A stretch of 64,000 bases of DNA from Dolichospermum sp. DET69. GTDB lineage: Bacteria > Cyanobacteriota > Cyanobacteriia > Cyanobacteriales > Nostocaceae. Positions 1 through 64,000 of the stretch are shown piece after piece; position 1 is the first letter of the stretch, and each line of letters begins with the position of its first letter. The notes beneath the pieces are model-generated. The model saw only the letters and a program-made list of their open reading frames with translations, had not been told where the DNA came from and ran no database searches. Made by a program: the position numbers and the translations under genes. Where the stretch lies: NCBI GenBank assembly GCA_017355425.1, contig CP070233.1, positions 1,715,501 through 1,779,500 of the forward strand. The letters are read 5' to 3'.

Positions 1-111
1 CTATATCAACTACTTGAGGGAGATATTACACCTAGACAAGCGTTAGATAAACTGATGTTACGAGATATTAAATCTGAATTTGATAATTTTCCGACAGAAC
101 AAATATGGTAA
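1..111 (+). CDS. gpsA: C-terminal fragment, probable glycerol-3-phosphate dehydrogenase
   Basis: The window opens inside an open frame of 36 codons ending with TAA at 109-111. The tail contains ITPRQALDKLMLRDIK, which from memory resembles the C-terminal helix of cyanobacterial NAD(P)H-dependent glycerol-3-phosphate dehydrogenase, the enzyme making sn-glycerol-3-phosphate for phospholipids. Only the tail is visible, so no catalytic residue can be checked. It is transcribed in the same direction as the downstream sigma factor gene but separated from it by about 650 bp. Confidence 0.45.
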   Translation, partial: LYQLLEGDITPRQALDKLMLRDIKSEFDNFPTEQIW

Positions 112-760
112 GTAGGGGAGAAATGCTGACAGGGTAAGGTGTCCAATTAAAAATAAATGACTACCGCAAAATCCCTAGAAAAAATTTGTCAAATTGTCAG
201 GAAATCACTTTTTGAGTGATGTAAATATGACTATGTAGTTTATAAACATCATCATAACTAGAAGTTTGTTTATAACCAGTTAAAAAAATAACCGTCAATA
301 TCCCTAACAATGGTATTGTTGACCAGGTAAATCCTAATTGAAAATCTGACTAAAGATTTGCATAGCTATCTGTCTAATCACATAGCTACTAGCAACAAAC
401 AACTCATTTAAAATGTATTCTTTTAAAACTAGTACACTGTGGCGAAAATAACTATCCAGTTAAAAAAGTCCAAAAGCTGATAAATTAAGTTTTCTTATCT
501 CAATACCTTCGCCAAATCAAAAAAATCCTTGATTCATAGGTTGGGTTTGCCTTCGCTCAACCCAACCGACAAATAATGGCTAAGGTATTGTTTATCTCTG
601 ATCTTGTTTAGACTAGGACAAAGTTTTGCAAAGAATTGTACACCAAAACCTAAACAGTGATATTTCATGACGAATTACGGGAACAATAGCAACAGTTAAT
701 TAGCTGACCGTAATTTTAGCTGACCGTAATCTATTGTTACCTGGAGCAATTTGAGACATC
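112..760. other. Long intergenic region before sigC
   Basis: No convincing coding frame is visible. The stretch is AT-rich and presumably carries the sigC promoter and leader. It includes one copy of the GGTTGGGTT/AACCCAACC palindromic repeat at 539-567 and a direct duplication of TAGCTGACCGTAAT at roughly 700-732, just upstream of the sigC start. Confidence 0.6.
539..567. repeat. GGTTGGGTT...AACCCAACC hairpin repeat
   Basis: A 9-bp perfect inverted repeat (GGTTGGGTT / AACCCAACC) around a short loop. Related copies occur at about 30,954-30,985, 58,228-58,348 and 60,114-60,170, so this is a dispersed intergenic family in this genome rather than a gene-specific terminator. Confidence 0.75.
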
Positions 761-2014
761 ATGCCAGCAACATCTTTTTATAAAAATGCTGCCCACGACG
801 GGCAAAATCCTCGGACACCTTTGGATATTGAAATCAATAATGATGAACATGATCTATCCGCAGATGATTTGCCGGATTTAGACATGGCTGCTGTTGAATC
901 TGATTTAGCTTTAGCCGCGCAAACTACCCGACGGAGTACAGACTTAGTGCGTCTCTATCTGCAAGAAATTGGCAGAGTCCGTTTATTAGGACGAGATGAA
1001 GAAGTTGCCGAAGCACAGAAAGTACAGCGCTACTTAAAACTGCGATTATTACTTAGTGCTGCTGCCACTGAGGAAGATGATGTAATTGTCCCCTATTCAC
1101 GGTTAATGGAGGTACAGGAGCGTTTAAAGGCTGAACTAGGACACCGCCCTTCTTTAGAACGGTGGGCGACCACTGCGGGGATAAATTTACCTGATCTTAA
1201 ACCAACTTTAGCCAATGGGAAAAGACGCTGGGCAGAAATTGCTAATTTAACAGTAGAAGAGCTAGAGCAAGTTCAAACTCAAGGACTGCAAGCCAAATCG
1301 CACATGATTAAAGCGAATTTGCGTTTGGTGGTATCTGTCGCTAAGAAATACCAAAATCGTGGCTTGGAATTGCTAGATTTAGTCCAAGAAGGGACTTTAG
1401 GTTTAGAACGAGCAGTTGAGAAGTTTGACCCCACAAAAGGTTATCGTTTTAGTACCTATGCTTACTGGTGGATTCGTCAAGGTATTACGCGGGCGATCGC
1501 TACTTCTAGCCGGACTATTCGTCTTCCTGTCCATATTACCGAAAAGCTCAACAAAATTAAAAAGGCGCAACGGAAAATTGCCCAAGAAAAAGGTCGCACT
1601 CCGACTTTAGAAGACCTAGCCATTGAGTTAGATATGACAGCTATCCAAGTACGGGAAGTGTTGTTAAGAGTTCCTCGGTCTGTGTCCTTGGAAACCAAGG
1701 TTGGAAAAGATAAAGATACTGAATTAGGAGAATTGCTAGAGACTGATACTATTACGCCTGAGGAGATGTTAATGCGGGAATCTTTACATAAAGATTTGCA
1801 TAGTCTCTTAGATGATTTAACCAGCCGGGAACGTGATGTTATTTTAATGCGCTTTGGCTTATCCGATGGTCATGCTTACTCCTTAGCAGAAATTGGCCGC
1901 GCCCTAGACCTATCACGGGAAAGAGTTAGACAAATTGAATCAAAGGCTTTGCAAAAACTCCGCCAACCCAAACGCCGTAACCTTATCCGCGACTATCTAG
2001 AGTCTTTAACTTAG
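761..2014 (+). CDS. sigC: Group 2 RNA polymerase sigma factor, SigC type
   Basis: Primary-like sigma-70 factor of 417 residues that directs RNA polymerase to alternative promoters. Region 1.2 is at about residues 61-90 (DLVRLYLQEIGRV). Region 2 is at about 180-250, with the core-binding segment and the -10 recognition helix (YAYWWIRQGITRAI). Region 3 is at about 258-335 and region 4.2 at about 373-405, with the helix-turn-helix LSRERVRQIE. It lacks the long acidic N-terminal region of the housekeeping sigma, as expected for group 2. The SigC assignment rests on the N-terminus (MPATSFY) and on the neighbouring fur gene, which also lies beside sigC in Anabaena PCC 7120. Heptamer repeats start immediately after the stop codon. 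Confidence 0.8.
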   Translation: MPATSFYKNAAHDGQNPRTPLDIEINNDEHDLSADDLPDLDMAAVESDLALAAQTTRRSTDLVRLYLQEIGRVRLLGRDEEVAEAQKVQRYLKLRLLLSAAATEEDDVIVPYSRLMEVQERLKAELGHRPSLERWATTAGINLPDLKPTLANGKRRWAEIANLTVEELEQVQTQGLQAKSHMIKANLRLVVSVAKKYQNRGLELLDLVQEGTLGLERAVEKFDPTKGYRFSTYAYWWIRQGITRAIATSSRTIRLPVHITEKLNKIKKAQRKIAQEKGRTPTLEDLAIELDMTAIQVREVLLRVPRSVSLETKVGKDKDTELGELLETDTITPEEMLMRESLHKDLHSLLDDLTSRERDVILMRFGLSDGHAYSLAEIGRALDLSRERVRQIESKALQKLRQPKRRNLIRDYLESLT

Positions 2015-2234
2015 AAGGTAATAGGTAATGGGTAATGGGTAATAGGTAATAGGTAATAGGTAATAGGTAATAGGTAATAGGTAATAGGTAATAGGTAATA
2101 GGTAATAGGTAATAGGTAATAGGTAATAGGTAATAGGTAATAAACCGACAACTGACAACTGACAACTGACAACTGACAACTGACAACCGACAACCGACAA
2201 CTGACAACTGACAACTGACAACTGACAACTGACA
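2015..2234. repeat. Two adjacent arrays of heptameric tandem repeats (STRR)
   Basis: From the sigC stop to about 2141 the unit AGGTAAT is repeated about 18 times with few changes. From about 2143 to 2234 a second heptamer, ACTGACA, is repeated about 13 times. Such short tandemly repeated repetitive sequences are known from heterocystous cyanobacteria. The three overlapping open frames on the minus strand here are products of the 7-bp period, which keeps all frames open, and are not genes. The arrays fill most of the sigC-fur gap. Confidence 0.9.
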
Positions 2235-2240
2235 ATCAGC

Positions 2241-2305
2241 AAATATTCTCAATAAGCAGTGATTGTTGCAAATCAAGCCCAATGTTTGTTATATTCTCAA
2301 TTAAT
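2241..2305 (+). promoter_or_regulatory. Two putative FurA boxes upstream of fur
   Basis: Two similar AT-rich motifs, AAATATTCTCAATAAG at 2241-2256 and ATATTCTCAATTAAT at 2291-2305, precede the fur start at 2329. A reverse-oriented TTGAGAA follows at about 2314-2320. They resemble the AT-rich FurA box of Anabaena (core TTCTCAATAA), so autoregulation of fur is plausible. This is motif inference only. Confidence 0.4.
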
Positions 2306-2328
2306 CAGCTTTGTTGAGAAAATTTAGT

Positions 2329-2784
2329 ATGACTGTCTACACAACTGGTTCACTTAAGGCGGAATTAAACGACCGTGGCTGGCGTTTAACTCCACAGCGC
2401 GAAACAATTCTTCATATTTTTCAAGAACTCCCCCAGGGTGAGCATTTAAGCGCAGAGGATTTGTATCATCGCTTAGAAACTGATAGTGAAGGGATTAGTT
2501 TGTCAACTATCTATCGCACTTTGAAGTTAATGGCGAGAATGGGTATTTTGCGGGAGTTAGAATTGGGTGAAGGGCATAAACATTATGAAATTAATCAGCC
2601 TTATCCCCATCACCACCATCACCTAATTTGTGTCCGCTGTAACTCGACTATTGAGTTTAAAAATGACTCAATTTTAAAGATTGGCGGAAAAACAGCGCAA
2701 AAAGAAGGGTTTCATTTATTAGATTGTCAAATGACAATTCATGCTGTGTGTCCCCAGTGTCAAAGGGCGTTGATGCCACTTTAG
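2329..2784 (+). CDS. fur: Ferric uptake regulator FurA
   Basis: Fe(II)-dependent repressor of iron uptake genes, 151 residues. The winged-helix DNA-binding domain covers about residues 10-85, with recognition segment ISLSTIYRTLKLM. The dimer/metal domain follows, with the histidine run PYPHHHHHLICVRC and cysteines C101, C104, C133, C141 and C144. This five-cysteine layout is that of Anabaena FurA, a heme- and redox-responsive regulator. The frame extends upstream to a TTG at 2311, but the ATG at 2329 gives the family N-terminus MTVYTT and the family length. The gene is convergent with the cell-wall-binding gene at 2922-4022. Confidence 0.92.
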   Translation: MTVYTTGSLKAELNDRGWRLTPQRETILHIFQELPQGEHLSAEDLYHRLETDSEGISLSTIYRTLKLMARMGILRELELGEGHKHYEINQPYPHHHHHLICVRCNSTIEFKNDSILKIGGKTAQKEGFHLLDCQMTIHAVCPQCQRALMPL

Positions 2785-2921
2785 CAATTGATGATGGATA
2801 ATTAGCAATTACCAGCCTCAATTTAGATAACTAAGAACTTTGGATTACAGGGATAGACATCTGCAATTTTGGAGGATGAACCAAGTGGTGGGGGAATCTG
2901 AGTACATTGAGAAAGCGGGAA

Positions 2922-4022
2922 TTAAAAACTTCCGCTTTTAACATCCTTAAGACTGATACCATAAAATTCTTGAGCGCGACTAATTGCTTTTTTGGTATCA
3001 GATGCCATCATGCCGTTGATTTGACCTTTATAGAAACCTTTTTCTTGTAGTCGTCTTTGGATTTCTAAAGTAGTAAAATCACTTTTGGCAGAATTTTTAA
3101 CTAAACTATATAACTTAGCGCGGGTAGTTTGTCCAGCCATGCCGTTAGTTTCTAGTTGATGCTGTTTTTGAAAGCGATTTACGGCATCAACTGTGTTAGA
3201 ACCGTAGTAACCATTGGGTTGATTTTGCAAAAATCCGGCTTTAATTAAGTGTTCTTGCAGGACTCTAACTGCTTCACCGCGATCGCCTAAACTAAGTATA
3301 TCTCGATTATCTGATTTTTGAGAAGTAGTAGTTATTTCATTTTCATCATTCACTGCTGGTAATTTAGCTAATGTGGATTTACCAACAACACCATCAACGG
3401 TGAGGTTATAAGCTTTTTGAAATCGTTTTACAGCTTCTTGAGTAATTGGCCCAAAAATCCCTGTGGAATTGCCATAATAAAAACCAGCGATTTTCAAACG
3501 TTCTTGTAAAACTTTGACATCTGCACCTTCATCACCTTTAACAAAGAGATTGGGGTTTTTACGCTTGTTGCTAACGGAAATAATATTATTTGGGGTCCTG
3601 GGGGTTATCGGGGCTGTACTAATAATTTGGTCATTGGTTATTTCCATCTGAGATGTCGAATTTTGTTCTACATTGTTGACAGAATCACCGTTATTTTTGG
3701 CTGTAATCTGAGATGTCAAATTTTGTTCTAGATTGTTGACAGAATCACCGTTATTTTCAGTTGTAATCTGAGATATCCAATTTTGTTCAAGATTTTTGAC
3801 AGCAGCACTTTGATTAACTTTTTCTAGGGCAAAAACACTACTAACATTATTCAAAATAGATATAGTCAGAGCAAGGGGAATCATATATTTCCACGCATTG
3901 CTAGAAAAGAGTTGCCAATTTGGTGCGGCTGCTTTTTTCAATAAAGAACTGAGGGATATTAACTCAGTAGTTTCTTCGTCTTCGTTGGCGAAAGCTAAAT
4001 GTAAATACGCAAGGTTTTCCAT
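2922..4022 (-). CDS. Cell-wall-binding protein with three PG_binding_1 repeats
   Basis: 366-residue protein with a cytosolic N-terminus, one membrane segment at about 45-66, a spacer of near-identical repeats (VNNLEQN-TSQIT-NNGDS, about 75-130), then three peptidoglycan-binding-1 modules at about 162-222, 245-310 and 318-360. Each carries the FQKxxxL or equivalent helix and a G-x-x-G turn; the third is short and lacks the usual end. It probably anchors to peptidoglycan; no catalytic domain is present. It sits tail-to-tail with fur. In Anabaena PCC 7120 the equivalent gene (alr1690) is co-transcribed with an antisense RNA covering furA, so read-through here would do the same. Confidence 0.8.
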   Translation of the reverse strand: MENLAYLHLAFANEDEETTELISLSSLLKKAAAPNWQLFSSNAWKYMIPLALTISILNNVSSVFALEKVNQSAAVKNLEQNWISQITTENNGDSVNNLEQNLTSQITAKNNGDSVNNVEQNSTSQMEITNDQIISTAPITPRTPNNIISVSNKRKNPNLFVKGDEGADVKVLQERLKIAGFYYGNSTGIFGPITQEAVKRFQKAYNLTVDGVVGKSTLAKLPAVNDENEITTTSQKSDNRDILSLGDRGEAVRVLQEHLIKAGFLQNQPNGYYGSNTVDAVNRFQKQHQLETNGMAGQTTRAKLYSLVKNSAKSDFTTLEIQRRLQEKGFYKGQINGMMASDTKKAISRAQEFYGISLKDVKSGSF

Positions 4023-4397
4023 ATCCGTTTCCTAAATTAAGTAGTTAGACAAAATTAAATTCACTCGTGGAGAGAGGTAACAGGGAAAACTTTCTTCTTT
4101 CTTGTTTATTCTCCTGACTCCACAAGAGGGGCAACCACGGGGGGATTGCCCCTACCTGACAGGTGTAGGTTTTTAATATTCTCTGTAAAGGCAAGACCAG
4201 GAAGACAAGGAGGGATAGTAGACAAGGAAGATTTTATCCATAAAATACCCAATTTATGGTTTGTTTTATGACCAATCATCCATTTCTTGTCCGGTTTTCC
4301 TCCCTTGTCACCTTGTCTGCCTTGTCTTCCAAGTCCTGTCCTCACCCAATTGTAAAAAACCTACACCTGTCAGGGGATTGCCCCTACTCCTATATAA
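4023..4397. other. Intergenic region built of nested repeats
   Basis: This 375-bp gap carries a copy of a roughly 150-bp dispersed element (about 4190-4345) flanked by an outer inverted repeat, CTGACAGGTGTAGGTTTTT at 4156-4174 and its complement at 4355-4373. A minus-strand frame of 79 codons crosses it but is composed of repeat sequence and is not accepted as a gene. Confidence 0.7.
4190..4345 (-). repeat. MITE-like dispersed element, copy 1
   Basis: About 155 bp that matches, in reverse complement, the segment at about 55,716-55,870. The two ends are imperfect inverted repeats (GGACAGGACTTGGAAGACAA and a related CAAGACCAGGAAGACAAGG). There is no coding capacity. The second copy is inserted in another repeat whose uninterrupted form is seen at 46,221-46,345. 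Confidence 0.7.
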
Positions 4398-7300
4398 TTA
4401 TGTTTCTTCGATAGTTGCTTCTGCTTGATGGACTAAATTGCGGAGATTTTCTAGGGTTTGTATATTTGCATCTTGCCATAATCCGCGCTGGTTTGCTTCT
4501 AGTAGTCTTTCGGCAATATCGCGCAATGCCCAGGGATTTTTGTTTTGGATAAATTCACAAACGGTGGTATTTTCTAAGTATGCCTCGACGACTCCTTGAT
4601 ACATATAATCTTCGACACATTGGGCGGTAGCATCGTAAGCGAAGAGAAAATCTACCGTTGCAGCCATTTCAAATGCACCTTTATAACCATGACGCATAAC
4701 TCCAGCTATCCATTTAGGATTAACTACGCGGGAACGATAAACTCTGGCAATTTCTGAACTAAGTTGACGGACTTTAGGGGCTTGTGTATTGGAATTATCA
4801 CCAAAGTAGATTTCAGGATTTTTACCTTGAAGAGAACGCACGGCTGCGGTTAAACCACCCTGAAATTGATAATAATCATCGGAGTCGAGTAAATCATGTT
4901 CTCGGTTATCTTGATTATGCAGCACGATTTGCATTTGCTTCAAGCGTTGCTCAAGAGCTTCAATATTACTGTTCCCAGTTAAGAGTTCCCTGTTCCCTGT
5001 TTCCCCAGAATAAGCGTAAGCACTCCAGTTGATGTAAGCTTGGGCTAAATCCTGGTCATCTTCCCAGTTTTGGGAAGCAATTAAGCCTTGGAGTCCTGCA
5101 CCATAAGCCCCTGGTTTAGAGCCAAAAACGCGATATTGCGATCGCTCGGCTGCTGCTTCTAAGGATAAACCCTCTTGAGTCCATTGTGCAGTTTCTTGGC
5201 GAACTGTATCTGCAAGGGGATTTTGATCTGCTGGTTCATCTAAGGAGGAGACTGCTTTCACGGCTTGATCAAATAAACTGATTAAATTAGGGAAAGCATC
5301 TCGGAAAAAACCGGAAATTCTCAAAGTGACATCTACACGGGGACGACCGATAATGGATAAGGGTAAAATTTCAAAATCTACGACTCGTCGCGCTGCACCA
5401 TCCCACACAGGTTGAACACCGAGTAAGGCTAATGCTTCAGCTATATCATCACCACCAGTCCGCATGGTAGCTGTCCCCCACACGGATAAACCGAGGGTCT
5501 TGGGATATTCTCCGTGTTCTTGGGTGTAGGTTTCAATTAGGGTTTCGGCGGCTTTTCTGCCGATATCCCAGGCGGTTTCTGTGGGAATGGCACGAATATC
5601 AACGGCGTAAAAGTTTTTACCTGTGGGTAGGACTTCGGGGCGTCCGCGGGTGGGTGCGCCAGAAGCACCACTGGGAACGTATTTGCCATCAAGTCCCCGT
5701 AATAGGTTGGTGGTTTCTTCACTGGTTTTTTGCAGGGCTGGGAGGAGTTTTTCTTGTATCCAGTTAAGGGTTTGGGTAATTGGTAATTGGTAATTTTCTC
5801 TTGACTCCTGACTCCTGACTCCTGACTCCTCAATAATTTTTTCTACTAAGTGGGCGGCTTCTGTTTCTAGGAGTTCGACAACATCACCGATAATGCGACA
5901 AGAGTTAAGTCTCACGCAAAGGCGCTCAGGCGCAGAGAGGGGGGTGGAAAGGTCATCTGTGAGGGGATCTATGTCTAAGTTCCATTGTTGGGCTATGGCG
6001 CGAGTGATGCCGGAGGAATAGCGGTTGGGGATGCGAGCGATCGCAATTATTAAGTCTCGTAGTTGCGTTCCTTGGGGACATTGACCAAATATGTGTAAGC
6101 CGTCGCGGATTTGGGCTTCTTTGAGTTCGCACAAGTAACCGTCTAGGGAATTTAAGATTAAGGTTTCAAAGTTTTCAATGTCTTTTTTATCTGTAATTCC
6201 TAAATCTTTATAGAGGTTTTCTTTGATGACGAGTTCTTGAATGCGATCGCGTATTGTTGGTAATCTGGAAGGGTCTAAACTTTCGGCTTCGTAATATTCA
6301 TCAATGAGGTTTTCTACTTGTTGCAATCCTCCATATAATTGAGCGCGGGTCATTGGTGGTGTTAAATGATCAATAATTACAGCTTGGGCGCGTCTTTTTG
6401 CCTGTGAACCTTCACCGGGATCATTAACAATAAATGGATATAAATGGGGCATTGGTCCAAAGGCAATTTCTGGATAACAAGTATTAGATAAAGCGACACT
6501 TTTTCCCGGTAGCCATTCTAAATTACCATGTTTGCCCACATGAACTATGGCATCAGTAGCAAAAGATTCGCGCACCCAATGATAAAAGGCTAAATAATTA
6601 TGTGTGGGTTCTAAATCTGGCGCATGATAATTTAAACTAGGGTCAAGATCGTAACCTCTTGATGGTTGAATTCCTACAAAAATGTTACCAAATTGAATTC
6701 CGGCAATTGGCAAATTTTGAATTGAATTTGGTTCACCCCAACGGGCAATAATTTCTTTTTGTATTATTTCGGGTAAGGTAGAAAAATATTTTTGATATGC
6801 TTCTATTGATAAACTTTGCTGGATTGGTTTCCAGTCTCTGCCTTCTGGATCATTGGTAATGCTAGATGTGAGAATTTGAATTAATTCGTCTCCAGTTTCG
6901 GGAATATTTTCTAGTTGATAACCTGCTAATTTTAAAGCTTTGAGAATTTCTACACAACTGGCTGGAGTGTCCAGTCCTACGCCGTTGGCAAGGCGGCCGT
7001 TGGTATTGGGGTAATTTGCTAAAATTAGAGCTATGCGGCGTTCTTGGGGCGGTTTTACCCGCAATCGTACCCAGTTTGCAGCCAGGTGGGTAACGAATTC
7101 AATGCGATCGCTCACTGGTTCATAAACTACCACATCGGTTTCTAGTTTATTATTACGAGTTTGCAAAGTTTTGAAGGACACAGCCCGGCTAATAATTCGC
7201 CCGTCTACTTCTGGTAATGCCACGTTTATCGCCATGTCACGGGGTGTTAAACCTTCTAATTGTGATTCCCATTGTTCAACAGAACTGGCACAAAGAATTA

Positions 7301-8222
7301 CTTGCAAAACAGGAACATTTAACTTTTCCCAAATTTCAGTTTGTGGTGTTTCTGTTTCTAAACTTGCTAGGGAAAAACTGGTGGTATTCATCAATAAACT
7401 AAGATGATGATCATCTTTAGCTGCAAACAATTCATACAGTTTTTCAGTAACCCCAGGTTCCCGTAATGAAGAAACAAAAACAGGCACAGGTTGTAAATTT
7501 TTCTCTATTAAAGCTGTACATAAAGCATCAATAACTTTAGTATTTCCTGATAAATAATGAGCGCGATAAAATAAAATTCCAATTTTGGGCTGAGGAGAAA
7601 CAGGTGAGAAATAACTCCTTCTTTCTGACTCCTGACTCCTGACTGGGCGCAGGACCTGCGCCCCTACCTCCTCCTTCCATTCATACAATCCTACACGGGG
7701 AACTGATTGTGGTGGTGGGGGATTGAACGCTGTTAATAGGGATGTATCAGTAATAAATTGCAACGCGTTGAGGAAATTTTCTACGCCACCTTGTTGAAAG
7801 TATTGCCAAATTTTTTTAACAATTTCTGGAGAAAGTGTAGATTTAGAGATTAAATCAAGATCAAGTCCATCATCTCCTGGCATAACAATCAAGGTTGTGC
7901 CATTACGTTGTCCAATTTCTTGGACAACTTCTAAGCCATAAGCCCAGTAGGAACTTCCTCCTATGAGACGAAGCACAATTACTTGAGCAGATTCTAAAAC
8001 TTTTTCAGCATAATCATCTATACTTATTTGTTGCTGTAGTTGTAGCAGATTAGCTACTCTTAATTCAGGGAATTGGTTAGGTAATTTGGGAACTACAGCC
8101 GCTAGGGTTTGAATATCAGTATCTGCTGCTGTAATCAATATGAAAGGGGCAGGAGTTTGCTCAAGAAAAAATAAACCTTCTGACTGATTCAATCCGCCTG
8201 GTGTGGCACTGATTCGGTGCAT
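4398..8222 (-). CDS. cobN: Cobaltochelatase CobN / magnesium chelatase H-like subunit
   Basis: Large subunit (1274 residues) of the ATP-dependent chelatase inserting cobalt into hydrogenobyrinic acid a,c-diamide in aerobic B12 synthesis. The CobN core motif HVGKHGNLEWLPGK is near residue 560, and the C-terminal half carries the conserved GLDGKYVPSGASGAPTRGRP and SVWGTATMRTGGDDIAEALA blocks. The length fits the family. In cyanobacteria CobN-like and ChlH proteins coexist; the overall pattern fits CobN better, but ChlH-like use cannot be excluded. Oddity: low-complexity segments at about residues 197-208, 797-812 and 1080-1090 (RSQESE, EESGVRSQESRE, ETGNRELLTGNS) are encoded by GACTCCT and TTCCCTG tandem repeats also found in intergenic DNA, apparently tolerated in-frame insertions. 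Confidence 0.88.
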   Translation of the reverse strand: MHRISATPGGLNQSEGLFFLEQTPAPFILITAADTDIQTLAAVVPKLPNQFPELRVANLLQLQQQISIDDYAEKVLESAQVIVLRLIGGSSYWAYGLEVVQEIGQRNGTTLIVMPGDDGLDLDLISKSTLSPEIVKKIWQYFQQGGVENFLNALQFITDTSLLTAFNPPPPQSVPRVGLYEWKEEVGAQVLRPVRSQESERRSYFSPVSPQPKIGILFYRAHYLSGNTKVIDALCTALIEKNLQPVPVFVSSLREPGVTEKLYELFAAKDDHHLSLLMNTTSFSLASLETETPQTEIWEKLNVPVLQVILCASSVEQWESQLEGLTPRDMAINVALPEVDGRIISRAVSFKTLQTRNNKLETDVVVYEPVSDRIEFVTHLAANWVRLRVKPPQERRIALILANYPNTNGRLANGVGLDTPASCVEILKALKLAGYQLENIPETGDELIQILTSSITNDPEGRDWKPIQQSLSIEAYQKYFSTLPEIIQKEIIARWGEPNSIQNLPIAGIQFGNIFVGIQPSRGYDLDPSLNYHAPDLEPTHNYLAFYHWVRESFATDAIVHVGKHGNLEWLPGKSVALSNTCYPEIAFGPMPHLYPFIVNDPGEGSQAKRRAQAVIIDHLTPPMTRAQLYGGLQQVENLIDEYYEAESLDPSRLPTIRDRIQELVIKENLYKDLGITDKKDIENFETLILNSLDGYLCELKEAQIRDGLHIFGQCPQGTQLRDLIIAIARIPNRYSSGITRAIAQQWNLDIDPLTDDLSTPLSAPERLCVRLNSCRIIGDVVELLETEAAHLVEKIIEESGVRSQESRENYQLPITQTLNWIQEKLLPALQKTSEETTNLLRGLDGKYVPSGASGAPTRGRPEVLPTGKNFYAVDIRAIPTETAWDIGRKAAETLIETYTQEHGEYPKTLGLSVWGTATMRTGGDDIAEALALLGVQPVWDGAARRVVDFEILPLSIIGRPRVDVTLRISGFFRDAFPNLISLFDQAVKAVSSLDEPADQNPLADTVRQETAQWTQEGLSLEAAAERSQYRVFGSKPGAYGAGLQGLIASQNWEDDQDLAQAYINWSAYAYSGETGNRELLTGNSNIEALEQRLKQMQIVLHNQDNREHDLLDSDDYYQFQGGLTAAVRSLQGKNPEIYFGDNSNTQAPKVRQLSSEIARVYRSRVVNPKWIAGVMRHGYKGAFEMAATVDFLFAYDATAQCVEDYMYQGVVEAYLENTTVCEFIQNKNPWALRDIAERLLEANQRGLWQDANIQTLENLRNLVHQAEATIEET

Positions 8223-8383
8223 AATTAGTAATTAATAATGGAAATTTTCAGTTTAAAACTTTGGCTTTTTTACGTTAGCATTAAATGAGGCAATAAATAA
8301 ATTTATTGTCAGGTCACAGATGCTATAATTTCATTATTCTGTGAAGAATTAAGAATTAAACCGCCGTTTTAATGGAGGATTTT

Positions 8384-8659
8384 ATGCAAGTTAAAATTGA
8401 GTTACCTGATGAGTTGGGAAAACAACTTTTGGAAATGCCTGATATGCAGCTATTAGTACAGAAAGCTGTGGAAAAAATATTATTAGAAGAACAAAGCAGA
8501 CGAGCCACCCATGATTTATTAGTTGAACAGAGAGAATTGTTACACCAAACTAGCAATGATGAAATTTTGCCAATTACGCGATCTCTAGTTGGTATATTGA
8601 AAGGTTCTCATGTTGATGTAGCAGACTATAAAAAACATTTAGAGGAGAAGTATCTTTGA
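8384..8659 (+). CDS. Putative antitoxin of a VapBC-like pair
   Basis: Small protein of 91 residues starting QVKIELPDELGKQLLEMPD, followed by an acidic/basic helix. The first 25 residues look like a strand-helix entry of antitoxin type, but no standard DNA-binding motif is certain. The frame can start at 8372, but the ATG at 8384 follows GGAGG (8374-8378) at ideal spacing. Its TGA overlaps the TTG start of the next gene (TTGA), a layout typical of co-translated toxin-antitoxin genes. The antitoxin role is inferred from the partner. Confidence 0.6.
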   Translation: MQVKIELPDELGKQLLEMPDMQLLVQKAVEKILLEEQSRRATHDLLVEQRELLHQTSNDEILPITRSLVGILKGSHVDVADYKKHLEEKYL

Positions 8660-9081
8660 AAATTGTATTTGATACAAATATTGTTCTTGATATTTTGCTA
8701 GAGCGTGAGCCTTTCGTTAGTTTCTCTATTAATTTATTTAATGCTGTTGAGAAGCAAATTATTCAGGGTTATCTTTGTGCGACAACAATAACTACGATTG
8801 ATTATTTATTAACTAAATCAATAGGAAAGCAGTCAGCCAAGGTTTCTATTAATAAATTGCTTAATTTATTTGCGATTGCAGAGGTTAATGATGTGATATT
8901 GAAAGCGGCGATAAATTCAGATTTTTCTGATTTTGAGGATGTTGTTTTATATCATTCAGGCATTTATGCGGGTGTTGATGGTTTTGTAACTCGAAATAGC
9001 AAGGATTTTAAAACTGCTAGTTTGCCTATTTATAGTCCAACTGAATTATTAAGAATTATTCAAGAAATAAAGGATAACTGA
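8656..9081 (+). CDS. PIN-domain ribonuclease toxin (VapC-like)
   Basis: PIN-domain protein of 141 residues. It opens with KIVFDTNIVLDILLEREPF, where the first catalytic aspartate lies in the FDTN signature. Further acidic residues (SDFEDVVLY and the later GVDGFVTRNSKDF) complete the Mg-binding site expected for an RNase toxin. Translation starts at TTG, overlapping the upstream stop by four bases, with GAGGAG upstream. Target RNA is unknown. Confidence 0.8.
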   Translation: MKIVFDTNIVLDILLEREPFVSFSINLFNAVEKQIIQGYLCATTITTIDYLLTKSIGKQSAKVSINKLLNLFAIAEVNDVILKAAINSDFSDFEDVVLYHSGIYAGVDGFVTRNSKDFKTASLPIYSPTELLRIIQEIKDN

Positions 9082-9116
9082 CAGTATTTCATTACAACTT
9101 TTAGAGGATATCAAAC

Positions 9117-9791
9117 ATGACTAATTTACCAAAAGGATTAATTGTTTCCTGTCAAGCGCCTGTAAATTCTCCATTACATGATCCTTATATAATTGCTGCA
9201 ATGGCACAAGCCGCAGTTAATAATGGGGCTGTAGCTGTGAGAATTGATACGCCCATTCATATCCAAGCTGTGCGGAAAAAAGTCCAAGTTCCGATTATTG
9301 GACTGTGGAAACAAATAATAACTGGTTCTGATGTTTACATTACACCACAGTTTCATCATGCTGTGGCTGTGGCTGAGGCAGGTGCAGATATTATTGCTAT
9401 AGATGCTACTATTAGAAATCGTCCCTGTAATGAACAGTTAGCAGATATTATTACCCTAATTCATCAACAATTAAACAAGCCAGTTATGGCAGATGTAGAT
9501 ACTTATGAAGCTGCACAATTGGCGGTTAGTTTAGGTGTAGATATTGTAGGAACTACTTTATTTGGTTACACTGGGTCAACTCAAAAATTTTCTCCTCCGG
9601 GTTGGGAATTACTCACCCAAATCATCGAAAATCTTGATACTTTTGTGATTTGTGAAGGGGGTATTTCTTCCCCAGAAATGGCTAAAAAAGCCTTAGATTT
9701 AGGTGCTGATGCTGTTGTTGTTGGTGGAGCAATTACGGGAATTGATTTGTTAGTTAAAGCTTATGATTCGGCATTAAGTAAGCATAATTAA
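9117..9791 (+). CDS. nanE: N-acylglucosamine-6-phosphate 2-epimerase NanE
   Basis: TIM-barrel enzyme of 224 residues interconverting N-acetylmannosamine-6-phosphate and N-acetylglucosamine-6-phosphate. Family signatures are GLIVSCQAP at the N-terminus, PIIGLWK, ADIIAIDAT, MADVDTYEAA, and the phosphate-binding EGGISSPEMAKKALDLGADA-VVVGGAITG end. Length is usual. No other sialic acid genes are near, so it probably serves amino-sugar salvage. The short gap after it carries a dispersed repeat. Confidence 0.88.
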   Translation: MTNLPKGLIVSCQAPVNSPLHDPYIIAAMAQAAVNNGAVAVRIDTPIHIQAVRKKVQVPIIGLWKQIITGSDVYITPQFHHAVAVAEAGADIIAIDATIRNRPCNEQLADIITLIHQQLNKPVMADVDTYEAAQLAVSLGVDIVGTTLFGYTGSTQKFSPPGWELLTQIIENLDTFVICEGGISSPEMAKKALDLGADAVVVGGAITGIDLLVKAYDSALSKHN

Positions 9792-9833
9792 TATAATATG
9801 GGCAGGCTAGAAGCCCACCCCACAATAAACAAA
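9789..9833 (+). repeat. GGGCAGGCTAGAAGCCCACCCC dispersed repeat, partial copy
   Basis: Matches the left half of the repeat at 46,221-46,345 (ATGGGCAGGCTAGAAGCCCA followed by CCCCACAATAA) and, less closely, 55,681-55,715. It lies between nanE and the convergent membrane protein gene and can form a short GGGC/GCCC hairpin. Confidence 0.7.
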
Positions 9834-9847
9834 ATTACTTTGGTGGA

Positions 9848-10408
9848 TTACAAATTACCAATAATTGCTGTATTTATAGTCCAAGCATCTACCAGCAAGA
9901 GTAATAGAGTACAACAAAATAAAATCACATACATCCAAGGTTGTGCCAAAGGAAAGACATCTGTTGTATCAATTCCTGTTTTTGCTTGTACGTAATTTAC
10001 AAACCTATTAAAACCAGCCATACGCATGGGGAGTAAATAGGCATTTCCGTCGTGACTGACGAAATAATACACTATCCCCCCTTGACCAGTCGTGCGGGGT
10101 TTTAAACTTTTGACATCTGACCAAGATAAAGACCAACCTTTGCGGAAAAAGCGGGGAACCCAAACTGAGTAAGTAATCTGAATTCCTTGGTTATCTACAA
10201 TTACTCTTTCAGTCAACACCGCGTATAATCCCACAAAACCAATACTAATTCCTATCCATAATAATGCGGGTGGTGTGGGTGCTTTGGTAAATTCTGCCAA
10301 AAATGGTAAGGGGACTGTCAAAGCTACATATAGAGTTAACAGAGTAATTCTAATCAAGGGAGACAGTCGAAAGACAGAAGTTGAGATATCGGTGGAGTTT
10401 GCTGTCAC
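9848..10408 (-). CDS. Conserved membrane protein with PH-like domain
   Basis: 186 residues. Two membrane segments at about 18-38 and 46-66 are followed by a soluble part with alternating strands (VIVDNQGIQITY, WSLSWSDVKSLKPR, YYFVSHDGNAYLLP) that reads like a bacterial PH domain, and a C-terminal membrane segment at about 156-180. A family name is not recognised with confidence; it looks like a conserved cyanobacterial protein. It is convergent with nanE. Confidence 0.6.
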   Translation of the reverse strand: MTANSTDISTSVFRLSPLIRITLLTLYVALTVPLPFLAEFTKAPTPPALLWIGISIGFVGLYAVLTERVIVDNQGIQITYSVWVPRFFRKGWSLSWSDVKSLKPRTTGQGGIVYYFVSHDGNAYLLPMRMAGFNRFVNYVQAKTGIDTTDVFPLAQPWMYVILFCCTLLLLLVDAWTINTAIIGNL

Positions 10409-10462
10409 GGCTCAATTTTTAGGTTTTTTCTTTCTTATTCTAAACGAAAATATTAAATGTAA

Positions 10463-10530
10463 ATGAACCACGAAGGAACGAAGAACACGAAGGAAGATGG
10501 AAGAAGGAAGAAGATAGGTAATTTTATACT
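10463..10530 (+). repeat. ATGAACCACGAAG dispersed repeat, copy 1
   Basis: TTAAATG(T)AAATGAACCACGAAGG-type sequence followed by a purine-rich GAAGGAAGAAG run and ATAGGTAATTTTATACT. Copies at 53,174-53,250 (plus) and about 14,300-14,376 (minus) share the same order of blocks. Only in the minus-strand copy does the repeat merge with an open frame. Confidence 0.75.
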
Positions 10531-10626
10531 AGAAAGGGAGTATATCAGAAAGTTAGACTGATTTCATCTTTATTTCATCTAGGGTTGGCATCTTGAGAGA
10601 TGAACAGTATTTAGCTAATAATAATA

Positions 10627-11721
10627 ATGATGCTTACTTACTCTCCAGAACCAAAATTTAAAACTAGTTTACCATCATCACTTTTATTGGAAACGGTGAC
10701 AGAAGCATTAGGGAATGTTCCCATTGTCCGATTAAATCGAATTCATCCAATTTGTCAACATCATCATTTATATTTAAAACTAGAATCTTGTAATCCTGGT
10801 GGTAGCATTAAAGAAAAAAATGCCGCTTATCTGGTAAATGAAGCCGAAAAACAAGGTTTATTGTTGCCCGGTGGTACGATTGTGGAATCTAGTTCTGGTA
10901 ACTTTGGGATTGGGTTAGCAATTGTGGGTGCAACAAAGGGTTACAGAGTAATGATTGTCATTGATGCGAAAACTCCTGTAACCATGGGAAGAATGTTGAC
11001 TGCTTATGGTGCAGAACTGGTAGAAGTTCCTTTGAGCGCGGCTGATGCTCAAGGTTCGATGCAGGTAGCAAGGATGGTAAAAGCTCAGGAATTAGCCGCA
11101 AATATCCCTGGTGGTTGGTATCCCTGTCAACATAAAAATCCTAGCAATACTGATGCTCACGCTTTGTGGACTGCGCGGGAGATTGAAACGGCTTTTGGTG
11201 GTGCGCCGGACGCTATTGCCATTGGAGTCAGTACGGCTGGACAATTAGGGGGTATTAGTCGCTACTTTAAAAAATATTATCCCCAAACTAGAATTATTGG
11301 TGTAGATGTGGCTGGATCGGCTATTTTTGGTACACCCAGACACCCCTATAAGATGACTGGACTGGGTTTATCCTTCGTTCCCCCCAATTTTGACCCACAC
11401 ATGGTAGATGCAGCTTACAGCATTAATGATAGTTTGGCGTTTTCCGTGTGTCACGCTTTGGCTAAACAGGAAGGAATGCTTTTAGGTGCTTCCACTGGTG
11501 CAATTGTCGCCGCCGCTTTAGCAGATGCCCAAAGATTTACTAAACCTCAAACTATGTTACTACTTAATCCTGACAGGGGAGATAGATATTTAGAAACAGT
11601 TTACAACACCGATTGGTTAACTGCACAAAATATTGACATCCTCCAAAATTCACATCTCACAGAAGCAATTGCTAACCTGCTACCTGTACCATTGAATATT
11701 GTCGGTAGGAGTCAAGAGTGA
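10627..11721 (+). CDS. PLP-dependent cysteine synthase-family enzyme
   Basis: Fold type II PLP enzyme of 364 residues, cysteine synthase / cystathionine beta-synthase family. The Schiff-base lysine lies in GGSIKEKNA (normally SVKDR in O-acetylserine sulfhydrylases), and the cofactor asparagine is in ESSSGNFGIGLA. The PLP phosphate loop is GVSTAGQLGGI, a departure from the usual GTGGT. The substituted loops suggest a substrate other than O-acetylserine plus sulfide, as in SbnA- or diaminopropionate-type enzymes. It overlaps the next gene by four bases (GTGA), so enzyme and exporter are probably made together. Start at 10,627 or the next ATG, 10,630. Confidence 0.75.
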   Translation: MMLTYSPEPKFKTSLPSSLLLETVTEALGNVPIVRLNRIHPICQHHHLYLKLESCNPGGSIKEKNAAYLVNEAEKQGLLLPGGTIVESSSGNFGIGLAIVGATKGYRVMIVIDAKTPVTMGRMLTAYGAELVEVPLSAADAQGSMQVARMVKAQELAANIPGGWYPCQHKNPSNTDAHALWTAREIETAFGGAPDAIAIGVSTAGQLGGISRYFKKYYPQTRIIGVDVAGSAIFGTPRHPYKMTGLGLSFVPPNFDPHMVDAAYSINDSLAFSVCHALAKQEGMLLGASTGAIVAAALADAQRFTKPQTMLLLNPDRGDRYLETVYNTDWLTAQNIDILQNSHLTEAIANLLPVPLNIVGRSQE

Positions 11722-13022
11722 AATTACCAGAAAACCAATCTCAAGCAGTTAATTTAGGGACATTATGGCGGGAATTTCTGCCTTTATCCCTTAGTGATGT
11801 GACTATGGCTTGTGGTGATCCAATGCTGACCACTACATTAGCTTATCTTCCATCTGCTCAAATTAATATAGCAGCGGTAGGTATTGCTAAATCTTTAGCA
11901 ATATTTTTTGAAAGTCCGATTATTATGATTTTGCACGCTGCTAATGCTTTAGCTGCTTCCGGCGATTCCCGGAAAGCATTATGGCGGTTTACATTATTAG
12001 TAGGTGGAGGACTGACTTTTTTACTCAGTTTATTGGGACTACCGATTATATTTAACTTTGTCGGTGTAAGTCTGTTGGGGATTCCACCCGCAATGTTAAC
12101 TACAGTCAGTCAAGTATTATTACTTATGGGCGGTTGGCCATTTGCGATCGCTTGGCGGCGTTATTTTCAAGGATTATTAATTTATCATGGTCAGTCCCAT
12201 GCTTTAGCTAAAGCTAGTATTTGCAGACTATTCACATTAGCAGTAGTTCTCACAGCCGGATTTTTATTACACATATCTGGTGGTATAGTTGCTGGATTTG
12301 GTCTGATGAGTGGTGTGATTGTTGAAGCAATAGTTGTCACAATTTTTGCCCGTCGTTCAGGTGCAACTTTACCACCGGAAATAGTCACACAACCTAATTT
12401 ACCCAGCAATTTAGCACAGGTATGGAAATTCTATTTACCCTTAGCTAATTCTATGATGGTGGTATGGGGTGGTAGAACCATATTAATTAGTATTCTTGCC
12501 CGCGCTCAAGATGCTACAATTGCCATTGCTGCTTGGTCTGCGGCGTGGGGTTTGGTGCTAGTAATAGCCAATTCTACCCGCATGGTACAGCAAATGGTGA
12601 TTAAATATCGTCATCAAGTCAGCGATAAGCAACTATTAATCTTTGCTGTAAGTGTAGGTGCAGCTTGTTCTACCTTACTATTATTGATGAGTGTAACACC
12701 CATAGGCGATCGCATCGTGCAAAGTTTTATCGGTAATGATCTTACCTTAGCCAACAGCATTAAACCAGTGCTTTTAATCTGTACAATTGTGCCGTTATTG
12801 GTATCTTTACAAAATGCAACTCAGGGTTTTTTAGTCAGCGAAAATCGTACAGGTCACGTCAATCTATCTACCTGGTTAGGAACTGGAACTTTATTAATAA
12901 TTGCCAGTTTAGCTATTAATAAAGGCATGAATGGGGCAACTGCTGCCGCTATGGCTATGATTACATCTATGTTAGTGGAAATTATCTGTTTACTGGGGAA
13001 ACGAGCGGCAAAATCAGCGTAA
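11718..13022 (+). CDS. MATE/MOP-superfamily multi-pass transporter
   Basis: 434-residue hydrophobic protein with about 12 membrane segments arranged as two similar halves, and internal signatures such as LPLSLSDVTMACGDP and an SPIIMILHAANALAASGDS segment. This is the layout of the MOP flippase superfamily (MATE-like). It starts at GTG 11,718 overlapping the upstream stop and is probably translationally coupled to the PLP enzyme, suggesting export of that enzyme's product or a toxic analogue. The 3' end overlaps the convergent copS gene by 41 bp. Confidence 0.72.
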   Translation: MKLPENQSQAVNLGTLWREFLPLSLSDVTMACGDPMLTTTLAYLPSAQINIAAVGIAKSLAIFFESPIIMILHAANALAASGDSRKALWRFTLLVGGGLTFLLSLLGLPIIFNFVGVSLLGIPPAMLTTVSQVLLLMGGWPFAIAWRRYFQGLLIYHGQSHALAKASICRLFTLAVVLTAGFLLHISGGIVAGFGLMSGVIVEAIVVTIFARRSGATLPPEIVTQPNLPSNLAQVWKFYLPLANSMMVVWGGRTILISILARAQDATIAIAAWSAAWGLVLVIANSTRMVQQMVIKYRHQVSDKQLLIFAVSVGAACSTLLLLMSVTPIGDRIVQSFIGNDLTLANSIKPVLLICTIVPLLVSLQNATQGFLVSENRTGHVNLSTWLGTGTLLIIASLAINKGMNGATAAAMAMITSMLVEIICLLGKRAAKSA

Positions 13023-14376
13023 ATATACTTCCATGATCAATCTGACTTTGTACTTCTAATTTGCCTTTGTGAGTTTGGGTAATAGCTAAAGCGATCGCTA
13101 AACCTAACCCCGAACCGCCACTATTTCGAGAACGATCTGTATTGACTCGATAAAAACGATCAAAAATGTGGGGAATATCATCAGCAGGAATACCAAAACC
13201 TGTATCTTTAATAGTTATTATACCCTGATGATCATTGGTTACGAGATTAATTTTAACTTCCCCATTAACGGGCGTATATTTAATACCATTGCTGACTAAA
13301 TTTAATAATAACCGATAAATTTGATTTTCATTTCCTTGAATATAAAAACAAGCTTGATCAGGAATATGACTAGATAATAAAACTTGTGCAGTCATAGCCA
13401 TTGGGATTAATTCTTCTTCTACATCTACAACTAAATCATTTAAACAAATTTCTTGCCATTTTTCTTGTTGTAATCCACTTTCTAACCTAGATAGTAATAA
13501 TAAATCCTGGGTTAATGTGACTAATCTTCTGATTTGTCTTTCTAGTGCTTGTTTAGTTTCTTGTTGAATAGAATTTGTTTCAACAATTGTTTGTAAAGAC
13601 GTAATAGGAGTTCTTAATTCATGTGCCGCATCAGCCGTAAATTTTTGTAATTGTGCATAAGATTTTTCAATTGGCCGCATAGCTAAACCTGCTAACCACC
13701 AACCCGCACTACCAATAATGATCATAGAACAGGGAACACCCAATCCTAATAACCAATGTAAACTATTCATATAATCATTTAATTGTTGTATAGATCGCCC
13801 TACTTGCAAATAGCCCCACAATTGACCATTTTTGATTTTCAAGGGCATTAAGTGTAAATGATATAGTTCACCATTGCGATTTTTGATATCATAAGAATAA
13901 TGAAGGTTAATATTATCAGGAAATTCATCTGGATGATTACCAATTGCGGCAATTACTTCTCCTGATGGTGTTAAAAATCTCAGATAATATCCTTCTGCTA
14001 ATAAACCCAGTAAATCTGACTCTGATTTGATTGGTAAACAACTTTGTTTTTTAAAACAAATTCCTGGTAAAGATTTTTGAGTGTTAATAGATAACTCTCC
14101 AGGAATTTTTAACTCTGATTTTAGTTGATCCTCAAATACCTTACCAAAAATTTCTAATTCTCGATCAATTGTGCGAGTAAAAGCTTTTACCATAACAAGA
14201 TGAGCAATACAACCACATATTAATAAAGTTAAACCCATGACACCACCATAGGTAATTGCTAACCTTAAACGAGAATTATTGAAGAGTGAATTATTAGGTA
14301 TCTTACCTATCTTCCTCTTTCTTTCCTTCGTGTCCTGTCCTGCGGAACGCTTCGCTAACGCGTCTTCGTGGTTCAT
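12982..14376 (-). CDS. copS: Copper-responsive sensor histidine kinase, CopS/RppB type
   Basis: 464 residues: membrane segment at about 42-64, periplasmic sensor part (about 65-200) with the cysteine pair GICFKKQSC, second membrane segment at about 207-230, HisKA domain with phospho-acceptor AHELRTP (about 253), and HATPase domain with NLVSNGIKYTP, DTGFGIP and GGSGLGLAIA. It follows copR and copM in the order of the Synechocystis copMRS operon. The only start codon before the first membrane segment is the ATG at 14,376, and that ATG and the next 25 or so codons lie in a dispersed intergenic repeat. It overlaps the convergent transporter gene by 41 bp. Confidence 0.75.
   Translation of the reverse strand: MNHEDALAKRSAGQDTKERKRKIGKIPNNSLFNNSRLRLAITYGGVMGLTLLICGCIAHLVMVKAFTRTIDRELEIFGKVFEDQLKSELKIPGELSINTQKSLPGICFKKQSCLPIKSESDLLGLLAEGYYLRFLTPSGEVIAAIGNHPDEFPDNINLHYSYDIKNRNGELYHLHLMPLKIKNGQLWGYLQVGRSIQQLNDYMNSLHWLLGLGVPCSMIIIGSAGWWLAGLAMRPIEKSYAQLQKFTADAAHELRTPITSLQTIVETNSIQQETKQALERQIRRLVTLTQDLLLLSRLESGLQQEKWQEICLNDLVVDVEEELIPMAMTAQVLLSSHIPDQACFYIQGNENQIYRLLLNLVSNGIKYTPVNGEVKINLVTNDHQGIITIKDTGFGIPADDIPHIFDRFYRVNTDRSRNSGGSGLGLAIALAITQTHKGKLEVQSQIDHGSIFTLILPLVSPVNR
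14300..14376 (-). repeat. ATGAACCACGAAG dispersed repeat, copy 2, inside copS
   Basis: Read on the minus strand, TTAAATGAACCACGAAG is followed by a 30-base GCGTTAGCGAAGCG-type insert and then GGACACGAAGGAAAGAAAG-AGGAAGATAGGTAA. Blocks and order match copies at 10,463 and 53,174. The ATG of the repeat is the start codon of copS. Confidence 0.7.
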
Positions 14377-14419
14377 TTAATTAGTAATTATGTAGAGTTA
14401 GAGTGCGTGAATAACAGCA

Positions 14420-15106
14420 TTATTCACAAAAACGATAACCCAAACCGCGAATAGTTTCAATAGTTTTAGGATAACCACATTCTGATAATTTGCGTCTTAA
14501 TAATCTCACTTGTGCAGCAACAACATTACTCACAGTATCACTTTCAAAATCCCACAGTCTGGCGCGAATTTGCTCATGGGTTAATATTTGTTGAGGATAT
14601 TGCATAAAATATTCTAAAAGTTGAAATTCTTTAGCTGTGAGGATAATTGGTGGAGAATTTTCTAACTCTAAATTCACAACTGAAAAATTTCCATAATCTA
14701 ACATTAAACCACCAACTTCTAATTGTGGTGGTTGAAAATTTGGTACTCTCCTTTGTAAGGCTCTTACCCTTGCTAATAATTCTTCCATACCAAAGGGTTT
14801 AACTAAATAATCATCTGCTCCCGCATCTAAACCAGTAACACGATCATTCATACTATCTCTAGCTGTTAATAGCATAACTGGTAATGAGTTTTTCCGCGCT
14901 CTTAATCTTTTACATAATTCCAATCCTGACAACGTTGGTAACATCCAATCTAAAATGGCAATTTCATATCTTGATGGTACTGTATTCAAATAATCCCAAG
15001 CCGTTTCTCCATCTTCAACTAAATCTACTATATAATCACGTTTAGTCAGAGCATTATGAATACTAATTCCTAAATCATGTTCATCTTCAACTAATAATAA
15101 ACGCAT
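14420..15106 (-). CDS. copR: OmpR-family response regulator, CopR/RppA type
   Basis: 228-residue two-component regulator. The receiver domain (about 1-115) has acidic pocket EDE, phospho-acceptor aspartate in AILDWMLP, conserved threonine in LLTARDS and lysine in YLVKPFG. The C-terminal winged helix (about 130-226) has the OmpR signature ILTAKEFQLLEYFMQYPQ and ETIRGLGYRF. A longer frame reaches 15,187, but those extra codons lie in a palindromic repeat; the ATG at 15,106 gives the canonical MRLLLVEDE start. It lies between copM and copS. The regulator probably controls copper resistance, judged from context and CopR/RppA resemblance; nickel (NrsR) sensing is the alternative. Confidence 0.78.
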   Translation of the reverse strand: MRLLLVEDEHDLGISIHNALTKRDYIVDLVEDGETAWDYLNTVPSRYEIAILDWMLPTLSGLELCKRLRARKNSLPVMLLTARDSMNDRVTGLDAGADDYLVKPFGMEELLARVRALQRRVPNFQPPQLEVGGLMLDYGNFSVVNLELENSPPIILTAKEFQLLEYFMQYPQQILTHEQIRARLWDFESDTVSNVVAAQVRLLRRKLSECGYPKTIETIRGLGYRFCE

Positions 15107-15128
15107 TTTTTTTAATATGGAAATTAAA

Positions 15129-15234
15129 TACAGCGGTTCTTTATTGAGTGAGGTACAAGAACCCCACCCCCAACCCCCTCCCCGCAAGCGAGGAGGGGGC
15201 TATGATATACCTCACAACAGCAGGAAGTGCTGTA
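15129..15234 (+). repeat. 106-bp palindromic dispersed element, copy 1
   Basis: Outer ends TACAGCGGTT and GGAAGTGCTGTA, inner inverted repeat GAGGTACA / TATACCTC, and a central GC-rich hairpin CCCTCCCCGC-aagc-GAGGAGGGGG. A copy of exactly the same length lies at 43,988-44,093 with its outer ends in the opposite order. Copy 1 sits between copM and copR, where its stem could attenuate or separate their transcripts. Confidence 0.8.
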
Positions 15235-15262
15235 TTTGTAGTGGGCAATGCCCACCAAAAAT

Positions 15263-15955
15263 CTAAAGTGGTTTCGAGTTATACCAAGTCTGATACCATT
15301 GTTCCATCTGCTTTATTTCCGCAGTTTGATTTTTAATAATAGACTTAGCTAAATTACGGATTTCTGGTTTGGTGGTTTTTTTAGCAATCATCTCTGACAT
15401 CTTTACAGCACTTTGATGATGAGGAATCATCTGCCGGATAAATTCTTTGTCAAAATCTGGTGCATTTTTTAATGTTTCTAAATCCATATTCATGCACTTC
15501 ATATTCCCATTCATGGGCATTTTCATCATGTCTGGATTCATTTTTTGACACATATTTTCCTGTCCTGACATCATGCCTTCATGAGTCATAGCTGTGGTAG
15601 GTACATCTTTTCTGTACCATTTTTTGTACCAAGTTTGCATTTGCTCTATTTCGCGTTTTTGGTCTTTTTTAATCGCAATTGCTAGATTCTTAATTTCTGG
15701 ACGTTTAGCTTGATTTAATGCTAGATCAGCCATTTCTATAGCACTTTGATGATGGGGAACCATCATTTCTATAAAATGTTGATCTGTATGTCTCATCATC
15801 CCTTTTTGGGGAGGATTTGTTTTTGGAGATGGATGATGAGAATTGTGTTCAGAATTGGGAGTTTGTGCTTGTGTACTATTAATGATTAATAAGCCACTAA
15901 CAGCACTACTACCAAGTAACCCAATTAACCCATAGATCAAATTTTTACTTTTCAT
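15263..15955 (-). CDS. copM: DUF305 periplasmic copper-binding protein, CopM-like
   Basis: 230 residues with an N-terminal signal peptide (hydrophobic 8-25, cleavage near TQAQ) and two DUF305 units, each with HHQSA (MVPHHQSAIEMA near 70, MIPHHQSAVKMS near 180). Between them is a Met-rich stretch (MMSGQENM, MNPDMMKMPMNGNMKCMNM) typical of copper-binding periplasmic proteins. Gene order copM-copR-copS on one strand equals the Synechocystis copMRS operon, where CopM buffers periplasmic copper. A GTGGGCAATGCCCAC hairpin and the 106-bp repeat separate it from copR. Confidence 0.78.
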   Translation of the reverse strand: MKSKNLIYGLIGLLGSSAVSGLLIINSTQAQTPNSEHNSHHPSPKTNPPQKGMMRHTDQHFIEMMVPHHQSAIEMADLALNQAKRPEIKNLAIAIKKDQKREIEQMQTWYKKWYRKDVPTTAMTHEGMMSGQENMCQKMNPDMMKMPMNGNMKCMNMDLETLKNAPDFDKEFIRQMIPHHQSAVKMSEMIAKKTTKPEIRNLAKSIIKNQTAEIKQMEQWYQTWYNSKPL

Positions 15956-16130
15956 GATTTCACCTTTTTGAGAGTATGAATATCTAATAAAAAACTTTAT
16001 TAAACCTAACTATTGCAGTTACTTATTTAACTATAATTCTAGTTTTTCATGGAAATATGAAATCAAGATGAAATGGGCTGTGACCTTAATATTTCTTAAT
16101 ATTAGGTTTGAATTGTTAAAATATGGTTTT

Positions 16131-17927
16131 TTACTCCATTAATAGTAACCGCGAAGGTTCTAACTGCACATACCAAGGAAAAGGTTGATCTTGAATATTT
16201 ACCCATTTTTCTTTATAAATTTCCCCTTGTAAGTGATAATCATGGGGATGATTGCCAGCAGAATGTAGTTTGAGAAATACCGTCATGCGGTGCGGTGTTT
16301 CACTGGTACGCACTAAATAACAGGGAAAGGTATTTACTTGATCAGGATCTTTGGTGAAAATTAAATGATGAGCGCGAATACCAACATGAGATAATTCTGA
16401 AGGAATTTTTTCTCTCACTTGCAGAGTACAACCCCAATCAATTGCTTCTATCTGCTGGGGAGATAAGGTATTAGCACGAGAAAAGTTTTTACAACCAGTA
16501 AGTTGAGCGACATTCATACTTGCAGGATGTTGAAAAATCTCATATTTAGAACCATGATGAGCTTCTTTTCCCTGTTCTAATACTAACAGATTGGGACATA
16601 GCCGATAGGCTTCTTCCATATTATGAGTCACAAACAAAGTTACACCGGAATAATCACAGAGAATTTCTGTAACTTGTTGTTCTAATTGACTGCGGAGATG
16701 TGTATCCAGTGCGGAAAATGGTTCATCTAAAAGTAATGCTTCTGGTTTGCTGGCCAAAGCCCTAGCTAATGCTACCCGTTGCTGTTGTCCCCCAGAAAGT
16801 TGATGCGGATAGCGATCGCCAAATCCTTGTAAGTGCATAGCTACTAATTGCTTTTCTACTTCCTCTTTAACATTTACAGATTTGGGTATACCAAAAGCGA
16901 TATTTTCCGCTACAGTAATATGTGGAAATAAAGCATAGTTTTGGAATAAAAAACCAATTCGGCGTTGATGAATAGGCAGATTAATTTTCTTTTCTGAGTC
17001 AAACAACACCCGATTATTTAAAACTATTCGTCCTTTATTTGGTGTTTCTATTCCCGAAATACAACGCAAGATCATACTTTTTCCTGCCCCAGAACCTCCC
17101 AATAATCCCAATGGTTGATCATCAGTATTAAAGCCCACTTGTAAATGAAAATTAGCTAATCTTTTTTCAATATTTAAAAATAAGCCAGATGGACAGGAAT
17201 CTATTAATAAACAAGAAGATTTATTTGCTAAATCTATTTGTCTGATTTTGGTCTTTGTTGATTTTGGTTTATATTTAACTTCTTGCCAAAAATTAGCTAG
17301 AATAATTCCTGAAAGGGAAATAATCATAATAGTAATTGACCAAAACCAAGCTTCATTAATTGCTCCAGCTTCCACAGCAAAATATATGGCCATGGGAATT
17401 GTTTGTGTTTGTCCAGGAATATTACCTGCTAACATTAAAGTTGCCCCAAATTCACCTAACGCCCGCGCAAATGCTAAGGTGGTGGCAGCTACAATTCCCG
17501 GAAATGCTAGGGGTAAACTAATCCGCCAAAAAATTGTCAATTCTTTAGCACCCAAAGTTCTCGCTACTCGCAGGAGATTGGCATCAATTTGACTAAAAGC
17601 TCCCAATGCAGTTTTGTACATTAATGGGAATGAAACTACTGTAGCAGCGATCGCCGCACCATACCAAGTAAAAACAATTGTCGTATCAAATCGTTCTAGC
17701 AGTTTACCAACTGGACCATTTTTGCCAAAAAATAGCAGTAATAAAAATCCCACCACAGTAGGTGGTAGAATCAACGGTGCAACGAATATTCCCTCAATTA
17801 AAGATTTACCTTTACCACGATATCCCAACATCCAATAAGCGGCAGATATACCCAAAAAGAAAGTGATAAACGTTGCCAATAAAGCTGTTTTCAACGATAT
17901 CCAAAGAGGTGATAAATCAATTGCCAT
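16131..17927 (-). CDS. modBC: Fused molybdate ABC transporter ModBC
   Basis: 598-residue fusion. Residues 1 to about 220 form the ModB permease, with five or so membrane helices and the coupling loop EFGATLMLAGN. Residues about 240-598 form the ModC ATPase, with Walker A GGSGAGKS near 280, Q-loop QNYALFPH, signature LSGGQQQRVALARALA, Walker B LLLDEPFSALD and switch histidine in VTHNMEE. The C-terminal about 120 residues fit a TOBE-like molybdate-binding part. Fused ModBC is known from Anabaena variabilis, where molybdate supply matters for nitrogenase and nitrate reductase. It lies downstream of modA on the same strand. Confidence 0.9.
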   Translation of the reverse strand: MAIDLSPLWISLKTALLATFITFFLGISAAYWMLGYRGKGKSLIEGIFVAPLILPPTVVGFLLLLFFGKNGPVGKLLERFDTTIVFTWYGAAIAATVVSFPLMYKTALGAFSQIDANLLRVARTLGAKELTIFWRISLPLAFPGIVAATTLAFARALGEFGATLMLAGNIPGQTQTIPMAIYFAVEAGAINEAWFWSITIMIISLSGIILANFWQEVKYKPKSTKTKIRQIDLANKSSCLLIDSCPSGLFLNIEKRLANFHLQVGFNTDDQPLGLLGGSGAGKSMILRCISGIETPNKGRIVLNNRVLFDSEKKINLPIHQRRIGFLFQNYALFPHITVAENIAFGIPKSVNVKEEVEKQLVAMHLQGFGDRYPHQLSGGQQQRVALARALASKPEALLLDEPFSALDTHLRSQLEQQVTEILCDYSGVTLFVTHNMEEAYRLCPNLLVLEQGKEAHHGSKYEIFQHPASMNVAQLTGCKNFSRANTLSPQQIEAIDWGCTLQVREKIPSELSHVGIRAHHLIFTKDPDQVNTFPCYLVRTSETPHRMTVFLKLHSAGNHPHDYHLQGEIYKEKWVNIQDQPFPWYVQLEPSRLLLME

Positions 17928-18048
17928 AGTTTTTTAGATAAATGGTATAAATCTGAATTTTCTATTTAACAATAACTAATTTATTCCTGCATTTGTAAAT
18001 TATGCAGGAATATTAAAGCTGGAAAAAAGAATTTAATTCCACATATAG

Positions 18049-18876
18049 CTAAGGCAGAATAAACCCATATTTCTTGAATACAGCTTTAGCTTGATTACTA
18101 GATAAAAATTGAGAGAATTCTTTAGCAGCATTAATATTTTTGCTGCGTTTAACAACTGCTAAGGGATAAATAATAGGAGAGTGGTATTTTTCATCGGCTG
18201 TAACTACGACTTTTATCTGATTAGAGATTTTGGCATCAGTTATATAAACTAAACCTGCATCAGCATTCCCACTTTCTACAGATGCTAAAACTTGACGCAC
18301 GTTATTAGCAAAAACCAGTTTTGATTTAACTTCTGTCCAAATTTTCAGCTTTTCTAATACTTGTTGCGCGTATTGTCCTGCGGGTACACTTCTCGGTTCA
18401 CCAATAGCGATTTTTTTTACTTTTGCATCTTTGAGGCTATAGAAACTAGTGATACCCCCAACATTTTTAGGTACTACTAAAACTAGCCTGTTTTTAGCAA
18501 TGATATTCCGAGTTCCTGCAACTAAAAGTCCTTTTTGTTCTAAAGCATCTACTTGTTTTTTAGCCGCAGAGATAAAAATATCCGCCGGCGCACCTTGTTC
18601 GATTTGTTGCTGTAATGCACCAGAAGATCCAAAGTTATAACTAATATTGACGTTGGATTTACTTTGTTGGTAGAGGGGTTTAATTTCTTCTAGTGCCTCT
18701 TTTAAACTAGCAGCGGCGGATACAAGTAAGCTGGTATTGGATTGTGCTACAACAGGGGAAGAAGTCAGGATTGGTAAGCCAATTGCTAGTAATAAAGTTG
18801 CTAATGCCGTAGTTATTAAAACTAGTAATTTTCTTCTTTTGATTGGCAAACTGGATTGAGAGAAATTTTTATTCAT
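18049..18876 (-). CDS. modA: Molybdate-binding periplasmic protein ModA
   Basis: 275 residues: N-terminal signal peptide (hydrophobic about 18-40, cleavage near VVAQSN), then a substrate-binding domain with the ModA signatures VSAAASLKEALEEI, NFGSSGALQQQIEQGAPADI and GLVYITDA. It captures molybdate or tungstate for the fused ModBC encoded 121 bp downstream on the same strand. Confidence 0.92.
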   Translation of the reverse strand: MNKNFSQSSLPIKRRKLLVLITTALATLLLAIGLPILTSSPVVAQSNTSLLVSAAASLKEALEEIKPLYQQSKSNVNISYNFGSSGALQQQIEQGAPADIFISAAKKQVDALEQKGLLVAGTRNIIAKNRLVLVVPKNVGGITSFYSLKDAKVKKIAIGEPRSVPAGQYAQQVLEKLKIWTEVKSKLVFANNVRQVLASVESGNADAGLVYITDAKISNQIKVVVTADEKYHSPIIYPLAVVKRSKNINAAKEFSQFLSSNQAKAVFKKYGFILP

Positions 18877-19107
18877 GGAATTGACACCAAGATTACTATA
18901 ATCTTTACCAATAAAATTGGTAAATTATATTCAAAAATGAACCTATTTAAATGATTTACCTTAGATATGCTATTTAAATTGTATTTAAAGTTACTTTTAG
19001 CAAAAATATAGCTACCAACTTAATTGGTAGCTATTCTGCTCTAAAATTTTATAGGACTTCTACCTTTTTTCCTTACCCCCCAAAGAATAGGGAAAAGGAG
19101 AAATAAT

Positions 19108-19941
19108 TTAAGTATGAAATATGACTGTAATCAAGGGTAGAAACGCCAATAGAAAAATATGCCAAGATTCCAATTGTGCTTCTGATATTGGTTCAGAGGG
19201 TGTTAATAAAGCTTCTATTCTTTGTTCCAAGCGATCGCCTGTACCCAAAGCAGCACAGCAAATATCTGATGTCATGGAGTTGTTACTAACTACCAAAAGC
19301 AAAGATTCTGCTAATACTAAAGGATCTACTTGAGATGCAGCGTAACTATCAGCCCGTAATTCTCGCAAAACTAACAATTCTTGCCATAAAGGTTCTGTAT
19401 TTGGCAACCAAGCGGTGCAAGAACGCATCCAACCCAGCCAAAAAAACCAGAATGTATCCCTATAATGATAATGCCCTTGTTCGTGTGCTAAAACACTTTC
19501 TAGATGGACTGGAGAAAGGATTTGTAATAGTCCTTGACTAACGACTAACTCAGGTTGCCAAAAACCCATTTGTCCGGCAAATAAAGCCTCTGTTTGTAGA
19601 AGTCGGGCTTGTTTACCAGCTAGATTTATTTGGGGATATTCACGGGCAGATTTGATTGATTTCCAGCCCTGAAAAGCGAGTTTAATCCCTAAGATATTAA
19701 AAAATCCTAAGAAAATTAATGCTAGGAGATAGCTGGAAGAATCGGTATACATTCCGCCCATTTTTCCCTGTGTACCCATGCATACTACAGAGGTGACTGT
19801 CATGAATATGAGTAAGGGGGGAAAGAGGAATAAAAATAGTGTTTTTTGCCATCGTAAATGCCAATTTCCTTGGGGGATACTGCCAGAGAATCGTAACCAG
19901 CAAGCGATGGTTACAGCGGTAAAAATCATGAGTAGATGCAT
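19108..19941 (-). CDS. M56-family membrane metalloprotease, BlaR1/PetP-like
   Basis: 277 residues with membrane helices at about 3-18, 33-55, 75-95 and near the C-terminus (HIFLLAFLPLITVIF). A zinc-protease core has HEQGH (the HExxH motif) and the third ligand region ELRADSYAA. No penicillin-sensing domain is present. The frame reaches 19,998, but the ATG at 19,941 follows AGGAG (AGAGGAGAAAAATAG) and the upstream repressor stop by four bases. With the BlaI-type repressor it forms a pair like Synechocystis PetR/PetP (slr0240/slr0241), in which the protease relieves repression in response to copper. Cleavage of the partner repressor is inferred. Confidence 0.75.
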   Translation of the reverse strand: MHLLMIFTAVTIACWLRFSGSIPQGNWHLRWQKTLFLFLFPPLLIFMTVTSVVCMGTQGKMGGMYTDSSSYLLALIFLGFFNILGIKLAFQGWKSIKSAREYPQINLAGKQARLLQTEALFAGQMGFWQPELVVSQGLLQILSPVHLESVLAHEQGHYHYRDTFWFFWLGWMRSCTAWLPNTEPLWQELLVLRELRADSYAASQVDPLVLAESLLLVVSNNSMTSDICCAALGTGDRLEQRIEALLTPSEPISEAQLESWHIFLLAFLPLITVIFHT

Positions 19942-19945
19942 AATT

Positions 19946-20365
19946 CTATTTTTCTCCTCTAGCTTCCCGTGCGGCTTGAATGCGTTTAGCGATCGCACTT
20001 ATTTGATCACTAGCCGCTTGATCTAAACTATCAGCAAATGCCGCAATTACATCAGGATTTCCTACTGCTAAAAAACGTTGTAGTTGATCATGTGCTTTAA
20101 TCACATCTGCTTGTTGTTTAGTGAGCAAAGGCCGCCAATAAAAGGCTTTTCCCTGTTTATCACAAGCTAACCAACCTTTTTCCGTGAGCCGACGGAGAAC
20201 GGTGGTAACGGAAGTATAAGCTAATTCGCGGTTAGGATCAGCAAGAATGCGATCATGGACATCTTTGACTGTTGCTGAACTCAGTTCCCAGACAATGCTG
20301 AGGATTTCGGCTTCTAGGGGACCGACGGACATTTGTTTGGGACGATAATCTGGTAAGGGAGCCAT
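19946..20365 (-). CDS. BlaI/CopY-family repressor, PetR-like
   Basis: 139-residue winged-helix repressor of the penicillinase-repressor family: MSVGPLEAEILSIVWELSSA opens the helix-turn-helix, followed by AYTSVTTVLRRLTEKGWLA and a helical dimerization tail. It is directly upstream of, and nearly overlaps, an M56 protease gene, the classic BlaI-BlaR pairing. In Synechocystis the equivalent PetR represses or activates the plastocyanin/cytochrome c6 genes according to copper. Copper function here is inferred from the pair and from the nearby copMRS genes. Confidence 0.78.
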   Translation of the reverse strand: MAPLPDYRPKQMSVGPLEAEILSIVWELSSATVKDVHDRILADPNRELAYTSVTTVLRRLTEKGWLACDKQGKAFYWRPLLTKQQADVIKAHDQLQRFLAVGNPDVIAAFADSLDQAASDQISAIAKRIQAAREARGEK

Positions 20366-20496
20366 GTTGATGATTTAGGGGTGGTTATACTTTTATATTT
20401 TCGCATTTTTCTCACGCAAAGGCGCGAAGAGATTATAAAGTTGAAGAGGAGATGCTTTAAAAATAAGAATGTATTCTAGTGACAATCTTATTATCA

Positions 20497-20547
20497 GACA
20501 TTAACGACCGAGAACAATGGCTAAAAGCCCATTCAAAATCATAGCTC
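20497..20547 (+). pseudogene. Remnant 3' end of a sixth Rpn-family copy
   Basis: Sixteen codons in one frame (DINDREQWLKAHSKS, then TAG at 20,542-20,544) followed by the same CTC spacer and ATG as between the intact copies. The intact copies end DINDLEQWLKAHTEL-TAG-CTC-ATG. This is the truncated tail of a former upstream copy of the array. Confidence 0.8.
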
Positions 20548-21408
20548 ATGCACACAGACACTATATTTTATCAAATCTTCCTCACCTTCCACACTCTGTT
20601 ATTTGAACTTCTCGGACAACCAACAGAAAATGCTCAAGGTTATAATTTTACCTCCGTTGAAGTCAAAGAAAAAGCTTTTCGATTTGATGGTATTTTTATG
20701 CCTGATAGTTTGCAAAAGCCTATCTATTTTGTAGAAGTTCAATTTCAAAACAAACCAGAATTTTACTGGGAATTAATTACAGAAATAAACATTTATCTCA
20801 ATCAATATAAACCCTCGCAAGATTGGCAAGCCATAGCTTTATTTGCTAAACGTAGTTTAGATGTAGAAGTATTAACTCCTTATCAACAAGAATTAGTTAA
20901 TAGTGGTCGTATCAAACGCATTTATTTAGATGAAATCCCACCAGGTTCAATAGGTATGGGATTAATTGAATTAATTCTGAGTAAAGAAACTCAAGCTCCA
21001 GAATTAGTTCAAAACCTGATGCAAAGAACAAAAACAGAGATTACCAATTCTACAGAAAAACAAGGTATTATAGAGTTATTGGAAAGCGTTTTGGTATCGA
21101 AGTTTTCAAAATTAACCCGTCAGGAGATTGAAGCGATGTTTTTAGTAAGTGATATCAAACAAACTAGGGTATATCAAGAAGCAAAGCAGGAAGGTAAACA
21201 GGAAGGTAGACAAGAAGGTAGACAAGATGAAGCAATTAACTTACTGGTGCGAATATTATCCAAGCGATTTGGGAAATTGACCCATAGCTACATCGAAAAT
21301 ATCAACAAACTCACCATAGCGCAACTAGAAGACCTGGGAGAAGCATTATTAGATTTTGTGGATATTAACGACCTGGAACAATGGCTAAAAGCCCACACAG
21401 AATTATAG
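20548..21408 (+). CDS. Rpn-family recombination-promoting nuclease, array copy 1
   Basis: 286-residue protein of the Rpn / transposase_31-like PD-(D/E)XK family. The nuclease core has D47 in FRFDGIF and E63-x-Q65 in FVEVQFQ. A central helical part is followed by a QEG repeat linker (three units here) and a C-terminal DUF4351-like domain (NLLVRILSKRFGKL...). Such proteins are annotated as putative transposases but act as DNA nucleases that promote RecA-independent recombination. The gene begins 3 bp after the remnant of another copy; no clear Shine-Dalgarno sequence is present, so translation may depend on coupling. Confidence 0.8.
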   Translation: MHTDTIFYQIFLTFHTLLFELLGQPTENAQGYNFTSVEVKEKAFRFDGIFMPDSLQKPIYFVEVQFQNKPEFYWELITEINIYLNQYKPSQDWQAIALFAKRSLDVEVLTPYQQELVNSGRIKRIYLDEIPPGSIGMGLIELILSKETQAPELVQNLMQRTKTEITNSTEKQGIIELLESVLVSKFSKLTRQEIEAMFLVSDIKQTRVYQEAKQEGKQEGRQEGRQDEAINLLVRILSKRFGKLTHSYIENINKLTIAQLEDLGEALLDFVDINDLEQWLKAHTEL

Positions 21409-21411
21409 CTC

Positions 21412-22296
21412 ATGCACACAGACACTATATTTTATCAAATCTTCCTCACCTTCCACACTCTGTTATTTGAACTTCTCGGACAACCAACAGAAAATGCTCA
21501 AGGTTATAATTTTACCTCCGTTGAAGTCAAAGAAAAAGCTTTTCGATTTGATGGTATTTTTATGCCTGATAGTTTGCAAAAGCCTATCTATTTTGTAGAA
21601 GTTCAATTTCAAAACAAACCAGAATTTTACTGGGAATTAATTACAGAAATAAACATTTATCTCAATCAATATAAACCTCAACAAGATTGGCAAGCCATAG
21701 CTTTATTTGCTAAAGGTAGTTTAGATGTAGAAGTATTAACTCCTTATCAACAGGAATTAGTTAATAGTGGTCGTATCAAACGCATTTATTTAGATGAAAT
21801 CCCACCAGGTTCAATAGGTATGGGATTAATTGAATTAATTCTGAGTAAAGAAACTCAAGCTCCAGAATTAGTTCAAAACCTGATGCAAAGAACAAAAACA
21901 GAGATTACCAATTCTGCAGAAAAACAAGGTATTATAGAGTTATTGGAAAGCGTTTTGGTGTCGAAGTTTTCAAAATTAACTCGTCAGGAGATTGAAGCGA
22001 TGTTTTTAGTAAGTGATATCAAACAAACTAGGGTATATCAAGAAGCAAAGCAGGAAGGTAAACAGGAAGGTAGACAAGAAGGTAGACAAGAAGGTAGACA
22101 AGAAGGTAGACAAGATGAAGCAATTAACTTACTGGTGCGAATATTATCCAAGCGATTTGGGAAATTGACCAATAGCTACATCGAAAATATCAACAAACTC
22201 ACCATAGCGCAACTAGAAGACCTGGGAGAAGTATTATTAGATTTTGTGGATATTAACGACCTGGAACAATGGCTAAAAGCCCACACAGAATTATAG
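21412..22296 (+). CDS. Rpn-family recombination-promoting nuclease, array copy 2
   Basis: 294 residues, nearly identical to copy 1 (D47, E63, Q65 intact). The linker has five QEG(K/R) units, two more than copy 1. It carries the TNSAEKQGIIELLES variant, and GEVLLDF near the end where other copies have GEALLDF. The stop of copy 1 and this ATG are separated by CTC only. Confidence 0.8.
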   Translation: MHTDTIFYQIFLTFHTLLFELLGQPTENAQGYNFTSVEVKEKAFRFDGIFMPDSLQKPIYFVEVQFQNKPEFYWELITEINIYLNQYKPQQDWQAIALFAKGSLDVEVLTPYQQELVNSGRIKRIYLDEIPPGSIGMGLIELILSKETQAPELVQNLMQRTKTEITNSAEKQGIIELLESVLVSKFSKLTRQEIEAMFLVSDIKQTRVYQEAKQEGKQEGRQEGRQEGRQEGRQDEAINLLVRILSKRFGKLTNSYIENINKLTIAQLEDLGEVLLDFVDINDLEQWLKAHTEL

Positions 22297-22299
22297 CTC

Positions 22300-23172
22300 A
22301 TGCACACAGACACTATATTTTATCAAATCTTCCTCACCTTCCACACTCTGTTATTTGAACTTCTCGGACAACCAACAGAAAATGCTCAAGGTTATAATTT
22401 TACCTCCGTTGAAGTCAAAGAAAAAGCTTTTCGATTTGATGGTATTTTTATGCCTGATAGTTTGCAAAAGCCTATCTATTTTGTAGAAGTTCAATTTCAA
22501 AACAAACCAGAATTTTACTGGGAATTAATTACAGAAATAAACATTTATCTCAATCAATATAAACCTCAACAAGATTGGCAAGCCATAGCTTTATTTGCTA
22601 AAGGTAGTTTAGATGTAGAAGTATTAACTCCTTATCAACAAGAATTAGTTAATAGTGGTCGTATCAAACGCATTTATTTAGATGAAATCCCACCAGGTTC
22701 AATAGGTATGGGATTAATTGAATTAATTCTGAGTAAGGAAACAAAAGCTCCAGAATTAGTTCAAAACCTGATGCAAAGAACAAAAACAGAGATTGGTAAC
22801 GACAGTGAAAGACAAGGTATTATAGATTTACTGGAAAGTGTTTTGGTGTCGAAGTTTTCAAAATTAACTCGTCAGGAGATTGAAGCGATGTTTTTAGTAA
22901 GTGATATCAAACAAACTAGGGTATATCAAGAAGCAAAGCAGGAAGGTAAACAGGAAGGTAGACAAGAAGGTAGACAAGAAGGTAGACAAGATGAAGCAAT
23001 TAACTTACTGGTGCGAATATTATCCAAGCGATTTGGGAAATTGACCAATAGCTACATCGAAAATATCAACAAACTCACCATAGCGCAACTAGAAGACCTG
23101 GGAGAAGCATTATTAGATTTTGTGGATATTAACGACCTGGAACAATGGCTAAAAGCCCACACAGAATTATAG
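22300..23172 (+). CDS. Rpn-family recombination-promoting nuclease, array copy 3
   Basis: 290 residues, nuclease residues intact, four QEG units in the linker. It differs from copies 1, 2 and 4 by the block GNDSERQGIIDLLES, which it shares with copy 5, but has SKETKAPELV in common with copy 4. This patchwork suggests exchange between copies. Confidence 0.8.
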   Translation: MHTDTIFYQIFLTFHTLLFELLGQPTENAQGYNFTSVEVKEKAFRFDGIFMPDSLQKPIYFVEVQFQNKPEFYWELITEINIYLNQYKPQQDWQAIALFAKGSLDVEVLTPYQQELVNSGRIKRIYLDEIPPGSIGMGLIELILSKETKAPELVQNLMQRTKTEIGNDSERQGIIDLLESVLVSKFSKLTRQEIEAMFLVSDIKQTRVYQEAKQEGKQEGRQEGRQEGRQDEAINLLVRILSKRFGKLTNSYIENINKLTIAQLEDLGEALLDFVDINDLEQWLKAHTEL

Positions 23173-23175
23173 CTC

Positions 23176-24072
23176 ATGCACACAGACACTATATTTTATC
23201 AAATCTTCCTCACCTTCCACACTCTGTTATTTGAACTTCTCGGACAACCAACAGAAAATGCTCAAGGTTATAATTTTACCTCCGTTGAAGTCAAAGAAAA
23301 AGCTTTTCGATTTGATGGTATTTTCATGCCTGATAGTTTGCAAAAGCCTATCTATTTTGTAGAAGTTCAATTTCAAAACAAACCAGAATTTTACTGGGAA
23401 TTAATTACAGAAATAAACATTTATCTCAATCAATATAAACCTCAACAAGATTGGCAAGCCATAGCTTTATTTGCTAAAGGTAGTTTAGATGTAGAAGTAT
23501 TAACTCCTTATCAACAGGAATTAGTTAATAGTGGTCGTATCAAACGCATTTATTTAGATGAAATCCCACCAGGTTCAATAGGTATGGGATTAATTGAATT
23601 AATTCTGAGTAAGGAAACAAAAGCTCCAGAATTAGTTCAAAACCTGATGCAAAGAACAAAAACAGAGATTACCAATTCTGCAGAAAAACAAGGTATTATA
23701 GAGTTATTGGAAAGCGTTTTGGTATCGAAGTTTTCAAAATTAACCCGTCAGGAGATTGAAGCGATGTTTTTAGTAAGTGATATCAAACAAACTAGGGTAT
23801 ATCAAGAAGCAAAGCAGGAAGGTAAACAGGAAGGTAGACAAGAAGGTAGACAAGAAGGTAGACAAGAAGGTAGACAAGAAGGTAGACAAGATGAAGCAAT
23901 TAACTTACTGGTGCGAATATTATCCAAGCGATTTGGGAAATTGACCAATAGCTACATCGGAAATATCAACAAACTCACCATAGCGCAACTAGAAGACCTG
24001 GGAGAAGCATTATTAGATTTTGTGGATATTAACGACCTGGAACAATGGCTAAAAGCCCACACAGAATTATAG
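23176..24072 (+). CDS. Rpn-family recombination-promoting nuclease, array copy 4
   Basis: 298 residues, the longest copy, with six QEG units in the linker. Nuclease residues are intact. It carries TNSAEKQGIIELLES as in copy 2 and SKETKAPELV as in copy 3. SYIGNINKL replaces SYIENINKL near the end. Confidence 0.8.
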   Translation: MHTDTIFYQIFLTFHTLLFELLGQPTENAQGYNFTSVEVKEKAFRFDGIFMPDSLQKPIYFVEVQFQNKPEFYWELITEINIYLNQYKPQQDWQAIALFAKGSLDVEVLTPYQQELVNSGRIKRIYLDEIPPGSIGMGLIELILSKETKAPELVQNLMQRTKTEITNSAEKQGIIELLESVLVSKFSKLTRQEIEAMFLVSDIKQTRVYQEAKQEGKQEGRQEGRQEGRQEGRQEGRQDEAINLLVRILSKRFGKLTNSYIGNINKLTIAQLEDLGEALLDFVDINDLEQWLKAHTEL

Positions 24073-24075
24073 CTC

Positions 24076-24894
24076 ATGCACACAGACACTATATTTTATC
24101 AAATCTTCCTCACCTTCCACACTCTGTTATTTGAACTTCTCGGACAACCAACAGAAAATGCTCAAGGTTATAATTTTACCTCCGTTGAAGTCAAAGAAAA
24201 AGCTTTTCGATTTGATGGTATTTTTATGCCTGATAGTTTGCAAAAGCCTATCTATTTTGTAGAAGTTCAATTTCAAAACAAACCAGAATTTTACTGGGAA
24301 TTAATTACAGAAATAAACATTTATCTCAATCAATATAAACCTCAACAAGATTGGCAAGCCATAGCTTTATTTGCTAAAGGTAGTTTAGATGTAGAAGTAT
24401 TAACTCCTTATCAACAAGAATTAGTTAATAGTGGTCGTATCAAACGCATTTATTTAGATGAAATCCCACCAGGTTCAATAGGTATGGGATTAATTGAATT
24501 AATTCTGAGTAAGGAAACTCAAGCCCCAGAATTAGTTCAAAACCTGATGCAAAGAACAAAAACAGAGATTGGTAACGACAGTGAAAGACAAGGTATTATA
24601 GATTTACTGGAAAGTGTTTTGGTGTCGAAGTTTTCAAAATTAACTCGTCAGGAGATTGAAGCGATGTTTTTAGTAAGTGATATCAAACAAACTAGGGTAT
24701 ATCAAGAAGCAAAGCAAGAAGAAGCAACAAACTTACTGGTACGGATGTTATCTAAGCGGTTTGGGAAATTGACCAATAGCTACATCGAAAATATTAACAG
24801 TCTGACCATAGCGCAACTAGAAGACCTAGGAGAAGCATTATTAGATTTTGTAGATATTACCGACCTAGACGAATGGCTAAAATCTCACAACTAA
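24076..24894 (+). CDS. Rpn-family recombination-promoting nuclease, array copy 5
   Basis: 272 residues, the shortest copy: the QEG repeat linker is absent (AKQEEATNLLVRM). The last 60 codons are the most diverged of the array (RMLSKRF, NINSLTIAQ, ITDLDEWLKSHN), as expected if the array grew by duplication from this end copy or if the end copy escapes homogenization. Nuclease residues D47, E63 and Q65 are intact. Confidence 0.8.
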   Translation: MHTDTIFYQIFLTFHTLLFELLGQPTENAQGYNFTSVEVKEKAFRFDGIFMPDSLQKPIYFVEVQFQNKPEFYWELITEINIYLNQYKPQQDWQAIALFAKGSLDVEVLTPYQQELVNSGRIKRIYLDEIPPGSIGMGLIELILSKETQAPELVQNLMQRTKTEIGNDSERQGIIDLLESVLVSKFSKLTRQEIEAMFLVSDIKQTRVYQEAKQEEATNLLVRMLSKRFGKLTNSYIENINSLTIAQLEDLGEALLDFVDITDLDEWLKSHN

Positions 24895-24989
24895 GCTACT
24901 GTTTTTAAATTTTAATTTCACCCTTGCGGTACTGGCTTATAATTGCCAAGGGGCTTATGCTCCTGTACTCGTAAGTCCAAGGGGGATAG

Positions 24990-26513
24990 ATGACAATTAA
25001 ACGGTTGCTGTTAATTGGGCTAACTTTGTTAGCAATAATGTTGTCAGGGTTATCTTTATTAAATAGCTGGCAAAAACCTCAATTCCAGAGTCGTCTAGAA
25101 TTGTACCAGACTAATATTGTCTTACAAGCCCAAGCATGGCAACCAGAAGATAGCAGCGACAAGAGTATTCAAACAATTCAAGAATCTATTCTCGGTGCAA
25201 ATCCCATAGAAAGCGCAATAAAGCAATATCAAACAGCGAGTAAATCTGTTCAAACAAGTTTAGAGACAACTAATACAAAATTAGTAAAACTGCAATCTTC
25301 AGCAGATCTTCCTATTTCCGCAGAGGAGAAAAGTTTACAAAAATCTCAACAGCAACAAGAAAAATTATTAGCGGAAGTAGATTTGCGGTTAGGAATTTTG
25401 CAAGCACAGCAACAGGAAACGGACAACGCAATTAAAACTTGGAGTCAGTTACAGCAATATTCAGATATCAACTCCAAATATCCAGAAACTGCTCAAGTTT
25501 TAAGTGGAATGTGGAGTAAACCTCCGCGTCTCTTCCCCAAAGCTGAACAACTTATTCAACAAAACTTAGATACTTGGTTTCGTTCTACAGCTTTAGAGCA
25601 ATTATATCAAGTTCAACAACGTCAAGAAGCCCTATCAGCTTTGAAAATTGCCCAACAAGAAGCGGCAACCCAAGCATTGTTAAAATTAGCGATAATTGCC
25701 ACTATACCTACCTTAACAGCTTTTATTGGGCTAATACTGTTGATTTTCTTATTCGGTCAACGCTTACTCAAAGGTCGAGAATCCTTTCTAGCGATAAATA
25801 GCGATTTAGTTTGGTCAACTCCTTGGAATTGGGAAATAATTATTCAAGTTTTCATCCTCGGCTTTTTCTTAATGGGGCAATTATTTATACCAGAATTATT
25901 ATCTATTTTGCCTATTCCCCGTGGTACAGGTAATGCCAAAATTGAGGCTTTTACGGTTTTAGTCAGTTATCTATTAGTGTCTTTAGGTTGTTTCTCTGTT
26001 CTATATTTTTCCATTAGACGTTTTTTCCCCCTTCCCGAAAACTGGTTTCGCTTCAATTTCTTCAGTAATTGGTTTTTGTGGGGATTTGGTGGCTATTGTA
26101 CAGCTTTACCAATTGTGGTGATAGTATCACTGATTAATCAAAAATTATGGCAAGGACAAGGTGGCAGTAATCCACTTTTGCAAATGGCACTGGAAAGCCG
26201 GGATAATACGGCATTGGGTATATTTTTCTTTACCGCAGCCATAGCCGCACCGTTGTTTGAAGAAGTCCTATTTCGGGGCTTTTTATTACCATCTTTGACT
26301 CGTTATACCTCTGTTTGGGGGGCAATTTTCGTCAGTAGCTTGTTATTTGCGGCTGCTCACCTGAGTTTATCAGAAATACTCCCGCTTACAGCATTGGGAA
26401 TAGTCTTAGGAATAGTTTACACGCGATCGCGCAATTTACTTTCTTCTATGCTTCTCCACAGTCTTTGGAATAGTGGCACATTAATTAGTTTATTTCTTTT
26501 AGGTAGTCAGTAG
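24990..26513 (+). CDS. CPBP-family intramembrane glutamic protease
   Basis: 507 residues. An N-terminal membrane anchor (about 5-25) is followed by a long periplasmic or cytosolic coiled-coil region (about 60-225, rich in Q, E and K) and then about eight membrane helices. The CPBP/Abi motifs are at the C-terminus: FEEVLFRGFLLP (EExxxR), FAAAHLSLSE, and HSLWNSGTL. The family includes CAAX-type proteases and bacteriocin-immunity proteins; the substrate is unknown. The last codons (LFLLGSQ) lie in the first unit of a 28-bp tandem repeat that continues past the stop. Confidence 0.82.
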   Translation: MTIKRLLLIGLTLLAIMLSGLSLLNSWQKPQFQSRLELYQTNIVLQAQAWQPEDSSDKSIQTIQESILGANPIESAIKQYQTASKSVQTSLETTNTKLVKLQSSADLPISAEEKSLQKSQQQQEKLLAEVDLRLGILQAQQQETDNAIKTWSQLQQYSDINSKYPETAQVLSGMWSKPPRLFPKAEQLIQQNLDTWFRSTALEQLYQVQQRQEALSALKIAQQEAATQALLKLAIIATIPTLTAFIGLILLIFLFGQRLLKGRESFLAINSDLVWSTPWNWEIIIQVFILGFFLMGQLFIPELLSILPIPRGTGNAKIEAFTVLVSYLLVSLGCFSVLYFSIRRFFPLPENWFRFNFFSNWFLWGFGGYCTALPIVVIVSLINQKLWQGQGGSNPLLQMALESRDNTALGIFFFTAAIAAPLFEEVLFRGFLLPSLTRYTSVWGAIFVSSLLFAAAHLSLSEILPLTALGIVLGIVYTRSRNLLSSMLLHSLWNSGTLISLFLLGSQ

Positions 26514-26704
26514 GGGCGTATTTCTTTTAGGTAATCAGTAGGGGCGTATTTCTTTTAGGTAGTCAGTAGGGGCGTATTTCTTTTAGGTAATCAGTAGGGG
26601 CGTATTTCTTTTAGGTAATCAGTAGGGGCGTATTTCTTTTAGGTAATCAGTAGGGGCGTATTTCTTTTAGGTAATCAGTAGGGGCGTATTGCAATACGCC
26701 CCTA
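26493..26704 (+). repeat. Seven 28-bp tandem repeats ending in a perfect hairpin
   Basis: Seven units of TTTCTTTTAGGTAATCAG-TAGGGGCGTA run from 26,493 to 26,688. The first unit contains the last six codons and the stop of the CPBP protease gene; units 1 and 3 have GTAGTC instead of GTAATC. After the last unit TAGGGGCGTATTG-CAATACGCCCCTA forms a perfect 13-bp inverted repeat (about 26,679-26,704) that could act as a terminator. Confidence 0.92.
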
Positions 26705-27023
26705 CAGTTGTTAGGGAATAGGTGAAAATAATTAATTAGGTTATTATTAACTGTTTTTATCCTAACAGCTAACTCCTCAACTACTCCTAAAACAAAATTC
26801 TCCGGATTTCACAACAATATATATGTAGAAAAATCTATAATGTCGTATCTTTGCTGATTTTGAGGTTAATTGTCACCTAAAAATTAGACAGGATACTGCA
26901 TCATATTTTTCTGCCAAATTTCTTATTTCTTATCAGTATTTAAACCATACAGGAATTGTAACTCGAAAGTCATTATCAACTCCCTAGATTTTATTCTTTA
27001 TAGATAAAGGAGGATAACTAAAT
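26705..27023. other. Intergenic region before the TM2 gene
   Basis: AT-rich, with no coding frame or repeat recognised. It presumably holds the promoter of the small membrane genes that follow; AAGGAGG at about 27,007-27,013 is a strong ribosome binding site for the TM2 protein. Confidence 0.6.
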
Positions 27024-27299
27024 ATGAGTAATCTTAACCCATCTCACACTACTAAACAACTGTTAGCTGGTTATGCTGGAATTATTTTTGGTGGATTTGG
27101 GCTGCATAAATTCATTCTTGGTTACACATCAGAAGGTTTTATTATGTTAGCAATTTCCGTAATTGGTGGCTCTTTTACTTACGGACTTACATTAATAGTT
27201 ATGCAACTCGTTGGTTTAGTTGAAGCCATGATTTACTTTAATAAATCCCATGAAGAATTTGTTAATACCTATTTTGTGAATAAACAAGGCTGGTTTTAG
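27024..27299 (+). CDS. TM2-domain membrane protein
   Basis: 91 residues with two membrane helices. The TM2 domain motif is GGFGLHKFILGYTSEGF, a glycine-rich segment between the helices, followed by a second helix (LIVMQLVGLVEAMIYF). Function of bacterial TM2 proteins is not defined. A consensus ribosome binding site (AAGGAGG) lies 11 bp upstream. Confidence 0.8.
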   Translation: MSNLNPSHTTKQLLAGYAGIIFGGFGLHKFILGYTSEGFIMLAISVIGGSFTYGLTLIVMQLVGLVEAMIYFNKSHEEFVNTYFVNKQGWF

Positions 27300-27322
27300 A
27301 AAGTTTGTTATGTAAAATTGAT

Positions 27323-27508
27323 ATGCAAATTCTTAAATACAAACAGATCAATTTGCTCATTTTGCTAATTATGAGTATTGCGTATTTTAGTATAGTATCA
27401 GATTGGGAAATCAATTATTTTTGCAAAAGCTTGATTTTGATGTTGCCATTACAATTAACTACTATAATTTACACTATCAAAATCAGGGATAAGTCGTCTG
27501 AACTATGA
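27323..27508 (+). CDS. Small hypothetical membrane protein
   Basis: About 61 residues from the ATG at 27,323 (a TTG at 27,305 is possible). Two hydrophobic segments, INLLILLIMSIAYFSIV and SLILMLPLQLTTIIYTI. No family is recognised. The last 16 codons lie in the first unit of a roughly 100-bp direct repeat, so the C-terminus may be recent. It is 24 bp downstream of the TM2 gene on the same strand; whether it is expressed is uncertain. Confidence 0.4.
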   Translation: MQILKYKQINLLILLIMSIAYFSIVSDWEINYFCKSLILMLPLQLTTIIYTIKIRDKSSEL

Positions 27509-27757
27509 TTTTTTTTGATTTAGATGATTTTTATGATTTGAAGAAGAGAATCTCACTAGTTTCGGTAACTGCTATAATTTACACTATTAAAATCGTCTGA
27601 ACTATGATTTTTTTGATTTAGATGATTTTTATGATTTGAAGAAGAGAATCTCACTAGTTTCGGTAACTGCTATAATTTACACTATCAGAATCATCTGAAC
27701 TATGATTTTTTTGATTTAGATGATTTTTATGATTTGAAGAAGAGAATCTTACTTATT
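27457..27757 (+). repeat. Three direct repeats of about 98-110 bp
   Basis: Units begin at 27,457, 27,567 and 27,665 with AACT(A/G)CTATAATTTACACTAT and continue through CTGAACTATGATTTTTTTGA and GATTTGAAGAAGAGAATCT. The first unit has 12 extra bases after AAAATC; the third stops after GAGAATCTTAC. Each unit contains TATAAT, so the array multiplies a possible -10 element. The first unit overlaps the end of the small membrane gene. Confidence 0.85.
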
Positions 27758-27932
27758 ACTTGTCACTTCAATTTTTGCGCTTTAGGTGATTGAAATCAGA
27801 AAATTTCACCTGTTACCTCAAGAAACTTAATATTCTTTCACTTGGTCAAAGTGGTAGATTTCGCTTAACCTCAAAGTAGAGACGCTAGTTGTTAAGCGTC
27901 GAAACTAACAAGAGCGAACCTAAAAACTGGCC
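27758..27932. other. Leader region of the copper ATPase gene
   Basis: No gene seen. GAGACGCTAGTTGTTAAGCGTCG at about 27,881-27,902 contains GACGCT / AGCGTC, an imperfect inverted repeat just upstream of the ATPase start that could be an operator or transcript hairpin. Confidence 0.4.
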
Positions 27933-30350
27933 ATGCAACTGATCCCAAAAAATGAAATAGTTATAGAATCTGCCCCTTCCACAAAAATACTAAACTCAGA
28001 GAAAATTATTTTAGATGTTGGGGGGATGAAGTGTGCTGGATGTGTAAGTGCAGTTGAAAAACAGCTTATTCAGCATCCAGGAGTTAAAAGCGTTTGTGTT
28101 AACCTGGCAACAGAAGTTGCAGTCATAGAGGCGGAAGTTGGTACTGTAGATGCAGAGGCACTAGCTCAGGGATTGACAGCTACAGGATTTCCTAGTCAAT
28201 TGCGGACAGCTAAAAGGGCTGGTGATAAATCTGCAATCTCTAACTCAGAAGTTAGACAACGCCAAGAAATGCAGGGGACAATTAGACAGTTAGTAATTGC
28301 GAGTTTACTCCTGGTACTGTCGGGAATTGGTCATTTTGGGAATATTGGTAGTGCAATTTTTCCCTTCTTAAATGACATCTGGTTTCATTGTGGACTGGCT
28401 ACTATTGCCATGATTATTCCTGGTAGACCAATTTTAGTCGAAGGCTGGCTAGGTTGGCGACGGGGTGCGCCCAATATGAATACCCTTATCGGTTTGGGAA
28501 CGCTGACAGCTTATACGGCGAGTTTGGTGGCGTTATTGTTCCCCCAAATGGGTTGGGAATGCTTTTTTGATGAACCGGTGATGATGTTGGGTTTTATTCT
28601 GTTGGGGAGAACTTTAGAAAAACAGGCTAGAGGACGTGCAGCTAAGGCATTTCGGCAATTGTTAGCCCTATCACCCCAAACAGCCCGGTTAATTATTAAC
28701 CCAGAACCAGAAAAATTAATTGCTGGGGCAAATATTATAGAAATTCCGGCGGAACAAGTGCGTGTGGGTGAATGGTTGCAAGTGCTACCAGGAGATAAAA
28801 TTCCTGTTGATGGTGAGGTGCGGTTTGGACAAACTACGATAGATGAGGCGATGCTGACTGGGGAAGCACTACCTGTGATGAAGCAATTAGGAGATTCTGT
28901 GACTGGGGGAACCTTAAATCAGTCAGGAGCGATCGCTATTCAAGCTACCCGCACAGGTGATGATACAACTCTAGCCCAAATTGTGGCTTTGGTAGAAGCT
29001 GCCCAAACTCGCAAAGCCCCAGTGCAGAAATTAGCAGATACGGTAGCTGGATATTTTACCTACGGTGTCTTAACAGCGGCTGGTTTAACATTTGCATTTT
29101 GGTATTTATTGGGAACTCACCTCTGGCCAGATGTGATTATGTCTGGTAGTATGGAAATGTCTCACAGTATGGGACATAATCCCCAACATTTATTTCCTCA
29201 CACCCATTATTCCTCATTGTTAATTAGTTTAAAATTAGCGATCGCTGTGATGGTAGTTGCTTGTCCTTGTGCTTTAGGACTAGCTACCCCGACAGCTATT
29301 TTAGTGGGAACGGGTATGGGTGCAGAACGGGGATTATTAATCAAAGGTGGCGACGTTTTAGAAAAAGTCCACAAACTAGATACAGTGGTTTTTGATAAAA
29401 CCGGAACTCTCACCACAGGTAAGCCCACAGTCACTGATTGTCTAGTCCTTACCGAATCAATTTTACCATCATCATTAATCCAACTAGCAGCAGCCGTAGA
29501 AAGCGGTACTTATCATCCCCTCGCTATAGCTATTCAGGAAGAAGCTAAACGTCAAGAGTTAATCATCCCTAGTGCGGTAGACTTCCACACAGAACCAGGA
29601 ATGGGCGTATCTGCTGTAGTTGGGGGGAAAAATGTCCTTTTAGGTAACTGGGAATGGTGCCATTACCACCAAGTCAATATTAATGAAACAGCAGAACAAC
29701 AAGGACACCAACTAGCTACAGCAGGAAAAACCGTGATTGCTGTGGCTGTAGATGGAACTTTAGCAGGATTAATTGCTGTTAGTGATACCCTCAGACCAGA
29801 TGCTAAAACCGCAGTAGACAAATTGCGACAAATGGGTTTGCGAGTTATGCTCCTCAGTGGTGATAGATTAGAAGCAGCTAATGCGATCGCTAAACAACTA
29901 GGAATCACCAATGCTGATATCATGGCAGGTATTCCCCCAGCCCAGAAAGCCGCTACCATTCAATCGCTTCAATCTGGGAAAATCAAATCTTATGTAGCTA
30001 TGGTAGGAGATGGCATTAATGATGCCCCAGCTTTATCCCAGGCAGATGTAGGTATAGCTTTACATTCTGGTACAGATGTGGCAATGGAAACAGCCGAAAT
30101 TATCTTAATGCGAAATTCCCTTACTGATGTTGTAAAATCCATTCAGCTAAGTAGATCCACTTTTAATACCATCCGTCAGAATTTATTTTGGGCTTTTGCT
30201 TATAATACTATAGGTATTCCCCTCGCAGCTGGTGTATTATTACCTAGTTGGGGTTTTGTTCTCGGTCCTGCCAGTGCAGCGGCATTAATGGCCTTTAGCT
30301 CTGTCAGTGTTGTAACTAACTCAATTTTATTAAGGAGGTTTGCTCCCTAG
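27933..30350 (+). CDS. ctaA: Copper-transporting P1B-type ATPase, CtaA-like
   Basis: 805 residues. An N-terminal HMA metal-binding domain has GGMKCAGCVSAVEKQL (C34, C37). Eight membrane helices are expected, with the CPC metal site in VACPCALGLATP near residue 445. The phosphorylation motif DKTGTLTTGKP is near 488, an HP motif lies in GTYHPLA, and the hinge MVGDGINDAPALSQADVG is near 690. A luminal loop is rich in Met and His (MEMSHSMGHNPQHLFPHTHY). Cyanobacteria have CtaA (copper import across the plasma membrane) and PacS (thylakoid loading of plastocyanin). The N-terminal wording GGMKCAGCVSAVE fits CtaA better than PacS. Confidence 0.8.
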   Translation: MQLIPKNEIVIESAPSTKILNSEKIILDVGGMKCAGCVSAVEKQLIQHPGVKSVCVNLATEVAVIEAEVGTVDAEALAQGLTATGFPSQLRTAKRAGDKSAISNSEVRQRQEMQGTIRQLVIASLLLVLSGIGHFGNIGSAIFPFLNDIWFHCGLATIAMIIPGRPILVEGWLGWRRGAPNMNTLIGLGTLTAYTASLVALLFPQMGWECFFDEPVMMLGFILLGRTLEKQARGRAAKAFRQLLALSPQTARLIINPEPEKLIAGANIIEIPAEQVRVGEWLQVLPGDKIPVDGEVRFGQTTIDEAMLTGEALPVMKQLGDSVTGGTLNQSGAIAIQATRTGDDTTLAQIVALVEAAQTRKAPVQKLADTVAGYFTYGVLTAAGLTFAFWYLLGTHLWPDVIMSGSMEMSHSMGHNPQHLFPHTHYSSLLISLKLAIAVMVVACPCALGLATPTAILVGTGMGAERGLLIKGGDVLEKVHKLDTVVFDKTGTLTTGKPTVTDCLVLTESILPSSLIQLAAAVESGTYHPLAIAIQEEAKRQELIIPSAVDFHTEPGMGVSAVVGGKNVLLGNWEWCHYHQVNINETAEQQGHQLATAGKTVIAVAVDGTLAGLIAVSDTLRPDAKTAVDKLRQMGLRVMLLSGDRLEAANAIAKQLGITNADIMAGIPPAQKAATIQSLQSGKIKSYVAMVGDGINDAPALSQADVGIALHSGTDVAMETAEIILMRNSLTDVVKSIQLSRSTFNTIRQNLFWAFAYNTIGIPLAAGVLLPSWGFVLGPASAAALMAFSSVSVVTNSILLRRFAP

Positions 30351-30458
30351 TTTAATAGTCAATGATTTTTCTTTCTGTAATCTCTAAAATAATGCAAAAA
30401 AAAGATCCTCCATTAATATTTATGCTTGATCAAAGTTTAGGTAACTATTGTACCTATC

Positions 30459-30896
30459 ATGGAAATGGCAACAGTAACTAATGAAAAACATCTACTGATT
30501 ATTGAAGATAATCAAGGACGGAAAGAATTTCTTTTAGAAAACCTTGTTTATTCTATCGGTAGAGATCATGATTGTCATATTCGTTTATTTTCCCAGTTTG
30601 TTTCCCGTCATCATGCCACATTAGTAAGATTACCCCGCTCAAATAATAGTCAACAATATTATTATCGAATTGTGGATGGTAATACTAAAGGAAAACCCAG
30701 TTCTAATGGTTTGATGATTAATGGACAAAAAATTCCAGCGCATAATCTCCGCAATGAAGATGAAGTTATTTTTGCACCCCAAGTCCGCGCAATTTATTAT
30801 CTATTGCAAAATACTGAGATTTTTTCCTCAACTGATGCCATTGAATATGACATTACATTAATCAACCCAGGGATGAATGAAGATTTGGAAAAATAA
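30459..30896 (+). CDS. FHA-domain protein
   Basis: 145 residues, almost entirely one forkhead-associated domain (about 20-110): YSIGRDHDCHIRLFSQFVSR with the phospho-threonine-binding arginine and serine (GRD...SRHHA), then SSNGLMINGQKI. It probably binds phosphothreonine in a Ser/Thr kinase pathway; no kinase gene is near. Start at 30,459 or the next ATG at 30,465. Confidence 0.82.
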   Translation: MEMATVTNEKHLLIIEDNQGRKEFLLENLVYSIGRDHDCHIRLFSQFVSRHHATLVRLPRSNNSQQYYYRIVDGNTKGKPSSNGLMINGQKIPAHNLRNEDEVIFAPQVRAIYYLLQNTEIFSSTDAIEYDITLINPGMNEDLEK

Positions 30897-31028
30897 CAGA
30901 ATATTTATTTAATAAAGTAAGCAACGTGGATTCATTAACTAACAATTCTTTGTAAGTTGGGTGAAGCAACAGCGTAACCCAACATTAGATTTATTCCTCA
31001 GTTAAGTAATAAACAACAAGCAATAGCA

Positions 31029-31949
31029 ATGAAAATAGCAATTAGTGGTGCAACAGGATTTGTGGGCAGTCGGTTAGTAGAAAGACTACACACAGAAGGT
31101 CATAGAATATTAGTATTAACTCGGAATACTACCTTTGCTCAAAAGGTTTTTCCCTTTCAAGCATTTCCTAATTTAGAAATTATTTCCTATACCCCTGGTG
31201 TATCCGGCAGTTGGCAAGATAGCATAGCTGGTTGTGATGGAGTAGTTAATTTGGCAGGAGAACCCATTGCTGAGGGACGTTGGACACCAGAACGCAAGCA
31301 AGAAATCCTCAATACTCGCAAACTGGGTACACAAAAAATAGTTGCAGCTATAGCTAAAGCTAATCCCCAACCCAGCGTTTTAGTCAATACTTCGGCTATT
31401 GGTTACTACGGAACTAGTGAAACTGCGAGTTTTGATGAAGATAGTGCTTCTGGTAATGACTTTTTGGCTCAAGTCTGTCAAGAATGGGAAGCAGAAGCCA
31501 GCAAGGTCAAAGATGCCAATGTCCGGTTAGTAATTCTACGTTTTGGCATTGTTTTGGGTAATGGTGGTGCTTTGGGGAAAATGATTACCCCCTTTAAACT
31601 ATTTGCCGGTGGACCTATTGGTAGTGGTCAACAATGGTTTTCGTGGATTCACTTAGATGATATCGTTAGTTTAATCATCCAAGCTTTAACCAAACCAACA
31701 ATGGAGGGAGTATATAATGCTACTGCTCCTCAACCAGTCCGCATGAATGATTTAAGTACAACTATGGGTAACGTGATGAATCGTCCCTCTTGGTTGCCTG
31801 TTCCTGGATTTGCAATAGAGGCTATATTGGGAGACGGGGCAAAGGTAGTTTTGGAAGGACAACAGGTTTTACCCAAACGCACTTTAGAGTCAGGTTTTGA
31901 GTTTCAATATCCAAATTTGCCATCAGCATTAAAGCAGATTCTCCTTTGA
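31029..31949 (+). CDS. TIGR01777-family NAD-dependent epimerase/SDR protein
   Basis: 306 residues with the Rossmann motif ISGATGFVGSRLV at the N-terminus, NLAGEPIAEGRW, the active-site region TSAIGYYG, and the C-terminal DUF1731-like end (RTLESGFEFQYPNLPSALKQ). Family members (YfcH, and a cell-division-linked plant homologue) are SDR proteins of uncertain substrate. The stop codon TGA at 31,947-31,949 is the first three bases of the IS200/IS605-type element that follows, so the element end now terminates the gene. Confidence 0.85.
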   Translation: MKIAISGATGFVGSRLVERLHTEGHRILVLTRNTTFAQKVFPFQAFPNLEIISYTPGVSGSWQDSIAGCDGVVNLAGEPIAEGRWTPERKQEILNTRKLGTQKIVAAIAKANPQPSVLVNTSAIGYYGTSETASFDEDSASGNDFLAQVCQEWEAEASKVKDANVRLVILRFGIVLGNGGALGKMITPFKLFAGGPIGSGQQWFSWIHLDDIVSLIIQALTKPTMEGVYNATAPQPVRMNDLSTTMGNVMNRPSWLPVPGFAIEAILGDGAKVVLEGQQVLPKRTLESGFEFQYPNLPSALKQILL

Positions 31950-32247
31950 CACTCTCACTGGCTTTAGCCACTGAGATTCTTGGTTCAACGAGTCCACTTA
32001 ACTTAGAACCCTTGCGGTATCTAAGCCAGAGGTGGTTCTCTCCCCAAGCGTTAACTTTCCCTCTGCCCGAAGGTAGTTGCATTACTGCAAATTTTGATTG
32101 AGTTTAAATTCTGTGTCGTCTAGCTCCCATGAAGATTTTACCTATTCGGAGGGCAGTCACTAGAACTATGGAATAGAACCCCATATCTTCAGTTGTCAAG
32201 GTACAGATTGCCGTTAGGCAGTTAGGTTTTTATACAGGTTGATTACC
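31947..32247 (+). ncRNA. Candidate HEARO/omega-like structured RNA in element A
   Basis: About 300 nt shared with element C (45,578-45,892). Common blocks are ATTCTTGGTTCAACGAG, CTCTCCCCAAGCG, TCTAGCTCC, AGAACCCCATA, TCAAGGT and GGTTGATTACC. Stems are conserved with base changes, for example CTTAGA/TCTAAG here against CTAGATAC/GTGTCTAG in C. Size, end position and absence of an ORF recall HEARO RNAs, the guide scaffolds of IscB/IsrB elements. The alternative is a degenerate tnpB tail with its own omega RNA on the other strand. Not confirmed by any model search. Confidence 0.45.
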
Positions 32248-32402
32248 ATTCCTGTTGTGAACAGTATAACACCATTGAGAGCGAAGATGACAAAACTTCG
32301 CGCACCTTAACCAATTTTCATAAAAAGAAAGACTCTATGCGCTTTATTACCGCACGAGTCGCTTATATCTCAGGTCTAAAGACACTGAGCTTTACGCTTA
32401 CC
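31947..32402. mobile_element. ORF-less IS200/IS605-type element A
   Basis: 456 bp without a gene. The left end TGACACTCTCA-CTGGCTTTAGCCA-CTGAG matches the right end of the tnpB element at 36,027 (TGACACTCTCAGGGCTAAAG). The right end, read on the minus strand as GGTAAGCGTAAAGCTCAG with a CTCAG/CTGAG hairpin and ATATAAGCGACTC, matches that element's left end and the end at 63,899. It is therefore a non-autonomous derivative movable by the same transposase. It abuts the epimerase stop codon on one side and ends about 50 bp before the aldo/keto reductase gene. Confidence 0.75.
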
Positions 32403-32450
32403 GGATGCTCTTGTAATTTATAGTTAATAGATAGTTACAAAAATTCACAA

Positions 32451-33632
32451 ATGCTATACAAACGTTTTGGCCGCACAGAATTACAAATGCCTGTTTTCTC
32501 CTGTGGAGGAATGCGATATCAATATAAATGGCAAGATGTTATCCCAGAGGAAATTCCTAGAGATAATCAAGAAAATTTAGAAGCTGTAATTCGCCGTTCT
32601 GTAGAATTGGGAATTAATCATATTGAAACTGCACGCGGTTATGGAACATCAGAAATGCAGTTAGGAAAAATTCTGCCTCAGTTTCCTCGTGAAAAATTAA
32701 TAGTCCAAACTAAAGTTTCTCCTGTCGCAGACCCTCAAAAATTTCGCCAAACCTTTGAAAAATCTTTAGCTTATCTTCAGTTAGATTATGTTGATTTGTT
32801 TGGTTTGCATGGAATTAATAATGCAGAAACTTGGGATTATAGTATTCGTGAAGGGGGTTGTTTAGAAGTAGCAAAACAGTTGCAATCTGAGGGTAAAATC
32901 AGATTCATTGGCTTTTCTACTCACGCTCCCACAAATATAATTTTGCAAGCAATTAATAGTAATCAATTTGATTATGTTAATTTGCATTGGTACTATATTA
33001 ATCAATGGAATTGGGCTGCTATTGAAGCTGCAAATAAATTAGATATGGGTGTATTTATTATTAGCCCATCTAATAAAGGCGGTTTATTATATGAACCTTC
33101 CCAAAAGTTAGTTGATTTGTGTACGCCTTTGAGTCCAATGGTGTTTAATGATTTATTTTGTTTGAGTTATCCTCAAGTGCATACATTGAGTATAGGAGCA
33201 GCTAAACCAACTGATTTTGATGAGCATATCAAAACTTTAGAATTGTTAAATAATGCAGCAGAAATCCTACCACCAATTATTTCCAGATTAGAGTCAGAAG
33301 CAGTCAATATTTTAGGAGAAGACTGGGTAAAAACCTGGGAGACTAATTTACCAACTTGGGAAAAAACGCCAGGGGAAATAAATATGCGGGTGATTTTGTG
33401 GTTATTAAATTTAGCTTTAGCTTATGACATGATAGACTATGGCAAAATGCGTTATAATCTCTTAGGACAGGCTAATCATTGGTTTCCTGGTAATAGGGCT
33501 GATAAGTTAAATGAATTAGATTTACGAGAATGTCTTGCTAATAGTCCCCAAGCTGAAAAAATTCCGCAGATGTTAGCGAAAGCCCAAGAAATATTAGGAA
33601 GTGCAGAGATAAAGCGTTTATCTCAGAGTTGA
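32451..33632 (+). CDS. Aldo/keto reductase-family protein
   Basis: 393-residue (beta/alpha)8 oxidoreductase, NADPH-type. Catalytic-tetrad positions are Y64 (HIETARGYGTSE), K88 (IVQTKVS) and H120 (LFGLHGI). The usual aspartate of the DTA motif is glutamate E59, which is unusual. After the barrel (to about 280) a C-terminal extension of about 110 residues of helical sequence follows; no clear ferredoxin cysteine motif is present. Substrate unknown. It starts at 32,451, about 50 bp after element A. Confidence 0.82.
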   Translation: MLYKRFGRTELQMPVFSCGGMRYQYKWQDVIPEEIPRDNQENLEAVIRRSVELGINHIETARGYGTSEMQLGKILPQFPREKLIVQTKVSPVADPQKFRQTFEKSLAYLQLDYVDLFGLHGINNAETWDYSIREGGCLEVAKQLQSEGKIRFIGFSTHAPTNIILQAINSNQFDYVNLHWYYINQWNWAAIEAANKLDMGVFIISPSNKGGLLYEPSQKLVDLCTPLSPMVFNDLFCLSYPQVHTLSIGAAKPTDFDEHIKTLELLNNAAEILPPIISRLESEAVNILGEDWVKTWETNLPTWEKTPGEINMRVILWLLNLALAYDMIDYGKMRYNLLGQANHWFPGNRADKLNELDLRECLANSPQAEKIPQMLAKAQEILGSAEIKRLSQS

Positions 33633-33686
33633 AACGCGAAACATAATTCATCCCGTAATTATCCAACATCGAAAAATTATCAAGTT

Positions 33687-34256
33687 TTAAAAGGGTGCAA
33701 TTACTGATTTTGCCATTTTGGTTAAGGAATTGTAATTACCTGCTTTCAATCCAATCATATATTGCACACCATTTTGTCTCCAGGTTAATGTAGCATCTGA
33801 GCAATTAGCACCACAACGAAAATCTACAAAATAGCCAGTAATACCCTTAGTTAACAATACTGATTTACCAGTCAGACGGGGCATTTTGGGTGTGATGGCT
33901 TCTCCTGTAATTATACCCAGACGGCAAGCTGTTCCACCAGTACAATCGGGACTAAAACCCAGTAATATTTCGTATTTATTCTTTGTAGCAGTTTCCATAA
34001 TGGCGTAAAGTGGATTTTCCCCATCTGATTCAGAAACATACTGAGGTAATAAAATCTTGATCTGGGTTTTTTGCTTTAATTCGGAGAGAATTGGGTTGAA
34101 AACTGGGTTTACTTGGGTATTTTTACTCTGTAATTCCTGTTTTACCATTATTTGCGGCTGATTTTTAGCAGATGCTATAATTTCATCTTGAAAACTCCCC
34201 ATATAAGTTAAAAAAACTAAGCTACATAGAGGATAGATATTTTTTAAAGTCTTCAT
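33687..34256 (-). CDS. Secreted hypothetical protein with four cysteines
   Basis: 189 residues from the ATG at 34,256 (an earlier ATG at 34,265 is possible). A signal peptide is probable (LCSLVFLTYMGSF). The mature part has a cysteine pair in DCTGGTACRLG and another in FRCGANCSD, suggesting two disulfides in a periplasmic domain. No family recognised; it resembles short cyanobacterial exported proteins. A 41-bp tandem repeat lies upstream. Confidence 0.55.
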   Translation of the reverse strand: MKTLKNIYPLCSLVFLTYMGSFQDEIIASAKNQPQIMVKQELQSKNTQVNPVFNPILSELKQKTQIKILLPQYVSESDGENPLYAIMETATKNKYEILLGFSPDCTGGTACRLGIITGEAITPKMPRLTGKSVLLTKGITGYFVDFRCGANCSDATLTWRQNGVQYMIGLKAGNYNSLTKMAKSVIAPF

Positions 34257-34326
34257 TATTAACAACCTATTTCACTAAATATACTATTTTAATATTGTAG
34301 GGTGCATTAGAACGAAGTTCGTAATG

Positions 34327-34452
34327 CACCAAATTCTTGATAATGATGCGTTACGCTGTCGCTAACACACCAAATTCTTGATAATGATGCGTTACGCTGT
34401 TGCTAACACACCAAATTCTTGATAATGGTGCGTTACGCTGTCGCTAACACAC
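34327..34452. repeat. Three 41-bp tandem repeats
   Basis: Units begin at 34,327, 34,368 and 34,409 (CACCAAATTCTTGATAATGA followed by TGCGTTACGCTGTCGCTAACA), differing by single bases. They are bounded by GGGTGCATTAG and ACACCCTAC halves, so the array expands the loop of a dispersed GGGTG/CACCC-type hairpin. Located between two minus-strand genes. Confidence 0.85.
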
Positions 34453-34463
34453 CCTACTTGTAA

Positions 34464-36023
34464 TTAAAAATTTAAAATATCTAAAGATGCTTCTATTTCT
34501 AATTCTATAATTCTAGCTTGTGTATCTTTATATTCTGCTAATTTTCCTGCTTGCCAATATAAATCTGCTGCTTTCTGAAAATCCTCAACTGCTCCCTGTT
34601 TATCTGCAATCTCTAACCGAGCATTTCCTCGGTTATAATAAGCGTTAACGTAGTGAGAATTTATTTTAACTACCTGAGTATAATCGGTAATTGCTGCTGC
34701 ATATTTTCCTGAATCAAAATGAGCATTACCCCGACAATAATAAGCATCAATATCATCAGGATTAATTTGAATTACTTGGGTATAATCGGTAATTGCTCCT
34801 TCATTATCTCCTGATTCAGCCCAATCATTTCCACGATTTTTATACCCAATAGCATCATCAGAATCAATATTAATTACTGGTTTTAATTGCTGTTGATCAT
34901 TTAATAAATAACGAGATATTTGCCTATCTTTTTGCGTAGTAGCATAATCAGGATTCAGCTTAATTGCTTGATTATAATCTTCAATTGCTCCTTGGGTATC
35001 ACCAATATGCGAACGAACATCAGCACGATTTTTATAATTAATCGCAAAATGTGGATTAATTCTAATAGCTTGGGTGTAAGCTTCTATAGCTATTTGATAA
35101 TTACCTAGTTGATAATGTACCAAACCTATTTGATTGTAAGCTTGAGGATGATTAATATTAAGATTTATTGCCTGACTATAATTAATAATTGCGGTGTGAT
35201 ACTCACCTAATTGATAATTAACTAAACCTAGTTTATAATAAATATCAGCATCACTATTATTAAATTGTAAAGCTTGATTATAACTATTAATTGCTGCTGT
35301 ATACTCCCTTTTTTGTAAATATTCATCACCGAGAGTTAAATAAAAAGTAGTTAAATCAACAGATGCAGATTGGGGTTTAATTAGTTGACTCTGAGCTAAA
35401 TTAGATTTATGAGCATTTGAGGAAACTTGAAATTGTTCTAAATAGGAAAATAAACCACCAGCATACAATAATTGATTAATCCCAAAGGAAATTTTCCCCG
35501 TTTTCAATTTAATCATTTGTGTGGGAAGAAATCCAGCTAAAAAAAGGTGATATGCAGATTGGGCTTCATTGACTTCTTCCTGAATCAAAATACAGACAAT
35601 TACCGCATTTTTTTCCACTTCTTCCGCACTAACTGACCATCTAACTCTATCAATACTACCGTGACGAGATTTGACTTCAACGCCAATTAAAGAATTAGCA
35701 GTGAGAGTGAAATCACTTTTACCATCACCACCAAAGCGTTTTTCATAATCTACTTCAGTAATAAAATCAGCTAACCGTTCTTTAACAACTTCCTCGCCTA
35801 ATTTACCTTTGAGGTTATTAATAAAAACATCACGAACTGGGGAAGTGCGTTTATATTTTTCCGCCATTAACCAGCAAAATTCTCGTAATGACTTTAATCT
35901 ATCACCAGAAATAATAGTTAATTCACTATGTTGACCTTCTATTTCACAATGAAGTAGACAACTTGATGTTAACCTTCTAAGAAAGTCAGACTGTAGCGAT
36001 CGCAGGAGGGTAATCCAATCCAT
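34464..36023 (-). CDS. PD-(D/E)XK nuclease-like domain fused to TPR repeats
   Basis: 519 residues from ATG 36,023 (or 522 from a GTG inside the IS end at 36,032). The N-terminal about 200 residues contain a restriction-like core: helix KGKLGEEVV (E77/E78), D104 in GKSDFTLTAN and E116-x-K118 in IGVEVKSRHG, the classic D-x(n)-ExK metal site. The C-terminal about 290 residues hold seven or eight TPR motifs (YYKLGLVNYQ, AYNQIGLVHYQ, YKNRADV, AYYNRGNARLE). This looks like a nuclease with a protein-binding sensor. An IS605-type element ends 3 bp upstream of the start codon and has displaced the native leader. Confidence 0.65.
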   Translation of the reverse strand: MDWITLLRSLQSDFLRRLTSSCLLHCEIEGQHSELTIISGDRLKSLREFCWLMAEKYKRTSPVRDVFINNLKGKLGEEVVKERLADFITEVDYEKRFGGDGKSDFTLTANSLIGVEVKSRHGSIDRVRWSVSAEEVEKNAVIVCILIQEEVNEAQSAYHLFLAGFLPTQMIKLKTGKISFGINQLLYAGGLFSYLEQFQVSSNAHKSNLAQSQLIKPQSASVDLTTFYLTLGDEYLQKREYTAAINSYNQALQFNNSDADIYYKLGLVNYQLGEYHTAIINYSQAINLNINHPQAYNQIGLVHYQLGNYQIAIEAYTQAIRINPHFAINYKNRADVRSHIGDTQGAIEDYNQAIKLNPDYATTQKDRQISRYLLNDQQQLKPVINIDSDDAIGYKNRGNDWAESGDNEGAITDYTQVIQINPDDIDAYYCRGNAHFDSGKYAAAITDYTQVVKINSHYVNAYYNRGNARLEIADKQGAVEDFQKAADLYWQAGKLAEYKDTQARIIELEIEASLDILNF

Positions 36024-36026
36024 GTT

Positions 36027-36145
36027 TGACACTCTCAGGGCTAAAGCCGCTGAGATTCTTTGATCAAAGACATGACTTGCTCAGACAGGATTACTCCAAC
36101 CTGAGTAGAGGACTCATCTCCTAAAGCGTTACTCATGTCTAGCAT
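36027..36145 (-). ncRNA. Predicted TnpB omega RNA scaffold
   Basis: By analogy with characterised IS200/IS605 systems, the 3' end of the tnpB transcript plus the right end forms the omega RNA, and the flanking genomic bases are its guide. Here the scaffold would end ...CTGAGAGTGTCA at 36,027 and the guide would start AACATGGATTGGATTA, which contains the start codon of the nuclease-TPR gene. Boundaries are inferred. Confidence 0.4.
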
Positions 36146-37255
36146 GAAGGTTTCGGTATGCCCTACCGTACCCAATCCCCGACGAAGGATATTTCTAGCT
36201 GCATTTTCATCTCTATCCATGACACAACCACACCGACAAACGTGGGTGCGAGTAGATAGAGTTTTCTTCACAATTTCACCGCAACTAGAGCATTCTTGGC
36301 TCGTGTATTGCGGATTAACCGCAACTGTGAGCTTCTTGAAAACCTGACCAAAGTATTCCAGCCAGACACGAAACTGATACCAAGATGCGTCGTTAATAGA
36401 CTTAGCTAAACAATGATTTTTCACCAAATTTTTAATTCTCAAATCTTCATAAGCTATCAAGTCGTTAGACTGAACTACGCACCGTGCTAACTTCACAGCA
36501 TGGTCTTTACGTTGCCTACTTATTTTGAGATGGCGTTTTCCTAAAGTCTGTCTAGCTTTGCCCCTATTTTTTGAACCTTTTACCTTTCTGGAAACACGAC
36601 GTTGCGAACGTTTAAGAACCTTTTCTCCAATCCGGAGAAATTTGGGATTCTCAATCATTACGCCCTCAGAATCAGTGTAGTATTCTTTCAAACCTACATC
36701 CAACCCAATTGTATTTCCTGATAGTGCTATATCTTCTTGACGGTTGACATTAATACAAAATTGAACACAAATACCGTCCGCACGTTTTACCAATCTTACC
36801 CGTTTAATTTGGTTAATTTGGTAAAAATGCAGATCACGAGTTCCTTTAAGTTTTAATCGCCCAATCCCTTTTTTATCGGTGAAGGTGATAAACTTACGGT
36901 CATTGGTTAGTTTCCAGCCAGAAGTTTTGTATTCGACAGAACGACAATCTTTCTGGAATTGAGGAAAGCCCTTTTTACCGAAAACCCCTTTTTTGCAATT
37001 ATCACAAAACCGAGAGATAGAAAACCATGCTCGTTCTGCACTGGCTTGTCTTGCCATTGAATTGAGTTCATTCGCAAAGGAGAATTTAGCAGCAAGTACG
37101 GCACAATATTTGTTTAAATCATTTTTGCCTGTGTTTTTCACATCTATCCATAGCCGAATACAGCTATTGCGAATAAACTGTGCAGTCCGAATTGCATCAC
37201 CTACTGCTTTTATTTGCGCTGACTTCCCGTAAGCTTTAAACTCAAAAACAAGCAT
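36041..37255 (-). CDS. tnpB: TnpB RNA-guided nuclease of IS200/IS605 family
   Basis: 404 residues from the ATG at 37,255, chosen because GGGAGG precedes it at 6 nt; the frame is open to 37,303. The RuvC-like triad is complete: D186 in GLDVGLKEYY, E270 in IAYEDLRIKNL and D349 in MDRDENAARN. The zinc ribbon CSSCG...CRCGC is present. It appears intact, so RNA-guided cleavage activity is plausible. The C-terminal codons and the right end would encode the scaffold of its omega RNA. Confidence 0.88.
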   Translation of the reverse strand: MLVFEFKAYGKSAQIKAVGDAIRTAQFIRNSCIRLWIDVKNTGKNDLNKYCAVLAAKFSFANELNSMARQASAERAWFSISRFCDNCKKGVFGKKGFPQFQKDCRSVEYKTSGWKLTNDRKFITFTDKKGIGRLKLKGTRDLHFYQINQIKRVRLVKRADGICVQFCINVNRQEDIALSGNTIGLDVGLKEYYTDSEGVMIENPKFLRIGEKVLKRSQRRVSRKVKGSKNRGKARQTLGKRHLKISRQRKDHAVKLARCVVQSNDLIAYEDLRIKNLVKNHCLAKSINDASWYQFRVWLEYFGQVFKKLTVAVNPQYTSQECSSCGEIVKKTLSTRTHVCRCGCVMDRDENAARNILRRGLGTVGHTETFMLDMSNALGDESSTQVGVILSEQVMSLIKESQRL

Positions 37256-37511
37256 CTTTTTCCCTCCCATTTTGATGCTACTCTGTCTAAAATAAAATAG
37301 CAAGCCCAGTAGAAAGATGACTGCGACTAAAGTCGCAGGAGTCGCTTATATCTCAGCCCTAAAGGGACTGAGTTTTACGCTTACCCAGTTATTTTATAAT
37401 ATTTCTGCGGTCTTTTAATTAACTTACAGCAGGCAACAGGGAGCAGGCTTGAAAGTTTCTTGGTATATGACTTTTTCTCGCTTTTCCCCTGTTATATCTC
37501 CTGACAGTTAA

Positions 37512-39179
37512 TTACTCAGGATTTTTTTCTTCTTCCTTGATTTGGCGTAACTTTTGGATGAGTTTTTGATTAGATTCAGTAGATACAGCGGGAGAATCAC
37601 TACTTGGTGTCGCCGACTTAACAGGATCAGGAGTATTTACTGCTGGAGTTCCAGAGGAATTTTGAGTATTCTGGGGTTCAGGTAATTTTTTAAGATTCAG
37701 AGTTGCAGAAGGTTGTACTTTCAGTTCAGGTAATTTTTTAGAATCTGATGTTCCTGAAGGTTGTATTTTCAATTCAGGTAATTTTTTAAGATTCAGAGTT
37801 GCAGAAGGTTTGATTTGAGATTCAGGTAATTTTTCAGTATTTGGTGTGACTGAAGGTTTGATTTGAGATTCAGGTAATTTTTCAGTATTTGGTGTGACTG
37901 AAGGTTTGATTTGAGATTCAGGTAATTTTTCAGTATTTGGTGTTGCTGAAGGTTTTATTTGAGATTCAGGTAATTTTTGAGTATTTGGTGTTGCTGAAGG
38001 TTTTATTTGAGATTCAAATACTTTTTCAGTATTTGTTGTAACTGAAGGTTGAATCTTAGAACTTACTCCCGAAGCATTAGGATTATTTTGGAACTTTAGT
38101 TGAAAAGGATAAGAGCTAATTACTTGCTTATCAGCTTGAGGTGGATTAGCACTGAAAAATTCTCGAACTTTAGATTGTAACTTCGGCGATTCTGTTCCTT
38201 CTTGAAACTTAATATCTAAAACCTTACCATCTGAATCTACAACTAATCTACCTACAACTGTGCCTTCCATCTCTAGTGTATCTGTAGAGATGGTTTCACG
38301 AATTACCCCTTTCTCTTTGATATTGGGATATTCTTGACGAATGTTTTGTCTAAGAGTGTTGTATGAGTTCAATTTAGCGAATTGTTCAGTTCTCTGACCT
38401 TTTGAGTCAGACTCATTTCTGAGAATTTCTGGTGATTTCCCCTTAGAATTATCTACTAAAGCTATTTTTTCCCCATCTTGGACAATTTTAACGGCATTAT
38501 TTTCTGATTCCACTGTTTGTGGTGGTGAAATTCCTACTGTTGTTGAACTTCCAATATCAATAGGTTCAGCGGATGGATTATTCAGTGGTTCTCCAGGTAT
38601 GTCATTATTTTGTCGAAGTTCTGGTAACCTATTAATACCTAGAGATCCAGTTTCTCGCATTCCCTGATCTAGATTATTGACCAAAGGTGAAATAGAGGAA
38701 ACAGAGGGAGTATATGTGCTTCTTGGCAATCTAGACATTGCTCTCTGTAAGTCATTGCGAGTCAATCTTTCAATAGATTGCCTAGTAGGCAGGTAAGAGA
38801 GGTTATAATTAGTTAGCGAGCTAGGAATAGCTGGTAATACAGGCTGATTAGATAATTCTGTTTGTAAAGGGGGATAGTTAGTTAATGGGCTACCCAAATT
38901 AGTGCCTGGTAGTTGTTGTTGTATCGGTAGTTTAGGCTGCTGTAAGGCTACTGGGGATGTACTAGGAGGTTGTGGTAATCGGCTTTGATCAGCGGTACTC
39001 AATTCCATCAGTCCTACTGCTTTAGGTGAGTCAGCTTTTGAAGATGCACTAGTGTTAACTGGCATTAATGGCACAATTAAAGCAATAGCACCGTGAATAC
39101 CAAGAGAGGCTATGGCGGCTATTCCCGTTGGTTGGCTTAATATTTCTGGTATATTTTTGAAGATGGATACGTAAGACAT
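37512..39179 (-). CDS. TonB-like energy transducer with C-terminal repeat tail
   Basis: 555 residues: short cytosolic N-terminus, one membrane helix at about 17-38 (IAAIASLGIHGAIALIV), a long Pro/Ser/Gln-rich spacer, and a TonB-C-like domain at about 275-365 (GTVVGRLVVDSDGKVLDIKF...). The usual TonB protein ends there; this one continues with about seven or eight 16-residue repeats (LPESQIKPSATPNTEK), an extended Pro-rich tail. It may couple to outer-membrane receptors, but no ExbB/ExbD or receptor gene is nearby. Confidence 0.65.
   Translation of the reverse strand: MSYVSIFKNIPEILSQPTGIAAIASLGIHGAIALIVPLMPVNTSASSKADSPKAVGLMELSTADQSRLPQPPSTSPVALQQPKLPIQQQLPGTNLGSPLTNYPPLQTELSNQPVLPAIPSSLTNYNLSYLPTRQSIERLTRNDLQRAMSRLPRSTYTPSVSSISPLVNNLDQGMRETGSLGINRLPELRQNNDIPGEPLNNPSAEPIDIGSSTTVGISPPQTVESENNAVKIVQDGEKIALVDNSKGKSPEILRNESDSKGQRTEQFAKLNSYNTLRQNIRQEYPNIKEKGVIRETISTDTLEMEGTVVGRLVVDSDGKVLDIKFQEGTESPKLQSKVREFFSANPPQADKQVISSYPFQLKFQNNPNASGVSSKIQPSVTTNTEKVFESQIKPSATPNTQKLPESQIKPSATPNTEKLPESQIKPSVTPNTEKLPESQIKPSVTPNTEKLPESQIKPSATLNLKKLPELKIQPSGTSDSKKLPELKVQPSATLNLKKLPEPQNTQNSSGTPAVNTPDPVKSATPSSDSPAVSTESNQKLIQKLRQIKEEEKNPE
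37680..38060 (-). repeat. 48-bp tandem repeats within the TonB-like gene
   Basis: About eight units of 48 bp (CAGGTAATTTTTCAGTATTT... on the plus strand), each coding 16 residues, so copy number can change without frameshift. Units in the middle are nearly identical; those at the left (gene 3' side) are more diverged. Confidence 0.85.
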
Positions 39180-39920
39180 ACTGTTATGGTTGATTTTGAT
39201 CGGTTAAAGTTGAATAGAAATTTTATCAACAAAGAATTCAGGGGTTATCTTAAGAATGAAGTTAATATCCCACTGTATTATATACTTAGAGAAGGGAGTA
39301 TAATGATACTCAAGCTAAAATGGATTAACTTCTGAAATTTGTGTCTTGGTGAATTATTTTTATTTTTTAGACTATTTTGCCATTGCCGAGACGCATCTTG
39401 TTCCCATACATAATAACTTCTCAAGAGGATAAGTTCAACAGGGGAATTAATGATATCTTCAGTTTTTATTTGTCTGTTGTCTCAATATAAAGAGGGAACG
39501 GGCAACAGGGAACAACAAAAAAGGAAGATTTAGATCCCACATGAAACACTCCACTTATTGAAGTCGGGTCTCTTACTCCCCGTTCACCGAACAGGACATA
39601 GGAAAAACTATTCCCTGTTCCCTTCTTCTATGACGCATAACTTCAGCAACAGACCAATCCTGAGCAATACCAAATCACTGCTGCAAGCAGTTTGCACATT
39701 GACGACAATGAGGTGCATTGCCATAAAAAATTTCCGAAATTGAACCAAAAATACTTAATTACAGCAAGTTGCAGGTAAACAAAGGTGGTTTTACCAGTTT
39801 TGACAAAAAATTGATATGCTCTTATCTTGGAAAACAGATGATTGTGATCAATCATTGTTTTCAGCCTCCTCTTTTTTAAATCAAACAATTTGATACTTGG
39901 ATATCTAAATACTTAGGAGT
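39180..39920. other. Long intergenic region, 741 bp
   Basis: No gene supported. It separates divergent genes and contains a GGGAACAGGG/TTCCCTGTTCCC pair of short repeats at about 39,500 and 39,611. Short frames on both strands lack start signals and family resemblance. Confidence 0.6.
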
Positions 39921-39926
39921 ATGAAA

Positions 39927-40364
39927 ATGGGACTGAGCGATGAACTGTTGAATTCTCACAATCAGGCATTGATTGTCCAAGACTGCTGCAACATGATAGA
40001 CTCACAACTAGCATCTAAGTCGGGTATGAGCGGAATAGCACTAAAAGCTGCTTTTGGCGCTCTCAAGGGAATTAAACCAGGGTATGTCCCCGATGTTGTC
40101 GAGTCCCTCTTACCGACCTGTTTTAAGGCACTTGATCCCATCTGGAGTGAAGGAGTGCAACAAGGAGAGCCAGTGAAACATCTGACAGTAAATAGCTCTC
40201 GAACTGCGGACGCGCTGCTAGGCGTTACTGATGAAAGAGTCAAGCACACGAAGCGGCAAATTGTGCGAGGAACCTATGATAAGTTACGTAATTCCGCCAA
40301 AAGACACGTAGAAGAGGCAATACCAGACTTGGCGACAATAATTGGTAAGTATGCTAAAAACTAG
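39927..40364 (+). CDS. Conserved hypothetical protein, DUF6918-like
   Basis: 145 residues, soluble and mostly helical, no signal or membrane segment. Begins GLSDELLNSHNQALIVQDCC and ends with a basic helix, VKHTKRQIVRGTYDKLRN...AKRHVEEAIPDLA. It resembles a short family found in cyanobacteria and actinobacteria that I associate with DUF6918; no function is known. The ATG at 39,927 is chosen over 39,921 because GGAG lies seven bases before it. Confidence 0.6.
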   Translation: MGLSDELLNSHNQALIVQDCCNMIDSQLASKSGMSGIALKAAFGALKGIKPGYVPDVVESLLPTCFKALDPIWSEGVQQGEPVKHLTVNSSRTADALLGVTDERVKHTKRQIVRGTYDKLRNSAKRHVEEAIPDLATIIGKYAKN

Positions 40365-40706
40365 CCTGTAACCTGGCAGAATCGCTCCCATGCTTTGTGT
40401 GGGAGTGACTAATCAGATAATAATAAAATACTCAAATACCAAGAAAACAAATATTTAGGTCAGTTTAAATGCTGAGAGCATAAATAAACGGAGTAATCTG
40501 TAGTTTATGTGAACCAAACCACTCAAAACATGAGTAAACGTTATCTAGGTCAGTCAATTTTGGATTTACGATTTTGGATTTTGGATTTACTCCACCCTAA
40601 AATGGTGAAATTTAAATGTCTAATTTTGTTCTAGTTCTTGATACCAACAAAAAACCACTTACTCGAAATTAAGAAATATAAATGAAGTTGAAGGAGAATT
40701 AGGTTA
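40365..40706. other. Intergenic region before the peroxiredoxin gene
   Basis: AGAATCGCTCCCATGCTTTGTGTGGGAGTGACT at about 40,379-40,411 contains CTCCCA/TGGGAG, a possible terminator of the preceding gene. TTTTGGATTTACGATTTTGGATTTTGGATTTA at about 40,557-40,590 is a short GATTTTGG repeat. AAGGAGA precedes the next start. Confidence 0.55.
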
Positions 40707-41318
40707 ATGACGCTTACCTATGGAACAGAGGGATACCTCCGTATTGGTCAACAGGCTCCCGATTTTACAGCAACATCCGTAGTAGATCAGGAGTTTAAGT
40801 CAATTAAGTTATCTGATTATCGTGGTAGATATGTTGTTCTCTTGTTCTATCCCTTAGATTTTACCTTTGTTTGTCCAACTGAAGTGACAGCATTTAGCGA
40901 TCGCTACGCGGAATTCAGCAAACTAAGTACAGAAATTTTGGGTATTTCTGTTGATAGTGAATTTTCTCACCTCGCTTGGATTCAAACAGATCGTAAATCT
41001 GGTGGAGTTGGTGATATAAATTATCCCTTAGTTTCCGACATCAGAAAAGAAATTAGTGCCGCTTACAGCGTTCTTGATCCTAACGCCGGCATTGCTTTAC
41101 GGGGTTTATTTATTATTGACAAAGATGGCATCCTCCAACACGCTACCATTAATAATCTAGCCTTTGGTCGCAATGTAGATGAAGCCCTACGAACATTACA
41201 AGCAATTCAGTACGTTCAGTCCCACTCCGAGGAAGTTTGTCCTGTTAATTGGCAACCTGGTGACAAAACAATGAATCCTGATCCCGTGAAGTCTAAAATT
41301 TACTTTGCTGATATTTAG
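40707..41318 (+). CDS. Typical 2-Cys peroxiredoxin
   Basis: 203 residues of the AhpC/TSA family, reducing H2O2 and alkyl hydroperoxides with thioredoxin. The peroxidatic cysteine is in [13 protein letters not shown] and the resolving cysteine in [15 protein letters not shown], followed by a C-terminal tail. Cyanobacterial 2-Cys Prx proteins are close to the chloroplast enzymes. A second thioredoxin-fold gene lies 44 bp downstream on the same strand. Confidence 0.92.
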
Positions 41319-41362
41319 AGAATTGGGAATTTGGTAATTAAACTTTTAACTTTGAATTTTTT

Positions 41363-41908
41363 ATGCTGACTTCAACTGATTTTACTGGCTTGTTTAACGA
41401 GCGATTTTTCCATAATTTTTTACCTATACCCCCGTTAGATAATTTCCGATTGGGTGTAGGCACACCAGATTTTAAATTATCAGATATTACTAACAATACT
41501 GTTGTTAAATTATCTGATTTCCGAGGTAAACAACCTGTACTAATTGCCTTTACGAGAATTTTCACCGAAAAGCAATATTGTCCATTTTGTTATCCCCATA
41601 TTAAAGCTTTAAATGAGAACTATGAACAGTTTAAAAATAGAGGAATTGAAGTTTTATTAATTACTAGTACCGATAAAAAGCAAAGTCAAATAATTGTGCA
41701 AGACTTGGGTTTAAAAATGCCATTATTGAGTGATTCTAGTTGTCATACATTTCGGACTTATAAAACTGGACAAGCATTAGGAGCGCCTTTATCCGCACAA
41801 TTTGTATTAGATAAAGATGGAAAACTGCTCTATAGACATTTATTTTCTTTCTTAGATCATAATGCCAGCATAGAGACACTTCTAGCCAAATATACAGAAA
41901 TATGCTGA
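41363..41908 (+). CDS. Peroxiredoxin-like redoxin-domain protein
   Basis: 181 residues. AhpC/TSA-like fold: FKLSDITNNTVVKLSDFRGK, then the cysteine motif QYCPFCYPH, a CxxC rather than the single peroxidatic cysteine of its neighbour, and LSAQFVLDKDGKLLYRH. It could be a thiol peroxidase or a disulfide reductase. It is probably co-transcribed with the 2-Cys peroxiredoxin. Confidence 0.75.
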   Translation: MLTSTDFTGLFNERFFHNFLPIPPLDNFRLGVGTPDFKLSDITNNTVVKLSDFRGKQPVLIAFTRIFTEKQYCPFCYPHIKALNENYEQFKNRGIEVLLITSTDKKQSQIIVQDLGLKMPLLSDSSCHTFRTYKTGQALGAPLSAQFVLDKDGKLLYRHLFSFLDHNASIETLLAKYTEIC

Positions 41909-42320
41909 CAAACATCATTGGTGCAGCCTAATCCATAACCACCTAGTATGGTTTTGGTAAGCTGCATTTTAACTAATACAAATTAAACCATCAACATGAT
42001 GACTCTTTAAATATTGAAGTGTTTATTTAGGCAAGAAATTGAAACCATAACCTATGCTCAAAGCAAATATTGTCCCACACATTTTCTATTATTGTATGGG
42101 AAATGTAACTTTAAAGCCAACCTTTACATAAGTAAATATTTTTTATAAATAATTAAGGGTGTTTTAATAAATACAACGCTCTTTGATACTATGGTAAAAT
42201 TCTAGATTATGTACGGTGAGGTATTTTGCAGAGTTTTCCCCACATTATGGCTAACGATCCTCAAAAGAATACACAATCACAATTCTGGATAGTTCTCTAG
42301 GGAAATACTCTTAACAATCT
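41909..42320. other. Intergenic region, 412 bp
   Basis: Between the convergent redoxin and dnaJ-type genes. No gene is accepted; an 18-codon frame with ATG at 42,247 (MANDPQKNTQSQFWIVL) is noted but not supported. TTGGTAAGCTGCATTTT and other AT-rich stretches show no clear hairpin. Confidence 0.5.
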
Positions 42321-43292
42321 TCACAACTTAACTTGTGCTAAATGACTGCGGGGGTTGTAAGTACGAATGGCTCTAATTTTTTCATAGCATTCCCGTTCTT
42401 GAGGAGTGAGGTCTTTTGGAGGGGCGATCGCCACTTTCACCAATTGATCACCCCGTCCACCTTTAGCTAAAGGCCAACCTTTACCACGTAACCGCAGGGA
42501 TTGACCAGAACGCACTCCCGCAGGTAGCTTAACATTAACATTACCATCAGGTGTAGGTACATCTATCGTCGCGCCTAATGTAGCTTCGTCAGGGGTAATT
42601 AATACTTCGCAAACAAGATTATCCCCTTCTATTTGGAAAAAAGTATGGGGTTGTAATTCTACCTTTAAGTATAAATCTCCCCGTTGTTGATTCATGGGGT
42701 TAATTTGGCCTTTACCCTTCACCCGTAAACGAGTACCAGTTTTCGCACTACCAGGAATACGCACATCAATAGTTTCGTTTCCTAAACTAAACCGTTTTTG
42801 AACACCAGAAAATGCTTCTGCAAAAGTTAAAGTAATCACAGCTTCTGTATCTTGTGTGCTACCAGCAGAGCCATCTTGAAAACCAAAATCGCCACCTGGT
42901 CTACCAGTGGAAGTCCGATAAGAGTAACTTTGTCGGCCGCTGCGAGGTCCTGCACCACCAAATAATTCAGTTAAAAAGTCATTAAAACTGCCGTATTGAC
43001 CAAAATCAACCCCGCCCATATCCACACCAGAACCACCACCGGGGATACCAATACCCGCTTGTTTCCAATATTGACCAAATTGGTCGTATTTTTTGCGTTT
43101 ATCTGGGTCAGATAAGACCTCGTAGGCTTCATTAACTTCTTTAAACTTAGCTTCAGCCTGTTTGTTATTGGGGTTAACATCAGGATGATATTTACGGGCT
43201 AGTTTCCGAAAAGCTTGTTTAATTTCTTCTGAAGTGGCAGTTTTACTAATTCTTAACATTGCATAATAGTCTTTAAAATCGGTTGCAGCCAT
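42321..43292 (-). CDS. DnaJ-family co-chaperone without zinc finger (CbpA type)
   Basis: 323 residues: J domain at about 7-72 with the HPD motif (YHPDVNPNNKQA), a Gly/Phe/Ser-rich linker (about 75-150), and the DnaJ C-terminal substrate-binding domain (TLTFAEAFSGVQKRFSL, LRVKGKGQINP, LRLRGKGWPLAKGGRGDQLV). The cysteine-rich zinc domain is absent, as in type II/CbpA-like Hsp40s. It stimulates DnaK ATPase; no dnaK is adjacent. Confidence 0.88.
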   Translation of the reverse strand: MAATDFKDYYAMLRISKTATSEEIKQAFRKLARKYHPDVNPNNKQAEAKFKEVNEAYEVLSDPDKRKKYDQFGQYWKQAGIGIPGGGSGVDMGGVDFGQYGSFNDFLTELFGGAGPRSGRQSYSYRTSTGRPGGDFGFQDGSAGSTQDTEAVITLTFAEAFSGVQKRFSLGNETIDVRIPGSAKTGTRLRVKGKGQINPMNQQRGDLYLKVELQPHTFFQIEGDNLVCEVLITPDEATLGATIDVPTPDGNVNVKLPAGVRSGQSLRLRGKGWPLAKGGRGDQLVKVAIAPPKDLTPQERECYEKIRAIRTYNPRSHLAQVKL

Positions 43293-43506
43293 CTACTAGC
43301 CTCCTGTAGAAATTTAGGTGATGTTTTTTCTAAGATTTATTGGTAATTAACCCTGGTGGGTGACTTCGTTTTATTTGATGCCTGTGCCCTTTTTTTTGGT
43401 CTCATGGCAGGCAAAAAGATTCTGATATTAAAGTAACAAACAGTCCCCAAAATCAAGTGTGGTTCTTGCTGAAGGTACCAGCGTAATTCCCGTACTCTTG
43501 CCATTA

Positions 43507-43962
43507 TTAAAAGGAAATAAGCTCGTCTATTCCTTCTTCTAAGCTGGGGGGAGCATCCCGGATTTGGCGGTGCATTCGGAGAATTATATCTTCGGGAACT
43601 TGACGAATCCGTTTTTGATTTCGTGTCAAACATAGCCAAACTGGAGTTTTCACCCAAACGCCCATAATATAACTAAAGCCACAATTACGGGCGAGGGTAA
43701 TCACTTCTCGGCGATTTTTCCTTTGGGCGTGGGTAGCATCGAGAATTACCCCTTGATCTGCGGTTATGGCTTGCTGTAATTGTTGTTCCAGTTCGCGCCA
43801 AATTAGCAGCCAAGGCCCTTGAATTGCTTCTGAACCAAAAAGTTGCCCCCGGATAACATCTGTGGAAATTAGCCGCATCTGGGGGCATTCTGTCAGTAGT
43901 TGTTTTGCTAAAGTTGATTTACCACTACCAGGAAGACCAATTAGCAAAATTAATTTAGTCAT
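43507..43962 (-). CDS. P-loop kinase / AAA-type ATPase of polynucleotide-kinase fold
   Basis: 151 residues. Walker A GLPGSGKSTLAKQL at residues 8-20, a DxxR-like motif (STDVIRGQLFG), and a Walker-B-like GVILDATHAQRKNRRE. This is the layout of small nucleoside or polynucleotide kinases (T4 Pnkp kinase-like). Substrate unknown. It is 214 bp upstream of the dnaJ-type gene on the same strand; repeats lie on its 5' side. Confidence 0.75.
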   Translation of the reverse strand: MTKLILLIGLPGSGKSTLAKQLLTECPQMRLISTDVIRGQLFGSEAIQGPWLLIWRELEQQLQQAITADQGVILDATHAQRKNRREVITLARNCGFSYIMGVWVKTPVWLCLTRNQKRIRQVPEDIILRMHRQIRDAPPSLEEGIDELISF

Positions 43963-43987
43963 TGGTTAGTAGTCATTGGTTAGTAGT

Positions 43988-44093
43988 TACAGCACTTCCC
44001 GATGTTATGAGGTACATGAACCCCACCCCCAACCCCCTCCCCGCTTGCGGGGAGGGGGCTAAGATGTACCTCATAAGAGCGCAAACCGCTGTA
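43988..44093 (-). repeat. 106-bp palindromic dispersed element, copy 2
   Basis: Outer ends TACAGCACTTCC and AACCGCTGTA, inner repeat ATGAGGTACA / TGTACCTCAT, and a GC-rich hairpin CCCTCCCCGC-ttgc-GGGGAGGGGG. It is the inverted counterpart of 15,129-15,234. Flanked by short GTTAGTAGTCATTG-type repeats on both sides. Confidence 0.8.
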
Positions 44094-44157
44094 TTAGTCA
44101 TTAGCTATTAGTCGTTAGTCGCTAATTAACAAAGGAACAGTGACCAATGACCAATGA

Positions 44158-45447
44158 CTAAATAATTGTTCCATCAGGAATTGCAGCATTTTTGAGGACG
44201 ACAACAATGCCACTACGGATGTAGAAGCCTTGCTTTTCCCGTTCTGCTTCTTGGATGTTGTCCTTATTGATGATTTTTACATTGTTACCAATGCGGGCAT
44301 TTTTATCAATGATGGCACGGCGGATAATGGTGTCTGTGCCAATACCGACGGGGATATCATTTGGTTCTAAGCTGCATTGTCTTTCAGCGGATGGTTGGTA
44401 ATAGTCAGCACCCATGATCAGGGTTTCTTCAATTATAGATCTTGATTCTATCCGCGATCGCACTCCCAAAACTGAATGTTGAATCCGGCAATCTTTCAAG
44501 ATACAACCGTCGCCAATCATAGATTCTGTGATTTGGCAATTCAACAGTTTAGAGGGGGGTAAGTAACGAGCGCGAGTATAAATTGGCGCTGCTTCATCAT
44601 AGAAGCTAAAGGGAGGGAGCGGTTGCTTTGTTAGGGCTAAATTGGCTTCATAAAAAGATTCAATTGTCCCAATATCTTCCCAGTAGTCATCAAACAAGAA
44701 GGCTTGAACGTTGTGGTCTTTAGCAGCTTCGGGAATAATCTCTTTGCCAAAATCAGTTTGTGCTAAAGATTGTTTCAGTAACTTGATTAAAACATCTTTT
44801 TTAAAGACATAAATCCCCATTGAGGCGATAAATGGCTGTAGTTCGGCTTGTTCTTTTGTCAATCCCAATATGGTGGTATCAACTCGCATTTGCGCTAAAG
44901 CTTCACCTTTGGGTTTTTCGCTAAAGTCAATGACTCTACCGGATTCATTGATTTTCATCAAGCCATAATCTGAGGCGCGACGATCATCTATGGGAATTAC
45001 GGAAAGTGTAATATCCGCATTTGTGTCTCTGTGACGCTGGATAAACTGACGGTAATCCATGCGGTAGAGGTGATCACCAGAAAGAATCAGAAATTCCTCT
45101 ACATCCCAATCTTGTAACATCCAGATGTACTGACGCACAGCATCAGCCGTACCTTGGAACCAGTTGGGGTTTTCTGGGGTTTGTTGTGCTGCTAACACTT
45201 CTACAAACCCATCGCTAAACCCACTAAAGTTGTAAGCACGAGCAATGTGACGATTCAGAGAGGCTGAGTTAAATTGAGTAAGGACGTAGATTTTGAATAT
45301 TTCGGAATTGATGCAGTTGCTAACAGGAATATCTATTAAGCGATACTTCCCAGCCACTGGTACTGCTGGTTTAGCGCGGAGTTTAGTTAACGGATAAAGC
45401 CGAGTACCCGCACCCCCACCCAGAATAATTGCTAAAACTTTTTTCAC
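44158..45447 (-). CDS. glgC: Glucose-1-phosphate adenylyltransferase
   Basis: 429 residues, ADP-glucose pyrophosphorylase, the committed step of glycogen synthesis from glucose-1-phosphate and ATP. The nucleotide-binding start [20 protein letters not shown], the region [11 protein letters not shown], the substrate lysine in IDFSEKPKG and the C-terminal left-handed beta-helix ([20 protein letters not shown]) are all present. Length is normal for the cyanobacterial form, which is activated by 3-phosphoglycerate. Confidence 0.95.
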
Positions 45448-45577
45448 AAATTTTCTCCCAACTACCTTTCAACTCTCATCTACAGTTTAGGACTGTATGT
45501 AGCAACTGATAAAGACCAGAGCAAAGAATCTTAGGGATGAATTTTTTCTCAATGGGGTTTGTGATCAATAGTGCTGT

Positions 45578-45892
45578 TGACACTCCTCGTTCTAAAGGCA
45601 CGAGGATTCTTGGTTCAACGAGACCACTTAAACTAGATACCTTGCAGTGTCTAGCTCAGAGGTGGGACTCTCCCCAAGCGACTTTGGGTATGCCCTACCC
45701 TAGTTAGATTTCTCCAAGTTCTTTTTTTGATTTGAAACATAATGTTTCAAAAAACTGTATGTCTAGCTCCTCTAAATCTTTTACCTACTGCGAGGTGGAG
45801 TCTAGAAAAATGCAGCAGAACCCCATAGATTCAATTTTCAAGGTTCAGCGTTGTACCTTTCGGCAACTGGGTTTTTTAAGTGGTTGATTACC
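45578..45892 (+). ncRNA. Candidate HEARO/omega-like structured RNA in element C
   Basis: About 315 nt aligned with 31,947-32,247. Proposed stems are CCTCGT/ACGAGG at the start, GAGACCAC/GTGGGACTC enclosing CTAGATAC/GTGTCTAG, a GGGTATGCCCTACCC hairpin, TCTAGCTCC/GGAGTCTAGA, and GTTG...CAAC near TTCGG. Changes between the two copies keep the pairing. HEARO RNAs begin at the element boundary with the guide lying outside; here the guide would be the bases ending ...AATAGTGCTGT at 45,577. Assignment is by resemblance only. Confidence 0.45.
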
Positions 45893-45951
45893 CTTTCCAC
45901 TCACTAAATTCTACCATAAAAGCCGTGCTAGAAGCACGGGGCTTTAAACCC
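45578..45951. mobile_element. ORF-less IS200/IS605-type element C
   Basis: About 374 bp. One end is TGACACTCCTCG-TTCTAAAGGC-ACGAGG, a hairpin at the same place as in elements A and B. The other end is a stronger hairpin, AAGCCGTGC-TAGA-AGCACGGGGCTT. It shares about 300 bp with element A but its far end belongs to a different subtype. No open frame of meaningful length. Confidence 0.7.
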
Positions 45952-46220
45952 AGTTTTTTGGTAAATAAGGGGAAATATTAAAACATTTGTATTTATTAAG
46001 GGAACACCAAAAAATAAATTACCCAATTTTGTGGGATGGGCATCCTGCCCGTCCTTGATGATTAGGGGACTTTTCGGCCCGCACTACAAGAAATTTTTGG
46101 GTATTTTTTTAATTGGAAGTCCCTAAGTGAAAAGTTACATACCTGCAATAACGTATCTTTTATTTTAGTGTACATACTTCTCCCGCAGCATCTCTCATGC
46201 CAACTAAGTAAGTAGGCATA

Positions 46221-46345
46221 ATTAAATATAGTATGGGCAGGCTAGAAGCCCACCCCACAATAAGTATAATACTCTTATGGAGTGGGCTTGGTGGACCGCC
46301 AAGAGTCAACAATATTATTTTGATATTATTTCAACCCATCTACTT
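46221..46345 (+). repeat. Dispersed repeat, uninterrupted copy
   Basis: Begins ATTAAATATAGTATGGGCAG and ends AGAGTCAACAATATTATTTT-GATATTATTTCAACCCATCTAC. The same two halves flank the MITE-like element at 55,681-55,940, so this copy approximates the pre-insertion state. A left-half-only copy is at 9,789. Confidence 0.75.
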
Positions 46346-46351
46346 GTATTT

Positions 46352-46972
46352 TTATGTCCATGCTCGGAGATTTTTATGGACTACGGCTAAATACCACATA
46401 TAATCATCAATTTTGTCCTCGTTAGCAGCTTTAACTATATATTCCTGCGCTAACTCCAAATTATTCTCAGCTTCATAATATAAGCCTAAATAAAGGTGAC
46501 TGTAAAATTTACCTTTTAATCCTGTCAATTTTCCTATATTTAAAACATCCTCTTGACTACAATTACCTGCAAATAAATCATATATAGTTGCCATGATTTT
46601 TCGAGGATCATTTTTCACAGTTAATAAAGAATTACGTGCTTCTGTAACACCTGATAATCTGGCTATACAAAGATATCGCCACACTGTTTCTTCTACATCT
46701 TGAGCATTAACAATTAAATCGGTTTCAAACTGTTTTGCACCTTCAGCAAACCGTTCTGCATAATAATAGGATAATCCTCTTTGCCAAAGATAAGGAGTAA
46801 TTTGCATATCTAACTTTTCAGCATGATCGAAATCTTGAATTGATTCTTCAATTTTTCCTAATTTAAAATAAACCATCCCTCGCTGAACATAAGCATTAAC
46901 ATGATTTGGCTGAATATTAATGGTATTGTTCCACTGTTGGAGTTGATTTTCCAGAGAATTGGTAAAAAACAT
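46352..46972 (-). CDS. TPR-repeat protein
   Basis: 206 residues, two clear tetratricopeptide repeats at about 20-85 (VNAYVQRGMVYFKLGKIEES, YLWQRGLSYYYAERFAEG) and further helical pairs including FYSHLYLGLYYEAENNLELA near 160. No signal peptide. It resembles NlpI-like or cyanobacterial/chloroplast TPR adaptor proteins; binding partner unknown. Confidence 0.72.
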   Translation of the reverse strand: MFFTNSLENQLQQWNNTINIQPNHVNAYVQRGMVYFKLGKIEESIQDFDHAEKLDMQITPYLWQRGLSYYYAERFAEGAKQFETDLIVNAQDVEETVWRYLCIARLSGVTEARNSLLTVKNDPRKIMATIYDLFAGNCSQEDVLNIGKLTGLKGKFYSHLYLGLYYEAENNLELAQEYIVKAANEDKIDDYMWYLAVVHKNLRAWT

Positions 46973-47092
46973 TTTGGTAACAGCTTAGAAAGTTGACGGA
47001 ATCTATTTTTGTCTCACGCAAAGGCGGAAAAAGCAAGCTTTTTTTAAGGTTTAATTTAAGATTTTATTTTCTATTGTTCATTCTAAATTACC

Positions 47093-47692
47093 CTAATCTA
47101 GCTCTCTCCGTCCTTCTAATGCTCTGGCTAAGGTGAGTTCATCAGCGTATTCTAAATCACCACCTACGGGTAAACCAAAGGCAATGCGGGTTACTTTTGT
47201 AAATGGTTTGAGTAATTGACCTATATATAATGTTGTGGTTTCTCCTTCGATACTGGGACTAATGGCTAAAATAACTTCTTGGGGCTTTTGTTCGCTTACC
47301 CGTTTCACTAAAGCTTGAATAGTTAGCTGTTCAGGTCCGATACCATCCATTGGGGAAATTACGCCGCATAAAACATGATATTTACCTTTATATTCACGGG
47401 TTTTTTCTAAAGCAATCACATCACGGGAATCTGCAACTACACAAATGGTTGTATTATCTCGCTGAGGGTGACGACAAATTTCACATACTGGATCTGAGGA
47501 AAGGTGAAAGCAAACTTTACACAAACCTACCTGTTTTTTTGCGTCAACAAGTGCTTGGGCTAAGGCTTCTACTTCTGCTTCTGGTCTTTTTAAGATGTGC
47601 AAAGCTAATCGTTGGGCGCTTTTGGGACCAACTCCAGGGAGCCTTTGCAACTGCTCAATTAATCGAGCTAAGGGGCGTGCGTAAACCGTAAT
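47093..47692 (-). CDS. recR: Recombination protein RecR, probable ATT start
   Basis: RecFOR-pathway protein that loads RecA at gaps. Visible are the helix-hairpin-helix [17 protein letters not shown], zinc cysteines in [16 protein letters not shown], the Toprim segment [17 protein letters not shown], and the C-terminal [21 protein letters not shown]. The longest frame with a usual start begins at TTG 47,650, losing the N-terminal helix. In frame upstream are codons for [13 protein letters not shown], the cyanobacterial RecR N-terminus, preceded by ATT at 47,690-47,692 and GGAGG four bases before it. An in-frame TAA lies further upstream with no ATG, GTG or TTG between. ATT is therefore the likely start codon. 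Confidence 0.85.
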
Positions 47693-47824
47693 TCTACCTC
47701 CGGGCTTTTTTCTATTTTACAATTATCTCATGAGAGAATGAAATCTTTAAACGTGCTGAAATTTCTGTTATGTTTACAAGCATAACCAATTTGCCATAGC
47801 ACTAATATTTAATATATACGTAGG

Positions 47825-47905
47825 GTGGGCAATGCCCACCGTAGAGAGTTTTGGTTAGGGGATTTTGGTTAGGGGGTTTTGGTGGATAATGCCCACCCCA
47901 CATAT
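47825..47905. repeat. GTGGGCAATGCCCAC hairpin repeats
   Basis: GTGGGCAATGCCCAC at 47,825-47,839, then two GGTTAGGG(G)GATTTT-type units, then TGGATAATGCCCACCCCAC. The same core palindrome occurs at 15,241-15,255. It is a dispersed short hairpin upstream of the lone Rpn gene. Confidence 0.7.
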
Positions 47906-47953
47906 CATTTATGACTGTTATATATATTATATTTAAGTAGATGGTCGTAATTT

Positions 47954-48868
47954 ATGCGTAGAGATTCAATTTTTTATAGCCTATTTCAACAATATCCATC
48001 TTTACTATTTGAACTCTTGACAGATCCGCCTATCAATGCTCAATCTTACCGCTTTGATTCTATAGCTGTCAAAGAACCCACATTTGCAATTGATGGTGTA
48101 TTTTTACCACCAGAAAGTGATGGACGAGGAATAGTATATTTCTGTGAGGTACAATTTCAAATAGATGAAGAACTTTATGAAAGAACAAATGCTGAAACTT
48201 CACTATATTTTTATCGTAACTGCAAAAGATTTAGTGATTGGCAAGTAGTAATCATTTATCCATCTCGAAATACTGAACAAAGCAATATTTATCCCCATCG
48301 TGGATTTCTTAACAGTCCCCAAGTCCATCGAGTATACTTAGATGAATTGGGCAATATTGAGGAGTTACCATTAGGGCTAGGAGTAATGTTACTAACTACT
48401 CTGGAGGAAAACAAAGCCCCAGCAGCAGCTAGATATTTATTAAACAGAAACAATGAAGAAATTGTACCACCATCAAGTCAAGCTATCATAGAGATGATCA
48501 CGACAATCATGGTGTACAAGTTTGAAAAACTAAGTCGTCGGGAGGTAGAATCAATGTTAGGAATTACACTGAAGGAAACTAGAGTTTATCAAGAAATTAA
48601 AGAAGAAGGAAGGGAGGAAGGACTAGAACAAGGAAGAGAGGAAGGAATAGAAGAAGGTATAGAACAAGGGATAGAACAAGCTACCATTAGTTTAATTATT
48701 CGACTATTAACAAAGCGGTTTGGGAGAATTTCTCAAAAAATGAGAAAATCTATTTCTGCTTTACCATTATCTGTTTTAGAAGAATTGAGTGAAGCACTTT
48801 TAGATTTTAATAGTTTGGCTGATTTTCAAACTTGGTTGTTAATAAATACGCCGTTAAAAACTGACTAA
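47954..48868 (+). CDS. Rpn-family nuclease, lone paralogue
   Basis: 304 residues, diverged relative of the five-copy array at 20.5-24.9 kb. Core residues are D47 in FAIDGVF and E65-x-Q67 in YFCEVQFQ. The linker is rich in EEGREEG/EQGIEQG units, here irregular, and a DUF4351-like end follows (ISLIIRLLTKRFGRI...). Unlike the array genes it is single and its linker repeats are degenerate. Its 3' end overlaps the convergent miaE gene by four bases. Confidence 0.8.
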   Translation: MRRDSIFYSLFQQYPSLLFELLTDPPINAQSYRFDSIAVKEPTFAIDGVFLPPESDGRGIVYFCEVQFQIDEELYERTNAETSLYFYRNCKRFSDWQVVIIYPSRNTEQSNIYPHRGFLNSPQVHRVYLDELGNIEELPLGLGVMLLTTLEENKAPAAARYLLNRNNEEIVPPSSQAIIEMITTIMVYKFEKLSRREVESMLGITLKETRVYQEIKEEGREEGLEQGREEGIEEGIEQGIEQATISLIIRLLTKRFGRISQKMRKSISALPLSVLEELSEALLDFNSLADFQTWLLINTPLKTD

Positions 48869-49464
48869 CTATGAATTCTTGGTTCTGGGTGTAAGGTTGA
48901 TAATAATTGACTTTCCACCTCAGCTAATTCATCTAATCTATTCATGACTATTTTTCTGTCAAAATAGGTATCTGCTAATACCCAGTAAATGCCAAAATGT
49001 CGGGCTTCCGATGCCATTAAACTGCGATAAAATCCGGCTAATTCTGGTTCTGGACAGTTAGCAGCTAATAACCCTAAACGTTCATGGCTGCGGGCTTCTA
49101 TTAAGCCTGTAACTAGCAGAGAATCTAAAAAACGGTGGGGTTCTTGGTTACAGACTTGGGCTTTTAAACCAGCGCCGTAGGGTGGTGGAGCTAATGGTTT
49201 GAGGGGAATATTCCGTTTTTCTAACCACTGGTTAACTTGTTCTAAGTGTTCTAATTCTTCTCTAGCGATCGCTGTTAACTCCCTAACCATTTTAGTATTA
49301 GAAGGATAGCGAAACATCATATTTAACGCTACTCCAGCGGCTTTTTTTTCACAGTGAGAGTGATCTAATAATATAATATCCAGGTTAGCGATCGCTTGCT
49401 CTACCCAAGCATCACTGGTGGGTTGTTTGATGGCGTTGATAGTGGGTAAAGGTGAACTCAGCAC
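48865..49464 (-). CDS. miaE: tRNA-(ms2io6A)-hydroxylase MiaE
   Basis: 199 residues, ferritin-like diiron monooxygenase hydroxylating ms2i6A37 in tRNA. Iron ligands are in EELEHLEQ, LIEARSHERL and SEARHFGIYW. Family phrases APPPYGAGLK and LLDHSHCEKKAAG are present and length is normal. Confidence 0.9.
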   Translation of the reverse strand: MLSSPLPTINAIKQPTSDAWVEQAIANLDIILLDHSHCEKKAAGVALNMMFRYPSNTKMVRELTAIAREELEHLEQVNQWLEKRNIPLKPLAPPPYGAGLKAQVCNQEPHRFLDSLLVTGLIEARSHERLGLLAANCPEPELAGFYRSLMASEARHFGIYWVLADTYFDRKIVMNRLDELAEVESQLLSTLHPEPRIHS

Positions 49465-49556
49465 AGGAAAAATAACTCCAAATGGATAATTAATTAATTT
49501 TAATCTAGGAAAAAAGAGACGTTTGCCGAAATATTTCTATAATACAGTAAATTATC

Positions 49557-50318
49557 CTATTTATGAACAGACACAAAGGGTAATTTTAATAAACTGATAA
49601 CATTAAAATCTCTGGTTTCTTCTGGTACACCAAATTGGATTGTTTCTGGTTGTGGTGGATAATAACGAGATTGAAATATTATATCCCATATAGTTAACAA
49701 ACTGCTATAATTACTATTGAGATATTTGATTAATTGGCAATGATGAGCGCGATGATAATTAGGTGTGACAATGAAGTAACTCAAGAATTTATCTATTTTG
49801 AAAGGTAGAGCAAAATTACTGTGATGAAAAACTAATGATACAGCAAATAAAGATTCATATAATATCCAAGCATTTGGTGTAATTCCCAATAGATAAATTA
49901 AGCCAATTTTAGGAATATTGGAAGCAATTACTTCTACTGTATGAAAGCGGTAAGCTGTGGATATATTCATCCATCTGTCTGTATGATGAACTTTATGAAA
50001 TCGCCAAGCAAAACCCCAATTGTGGATTAATCTATGCCACGTATACATATACAAATCAAGCAATAAAAAAGAGAGGATAAAGTGCAGCCAAGGTAAGTTC
50101 AGATTATAAAAAAATCCCTGGGATAAAGTTGGTTTCCACAATAAATTTAATATTAAAATAACAGTGACATTAATGACTAGAGAATTAATTAAACCCAAAA
50201 TTAAATTGTGAATAAATCTTTTAATGGGATTTTGACGATATTGAAAAAAGGGAACTAAGGTTTCCAGTATTCCAAATGTAACGATACTGCTGACAATAGC
50301 TAGAGATTTATATTCCAT
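49557..50318 (-). CDS. Sterol desaturase / fatty acid hydroxylase family protein
   Basis: 253 residues, membrane-bound diiron oxygenase with the histidine boxes HRLIH (about 95), HKVHH (about 108) and HRAHH (about 195) and four or more membrane helices. Substrate unknown; possibly a carotenoid or lipid. It is the last gene of a minus-strand group, 14 bp after the rhodanese gene. Confidence 0.85.
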   Translation of the reverse strand: MEYKSLAIVSSIVTFGILETLVPFFQYRQNPIKRFIHNLILGLINSLVINVTVILILNLLWKPTLSQGFFYNLNLPWLHFILSFLLLDLYMYTWHRLIHNWGFAWRFHKVHHTDRWMNISTAYRFHTVEVIASNIPKIGLIYLLGITPNAWILYESLFAVSLVFHHSNFALPFKIDKFLSYFIVTPNYHRAHHCQLIKYLNSNYSSLLTIWDIIFQSRYYPPQPETIQFGVPEETRDFNVISLLKLPFVSVHK

Positions 50319-50332
50319 TTTGGTCTATATCC

Positions 50333-50863
50333 TTATAATTCTGGCATAGAGGGGTCAATCTTGTTTCTCCATTCATGAATTCCACCTTTAACATTTTCTC
50401 CTGTAATTCCTGCACTCTTTAATAATTCTAACGCTTTATTCGACCTAACACCAACAGAACAATAGGTAATTAATTTATGTCCTGGTGTCAATGATTTAAT
50501 ATTTATAATCCCAATTCCCGCTTCAACATCTGTTAATGGTACAAGTATTGCTCCGGGAATGTGGGTATATTCATATTCTGCTGGAGTCCGAACATCAATT
50601 AATAGTAATTGGGGATTTTTACTAAGAATTAATTTTTGCAATTCTTGAACAGTAATTTGCGGGATACTAGCAGCGCGAATTTTATCACCTAAAATGGGTA
50701 AACCAGAAAGGTGATTTAATGGGATACCAGATTCCATTAATGGTTTGAGTATATCTGAATTATATATCATGGCGGATAACAAACTACCAAATATAATAAT
50801 CAACCATATTAATACTTGTAATGCAATTTTTAATTTCAGATTGCTGATGTTAATCTTTAGCAT
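50333..50863 (-). CDS. Membrane-anchored rhodanese-domain protein
   Basis: 176 residues: N-terminal membrane helix (about 12-32), then a rhodanese domain (about 70-172) with LLIDVRTPAEYEYTHIPGAI and the active loop CSVGVRSNKA, which carries the catalytic cysteine. It probably handles sulfane sulfur or a thiol-redox relay in the periplasm or at the membrane. It is 15 bp downstream of the pilin-like gene. Confidence 0.85.
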   Translation of the reverse strand: MLKINISNLKLKIALQVLIWLIIIFGSLLSAMIYNSDILKPLMESGIPLNHLSGLPILGDKIRAASIPQITVQELQKLILSKNPQLLLIDVRTPAEYEYTHIPGAILVPLTDVEAGIGIINIKSLTPGHKLITYCSVGVRSNKALELLKSAGITGENVKGGIHEWRNKIDPSMPEL

Positions 50864-50878
50864 AATTTCTTTAGTTAA

Positions 50879-51436
50879 TTATTTAATGAATTCTTTGTTT
50901 AGTAGTTCCTTAGTCCCTTGACCACATACAGGAACACCATTTTTTAAGATCGGATTTGCTGGACTGGTAGTAGTAAGTTCTTGACTTTGACAAATAATTG
51001 ATAAAGTTTCGGGTTGATCTTTTTTTGTTATAGGTACAGCAAAAACAGCCCCTACAAAAGTTTTAATAGGTCTGGGATTAAACCAACTACTATCTACATA
51101 TTTTTGTCTAGCCACACCATAATTAAATGCAGCTTTTTGAGTTATAATAATAGAATAATTGAAGTATTTAGTTTGTTCTTTAATACCTAAATCTAATCTT
51201 GATAAAGAGTTAGAAAAATTGCGATTTTCTAAAAAGTAGGCTTGTTGACTTTCGTTCATAGCACCAACATAATATTTCGATTCTGATGATACAGCCATAC
51301 TACCACAACTCAGAAACGAGGGTAACGCTATTGCAGATAAAATACCAATAATTATGACAATTGATAGTATTTCAATAATGGTAAATCCGCGCTCATTTTT
51401 TCTACTCAATAAATATTGAAAAAATTTGATATTCAT
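50879..51436 (-). CDS. Type IV pilin-like protein
   Basis: 185 residues from ATG 51,436. The prepilin leader ends in NERGFTIIEILSIVIIIGIL: Gly before the cleavage site, Phe at +1 and Glu at +5 of the mature protein, followed by the hydrophobic helix. The globular part has cysteines in SFLSCGSM, SIICQSQ and VCGQGT. It resembles cyanobacterial PilA-like minor pilins. Located inside a redox-gene cluster, which is unusual for a pilin. Confidence 0.8.
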   Translation of the reverse strand: MNIKFFQYLLSRKNERGFTIIEILSIVIIIGILSAIALPSFLSCGSMAVSSESKYYVGAMNESQQAYFLENRNFSNSLSRLDLGIKEQTKYFNYSIIITQKAAFNYGVARQKYVDSSWFNPRPIKTFVGAVFAVPITKKDQPETLSIICQSQELTTTSPANPILKNGVPVCGQGTKELLNKEFIK

Positions 51437-51527
51437 GATTAAATACAATTACTTAAATGGTGATTTCGGATTTTTTGTAAAAAATAAGATTCCCGAATTC
51501 TTCAAGAAGTTAAGGATCTGAAATAAC

Positions 51528-53075
51528 TTAGGAAAACTTTGTTAAAAAACTTAATAATTGTTTAGTTCTTGGTGTGAGTAAAGTTTTGCGGTAAGCGTCT
51601 GCGGCTTTTTTAATTGCTTCTGCTTGGGTTGGGTAAGGATGAATTACACTACTAAGTTTACTTAAACCAATATTATTGACAATAGCTGTGGTAATTTCGG
51701 AAATCATCTCCCCTGCATGATTAGCAACAATTGTTGCACCTAGGATTTGATCTGATCCTTTTTTGTGATGAATCTTCAAAAAACCAGATTCTTCATGATC
51801 GGCGATCGCTCGATCTACACTAATAAAAGGAATCTTAATAGTTTCTATGTCTATACCCAATTTTTTCGCCTCATTTGCATACATTCCCACATGAGCAATT
51901 TCCGGGCTGGTATATGTCACCCAAGGCATTACCAAACTACTGAGTTTAGATCGTCCCCAACCAAAAGGCGAAAATAGAGTATTTTTAATCACAATCCGCG
52001 CCGCAGCATCTGCCGCATGAGTGAATTTCCAATTCATGCAGATATCACCAGCGGCGTATATTTTGGGATTTGTGGTTTGCAAATAATCATTCACTTTTAC
52101 ACCCAAGCTCTGATCGTATTCTACACCCACTGCGGCTAAATTCAAATTTTCCACATTGGGCGCACGTCCCACACCAACTAATATTTCATCAACTGTCACC
52201 GAATCTCGTTCACTATGCACAGAAAAATATAATCGTTTTCCTTCCGTCACAGTCACCACTTCTTCTAACTGACAATTTAATACTAAACGAATACCTTCAT
52301 CAATTAAAATTTTTTGCAAAATTTCTGCTGCTTCTGGATCTTCCTGATTTAAAATATGTGAATCTCTATGAAATAATGTCACTTCACAACCCAAACGTTG
52401 GAATGTTTGTGCTAATTCACAACCGACAGGACCACCACCAATTATTGCTAATTTTTCTGGTTTTTGAGTTAGGGAAAAAACAGTTTCATTAGTTAAATAT
52501 CCGGTTTCTTCAATTCCGCGAATTTTCGGTTTAACAGCCCGCGCACCAGTCGCAATTACAGCTTTTTTAAACTTTAGGTTTGTATTAGCAACTTCTATAG
52601 TATTATTACTTGTAAATTTTCCATCACCTAAAAAAACATCAATTCCTAAATTTTTAAATCTTTCCACAGAATCATGATGACTAATACTCGCCCGAATCCG
52701 CCGCATTCTTTGCATAACTGTGGCAAAATCCACATCAAATTGCTGGGAAATATTAATACCTAAATCCTTGGCTTTTTTGATTTCTTCTACTACACGAGAA
52801 GAACGAATTAAACATTTAGAAGGGATACAACCAAAGTTTAAACAATCTCCTCCCATGAGATTTTTTTCAATTAATGCTACTTTCAAACCTAAGTCTAAAC
52901 CCGCAGCCCCCGCAGCTACAACTAATCCCGCAGTTCCCCCACCAATTACTACTAAATCATAACAATCAGCAGGTTGGGGATTTACCCAATTATCTGGATG
53001 CACATTTTTGAGTAGTTTTTGATTATACTCATCCATTGGCCGGATTGTAACTCTGTTAAATTCTGATGTTGACAT
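51528..53075 (-). CDS. MerA-like FAD-dependent disulfide reductase
   Basis: 515 residues, pyridine nucleotide-disulfide oxidoreductase family. FAD motif VVIGGGTAGLVVAAGAAGL, redox-active pair GGDCLNFGCIPSK, NAD(P) motif IIGGGPVGCELAQTF, and C-terminal HPYPTQAEAIKKAAD with the dimer-interface His. It is like the cyanobacterial mercuric-reductase homologue (slr1849 type). The MerA N-terminal HMA domain and C-terminal cysteine pair are missing, so mercury reduction is uncertain; a general disulfide reductase role is as likely. Confidence 0.82.
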   Translation of the reverse strand: MSTSEFNRVTIRPMDEYNQKLLKNVHPDNWVNPQPADCYDLVVIGGGTAGLVVAAGAAGLDLGLKVALIEKNLMGGDCLNFGCIPSKCLIRSSRVVEEIKKAKDLGINISQQFDVDFATVMQRMRRIRASISHHDSVERFKNLGIDVFLGDGKFTSNNTIEVANTNLKFKKAVIATGARAVKPKIRGIEETGYLTNETVFSLTQKPEKLAIIGGGPVGCELAQTFQRLGCEVTLFHRDSHILNQEDPEAAEILQKILIDEGIRLVLNCQLEEVVTVTEGKRLYFSVHSERDSVTVDEILVGVGRAPNVENLNLAAVGVEYDQSLGVKVNDYLQTTNPKIYAAGDICMNWKFTHAADAAARIVIKNTLFSPFGWGRSKLSSLVMPWVTYTSPEIAHVGMYANEAKKLGIDIETIKIPFISVDRAIADHEESGFLKIHHKKGSDQILGATIVANHAGEMISEITTAIVNNIGLSKLSSVIHPYPTQAEAIKKAADAYRKTLLTPRTKQLLSFLTKFS

Positions 53076-53173
53076 TAGTATTACCTCTGGATTATCAAAG
53101 TATATTTGTGATTATGTAATCTTTACTTGTAAATATATTATTACTCCCTTCCTACTAGAAGAATATGGATTAA

Positions 53174-53250
53174 ATGAACCACGAAGGGACGAAGGACACG
53201 AAGGAAGAAGGAAGAAGGAAGAAGGAAGTAGATAGGTAATCTTATACTGG
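53174..53250 (+). repeat. ATGAACCACGAAG dispersed repeat, copy 3
   Basis: TTAAATGAACCACGAAGGGA-CGAAGG, then four GAAGAAG-type units, then TAGATAGGTAATCTTATACT. Same block order as 10,463 and the copS start region. Lies between the TVP38 and MerA-like genes. Confidence 0.75.
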
Positions 53251-53356
53251 GAAGAGAGGATCAAAAATTTGTCAGTTTTACATTTAACAAATTTACTCTT
53301 ATTATATTACCTACCTGGCAACTACACAGATAAAACCCCCTTAAAATCCAGATTTT

Positions 53357-54037
53357 TTAAACTTCTTCTTCTAAAGCTTTCTTGGCTATTTTAGTGACAT
53401 AAACTGTGACAGCAATTGTCGCTATCAATCCAATAATTTGAATTACCCAGTGTAGGATCATATTACTAGGTTGATTTTTACTACCAATTAAGGCTATGTC
53501 TCCTGCTAAAGATCCAAGATAAACATACATAATTGTTCCAGGAATCATCCCCACTGAACCCAGAAAATAGTCTGAAAAAGAAACACTAGTAATCCCTAAA
53601 GCATAGTTTAATAAGTTAAAGGGAAAGAGGGGAGAAAGTCGCATTAATAAGACAATTTTTAACCCCTTTTTACTTACGGCTTGATCAATAGTTGCAAATT
53701 TTTTGTAACTCGATATTTTTTCTTTTACCCAACCTTTAGCTAAATAACGTCCTACTAAAAATGCTGCTGTAGCGCCTAATGTAGCCCCAACAAAGACATA
53801 TAAAGAACCCCAGGTTATACTAAAGATTACCCCAGCCCCCAAGGTGAGGATTGATGCTGGTAAAAAAGCTAAAGTAGCTATAATATAGATACCAATAAAT
53901 ACTATTCCTCCTACAGCACCTAGGCTATTAATCCACTGTAAAGTATTTTGTAAAAATTCTTGAAGATTGAGAGAAGATATGTGAATAAATTCTTGTGCTA
54001 CAGCAACATCTATTTCTGATAAAAATACAACCATCAT
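53357..54037 (-). CDS. TVP38/TMEM64 (DedA-like) membrane protein
   Basis: 226 residues, about five membrane helices with the SNARE-associated/VTT motifs AFLPASILTLGAGVIF, GATLGATAAFLVGRYLA, and RLSPLFPFNLLNYALG followed by GTIMYVYLGS. The DedA/VTT superfamily includes lipid scramblases and transport proteins. An N-terminal signal-like segment precedes it. Its start is 9 bp after the glycosyltransferase stop, so it is co-transcribed with that gene. Confidence 0.85.
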   Translation of the reverse strand: MMVVFLSEIDVAVAQEFIHISSLNLQEFLQNTLQWINSLGAVGGIVFIGIYIIATLAFLPASILTLGAGVIFSITWGSLYVFVGATLGATAAFLVGRYLAKGWVKEKISSYKKFATIDQAVSKKGLKIVLLMRLSPLFPFNLLNYALGITSVSFSDYFLGSVGMIPGTIMYVYLGSLAGDIALIGSKNQPSNMILHWVIQIIGLIATIAVTVYVTKIAKKALEEEV

Positions 54038-54046
54038 AAAAATTAT

Positions 54047-54763
54047 CTACAATTTTGGGGAGGAATACCAATTACGAATTTGCTGGGGGGAAACACCGAG
54101 TAAATAAGCAATGACAATAATTTGATTCAAAATGGTGGTTTGGATAATTCCTTTTTTTAACCATCTGCGAGGTGAAGTAATTACAGGTGTTGATAATAGA
54201 TAAATTTTTCCCATAGTTTTTAATTTTCTGATCAGTTCAAAGTCTTCCATAATTGGTATTTGGGGAAAATTACCAACTTGCTGAAATACATCTTTAGTTA
54301 GGAAAATACCTTGATCACCATAGGGCATTTGCCATAGATGCGATCGCCATTTTACACCAAATTCGACTAAACGCAACCCCAAATTCGGGGCATTTATCCG
54401 CAAAGCAAATGCACCAGCCACAATTCCTGGTTTTGCTAAGGTTGTCCGCATCATTTGCTCAAAATTTATCGGTAAACGAGTATCTGCATGGAGAAACAGC
54501 AGAATTTCCCCACTAGCAGCCATAGCACCCGCATTCATTTGATTAGCACGTCCAGGAGGAGAAATAAGCACTTTAACATTTAAGGATTTAGCTATGAATA
54601 ATGTTTCATCTTTTGAACCACCATCAACTACAATTATTTCTACATTATTACTAAATTGACTGCTAATAATTGTTTCTTTAATATTACCCGCTTCATTGAG
54701 TGTGGGGATAATAATAGAAATTAAACCGTTGTTAATATTGTGATTTGTAATTTCTGCCATCAT
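54047..54763 (-). CDS. TIGR04283-family glycosyltransferase
   Basis: 238 residues, GT-A fold family 2. ISIIIPTLNEAGNIKETI, the nucleotide-sugar motif IIVVDGGSKDETL, and the metal-binding FLHADTRLP are present, followed by QMPYGDQGIFL and MEDFELIRKL. Genes of this type are linked to arsenosugar biosynthesis in cyanobacteria. Start at 54,763 or the second ATG at 54,760; it is 5 bp after the small membrane protein gene. Confidence 0.82.
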   Translation of the reverse strand: MMAEITNHNINNGLISIIIPTLNEAGNIKETIISSQFSNNVEIIVVDGGSKDETLFIAKSLNVKVLISPPGRANQMNAGAMAASGEILLFLHADTRLPINFEQMMRTTLAKPGIVAGAFALRINAPNLGLRLVEFGVKWRSHLWQMPYGDQGIFLTKDVFQQVGNFPQIPIMEDFELIRKLKTMGKIYLLSTPVITSPRRWLKKGIIQTTILNQIIVIAYLLGVSPQQIRNWYSSPKL

Positions 54764-54768
54764 AGTGA

Positions 54769-55005
54769 TTAAGGATGTTTTTCGATATTATCTAAAACAC
54801 CACTACGAATCATCATTTGTGGCCAAATGAATATAAAAAATCCCATCCAAATTGATAAGGGAATAGCAACTAAAATTGTCAACCAAATAATTTTAAATAC
54901 TAACCAACTCCCAGTAATTAATGTGACAGCGGTGAGGATAATTGACCAAGGCTGACACCACCAAGGTTTGAATTTCCAAGGACTAATTATTTGTTGTTCA
55001 GACAT
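54769..55005 (-). CDS. Small two-helix membrane protein, DUF6737-like
   Basis: 78 residues: polar start with KFKPWWCQPWSIIL, then two membrane helices. The tryptophan-rich entry and length match a short conserved cyanobacterial family I recall as DUF6737. First gene of the glycosyltransferase-TVP38 unit (gaps of 5 and 9 bp). Confidence 0.6.
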   Translation of the reverse strand: MSEQQIISPWKFKPWWCQPWSIILTAVTLITGSWLVFKIIWLTILVAIPLSIWMGFFIFIWPQMMIRSGVLDNIEKHP

Positions 55006-55098
55006 CTTTGTGTTTAAAAAATTATGTTTATGAATGCAGGAGTAGAAAGAAAGTAAAAAATGGAAAGCAAGAAGTTGAAAAAATAATTTATGGCTGGT

Positions 55099-55578
55099 TT
55101 ACCTACCGTCAGGATTCCACTTATTTAGAGGTATGTATTGATTTTGAATTAAATCCAAAGCTTCAATTACACCACTAGGACTCAATACACGAAACCAGTA
55201 AATTGGACTGGTACTTTTATCGGAGTGAGTCTCAAACACTCTAATCACATAATAAGCTGTATCCGCAGTAGGAGAACTCTCAACCATTGAGGAAACCCGG
55301 ATACTTCCTCTGGATAGTCTTTTAATCTCCCGCGCTTTTCGTTGCACTTGTGGTAGATTTTGGACTAAATCTAGAGCTTTTTTTGCATCTAATTCAGAAC
55401 CTTGTAGAAAGTTGGTGTTATTTGCCTGAGCTAGAAATTGAGTAGAAGCAAATGTCTTGTGACTCGGATTTGTAAAACCTTGATCAATAGTAGAATGTGC
55501 TAATAACACTACAACTAATGAAGCTAGTAAAGGGTAATAGGTGATTTTTTTTGTGGAGTTACTCCTAAGTATTTCCAT
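55099..55578 (-). CDS. Secreted hypothetical protein
   Basis: 159 residues with a hydrophobic N-terminal segment (YPLLASLVVVLLAHS) that may be a signal peptide with a cleavage site near FLAQAN. The mature part contains ALDLVQNLPQVQRKAREIKR and a strand-rich tail (AYYVIRVFE...YWFRVLSPSGVIEALD), resembling a PepSY-like or cystatin-like fold. No family claimed. Confidence 0.5.
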   Translation of the reverse strand: MEILRSNSTKKITYYPLLASLVVVLLAHSTIDQGFTNPSHKTFASTQFLAQANNTNFLQGSELDAKKALDLVQNLPQVQRKAREIKRLSRGSIRVSSMVESSPTADTAYYVIRVFETHSDKSTSPIYWFRVLSPSGVIEALDLIQNQYIPLNKWNPDGR

Positions 55579-55680
55579 TTATTTTTTTCAGCTTTTATCG
55601 TGTACATAAGTATTATATCAGTAGTGATCCCCATCTATATCAATTTTTTTTAAAATACAACTAGTAGAGCGCAGCGGAAC

Positions 55681-55940
55681 AATTAAATATAATATAGGCA
55701 GGCAGGATGCCCACATGAGGACAAGACTTGGGAAGGCAGACAAGGAAGGGAGGAAAACTGGTCAAGAAAGGGATGATTGGTCATAAAACAACCCATAAAT
55801 TGAGTATTTTGTAGATAAAATCCTCCTTGTCTACTATCTCTCCTTGTCTTCCTAATCTTGCTTTTATGGGGTGGGCTTGGTGGATACCCAGGAGTCAACA
55901 ATATTATTTTAATATTTATTTCAGACCATCTACTTACTTA
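55681..55940 (+). repeat. Dispersed repeat interrupted by a MITE-like element
   Basis: The outer halves equal the repeat at 46,221-46,345. In the middle, from about 55,716 to 55,870, is the second copy of the roughly 150-bp element seen inverted at 4190-4345 (GAGGACAAGACTTGGGAAGG ... CTTGTCTTCCTAATCTTGC). Comparison of filled and near-empty copies shows nested insertion. Confidence 0.75.
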
Positions 55941-55989
55941 ATCAAATTTCTAAATTTTGCATTTCTGACGGGAGCAGTAAGCTCTATTT

Positions 55990-56075
55990 TGAATTTGTTA
56001 GTTTTGAATCAAATTTTACATAATAATTATTCTGAGACGATTAACTTTAAATTAACTGAGATATTGCATCATTAA
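55990..56075 (+). pseudogene. Truncated HicB/DUF1902-type antitoxin remnant
   Basis: The open frame ends LLVLNQILHNNYSETINF followed by KLTEILHH and TAA. This matches the C-terminal half of the HicB-like gene at 57,764 (LLVLNQIVPHNYAGTINFEL). The N-terminal half is missing and the frame upstream runs into repeat sequence, so this is a decayed copy. Confidence 0.65.
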
Positions 56076-56246
56076 GAACTTTTTTTACCTCTTTTTCCTA
56101 TTCATTTTTAATAATAAGTTATTAGTAACTTTGACTACTTTTCGTATTTTTTAAAGAGTTCCAAATAAACGGCAAAACCTATCATAATTTTGTTACATAT
56201 TTGTTAAGAAAGGTTACACGACTCTTAACAAAAGGAAATATTTTTT
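56076..56246. other. Leader of the NDH-2 gene
   Basis: AT-rich intergenic DNA without a gene. TTGTTAAGAAAGGTTACACGACTCTTAACAA at about 56,202-56,232 contains TTGTTAAGA / TCTTAACAA, a 9-bp perfect inverted repeat ending 15 bp before the start codon, a good candidate operator or transcript hairpin. Confidence 0.55.
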
Positions 56247-57602
56247 ATGGTTGTTCCCAGTGAGAAAAATGCACCACATGAGGTTGTCATCATTGGTGGT
56301 GGCTTTGGTGGACTGTATGCAGCTAAGGCTCTTGGTAAAACAAATGTAAATGTTACTCTCATTGATAAACGTAATTTTCACCTATTTCAGCCACTTTTAT
56401 ATCAAGTTGCCACAGGTACGTTATCACCTTCTGATATTTCCGCACCATTGCGATCTGTATTCAGCAAAAGCAAAAATACAAAAGTGTTGTTGGGAGAAGT
56501 AAAGAATATTGATCCCAAGGCACAACAAGTTATTTTGGGTGATGAAATAATACCTTATGATACCTTAATTGTGGCCACAGGTGCGAAGCATTCCTATTTT
56601 GGTAAGGATAACTGGAAAGAATTTGCTCCTGGTTTAAAAACTGTGGAAGATGCTCTAGAAATGCGTCGGCGGATATTTTCGGCATTTGAATCCGCAGAAA
56701 AGGAAACTGATCCTGAAAAACGCCGGGCTTTCTTAACTTTTGTGATTGTGGGGGGAGGTCCGACTGGTGTAGAATTATCAGGAGCGATCGCTGAATTAGC
56801 ATACCAAACTCTCAAAGAAGATTTCCGCAACATCGACACTTCAGAAGCGAAAATTATCCTATTGCAAGGGGGCGATCACATTCTCCCACACATTGCCCCA
56901 GAATTATCGAAAGTAGCAATAGAATCTTTACAAAAATTGGGTGTGGTTATTCACACTCAAACCAGAGTCACAAATATTGAAAATGACATCGTTACTTTCA
57001 AGCAAAACAATGAATTGACAGAAATTCCCTCAAAAACTATCTTGTGGGCAGCAGGTGTGCAAGGTTCGGCTTTGGGGAAAATTCTCGCAGAACGGACAGA
57101 CGTAGAATGTGATTTCTCTGCCAGAGTAATTGTAGAACCTGACTTGAGTATCAAGGGTTATAAAAACATTTTCGTAATTGGAGATCTAGCCAATTTCTCC
57201 CATCAAAATGACAAACCCTTACCTGGTGTTGCACCTGTCGCCAAACAACAAGGAGAGTATGTAGGTAAACTCATTAAACGACGGCTTAAAGGTCATACTT
57301 TGCCAGACTTTCGTTATACCGACGTGGGTAGTTTGGCGATGATTGGGCAAAATTTAGCTGTTGTAGATTTAGGTTTTATTAAACTTACAGGTTTCCTAGC
57401 TTGGATATTTTGGTTAATAATTCATATCTACTTCTTAATTGAGTTTGACACTAAATTATTAGTAGTAATTCAATGGGCGTGGAATTATACTACTCGTAAT
57501 CGTCGTTCTCGATTGATTACAGGTAAAGCTGTTAGACCAAAAAGTGTTAACAATAGCAGTCATTCCCCAACTACAGAAAAGAAGCAGCCAGCCAAACTCT
57601 AA
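56247..57602 (+). CDS. ndb: Type II NADH dehydrogenase (NDH-2)
   Basis: 451 residues, single-subunit flavoprotein passing electrons from NAD(P)H to plastoquinone without proton pumping. FAD motif VVIIGGGFGGLYAAKAL, quinone-site region FHLFQPLLYQVATGTLSP, NADH motif VIVGGGPTGVELSGAIAELA, FVIGDLA, and PVAKQQGEYVGKLI. Near the C-terminus a hydrophobic stretch (GFLAWIFWLIIHIYFL) probably attaches it to the membrane. An inverted repeat lies just upstream. Confidence 0.88.
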   Translation: MVVPSEKNAPHEVVIIGGGFGGLYAAKALGKTNVNVTLIDKRNFHLFQPLLYQVATGTLSPSDISAPLRSVFSKSKNTKVLLGEVKNIDPKAQQVILGDEIIPYDTLIVATGAKHSYFGKDNWKEFAPGLKTVEDALEMRRRIFSAFESAEKETDPEKRRAFLTFVIVGGGPTGVELSGAIAELAYQTLKEDFRNIDTSEAKIILLQGGDHILPHIAPELSKVAIESLQKLGVVIHTQTRVTNIENDIVTFKQNNELTEIPSKTILWAAGVQGSALGKILAERTDVECDFSARVIVEPDLSIKGYKNIFVIGDLANFSHQNDKPLPGVAPVAKQQGEYVGKLIKRRLKGHTLPDFRYTDVGSLAMIGQNLAVVDLGFIKLTGFLAWIFWLIIHIYFLIEFDTKLLVVIQWAWNYTTRNRRSRLITGKAVRPKSVNNSSHSPTTEKKQPAKL

Positions 57603-57714
57603 GATTTGTGGTTTGTAGTAGCACGGCATCAAATTCCATCTGCAAATCCGCCATTCCTTCAACACTGAATTCAATTAGTGTGAGGTGGCGGTTTTAATTG
57701 TGAAAATTGCCATA

Positions 57715-57765
57715 TTTGTGATATAATAAATCCAGTTTTATCAATTTACCAAAACTTTTGATAAT
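57715..57765 (+). promoter_or_regulatory. Duplicated leader, copy 1 (hicBA)
   Basis: 51 bp preceding HicB, 47 of 51 identical to 59,406-59,456, which precedes the vapBC pair. It holds GATATAATAAAT (a -10-like TATAAT) and then TTATCAA ... TTGATAA, an inverted repeat that could be an operator bound by the antitoxin. In copy 1 the last three bases overlap the HicB start codon. Confidence 0.65.
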
Positions 57766-58006
57766 GACACAAATTACATATAAAGTTGAAGCCTTTTGGG
57801 ATGCAGAAGCAGAAGTTTGGGTGGCAACAAGCGAAGATATCCCAGGTTTGGTAACAGAAACTTCTACAATTGATATTTTAACAGAAAAGTTACGAGTAAT
57901 GATTCCAGAATTGTTAGTCTTGAATCAAATTGTCCCTCATAATTATGCGGGTACAATTAATTTTGAGTTAATTAGTCATCGTCAAGAATTGATTCAGGTA
58001 GCGTAA
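57764..58006 (+). CDS. HicB-like/DUF1902 antitoxin
   Basis: 80 residues: QITYKVEAFWDAEAEVWVAT followed by SEDIPGLVTETSTIDILTEK, the HicB-type partial RNase-H fold that binds HicA. The TTG at 57,758 is in frame, but ATG at 57,764 is preferred. Three bases separate its stop from the HicA start. A truncated copy is at 55,990-56,075. Confidence 0.8.
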   Translation: MTQITYKVEAFWDAEAEVWVATSEDIPGLVTETSTIDILTEKLRVMIPELLVLNQIVPHNYAGTINFELISHRQELIQVA

Positions 58007-58009
58007 TAG

Positions 58010-58207
58010 ATGAGTACATCATTTACACCTGAATTGAAAAAGCTGCTTTTAGAAGCAAATTGCTATTTTGAAAAGCAAGGTAAAGGAGATCATGAAATTT
58101 GGTATAGTCCAATTACAGAACGTCGGTTTGTCGTTGATAGTTGTATCAAGTCCCGGCATACTGCTAATATAGTTTTGAAACAAGCTGGATTACCTAAATA
58201 TTTTTAA
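58010..58207 (+). CDS. hicA: HicA-family mRNA interferase toxin
   Basis: 65 residues, dsRBD-like fold. The toxin signature is GKGDHEIWYSP, with the catalytic histidine, followed by RRFVVDSCIKSRHTANIVLKQAG. It forms a pair with the upstream HicB-like gene in the antitoxin-toxin order, which is one of the two known arrangements. Confidence 0.85.
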   Translation: MSTSFTPELKKLLLEANCYFEKQGKGDHEIWYSPITERRFVVDSCIKSRHTANIVLKQAGLPKYF

Positions 58208-58227
58208 CTTAGATAAATCAAGTTTTT

Positions 58228-58348
58228 TGTAGGTTGGGTAGAACGAAGTGAAACCCAACACCACCCACCAGGATATTATAACTAATAATGTTGGGTTGCG
58301 CTTCGCTTTATAATTAATGTTGGGTTTCCTTGCGTCAACCCAACCTAC
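58228..58348. repeat. AACCCAACC/GGTTGGGTT repeat with CACCCACCAGG arm
   Basis: TAGGTTGGGTAGAACGAAG-TGAAACCCAAC, then ACCACCCACCAGGATATTAT, then ATGTTGGGTTTCCTTGCGTC-AACCCAACCTAC. Compared with 60,114-60,170 this copy has about 33 extra bases (a partial duplication of TAATGTTGGGTT). Lies between hicA and a convergent antitoxin gene. Confidence 0.75.
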
Positions 58349-58563
58349 GGGGTAAGTCCACTTAATGCTTCTTTTATTCCCTGATGAATACCTTCAATTA
58401 CAATTTCTGTGGGTGTTTCTTCAAAAGCTGAATTTTTCTCTAATGGGAAAATAGATTTTTTAAGAAGTTGGAGTGCATAAGTTTCTACAGAAAGACCTTG
58501 TTGTTGTGCTTGCTGTGTTAAATACTGTTCTAATTCTGGTGGTAAGCTGAGGGTTAGTTTCAT
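58345..58563 (-). CDS. Orphan ribbon-helix-helix antitoxin-like protein
   Basis: 72 residues beginning MKLTLSLPPELEQYLTQQAQ, a CopG/RHH-type DNA-binding strand and helix, then GLSVETYALQLLKKSIF. No toxin gene is adjacent on the same strand. The stop lies at the edge of the 58,228-58,348 repeat, so the C-terminus (GLTP) may be repeat-derived. Confidence 0.62.
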   Translation of the reverse strand: MKLTLSLPPELEQYLTQQAQQQGLSVETYALQLLKKSIFPLEKNSAFEETPTEIVIEGIHQGIKEALSGLTP

Positions 58564-58611
58564 AAGTCTATTGTGAGTAAATCTATCTATTTTTAGCTTG
58601 GTAAAAATAAA

Positions 58612-58941
58612 CTAACTCGTAAGTTTCAAAGCAGCAGCTAAAATATCATCATCAGATTCCATCTCATCTAAATTATCCACCTTCATCTTTTCCATAATTT
58701 GACGATGAGTGATTTCATATTGAGCATTTACTAAAGTACGTGCTATTTGATAGGTGATTTTTTGCCAATCTTCAGGTGAAGCTATTACCTCTATATGTTG
58801 CAATGCTGCATAAGCCTCTGCTGGTAGCTTTGGGAAAAATTTCAAAGCTAAATTAATATTTTGTGCTTGTGTTTGTTCGGCTATTTTAGACAAATCTATC
58901 ATCACCCCATCGGTATAAGTCAATCTAGTTTCTTCAGACAT
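58612..58941 (-). CDS. Hypothetical protein
   Basis: 109 residues from ATG 58,941, chosen over 59,019 because AAGGAA lies six bases upstream and the first 26 codons of the longer frame look unrelated. Mostly helical, with KLPAEAYAALQHIEVIASPE in the middle and an acidic end (NLDEMESDDDILAAALKL). No family recognised. It is flanked by toxin-antitoxin genes but need not be one. Confidence 0.45.
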   Translation of the reverse strand: MSEETRLTYTDGVMIDLSKIAEQTQAQNINLALKFFPKLPAEAYAALQHIEVIASPEDWQKITYQIARTLVNAQYEITHRQIMEKMKVDNLDEMESDDDILAAALKLTS

Positions 58942-59072
58942 ATAAATTCCTTGTGAACTTTGTGGTACAATAAAAACTGTGGTTTCTCTCAAATTAGAAA
59001 TGGCTAAGATTAAATACACCTAACTATATATTCATTAATAAATTATTTTATCAAGTTAAATCTTATTTTAAA

Positions 59073-59354
59073 ATGCTTCAACCACAAAATTTAATACGGT
59101 TATGTCTTGATCTTAACATCTGGTGTGCATCTTTGCTGTCGGATAGGAAAGGAAAGCAAAATTCATCCAGTCAAAGTTTAGTTACAATCATCAGGCAAGG
59201 CTATTGTGAAATAGGGTTAGTACAGTTAATTATATCTTGGGGTATGATTAACCGTTTACGCTCAGTTCTTGAGGAACAGTTAAGTATTCCTACACCATTA
59301 GTTGATTCTTATCTATCTGCAATTATTAATTATACCCAACTCGACCTTATTTAA
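59073..59354 (+). pseudogene. N-terminal half of a PIN-domain protein
   Basis: 93 codons. LIRLCLDLNIWCASLLSDRK carries the first PIN aspartate, and GYCEIGLVQLIISWGMINRL matches the second helix region of a PIN family common in cyanobacteria (usually nearly twice this length, from memory). The frame ends shortly after, so the later acidic residues are missing. Probably truncated. Confidence 0.55.
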
Positions 59355-59405
59355 AATATATTTCCAGTCAATAAAAAATAAAGTTTTCTTATGAAAGGTA
59401 AAATG

Positions 59406-59456
59406 TTTGTGATAAAATAAATCTAGTTTTATCAATTTATCAAAATTTTTGATAAT
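59406..59456 (+). promoter_or_regulatory. Duplicated leader, copy 2 (vapBC)
   Basis: TTTGTGATAAAATAAATCTA-GTTTTATCAA followed by TTTATCAAAATTTTTGATAAT. It matches 57,715-57,765 at 47 of 51 positions. The TTATCAA/TTGATAA arms are kept. It starts 65 bp before the antitoxin start. Confidence 0.65.
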
Positions 59457-59470
59457 ATCGACAAAAATCT

Positions 59471-59716
59471 ATGACTAATCTCTTACAACAAGCTTATGCT
59501 GTCGTCTCACGGCTACCTGAAGATGAACAGAATGAAATTGCTCAACTGATTTTCCAGCAATTAGCACAGCGTCAACAACTACTGCATCCAAAAAATGTAG
59601 ATTTTATGCAATTTGCTGGTATTGCGAATGCTGAAGAAACTATACTTTTACAAAACCTCGAACATGAGATTGAAGAACAAAGATTACTAGACTTGCAAAG
59701 GCAAATTGAACTGTGA
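59471..59716 (+). CDS. Antitoxin of a VapBC-type pair
   Basis: 81 residues, helical: LPEDEQNEIAQLIFQQLAQR opens, then a region contacting toxin (EETILLQNLEHEIEEQR). Reads like the DUF2281/antitoxin-linked small proteins of cyanobacteria. Its TGA overlaps the GTG start of the PIN gene (GTGA), supporting translational coupling. Confidence 0.7.
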   Translation: MTNLLQQAYAVVSRLPEDEQNEIAQLIFQQLAQRQQLLHPKNVDFMQFAGIANAEETILLQNLEHEIEEQRLLDLQRQIEL

Positions 59717-60135
59717 AAAAAGCTTTACTAGATACTAATATCCTCTCATATTTTCTTCGAGGTGAAACACAAGTTGTCAAAAGATTCCGTGAATATCAAC
59801 AATTTCACACCTATTTAACTTTTTCTGTTCTTACTTACTACGAAATCAAAAGTGGATTGCTGTACAAAGATGCTAAAAATCTTTTGCAGCAATTTGAAAT
59901 TCTTGCCAATAGCAGCGAGATTGTACCGCTTGATATAGATACAGCTAATGTTGCCAGTATTATTTATCAAGATTTACGTCAAAGAGGTTTATTAATTACT
60001 CCTATTGACTTACTGATTGGAGCATCAGCAATTAATAATAAAAGCGTTTTAATCACTGCTAATATTAAACACTTTCAAAATATCCCTAATTTGGAATATG
60101 ACAATTGGATAGCACCACCCACCAGGATATTATAA
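59713..60135 (+). CDS. vapC: PIN-domain toxin VapC
   Basis: 140 residues. ALLDTNILSYFLRGE carries the first aspartate, SVLTYYEIKSGL the conserved glutamate, and PIDLLIGASAINNK the later aspartate, a complete PIN site. It starts at GTG overlapping the antitoxin stop. The last six codons (PPTRIL) and stop lie within a dispersed AACCCAACC-type repeat that continues to 60,170, so the natural C-terminus may have been replaced. Confidence 0.85.
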   Translation: MKKALLDTNILSYFLRGETQVVKRFREYQQFHTYLTFSVLTYYEIKSGLLYKDAKNLLQQFEILANSSEIVPLDIDTANVASIIYQDLRQRGLLITPIDLLIGASAINNKSVLITANIKHFQNIPNLEYDNWIAPPTRIL

Positions 60136-60170
60136 TTAATGTTGGGTTTCCTTACGTCAACCCAACCTAC
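60114..60170. repeat. ACCACCCACCAGG/GTTGGGTT repeat at the vapC end
   Basis: ACCACCCACCAGGATATTAT-AATTAATGTTGGGTTTCC and TTACGTCAACCCAACCTAC. It equals the core of 58,260-58,348 without the 33-base insertion. Its first 22 bases are coding in vapC. Confidence 0.75.
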
Positions 60171-60219
60171 ATTTGCTACATTTACCAGAATATGATAGGA
60201 TAATTTGCGTTCTTTGAAT

Positions 60220-61527
60220 ATGCAGTTTATGTTAGATAATATAGTTGAAATTAGATTAGGAATTAAACCCAACTTAAATGAAAGTAGAAATACTATCAAT
60301 GGAAGTAGGAGGAATATTATTTGTACATTTAAAGGAGCAGGGGGCAGTATTTCCACACTGGAGAATCGAGTAGGAGATACTACTTATAGTGGGATTATTC
60401 CTTTTCAGAAAATTATTGATCATGAATATCTCGATAAATCAATAACTCATAATTTATTAGCTTTACAAAATGGTAATATCTTAGATTTAAGTCAGCCGCA
60501 AGTTTATAATCATCAAACATATTTACCTAATAAAATTAGATATAAAATTGATGATGATTATTCGCAATGGGATGATTTAGTATCAAAACTAGAAAGCATA
60601 GATGAACAATTAACGCTGAGTTTATATTTTGATATATCCAGAATTAATACCAGTAATTACCAAGTTATTCAAATCAAAGAAGAATCTTATTTAAACATAG
60701 TTATTAATCCCCTTTTATTTGCAATTAAAAAAGAAGTTTATTGGCTTCCAGAAGCAGGACAACCTTTACCATTTTCCAGATATGAAGATATAGAAGGTAA
60801 TTTTGGTTTTTATGGAAATGATCAACTTTATCCTATACCCATAAGAATATTAGATGTTGTTTGTAAAGACTATAGTGCTAATACTTTATATTCTACAGAT
60901 ACACCTGAATATGAAATTGGTGATGCTTCAGTTAAAAGAGTTATGTTAGCTTTAGAAAAGTTAGAAAATATCACAGCTTATCCCACAGGTGAAAATAGTA
61001 TTGCTGATATTAAATTAAAATGGGATTTAATTGTGAAAGTCCATGACAAAAATTATCCATTACAAATTAAATCTAGTAAATCTCAAGCTCAAGAAGATTG
61101 GCAAATATACAAGGAATTATGGTCAGATAGACAAATTCCATTTCTTCCCGCTATTGTCTGGACAAATTTCGCTTCATCAATAGATGCAATAGCAAAACAA
61201 TTTGCTCAATTATTTGATGTGGAGTTTAAAAAAGAATTACCGATAGTTAATAATAACATCAATAGTCAAATAGTTAAAAATAAAGATCAGATACCTGAAC
61301 ATATTGATCAAGTTGGGACTGGAAAAAAAGCACATAAATATTTATTGAAAGCATTGTTTGAAACTGCTGAAAAAGGAACTTGGAATAAAGCAGTTGAAGA
61401 TTTATTACAGGAAATTGTTGATAGAGGAAAAAACCCAGCTTATCAGTTAATTAATCATTGTCGCACGATTGCGAAAGCTCGAACTATGCAAGCTGAAACA
61501 TTGAAAAATCAGGAACAGAATCAATAA
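60220..61527 (+). CDS. Unknown protein with a possible PD-(D/E)XK-like nuclease core
   Basis: 435 residues from ATG 60,220 (TTG at 60,205 and ATG at 60,229 are alternatives). The N-terminal 230 residues are not recognised. At about residues 245-290 a helix (KRVMLALEKLENITAYP) is followed by D269 (KWDLIVKVHDKNYP) and Q282-x-K284 (LQIKSS), a D-x(12)-QxK arrangement of the kind seen in restriction-like nucleases. The rest is helical, and the C-terminus (about 370-435) is charged. Low GC and neighbours suggest an accessory gene. Confidence 0.5.
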   Translation: MQFMLDNIVEIRLGIKPNLNESRNTINGSRRNIICTFKGAGGSISTLENRVGDTTYSGIIPFQKIIDHEYLDKSITHNLLALQNGNILDLSQPQVYNHQTYLPNKIRYKIDDDYSQWDDLVSKLESIDEQLTLSLYFDISRINTSNYQVIQIKEESYLNIVINPLLFAIKKEVYWLPEAGQPLPFSRYEDIEGNFGFYGNDQLYPIPIRILDVVCKDYSANTLYSTDTPEYEIGDASVKRVMLALEKLENITAYPTGENSIADIKLKWDLIVKVHDKNYPLQIKSSKSQAQEDWQIYKELWSDRQIPFLPAIVWTNFASSIDAIAKQFAQLFDVEFKKELPIVNNNINSQIVKNKDQIPEHIDQVGTGKKAHKYLLKALFETAEKGTWNKAVEDLLQEIVDRGKNPAYQLINHCRTIAKARTMQAETLKNQEQNQ

Positions 61528-61571
61528 GATTAAAAATTGTGGTTAACTTCTATGTTAGATGGTAAATATAT

Positions 61572-62681
61572 TTATCTATTTAACTGTTTATCATATTTAT
61601 GATACCAATACTCAATAATTAATAAAGATGCTCTGATAAGTTTATTCCAATGTTCATTATCAATGACATTTATTATTTCTAACTGAGTGGCAGGTCTAAA
61701 ATGAACTATAGAATTACGAATCTTATAAATTACCTGACCAAGTTCATTTGGTAGCGCATCAGATCGCTTAGAATCTATAAAATTTTTAACTTCTTTTAAG
61801 CTATTAATAGCATCTTCAGGTGGACCATATATCAATTTATTAATAGCTATATCTTCTTTTGGTTTCCAGTCAATAGAATCTTCAAGTTTGGCTGAAAAGT
61901 TGAGTAATGATAATGAATTTTCTATTCCTAAATCTTCATAAAATTTTTGTAAAAAATATACTGAAAATAATCTTTCTATACATCTATAAATATCAAGAAA
62001 AGAATACCTCCAATGAACAGATACTAAACTAAAAGATAAATTATCAAAAGGTATATGTTTTGAACCTTCAAGAAACAATCTTTGAAAAATCAGAAGAGTT
62101 TCTTCGTCAAATTCTAGAGGCATTATTTGAGGATTATGAGTAATATAAAAACCAGATAATTTGAGAATATTAACAGTGGTTTTATTCTTTGTTTCACCCT
62201 CAATAAACAGACAGTCATGTTGAACTTTATAAACAAAAATAGGTTCAAAAAACTCTTTTACTTGACTAAATTCATATTCAATTTTTTCTTCTTCAGTTTC
62301 ATAAAAAATTTCATTTTCAATGAAACTCACATCAGTAGTTTGTTTAACGGGAATTTTGAGTTCAAATATTAAGGCTGTAAATATTCCTCCATTTAATTCT
62401 TCTTCCTGTATTATTTCTCGTTCTGTTAATAACTGAGTTGTCGAACCAATGGTAACAAAGTATTTTTGTTTTTCAAATTCAAAATATGCCGTTCTGAATG
62501 TCGGCAAAATTCTTTGTGTATCTTGAATTTTTAATTTCTGCAACCATTCTTTTTCACGTTCATTTGTTTTAATATATCGTATAGCATCAGCAAATATAGG
62601 ACGCTCAATATTTTTATCTTCAACAAATTTAGCTAATACTTCAAATATATATTTATTAGCCTCTTTCATACTTCTGGACAT
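61572..62681 (-). CDS. Hypothetical protein paired with a DGQHR-like gene
   Basis: 369 residues, soluble, acidic, not recognised. It opens KEANKYIFEVLAKFVEDKN, and the C-terminal part (NELGQVIYKIRNSIVHFRPA) resembles the RNase-type HEPN helix with R-x4-6-H (RNSIVH), which hints at a HEPN-like ribonuclease domain; this is a motif reading only. It begins 7 bp after the upstream gene and is surely co-transcribed. Confidence 0.5.
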   Translation of the reverse strand: MSRSMKEANKYIFEVLAKFVEDKNIERPIFADAIRYIKTNEREKEWLQKLKIQDTQRILPTFRTAYFEFEKQKYFVTIGSTTQLLTEREIIQEEELNGGIFTALIFELKIPVKQTTDVSFIENEIFYETEEEKIEYEFSQVKEFFEPIFVYKVQHDCLFIEGETKNKTTVNILKLSGFYITHNPQIMPLEFDEETLLIFQRLFLEGSKHIPFDNLSFSLVSVHWRYSFLDIYRCIERLFSVYFLQKFYEDLGIENSLSLLNFSAKLEDSIDWKPKEDIAINKLIYGPPEDAINSLKEVKNFIDSKRSDALPNELGQVIYKIRNSIVHFRPATQLEIINVIDNEHWNKLIRASLLIIEYWYHKYDKQLNR

Positions 62682-62688
62682 AATAATA

Positions 62689-63888
62689 TTAGTAACTCCA
62701 GCATGGATTCATATTTTCAACTTCAAAATTTTCATCAATTAGCACTTTAAAAGCTCCTCGAAAGAATTCTCTTTCATTAGATTTTGCTATTTTCTTGCTA
62801 ACAACTTCATTCAAAGTATCAAAACACAAAAATTCTTCCATTTCGTTATGATTGAAACTTCCTAATTTTTCTAATAGCTTATCAGCATTTGTTTTTATAT
62901 CCTGCCATTTTTGATTTTGCTTTTCTGGTGTATATTCATTTCCTGGTCTGCCTAATGTTGCCGAAGCTATAGCAGTTACAAAACCAACGCAGGCTGGTTG
63001 ATTACTAAATAAATCTTTACCTTGTTTAAAATTAAAATATTCTTCTGTATTTTCACTTTGATAGGATGCAATAGCATGGTCGAAAGCATTATCAAATTTA
63101 GATAAATAAGACATGACTTCATAAAAAATATTTGTAAAGTCCGCATTTGAGGTTGATTCTATAAAATCTAGTCTTGTAAATTCGTCCGCTAGTCTTTCTG
63201 GAAGATTAATTTTTTCGGTTCTAGCCCCGAATACCAGAAATAATTCAATTACATTATTGGCGTGAAATTGTCCAGGTTTAGTACGTCTTCCTTCATCATT
63301 AATTGTGATTATTTCTATATCTGGATATTTTTGCTGTATTTCTTTAATTATGACTTGAAATACGGTTTCGATTTGTCTTCTTAAATTCCAAGGAACTTGA
63401 CCTGTATTTAGTACCAACATTCGATAAGTTAAACTATTAATTTGTGAAGCAATCCAAAATTCTATCCGAATTTTACGAGTTGCAATTTCATAATTATCTT
63501 TTAATGCTTTATTAAATGCGTCATTTAAAGCTGTGGTTCTTTGCATACCATCTATAATAGATATATTATCTGATGGTATTTGGTAAACAAACTGCAAAAA
63601 CTCGTCTTTATATTCTATTGTTTCTATTGTTGTTAATTCTTTTGTAGAAACAATAGCCCCAATTACAATTGGAGGTAATACTGCTCCCAATGCTATATCT
63701 TTCTCCATCCTCTTACGAATACGAATTGCGGTTCTTGTTTTTAATGTATCTCTTTGTCCTTCTAAGCCTCCTTTTCTATTATGAAAGGCTTTTTGTACCA
63801 TATTCAGGTAATCTTCTACAGTGAATTGAACAATTACAGAGTAACAATTCACTCTTGTATCTTTAATAATATCTAGATTTTTTGTCAT
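62689..63888 (-). CDS. DGQHR/DUF262-like (ParB-fold) protein
   Basis: 399 residues. ISIIDGMQRTTALNDAF at about 110-125 is the D-G-x-Q-R motif of DGQHR and DUF262-type ParB-like nucleotide hydrolases, and VLNTGQVPWNLRRQIE follows, as in many DGQHR proteins. Similar proteins occur in DNA-modification and anti-phage systems (DndB-like, GmrSD). Together with the downstream gene it forms a two-gene unit. An IS605-type left end lies 10 bp upstream of the ATG. Confidence 0.65.
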   Translation of the reverse strand: MTKNLDIIKDTRVNCYSVIVQFTVEDYLNMVQKAFHNRKGGLEGQRDTLKTRTAIRIRKRMEKDIALGAVLPPIVIGAIVSTKELTTIETIEYKDEFLQFVYQIPSDNISIIDGMQRTTALNDAFNKALKDNYEIATRKIRIEFWIASQINSLTYRMLVLNTGQVPWNLRRQIETVFQVIIKEIQQKYPDIEIITINDEGRRTKPGQFHANNVIELFLVFGARTEKINLPERLADEFTRLDFIESTSNADFTNIFYEVMSYLSKFDNAFDHAIASYQSENTEEYFNFKQGKDLFSNQPACVGFVTAIASATLGRPGNEYTPEKQNQKWQDIKTNADKLLEKLGSFNHNEMEEFLCFDTLNEVVSKKIAKSNEREFFRGAFKVLIDENFEVENMNPCWSY

Positions 63889-63898
63889 AAGAATACCC

Positions 63899-64000
63899 GG
63901 TAAGTGGAAAACTCAGCGGCTTGGCTCCCTGAGAGGGAAACGACACGAGCGGTTTTAACCGCTTTGAATCTTTTTTCATTACCGCCTTGGAGTTAAGAAA
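63899..64000 (+). mobile_element. Left end of another IS200/IS605-type element (partial)
   Basis: GGTAAGTGGAAAACTCAG-CGGCTTGGCTCC-CTGAG, then AACGACACGAGCGGTTTTAA-CCGC. It aligns block by block with the left ends of elements A and B read on their minus strands (GGTAAGCGTAAAACTCAG, CTGAG, GCGAC, then a GCG...CGC hairpin). The element continues past the window; whether it has a gene cannot be seen. Confidence 0.65.

Follow-up and report, generated by a model that had tools for sequence, protein, structure and literature searches.

The window analysed here, a 64,000-nucleotide stretch of the Dolichospermum sp. DET69 genome, contains five DUF2887-DUF4351 (Rpn-type) genes arranged in tandem and head-to-tail at positions 20548-24894, and every copy has an in-frame internal ATG behind a Shine-Dalgarno-like (SD-like) site. 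Taken as a whole, and judging from sequence comparisons, the array probably consists of nested, self-specific and insulated toxin-antitoxin units that are coded by repeats and remodelled by exchange. Each copy would encode a full-length toxic nuclease (RpnL), and the strong in-frame internal ribosome site would give the C-terminal domain alone, as the antitoxin (RpnS). The 4-aa repeats are predicted to sit in a helix common to RpnL and RpnS, and unequal exchange and gene conversion among the copies would have made and remodelled the array, keeping the nuclease parts nearly identical while the repeats are gained or lost as whole units. We infer that the copies are toxic, mutually insulated and made from one transcript, with a probable role in phage defence.

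Organisation of the array and its nuclease genes

The open reading frames and all four copy-copy junctions agree with the preliminary description of five near-identical Rpn genes with a constant CTC spacer (Table 1). Each junction reads TAG-CTC-ATG, a 3 bp in-frame spacer, and the copies differ from one another at 4-23 nt across the first 642 nt. Copy 5 is 97% identical to copy 3, but its 3' end is unlike that of the other copies and the repeats are absent. The remnant of a sixth copy, also described previously, could be confirmed as a 3' tail resembling the four identical junction tails; the 60 bases located 5' of the remnant match the gene at 18 positions only. Allowing up to 16 mismatches, no tail-like sequence was found on either strand of the window besides the four junction tails and the remnant. 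A single transcript across the array is plausible given the 3-bp junctions; a promoter scan of positions 20300-25050 found no site on the + strand.

Table 1. Predicted features of the Rpn-type array, in window coordinates
Feature	Positions	Strand	Details
Remnant, 51 bp, from the 3' end of another copy upstream	20497-20547	+	7/51 mismatches to junction tails
Copy 1, Rpn-type gene (RpnL-like)	20548-21408	+	286 aa, 3 repeats
Copy 1, predicted nested RpnS-like ORF	21136-21408	+	90 aa; AGGAG at 21122-21126
Copy 1, 12-bp repeats	21190-21225	+	3 (EGKQ EGRQ EGRQ)
Copy 2, Rpn-type gene	21412-22296	+	294 aa, 5 repeats
Copy 2, predicted nested RpnS-like ORF	22000-22296	+	98 aa; AGGAG at 21986-21990
Copy 2, 12-bp repeats	22054-22113	+	5
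Copy 3, Rpn-type gene	22300-23172	+	290 aa, 4 repeats
Copy 3, predicted nested RpnS-like ORF	22888-23172	+	94 aa; AGGAG at 22874-22878
Copy 3, 12-bp repeats	22942-22989	+	4
Copy 4, Rpn-type gene	23176-24072	+	298 aa, 6 repeats
Copy 4, predicted nested RpnS-like ORF	23764-24072	+	102 aa; AGGAG at 23750-23754
Copy 4, 12-bp repeats	23818-23889	+	6
Copy 5, diverged 3' end	24076-24894	+	272 aa, zero repeats; TIGR01784 below cut-off
Copy 5, predicted nested RpnS-like ORF	24664-24894	+	76 aa; AGGAG at 24650-24654

The assignment to the Rpn family holds for four of the five copies according to TIGR01784, whose curated cut-off of 52.1 bits is passed by copies 1 to 4 (about 61.6, 64.9, 62.3 and 67.4 bits, respectively), while copy 5 reaches 36.6-36.9 bits. 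The domains PF11103 and PF14261 are present in copies 1 and 5, the two that were scanned; RpnA (YhgA) of E. coli K-12 has the Transposase_31 domain (PF04754) where the array copies have PF11103. Residues D4, D47, E63 and Q65 are found in all five copies, and are kept in 85, 86, 86 and 86, respectively, of 86 family members (the unique proteins retained from 130 phmmer hits by requiring an N-terminal motif and 230-400 aa). Their order, D, D, ExQ, is that of D11, D63, E82 and Q84 in RpnA, in which the changes D11A, D63A, E82A and Q84K are reported to abolish the RpnA phenotypes (Kingston et al. 2017, PMC5350276). The dN/dS values between copies are ~0.05-0.26, showing purifying selection, and the full-length copies are probably PD-(D/E)XK nucleases. 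When a 37-row alignment of copy 3 was compared with RpnA using hhalign, the C-terminus alone was aligned, weakly (probability 3.8), and the N-terminal domain of RpnA was not aligned; with a PDDEXK_2 protein the match was restricted to the repeat/C-terminal part (probability about 4), and neither comparison counts as support.

The predicted internal start

In E. coli, Rpn genes encode a toxin, RpnL, and an intragenic antitoxin, RpnS, with an anti-phage role (Zhong et al. 2023, PMC10327210). The array shares with them, as they are described in that paper, a PD-(D/E)XK gene with an internal start and ribosome site near 4-aa repeats, and E. coli rpnA (AAGGAG-N6-ATG) has the same layout as the array copies. 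Among the 86 family members the internal ATG is always kept, and an SD-like 4-mer precedes it in 85, compared with 12/197 other internal ATGs and with only 1/86 main starts. The codon for Glu193 is GAG in 82/86 members, against 410 of the 2414 Glu codons elsewhere, and remains so in 14/16 representatives less than 70% identical. The third base of codon 192 is G in 40/41 representatives less than 90% identical, although the residue itself varies (Q/E/K/R/V). The internal ATG and its putative ribosome site are thus conserved at the codon level, and we infer that RpnS is translated from this ATG.

Other gene types showed a related arrangement, as the D-type and E-type genes also have an internal SD-like site with an ATG. 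Nine distant plasmid homologues inspected by eye speak against the reading, in that eight have the internal ATG and only five of them the SD-like 4-mer as well. Loci L077 and L079 each contain a gene whose 5' part is lost or disrupted and, downstream of it, a small stand-alone ORF for the same C-terminal domain, comparable to the separate DUF4351 RpnS genes mentioned by Zhong et al. 2023 (PMC10327210). An internal SD-like site could instead slow or pause the ribosome, for example to aid folding, with no second protein started. This is very unlikely, considering that the ATG lies at the right distance in every family member while nearly all the main starts lack an SD-like 4-mer, that E. coli rpnA, with the same layout, makes RpnS according to Zhong et al. 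2023 (PMC10327210), and that the D-type and E-type genes and the free small ORFs point the same way. For the PDDEXK_2 type, no convincing internal start was found at the one candidate valine examined, and none is claimed here because its codon is GTG, GTC or GTA. A sequence search of solved structures for an RpnS-like structure (7TH0, a three-helix dimer) gave seven hits at E ≤10, with no Rpn chain among them.

Zhong et al. 2023 (PMC10327210) demonstrated the nested RpnL/RpnS layout in E. coli genes and also, with E. coli as the test host, in a gene from C. difficile. The codon-level signal would extend it to the cyanobacterial DUF2887 branch, to which the array belongs in distinction to the E. 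coli systems, and, on a less complete test, to two more types of DUF4351 gene. Neither the internal start nor the variation of repeat number from copy to copy was noticed in the preliminary description.

Repeat numbers within arrays

The repeats start 18 residues past the internal Met, inside the range of 8-20 residues given for RpnS by Zhong et al. 2023 (PMC10327210), and the lengths of the repeat regions equal 3 modulo 4 in all 42 close family members for which they were determined, a set that contains the window copies. Variable repeat number and tandem arrays arising by direct duplication are also mentioned for the E. coli genes (PMC10327210). However, the repeats in that paper vary from strain to strain within a species, and graded numbers in one array are not reported in the text consulted, whereas here a single five-copy array has a different number in each copy. 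In RpnC of E. coli, one added repeat breaks the pairing of L and S (Zhong et al. 2023, PMC10327210). Recognition between RpnL and RpnS is set by repeat number there, so the array copies should be self-specific. A comparable case, cited in PMC10327210, is that of the TAEL repeats of EcoR124I and EcoR124II, where the number of 4-aa repeats also alters molecular specificity, although it sets DNA-site spacing rather than toxin-antitoxin pairing.

A seven-copy PDDEXK_2 array in the same genome (L185) likewise consists of tandem near-identical Rpn genes with all repeat numbers different (7, 6, 5, 3, 4, 2 and 1). It differs from the window array in its domain (PF12784), its GIEK repeats and its spacers of 119-125 bp; an SD-like site lies ahead of the main start in each of the three genes inspected, and no clear internal start was seen at the one position examined.

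Repeat number could act as an address by which every nuclease is matched to the antitoxin nested in it, with selection keeping the addresses of an array different, a proposal that we regard as tentative. If true, one transcript would give several orthogonal toxin-antitoxin units, and no one phage inhibitor or antitoxin could silence them all at once. Over all 16 arrays, 3/72 copy pairs had equal numbers compared with 9.7 expected (permutation, p 0.0036). PDDEXK_2 arrays had no equal same-array pairs (0/34) against 35/219 between genomes (p about 0.0004). The remaining arrays, DUF2887 and D-type, gave 3/38 against 5.0 expected (p 0.25). The DUF2887 arrays alone gave 3/24 against 3.5 (p 0.55, script-derived arrays and singles), or p 0.44 with hand-listed lengths, so that avoidance of equal numbers was unsupported in them, and the D-type arrays alone gave 0/14 against 1.5 (p 0.19). 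Equal repeat numbers within arrays are significantly fewer in the PDDEXK_2 arrays only.

The array may also be a neutral or dosage-related tandem duplication by unequal crossing over, with repeats drifting by slippage and no insulation, a reading that we consider a serious possibility, though somewhat short of an even chance. Slippage is expected of 12-bp repeats, the DUF2887 and D-type result agrees with it, and at 2-5% divergence the repeat number differs in 19/27 different-locus pairs anyway, compared with 9/10 same-array pairs (a comparison that left out five proteins without a match to the length regex). The PDDEXK_2 result and the purifying selection on the copies argue against it.

The permutations covered 13/20 D-type single regions; of the other seven, six failed to match the regex and one contained a pair of copies. 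Four copies entered no count: copy 2 of L073, copy 5 of L067 (truncated), the broken copy 2 next to L012 and a partial PDDEXK_2 copy in G002. The E-type arrays L188, L207 and L209, as well as L187 and L210, were outside the permutations; L207 had one equal pair in three, the copies of the other four all differed (L187 by eye), and the repeat numbers of L208 are not comparable.

Such arrays offer naturally occurring series of candidate toxin-antitoxin units that are near-isogenic and vary chiefly in repeat number. They provide material for asking how repeat number fixes specificity, and bear on how addresses originate and why those of some arrays stay distinct.

Origin of the array and defence context

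An assembly error is unlikely because the genome is in two contigs and 99.99% complete. Short-read genomes can collapse or break arrays of this kind, and related contigs do terminate within or beside arrays (e.g. G013:C291 and G009:C125), but the two-contig assembly, the differences specific to each copy and the like arrays in other few-contig genomes (e.g. G005 and G006) make an artefact extremely improbable.

The proposal that unequal exchange amplified the gene is supported by the tail remnant, the mosaic copies (42/190 informative site pairs are incompatible) and the relative Dolichospermum sp. ST_sed8, where the locus is single-copy between flanks that are ~96% identical. This also provides the comparison of copy number between relatives that had been suggested, with one copy there and five here.

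It had further been proposed that the product is a recombination nuclease driving its own amplification. Overexpression of E. coli Rpn raises RecA-independent recombination (Kingston et al. 2017, PMC5350276), and self-driven amplification is named as possible by Zhong et al. 2023 (PMC10327210). The label of recombination-promoting protein stands as an overexpression phenotype but is incomplete in view of the later toxin, antitoxin and anti-phage findings. No signature in the array separates self-driven amplification from ordinary homologous exchange, and Zhong et al. 2023 (PMC10327210) report no evidence of autonomous transposition and attribute the arrays to tandem direct duplication. Self-driven amplification is accordingly very unlikely. 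The same paper describes rpn genes as lacking the terminal inverted repeats and target duplications of an insertion sequence.

Regarding defence, RpnP2 is reported to protect against phage (Zhong et al. 2023, PMC10327210). No PADLOC model matched copy 3, no defence gene was recognised by eye among the neighbouring ORFs, and copy 5 had no match in phage records. Plasmid homologues were found in 56 records, all of them below 60% identity.

Structure and origin of the tandem array

The array lies in a 6.04-Mb genome of two contigs. Every junction between its neighbouring copies reads TAG-CTC-ATG. The preliminary description was right about a tandem array of five near-identical genes with a constant 3-bp CTC spacer and a remnant of a sixth. 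The copies differ from one another at 4 to 23 positions across the first 642 nt, and copy-versus-copy dN/dS of ~0.05-0.26 (ratios of computed dN and dS values) points to purifying selection. In the five copies, 42 of 190 pairs of informative sites are incompatible with a single tree, and the copies therefore look mosaic.

A comparison of copy number with a related strain, as the preliminary description had proposed, gave one copy in Dolichospermum sp. ST_sed8 (JAKOGY010000387.1, stretch L086, the same as L070 judging by length and matches) versus five in the window. The ST_sed8 locus has flanks ~96% identical to the window and a tail remnant of the same kind; the coverage of 0.99 in its contig name, though low, argues against a collapsed array. 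Amplification by unequal exchange, also suggested previously, is thus well supported by the mosaic copies, the tail remnant and this one-copy locus. Upstream of the gene, ST_sed8 contains a small gene absent from the window, with similar small ORFs at the corresponding place in two other compared stretches (L088 and L079). The gene on the other side of this small gene from the array is, we presume, BlaI-like.

DUF2887 (PF11103) is followed by DUF4351 (PF14261) in copies 1 and 5, the two copies scanned. The Rpn-family identity assigned earlier was borne out by the TIGR01784 cut-off for copies 1-4, while copy 5 scored below it. Family comparisons used 86 unique proteins out of 130 matches, window copies among them. 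D47, E63 and Q65 are each kept in 86/86 members and D4 in 85/86, a position where the selecting motif accepted D, G or N; these residues follow the same order as D11, D63, E82 and Q84, which E. coli RpnA requires (PMC5350276). In a genome_contigs search, the named strains with the nearest relatives of the gene belonged to Dolichospermum, Trichormus, Anabaena and Sphaerospermopsis. The window's own genome gave 59 matches to the query protein, counting fragments, and 47 to TIGR01784, 29 of them above the cut-off.

Features of the array, related loci and other repeats
Feature	Location	Strand	Details
Copies 1-5, ORFs	window 20548-24894	+	286, 294, 290, 298, 272 aa, in that order
Remnant of a further 3' end, upstream of array	window 20497-20547		7/51 mismatches vs four identical junction tails
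Interval with small upstream gene, ST_sed8	L086 1479-2036		compared with window 20439-20496, which lacks the gene
Free RpnS-domain ORF	L079 4105-4380; L077	minus (L077)
PDDEXK_2 array of seven near-identical Rpn genes, same genome as the window	contig C1 2596272-2603027 = L185 2773-9531
Paired heptamer arrays	window 2016-2235
Tandem repeat	window 26491-26690		28 bp x7.1
Tandem repeat	window 27494-27753		98 bp x2.6
Tandem repeat	window 37677-38050		48 bp x7.8
Second DUF2887-DUF4351 gene	window 47954-48868

A putative nested gene

According to Zhong et al. (2023, PMC10327210), two proteins are made from E. coli rpn genes: RpnL, a nuclease that is toxic, and RpnS, its C-terminal domain made from an internal start, which neutralises RpnL; separate RpnS genes are also described there, and rpn arrays are attributed to tandem duplication. 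All five window copies contain CAGGAGATTGAAGCG-ATG, similar to the internal AAGGAG-N6-ATG of E. coli rpnA, with predicted nested products of 90, 98, 94, 102 and 76 aa for copies 1-5. The internal ATG is present in 86/86 family members and is preceded by a Shine-Dalgarno (SD)-like 4-mer in 85, the peptide patterns used to fetch named loci lying outside this region. The 4-mer precedes other internal ATGs in 12/197 cases and the main start, that of the full-length gene, in 1/86.

The residue at codon 192 varies (Q, E, K, R or V), and its third base is G in 40/41 representatives <90% identical (the exception being one Ser AGC) and in 16/16 <70% identical, the strongest codon bias of any column in both sets. 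Glu193 is encoded by GAG in 82/86 members and in 14/16 representatives <70% identical, versus 410/2414 for Glu elsewhere; column 193 ranks second in the <90% set and outside the top eight in the <70% set. Since codon choice at both positions is biased, the internal SD-like signal is not explained by protein constraint. These codons provide a strong signal of a putative nested gene, its short product being itself a prediction. The signal fades with distance from the array family: among nine homologues on plasmids from other orders of cyanobacteria, counted by eye, 8 kept the ATG and 5 had ATG plus 4-mer, with the 4-mer at 2/19 other internal ATGs.

Two genomes (L079 and L077) contain a free ORF (MHTDLIFLVNGIKQTR...) in which the first residues of RpnL are joined to the RpnS domain. 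Immediately before it lies a gene whose 5' part is lost or disrupted. The two free ORFs differ with dN 0.056 and dS 0.21. Two further DUF4351 types carry ribosome-site-like sequences and an internal ATG at a like place, just before their repeats: AAGGAG(G)AAGTT-ATG or near variants in D-type genes, and (A/G)GGAGTTxxTx-ATG in E-type genes. No convincing internal start was found in the PDDEXK_2 type at the one place examined.

Repeat numbers within arrays

Window copies 1-5 contain 3, 5, 4, 6 and 0 of the 12-bp units (EGKQ/EGRQ), and repeat-region length is 3 modulo 4 residues in 42/42 close family members. The PDDEXK_2 array (PF12784, one copy scanned) has 7, 6, 5, 3, 4, 2 and 1 GIEK repeats, every integer once and nearly in order. 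Arrays of four, four and two copies in three relatives have 4,5,3,6; 2,1,5,4; and 1,3, and six genomes carry one full copy. Equal numbers occurred in 0/34 same-array pairs versus 35/219 between-genome pairs (permutation p ~0.0004). Small tandem arrays of D type (L186, L202, L203, L204, L205, L206) and E type (L188, L207, L208, L209) have mostly unequal 4-aa repeat numbers, with one equal pair, in L207.

Across three gene types and 16 arrays, 3/72 pairs were equal versus 9.7 expected (p 0.0036), in permutations that treat copies without regard to kinship. Without PDDEXK_2 there were 3/38 versus 5.0 expected (p 0.25), and in DUF2887 arrays alone 3/24 versus 3.5 (p 0.55); of the three gene types, it is PDDEXK_2 that carries the array statistics. 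The equal DUF2887 pairs are in L011 (same length, different letters), L067 and L071, and L067 also has two copies with an identical compared N part, yet five repeats apart.

In E. coli, one extra repeat in RpnC_S abolishes its effect on RpnC_LS and equal repeat number brings it back, as reported by Zhong et al. (PMC10327210). If this rule applied here, the array would consist of five units insulated from each other. Insulation by a nested RpnS would be least secure for PDDEXK_2, the type with the clearest ladder, because it showed no convincing internal start at the place examined. Going beyond observation, the array could be read as tandem, repeat-coded nested toxin-antitoxin units, given the codon signal, the role of repeat number known from one E. 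coli protein, RpnC, and statistics from one of three gene types. Among the matches listed in a title and abstract search, with most subscription papers outside its scope, none concerned DUF2887 or within-array repeat numbers.

Elsewhere in the window, two heptamer tandem arrays, AGGTAAT x18.1 and AACTGAC x13.3, are adjacent, and a diverged second DUF2887-DUF4351 gene with 12-bp repeats lies ~23 kb downstream of the array.
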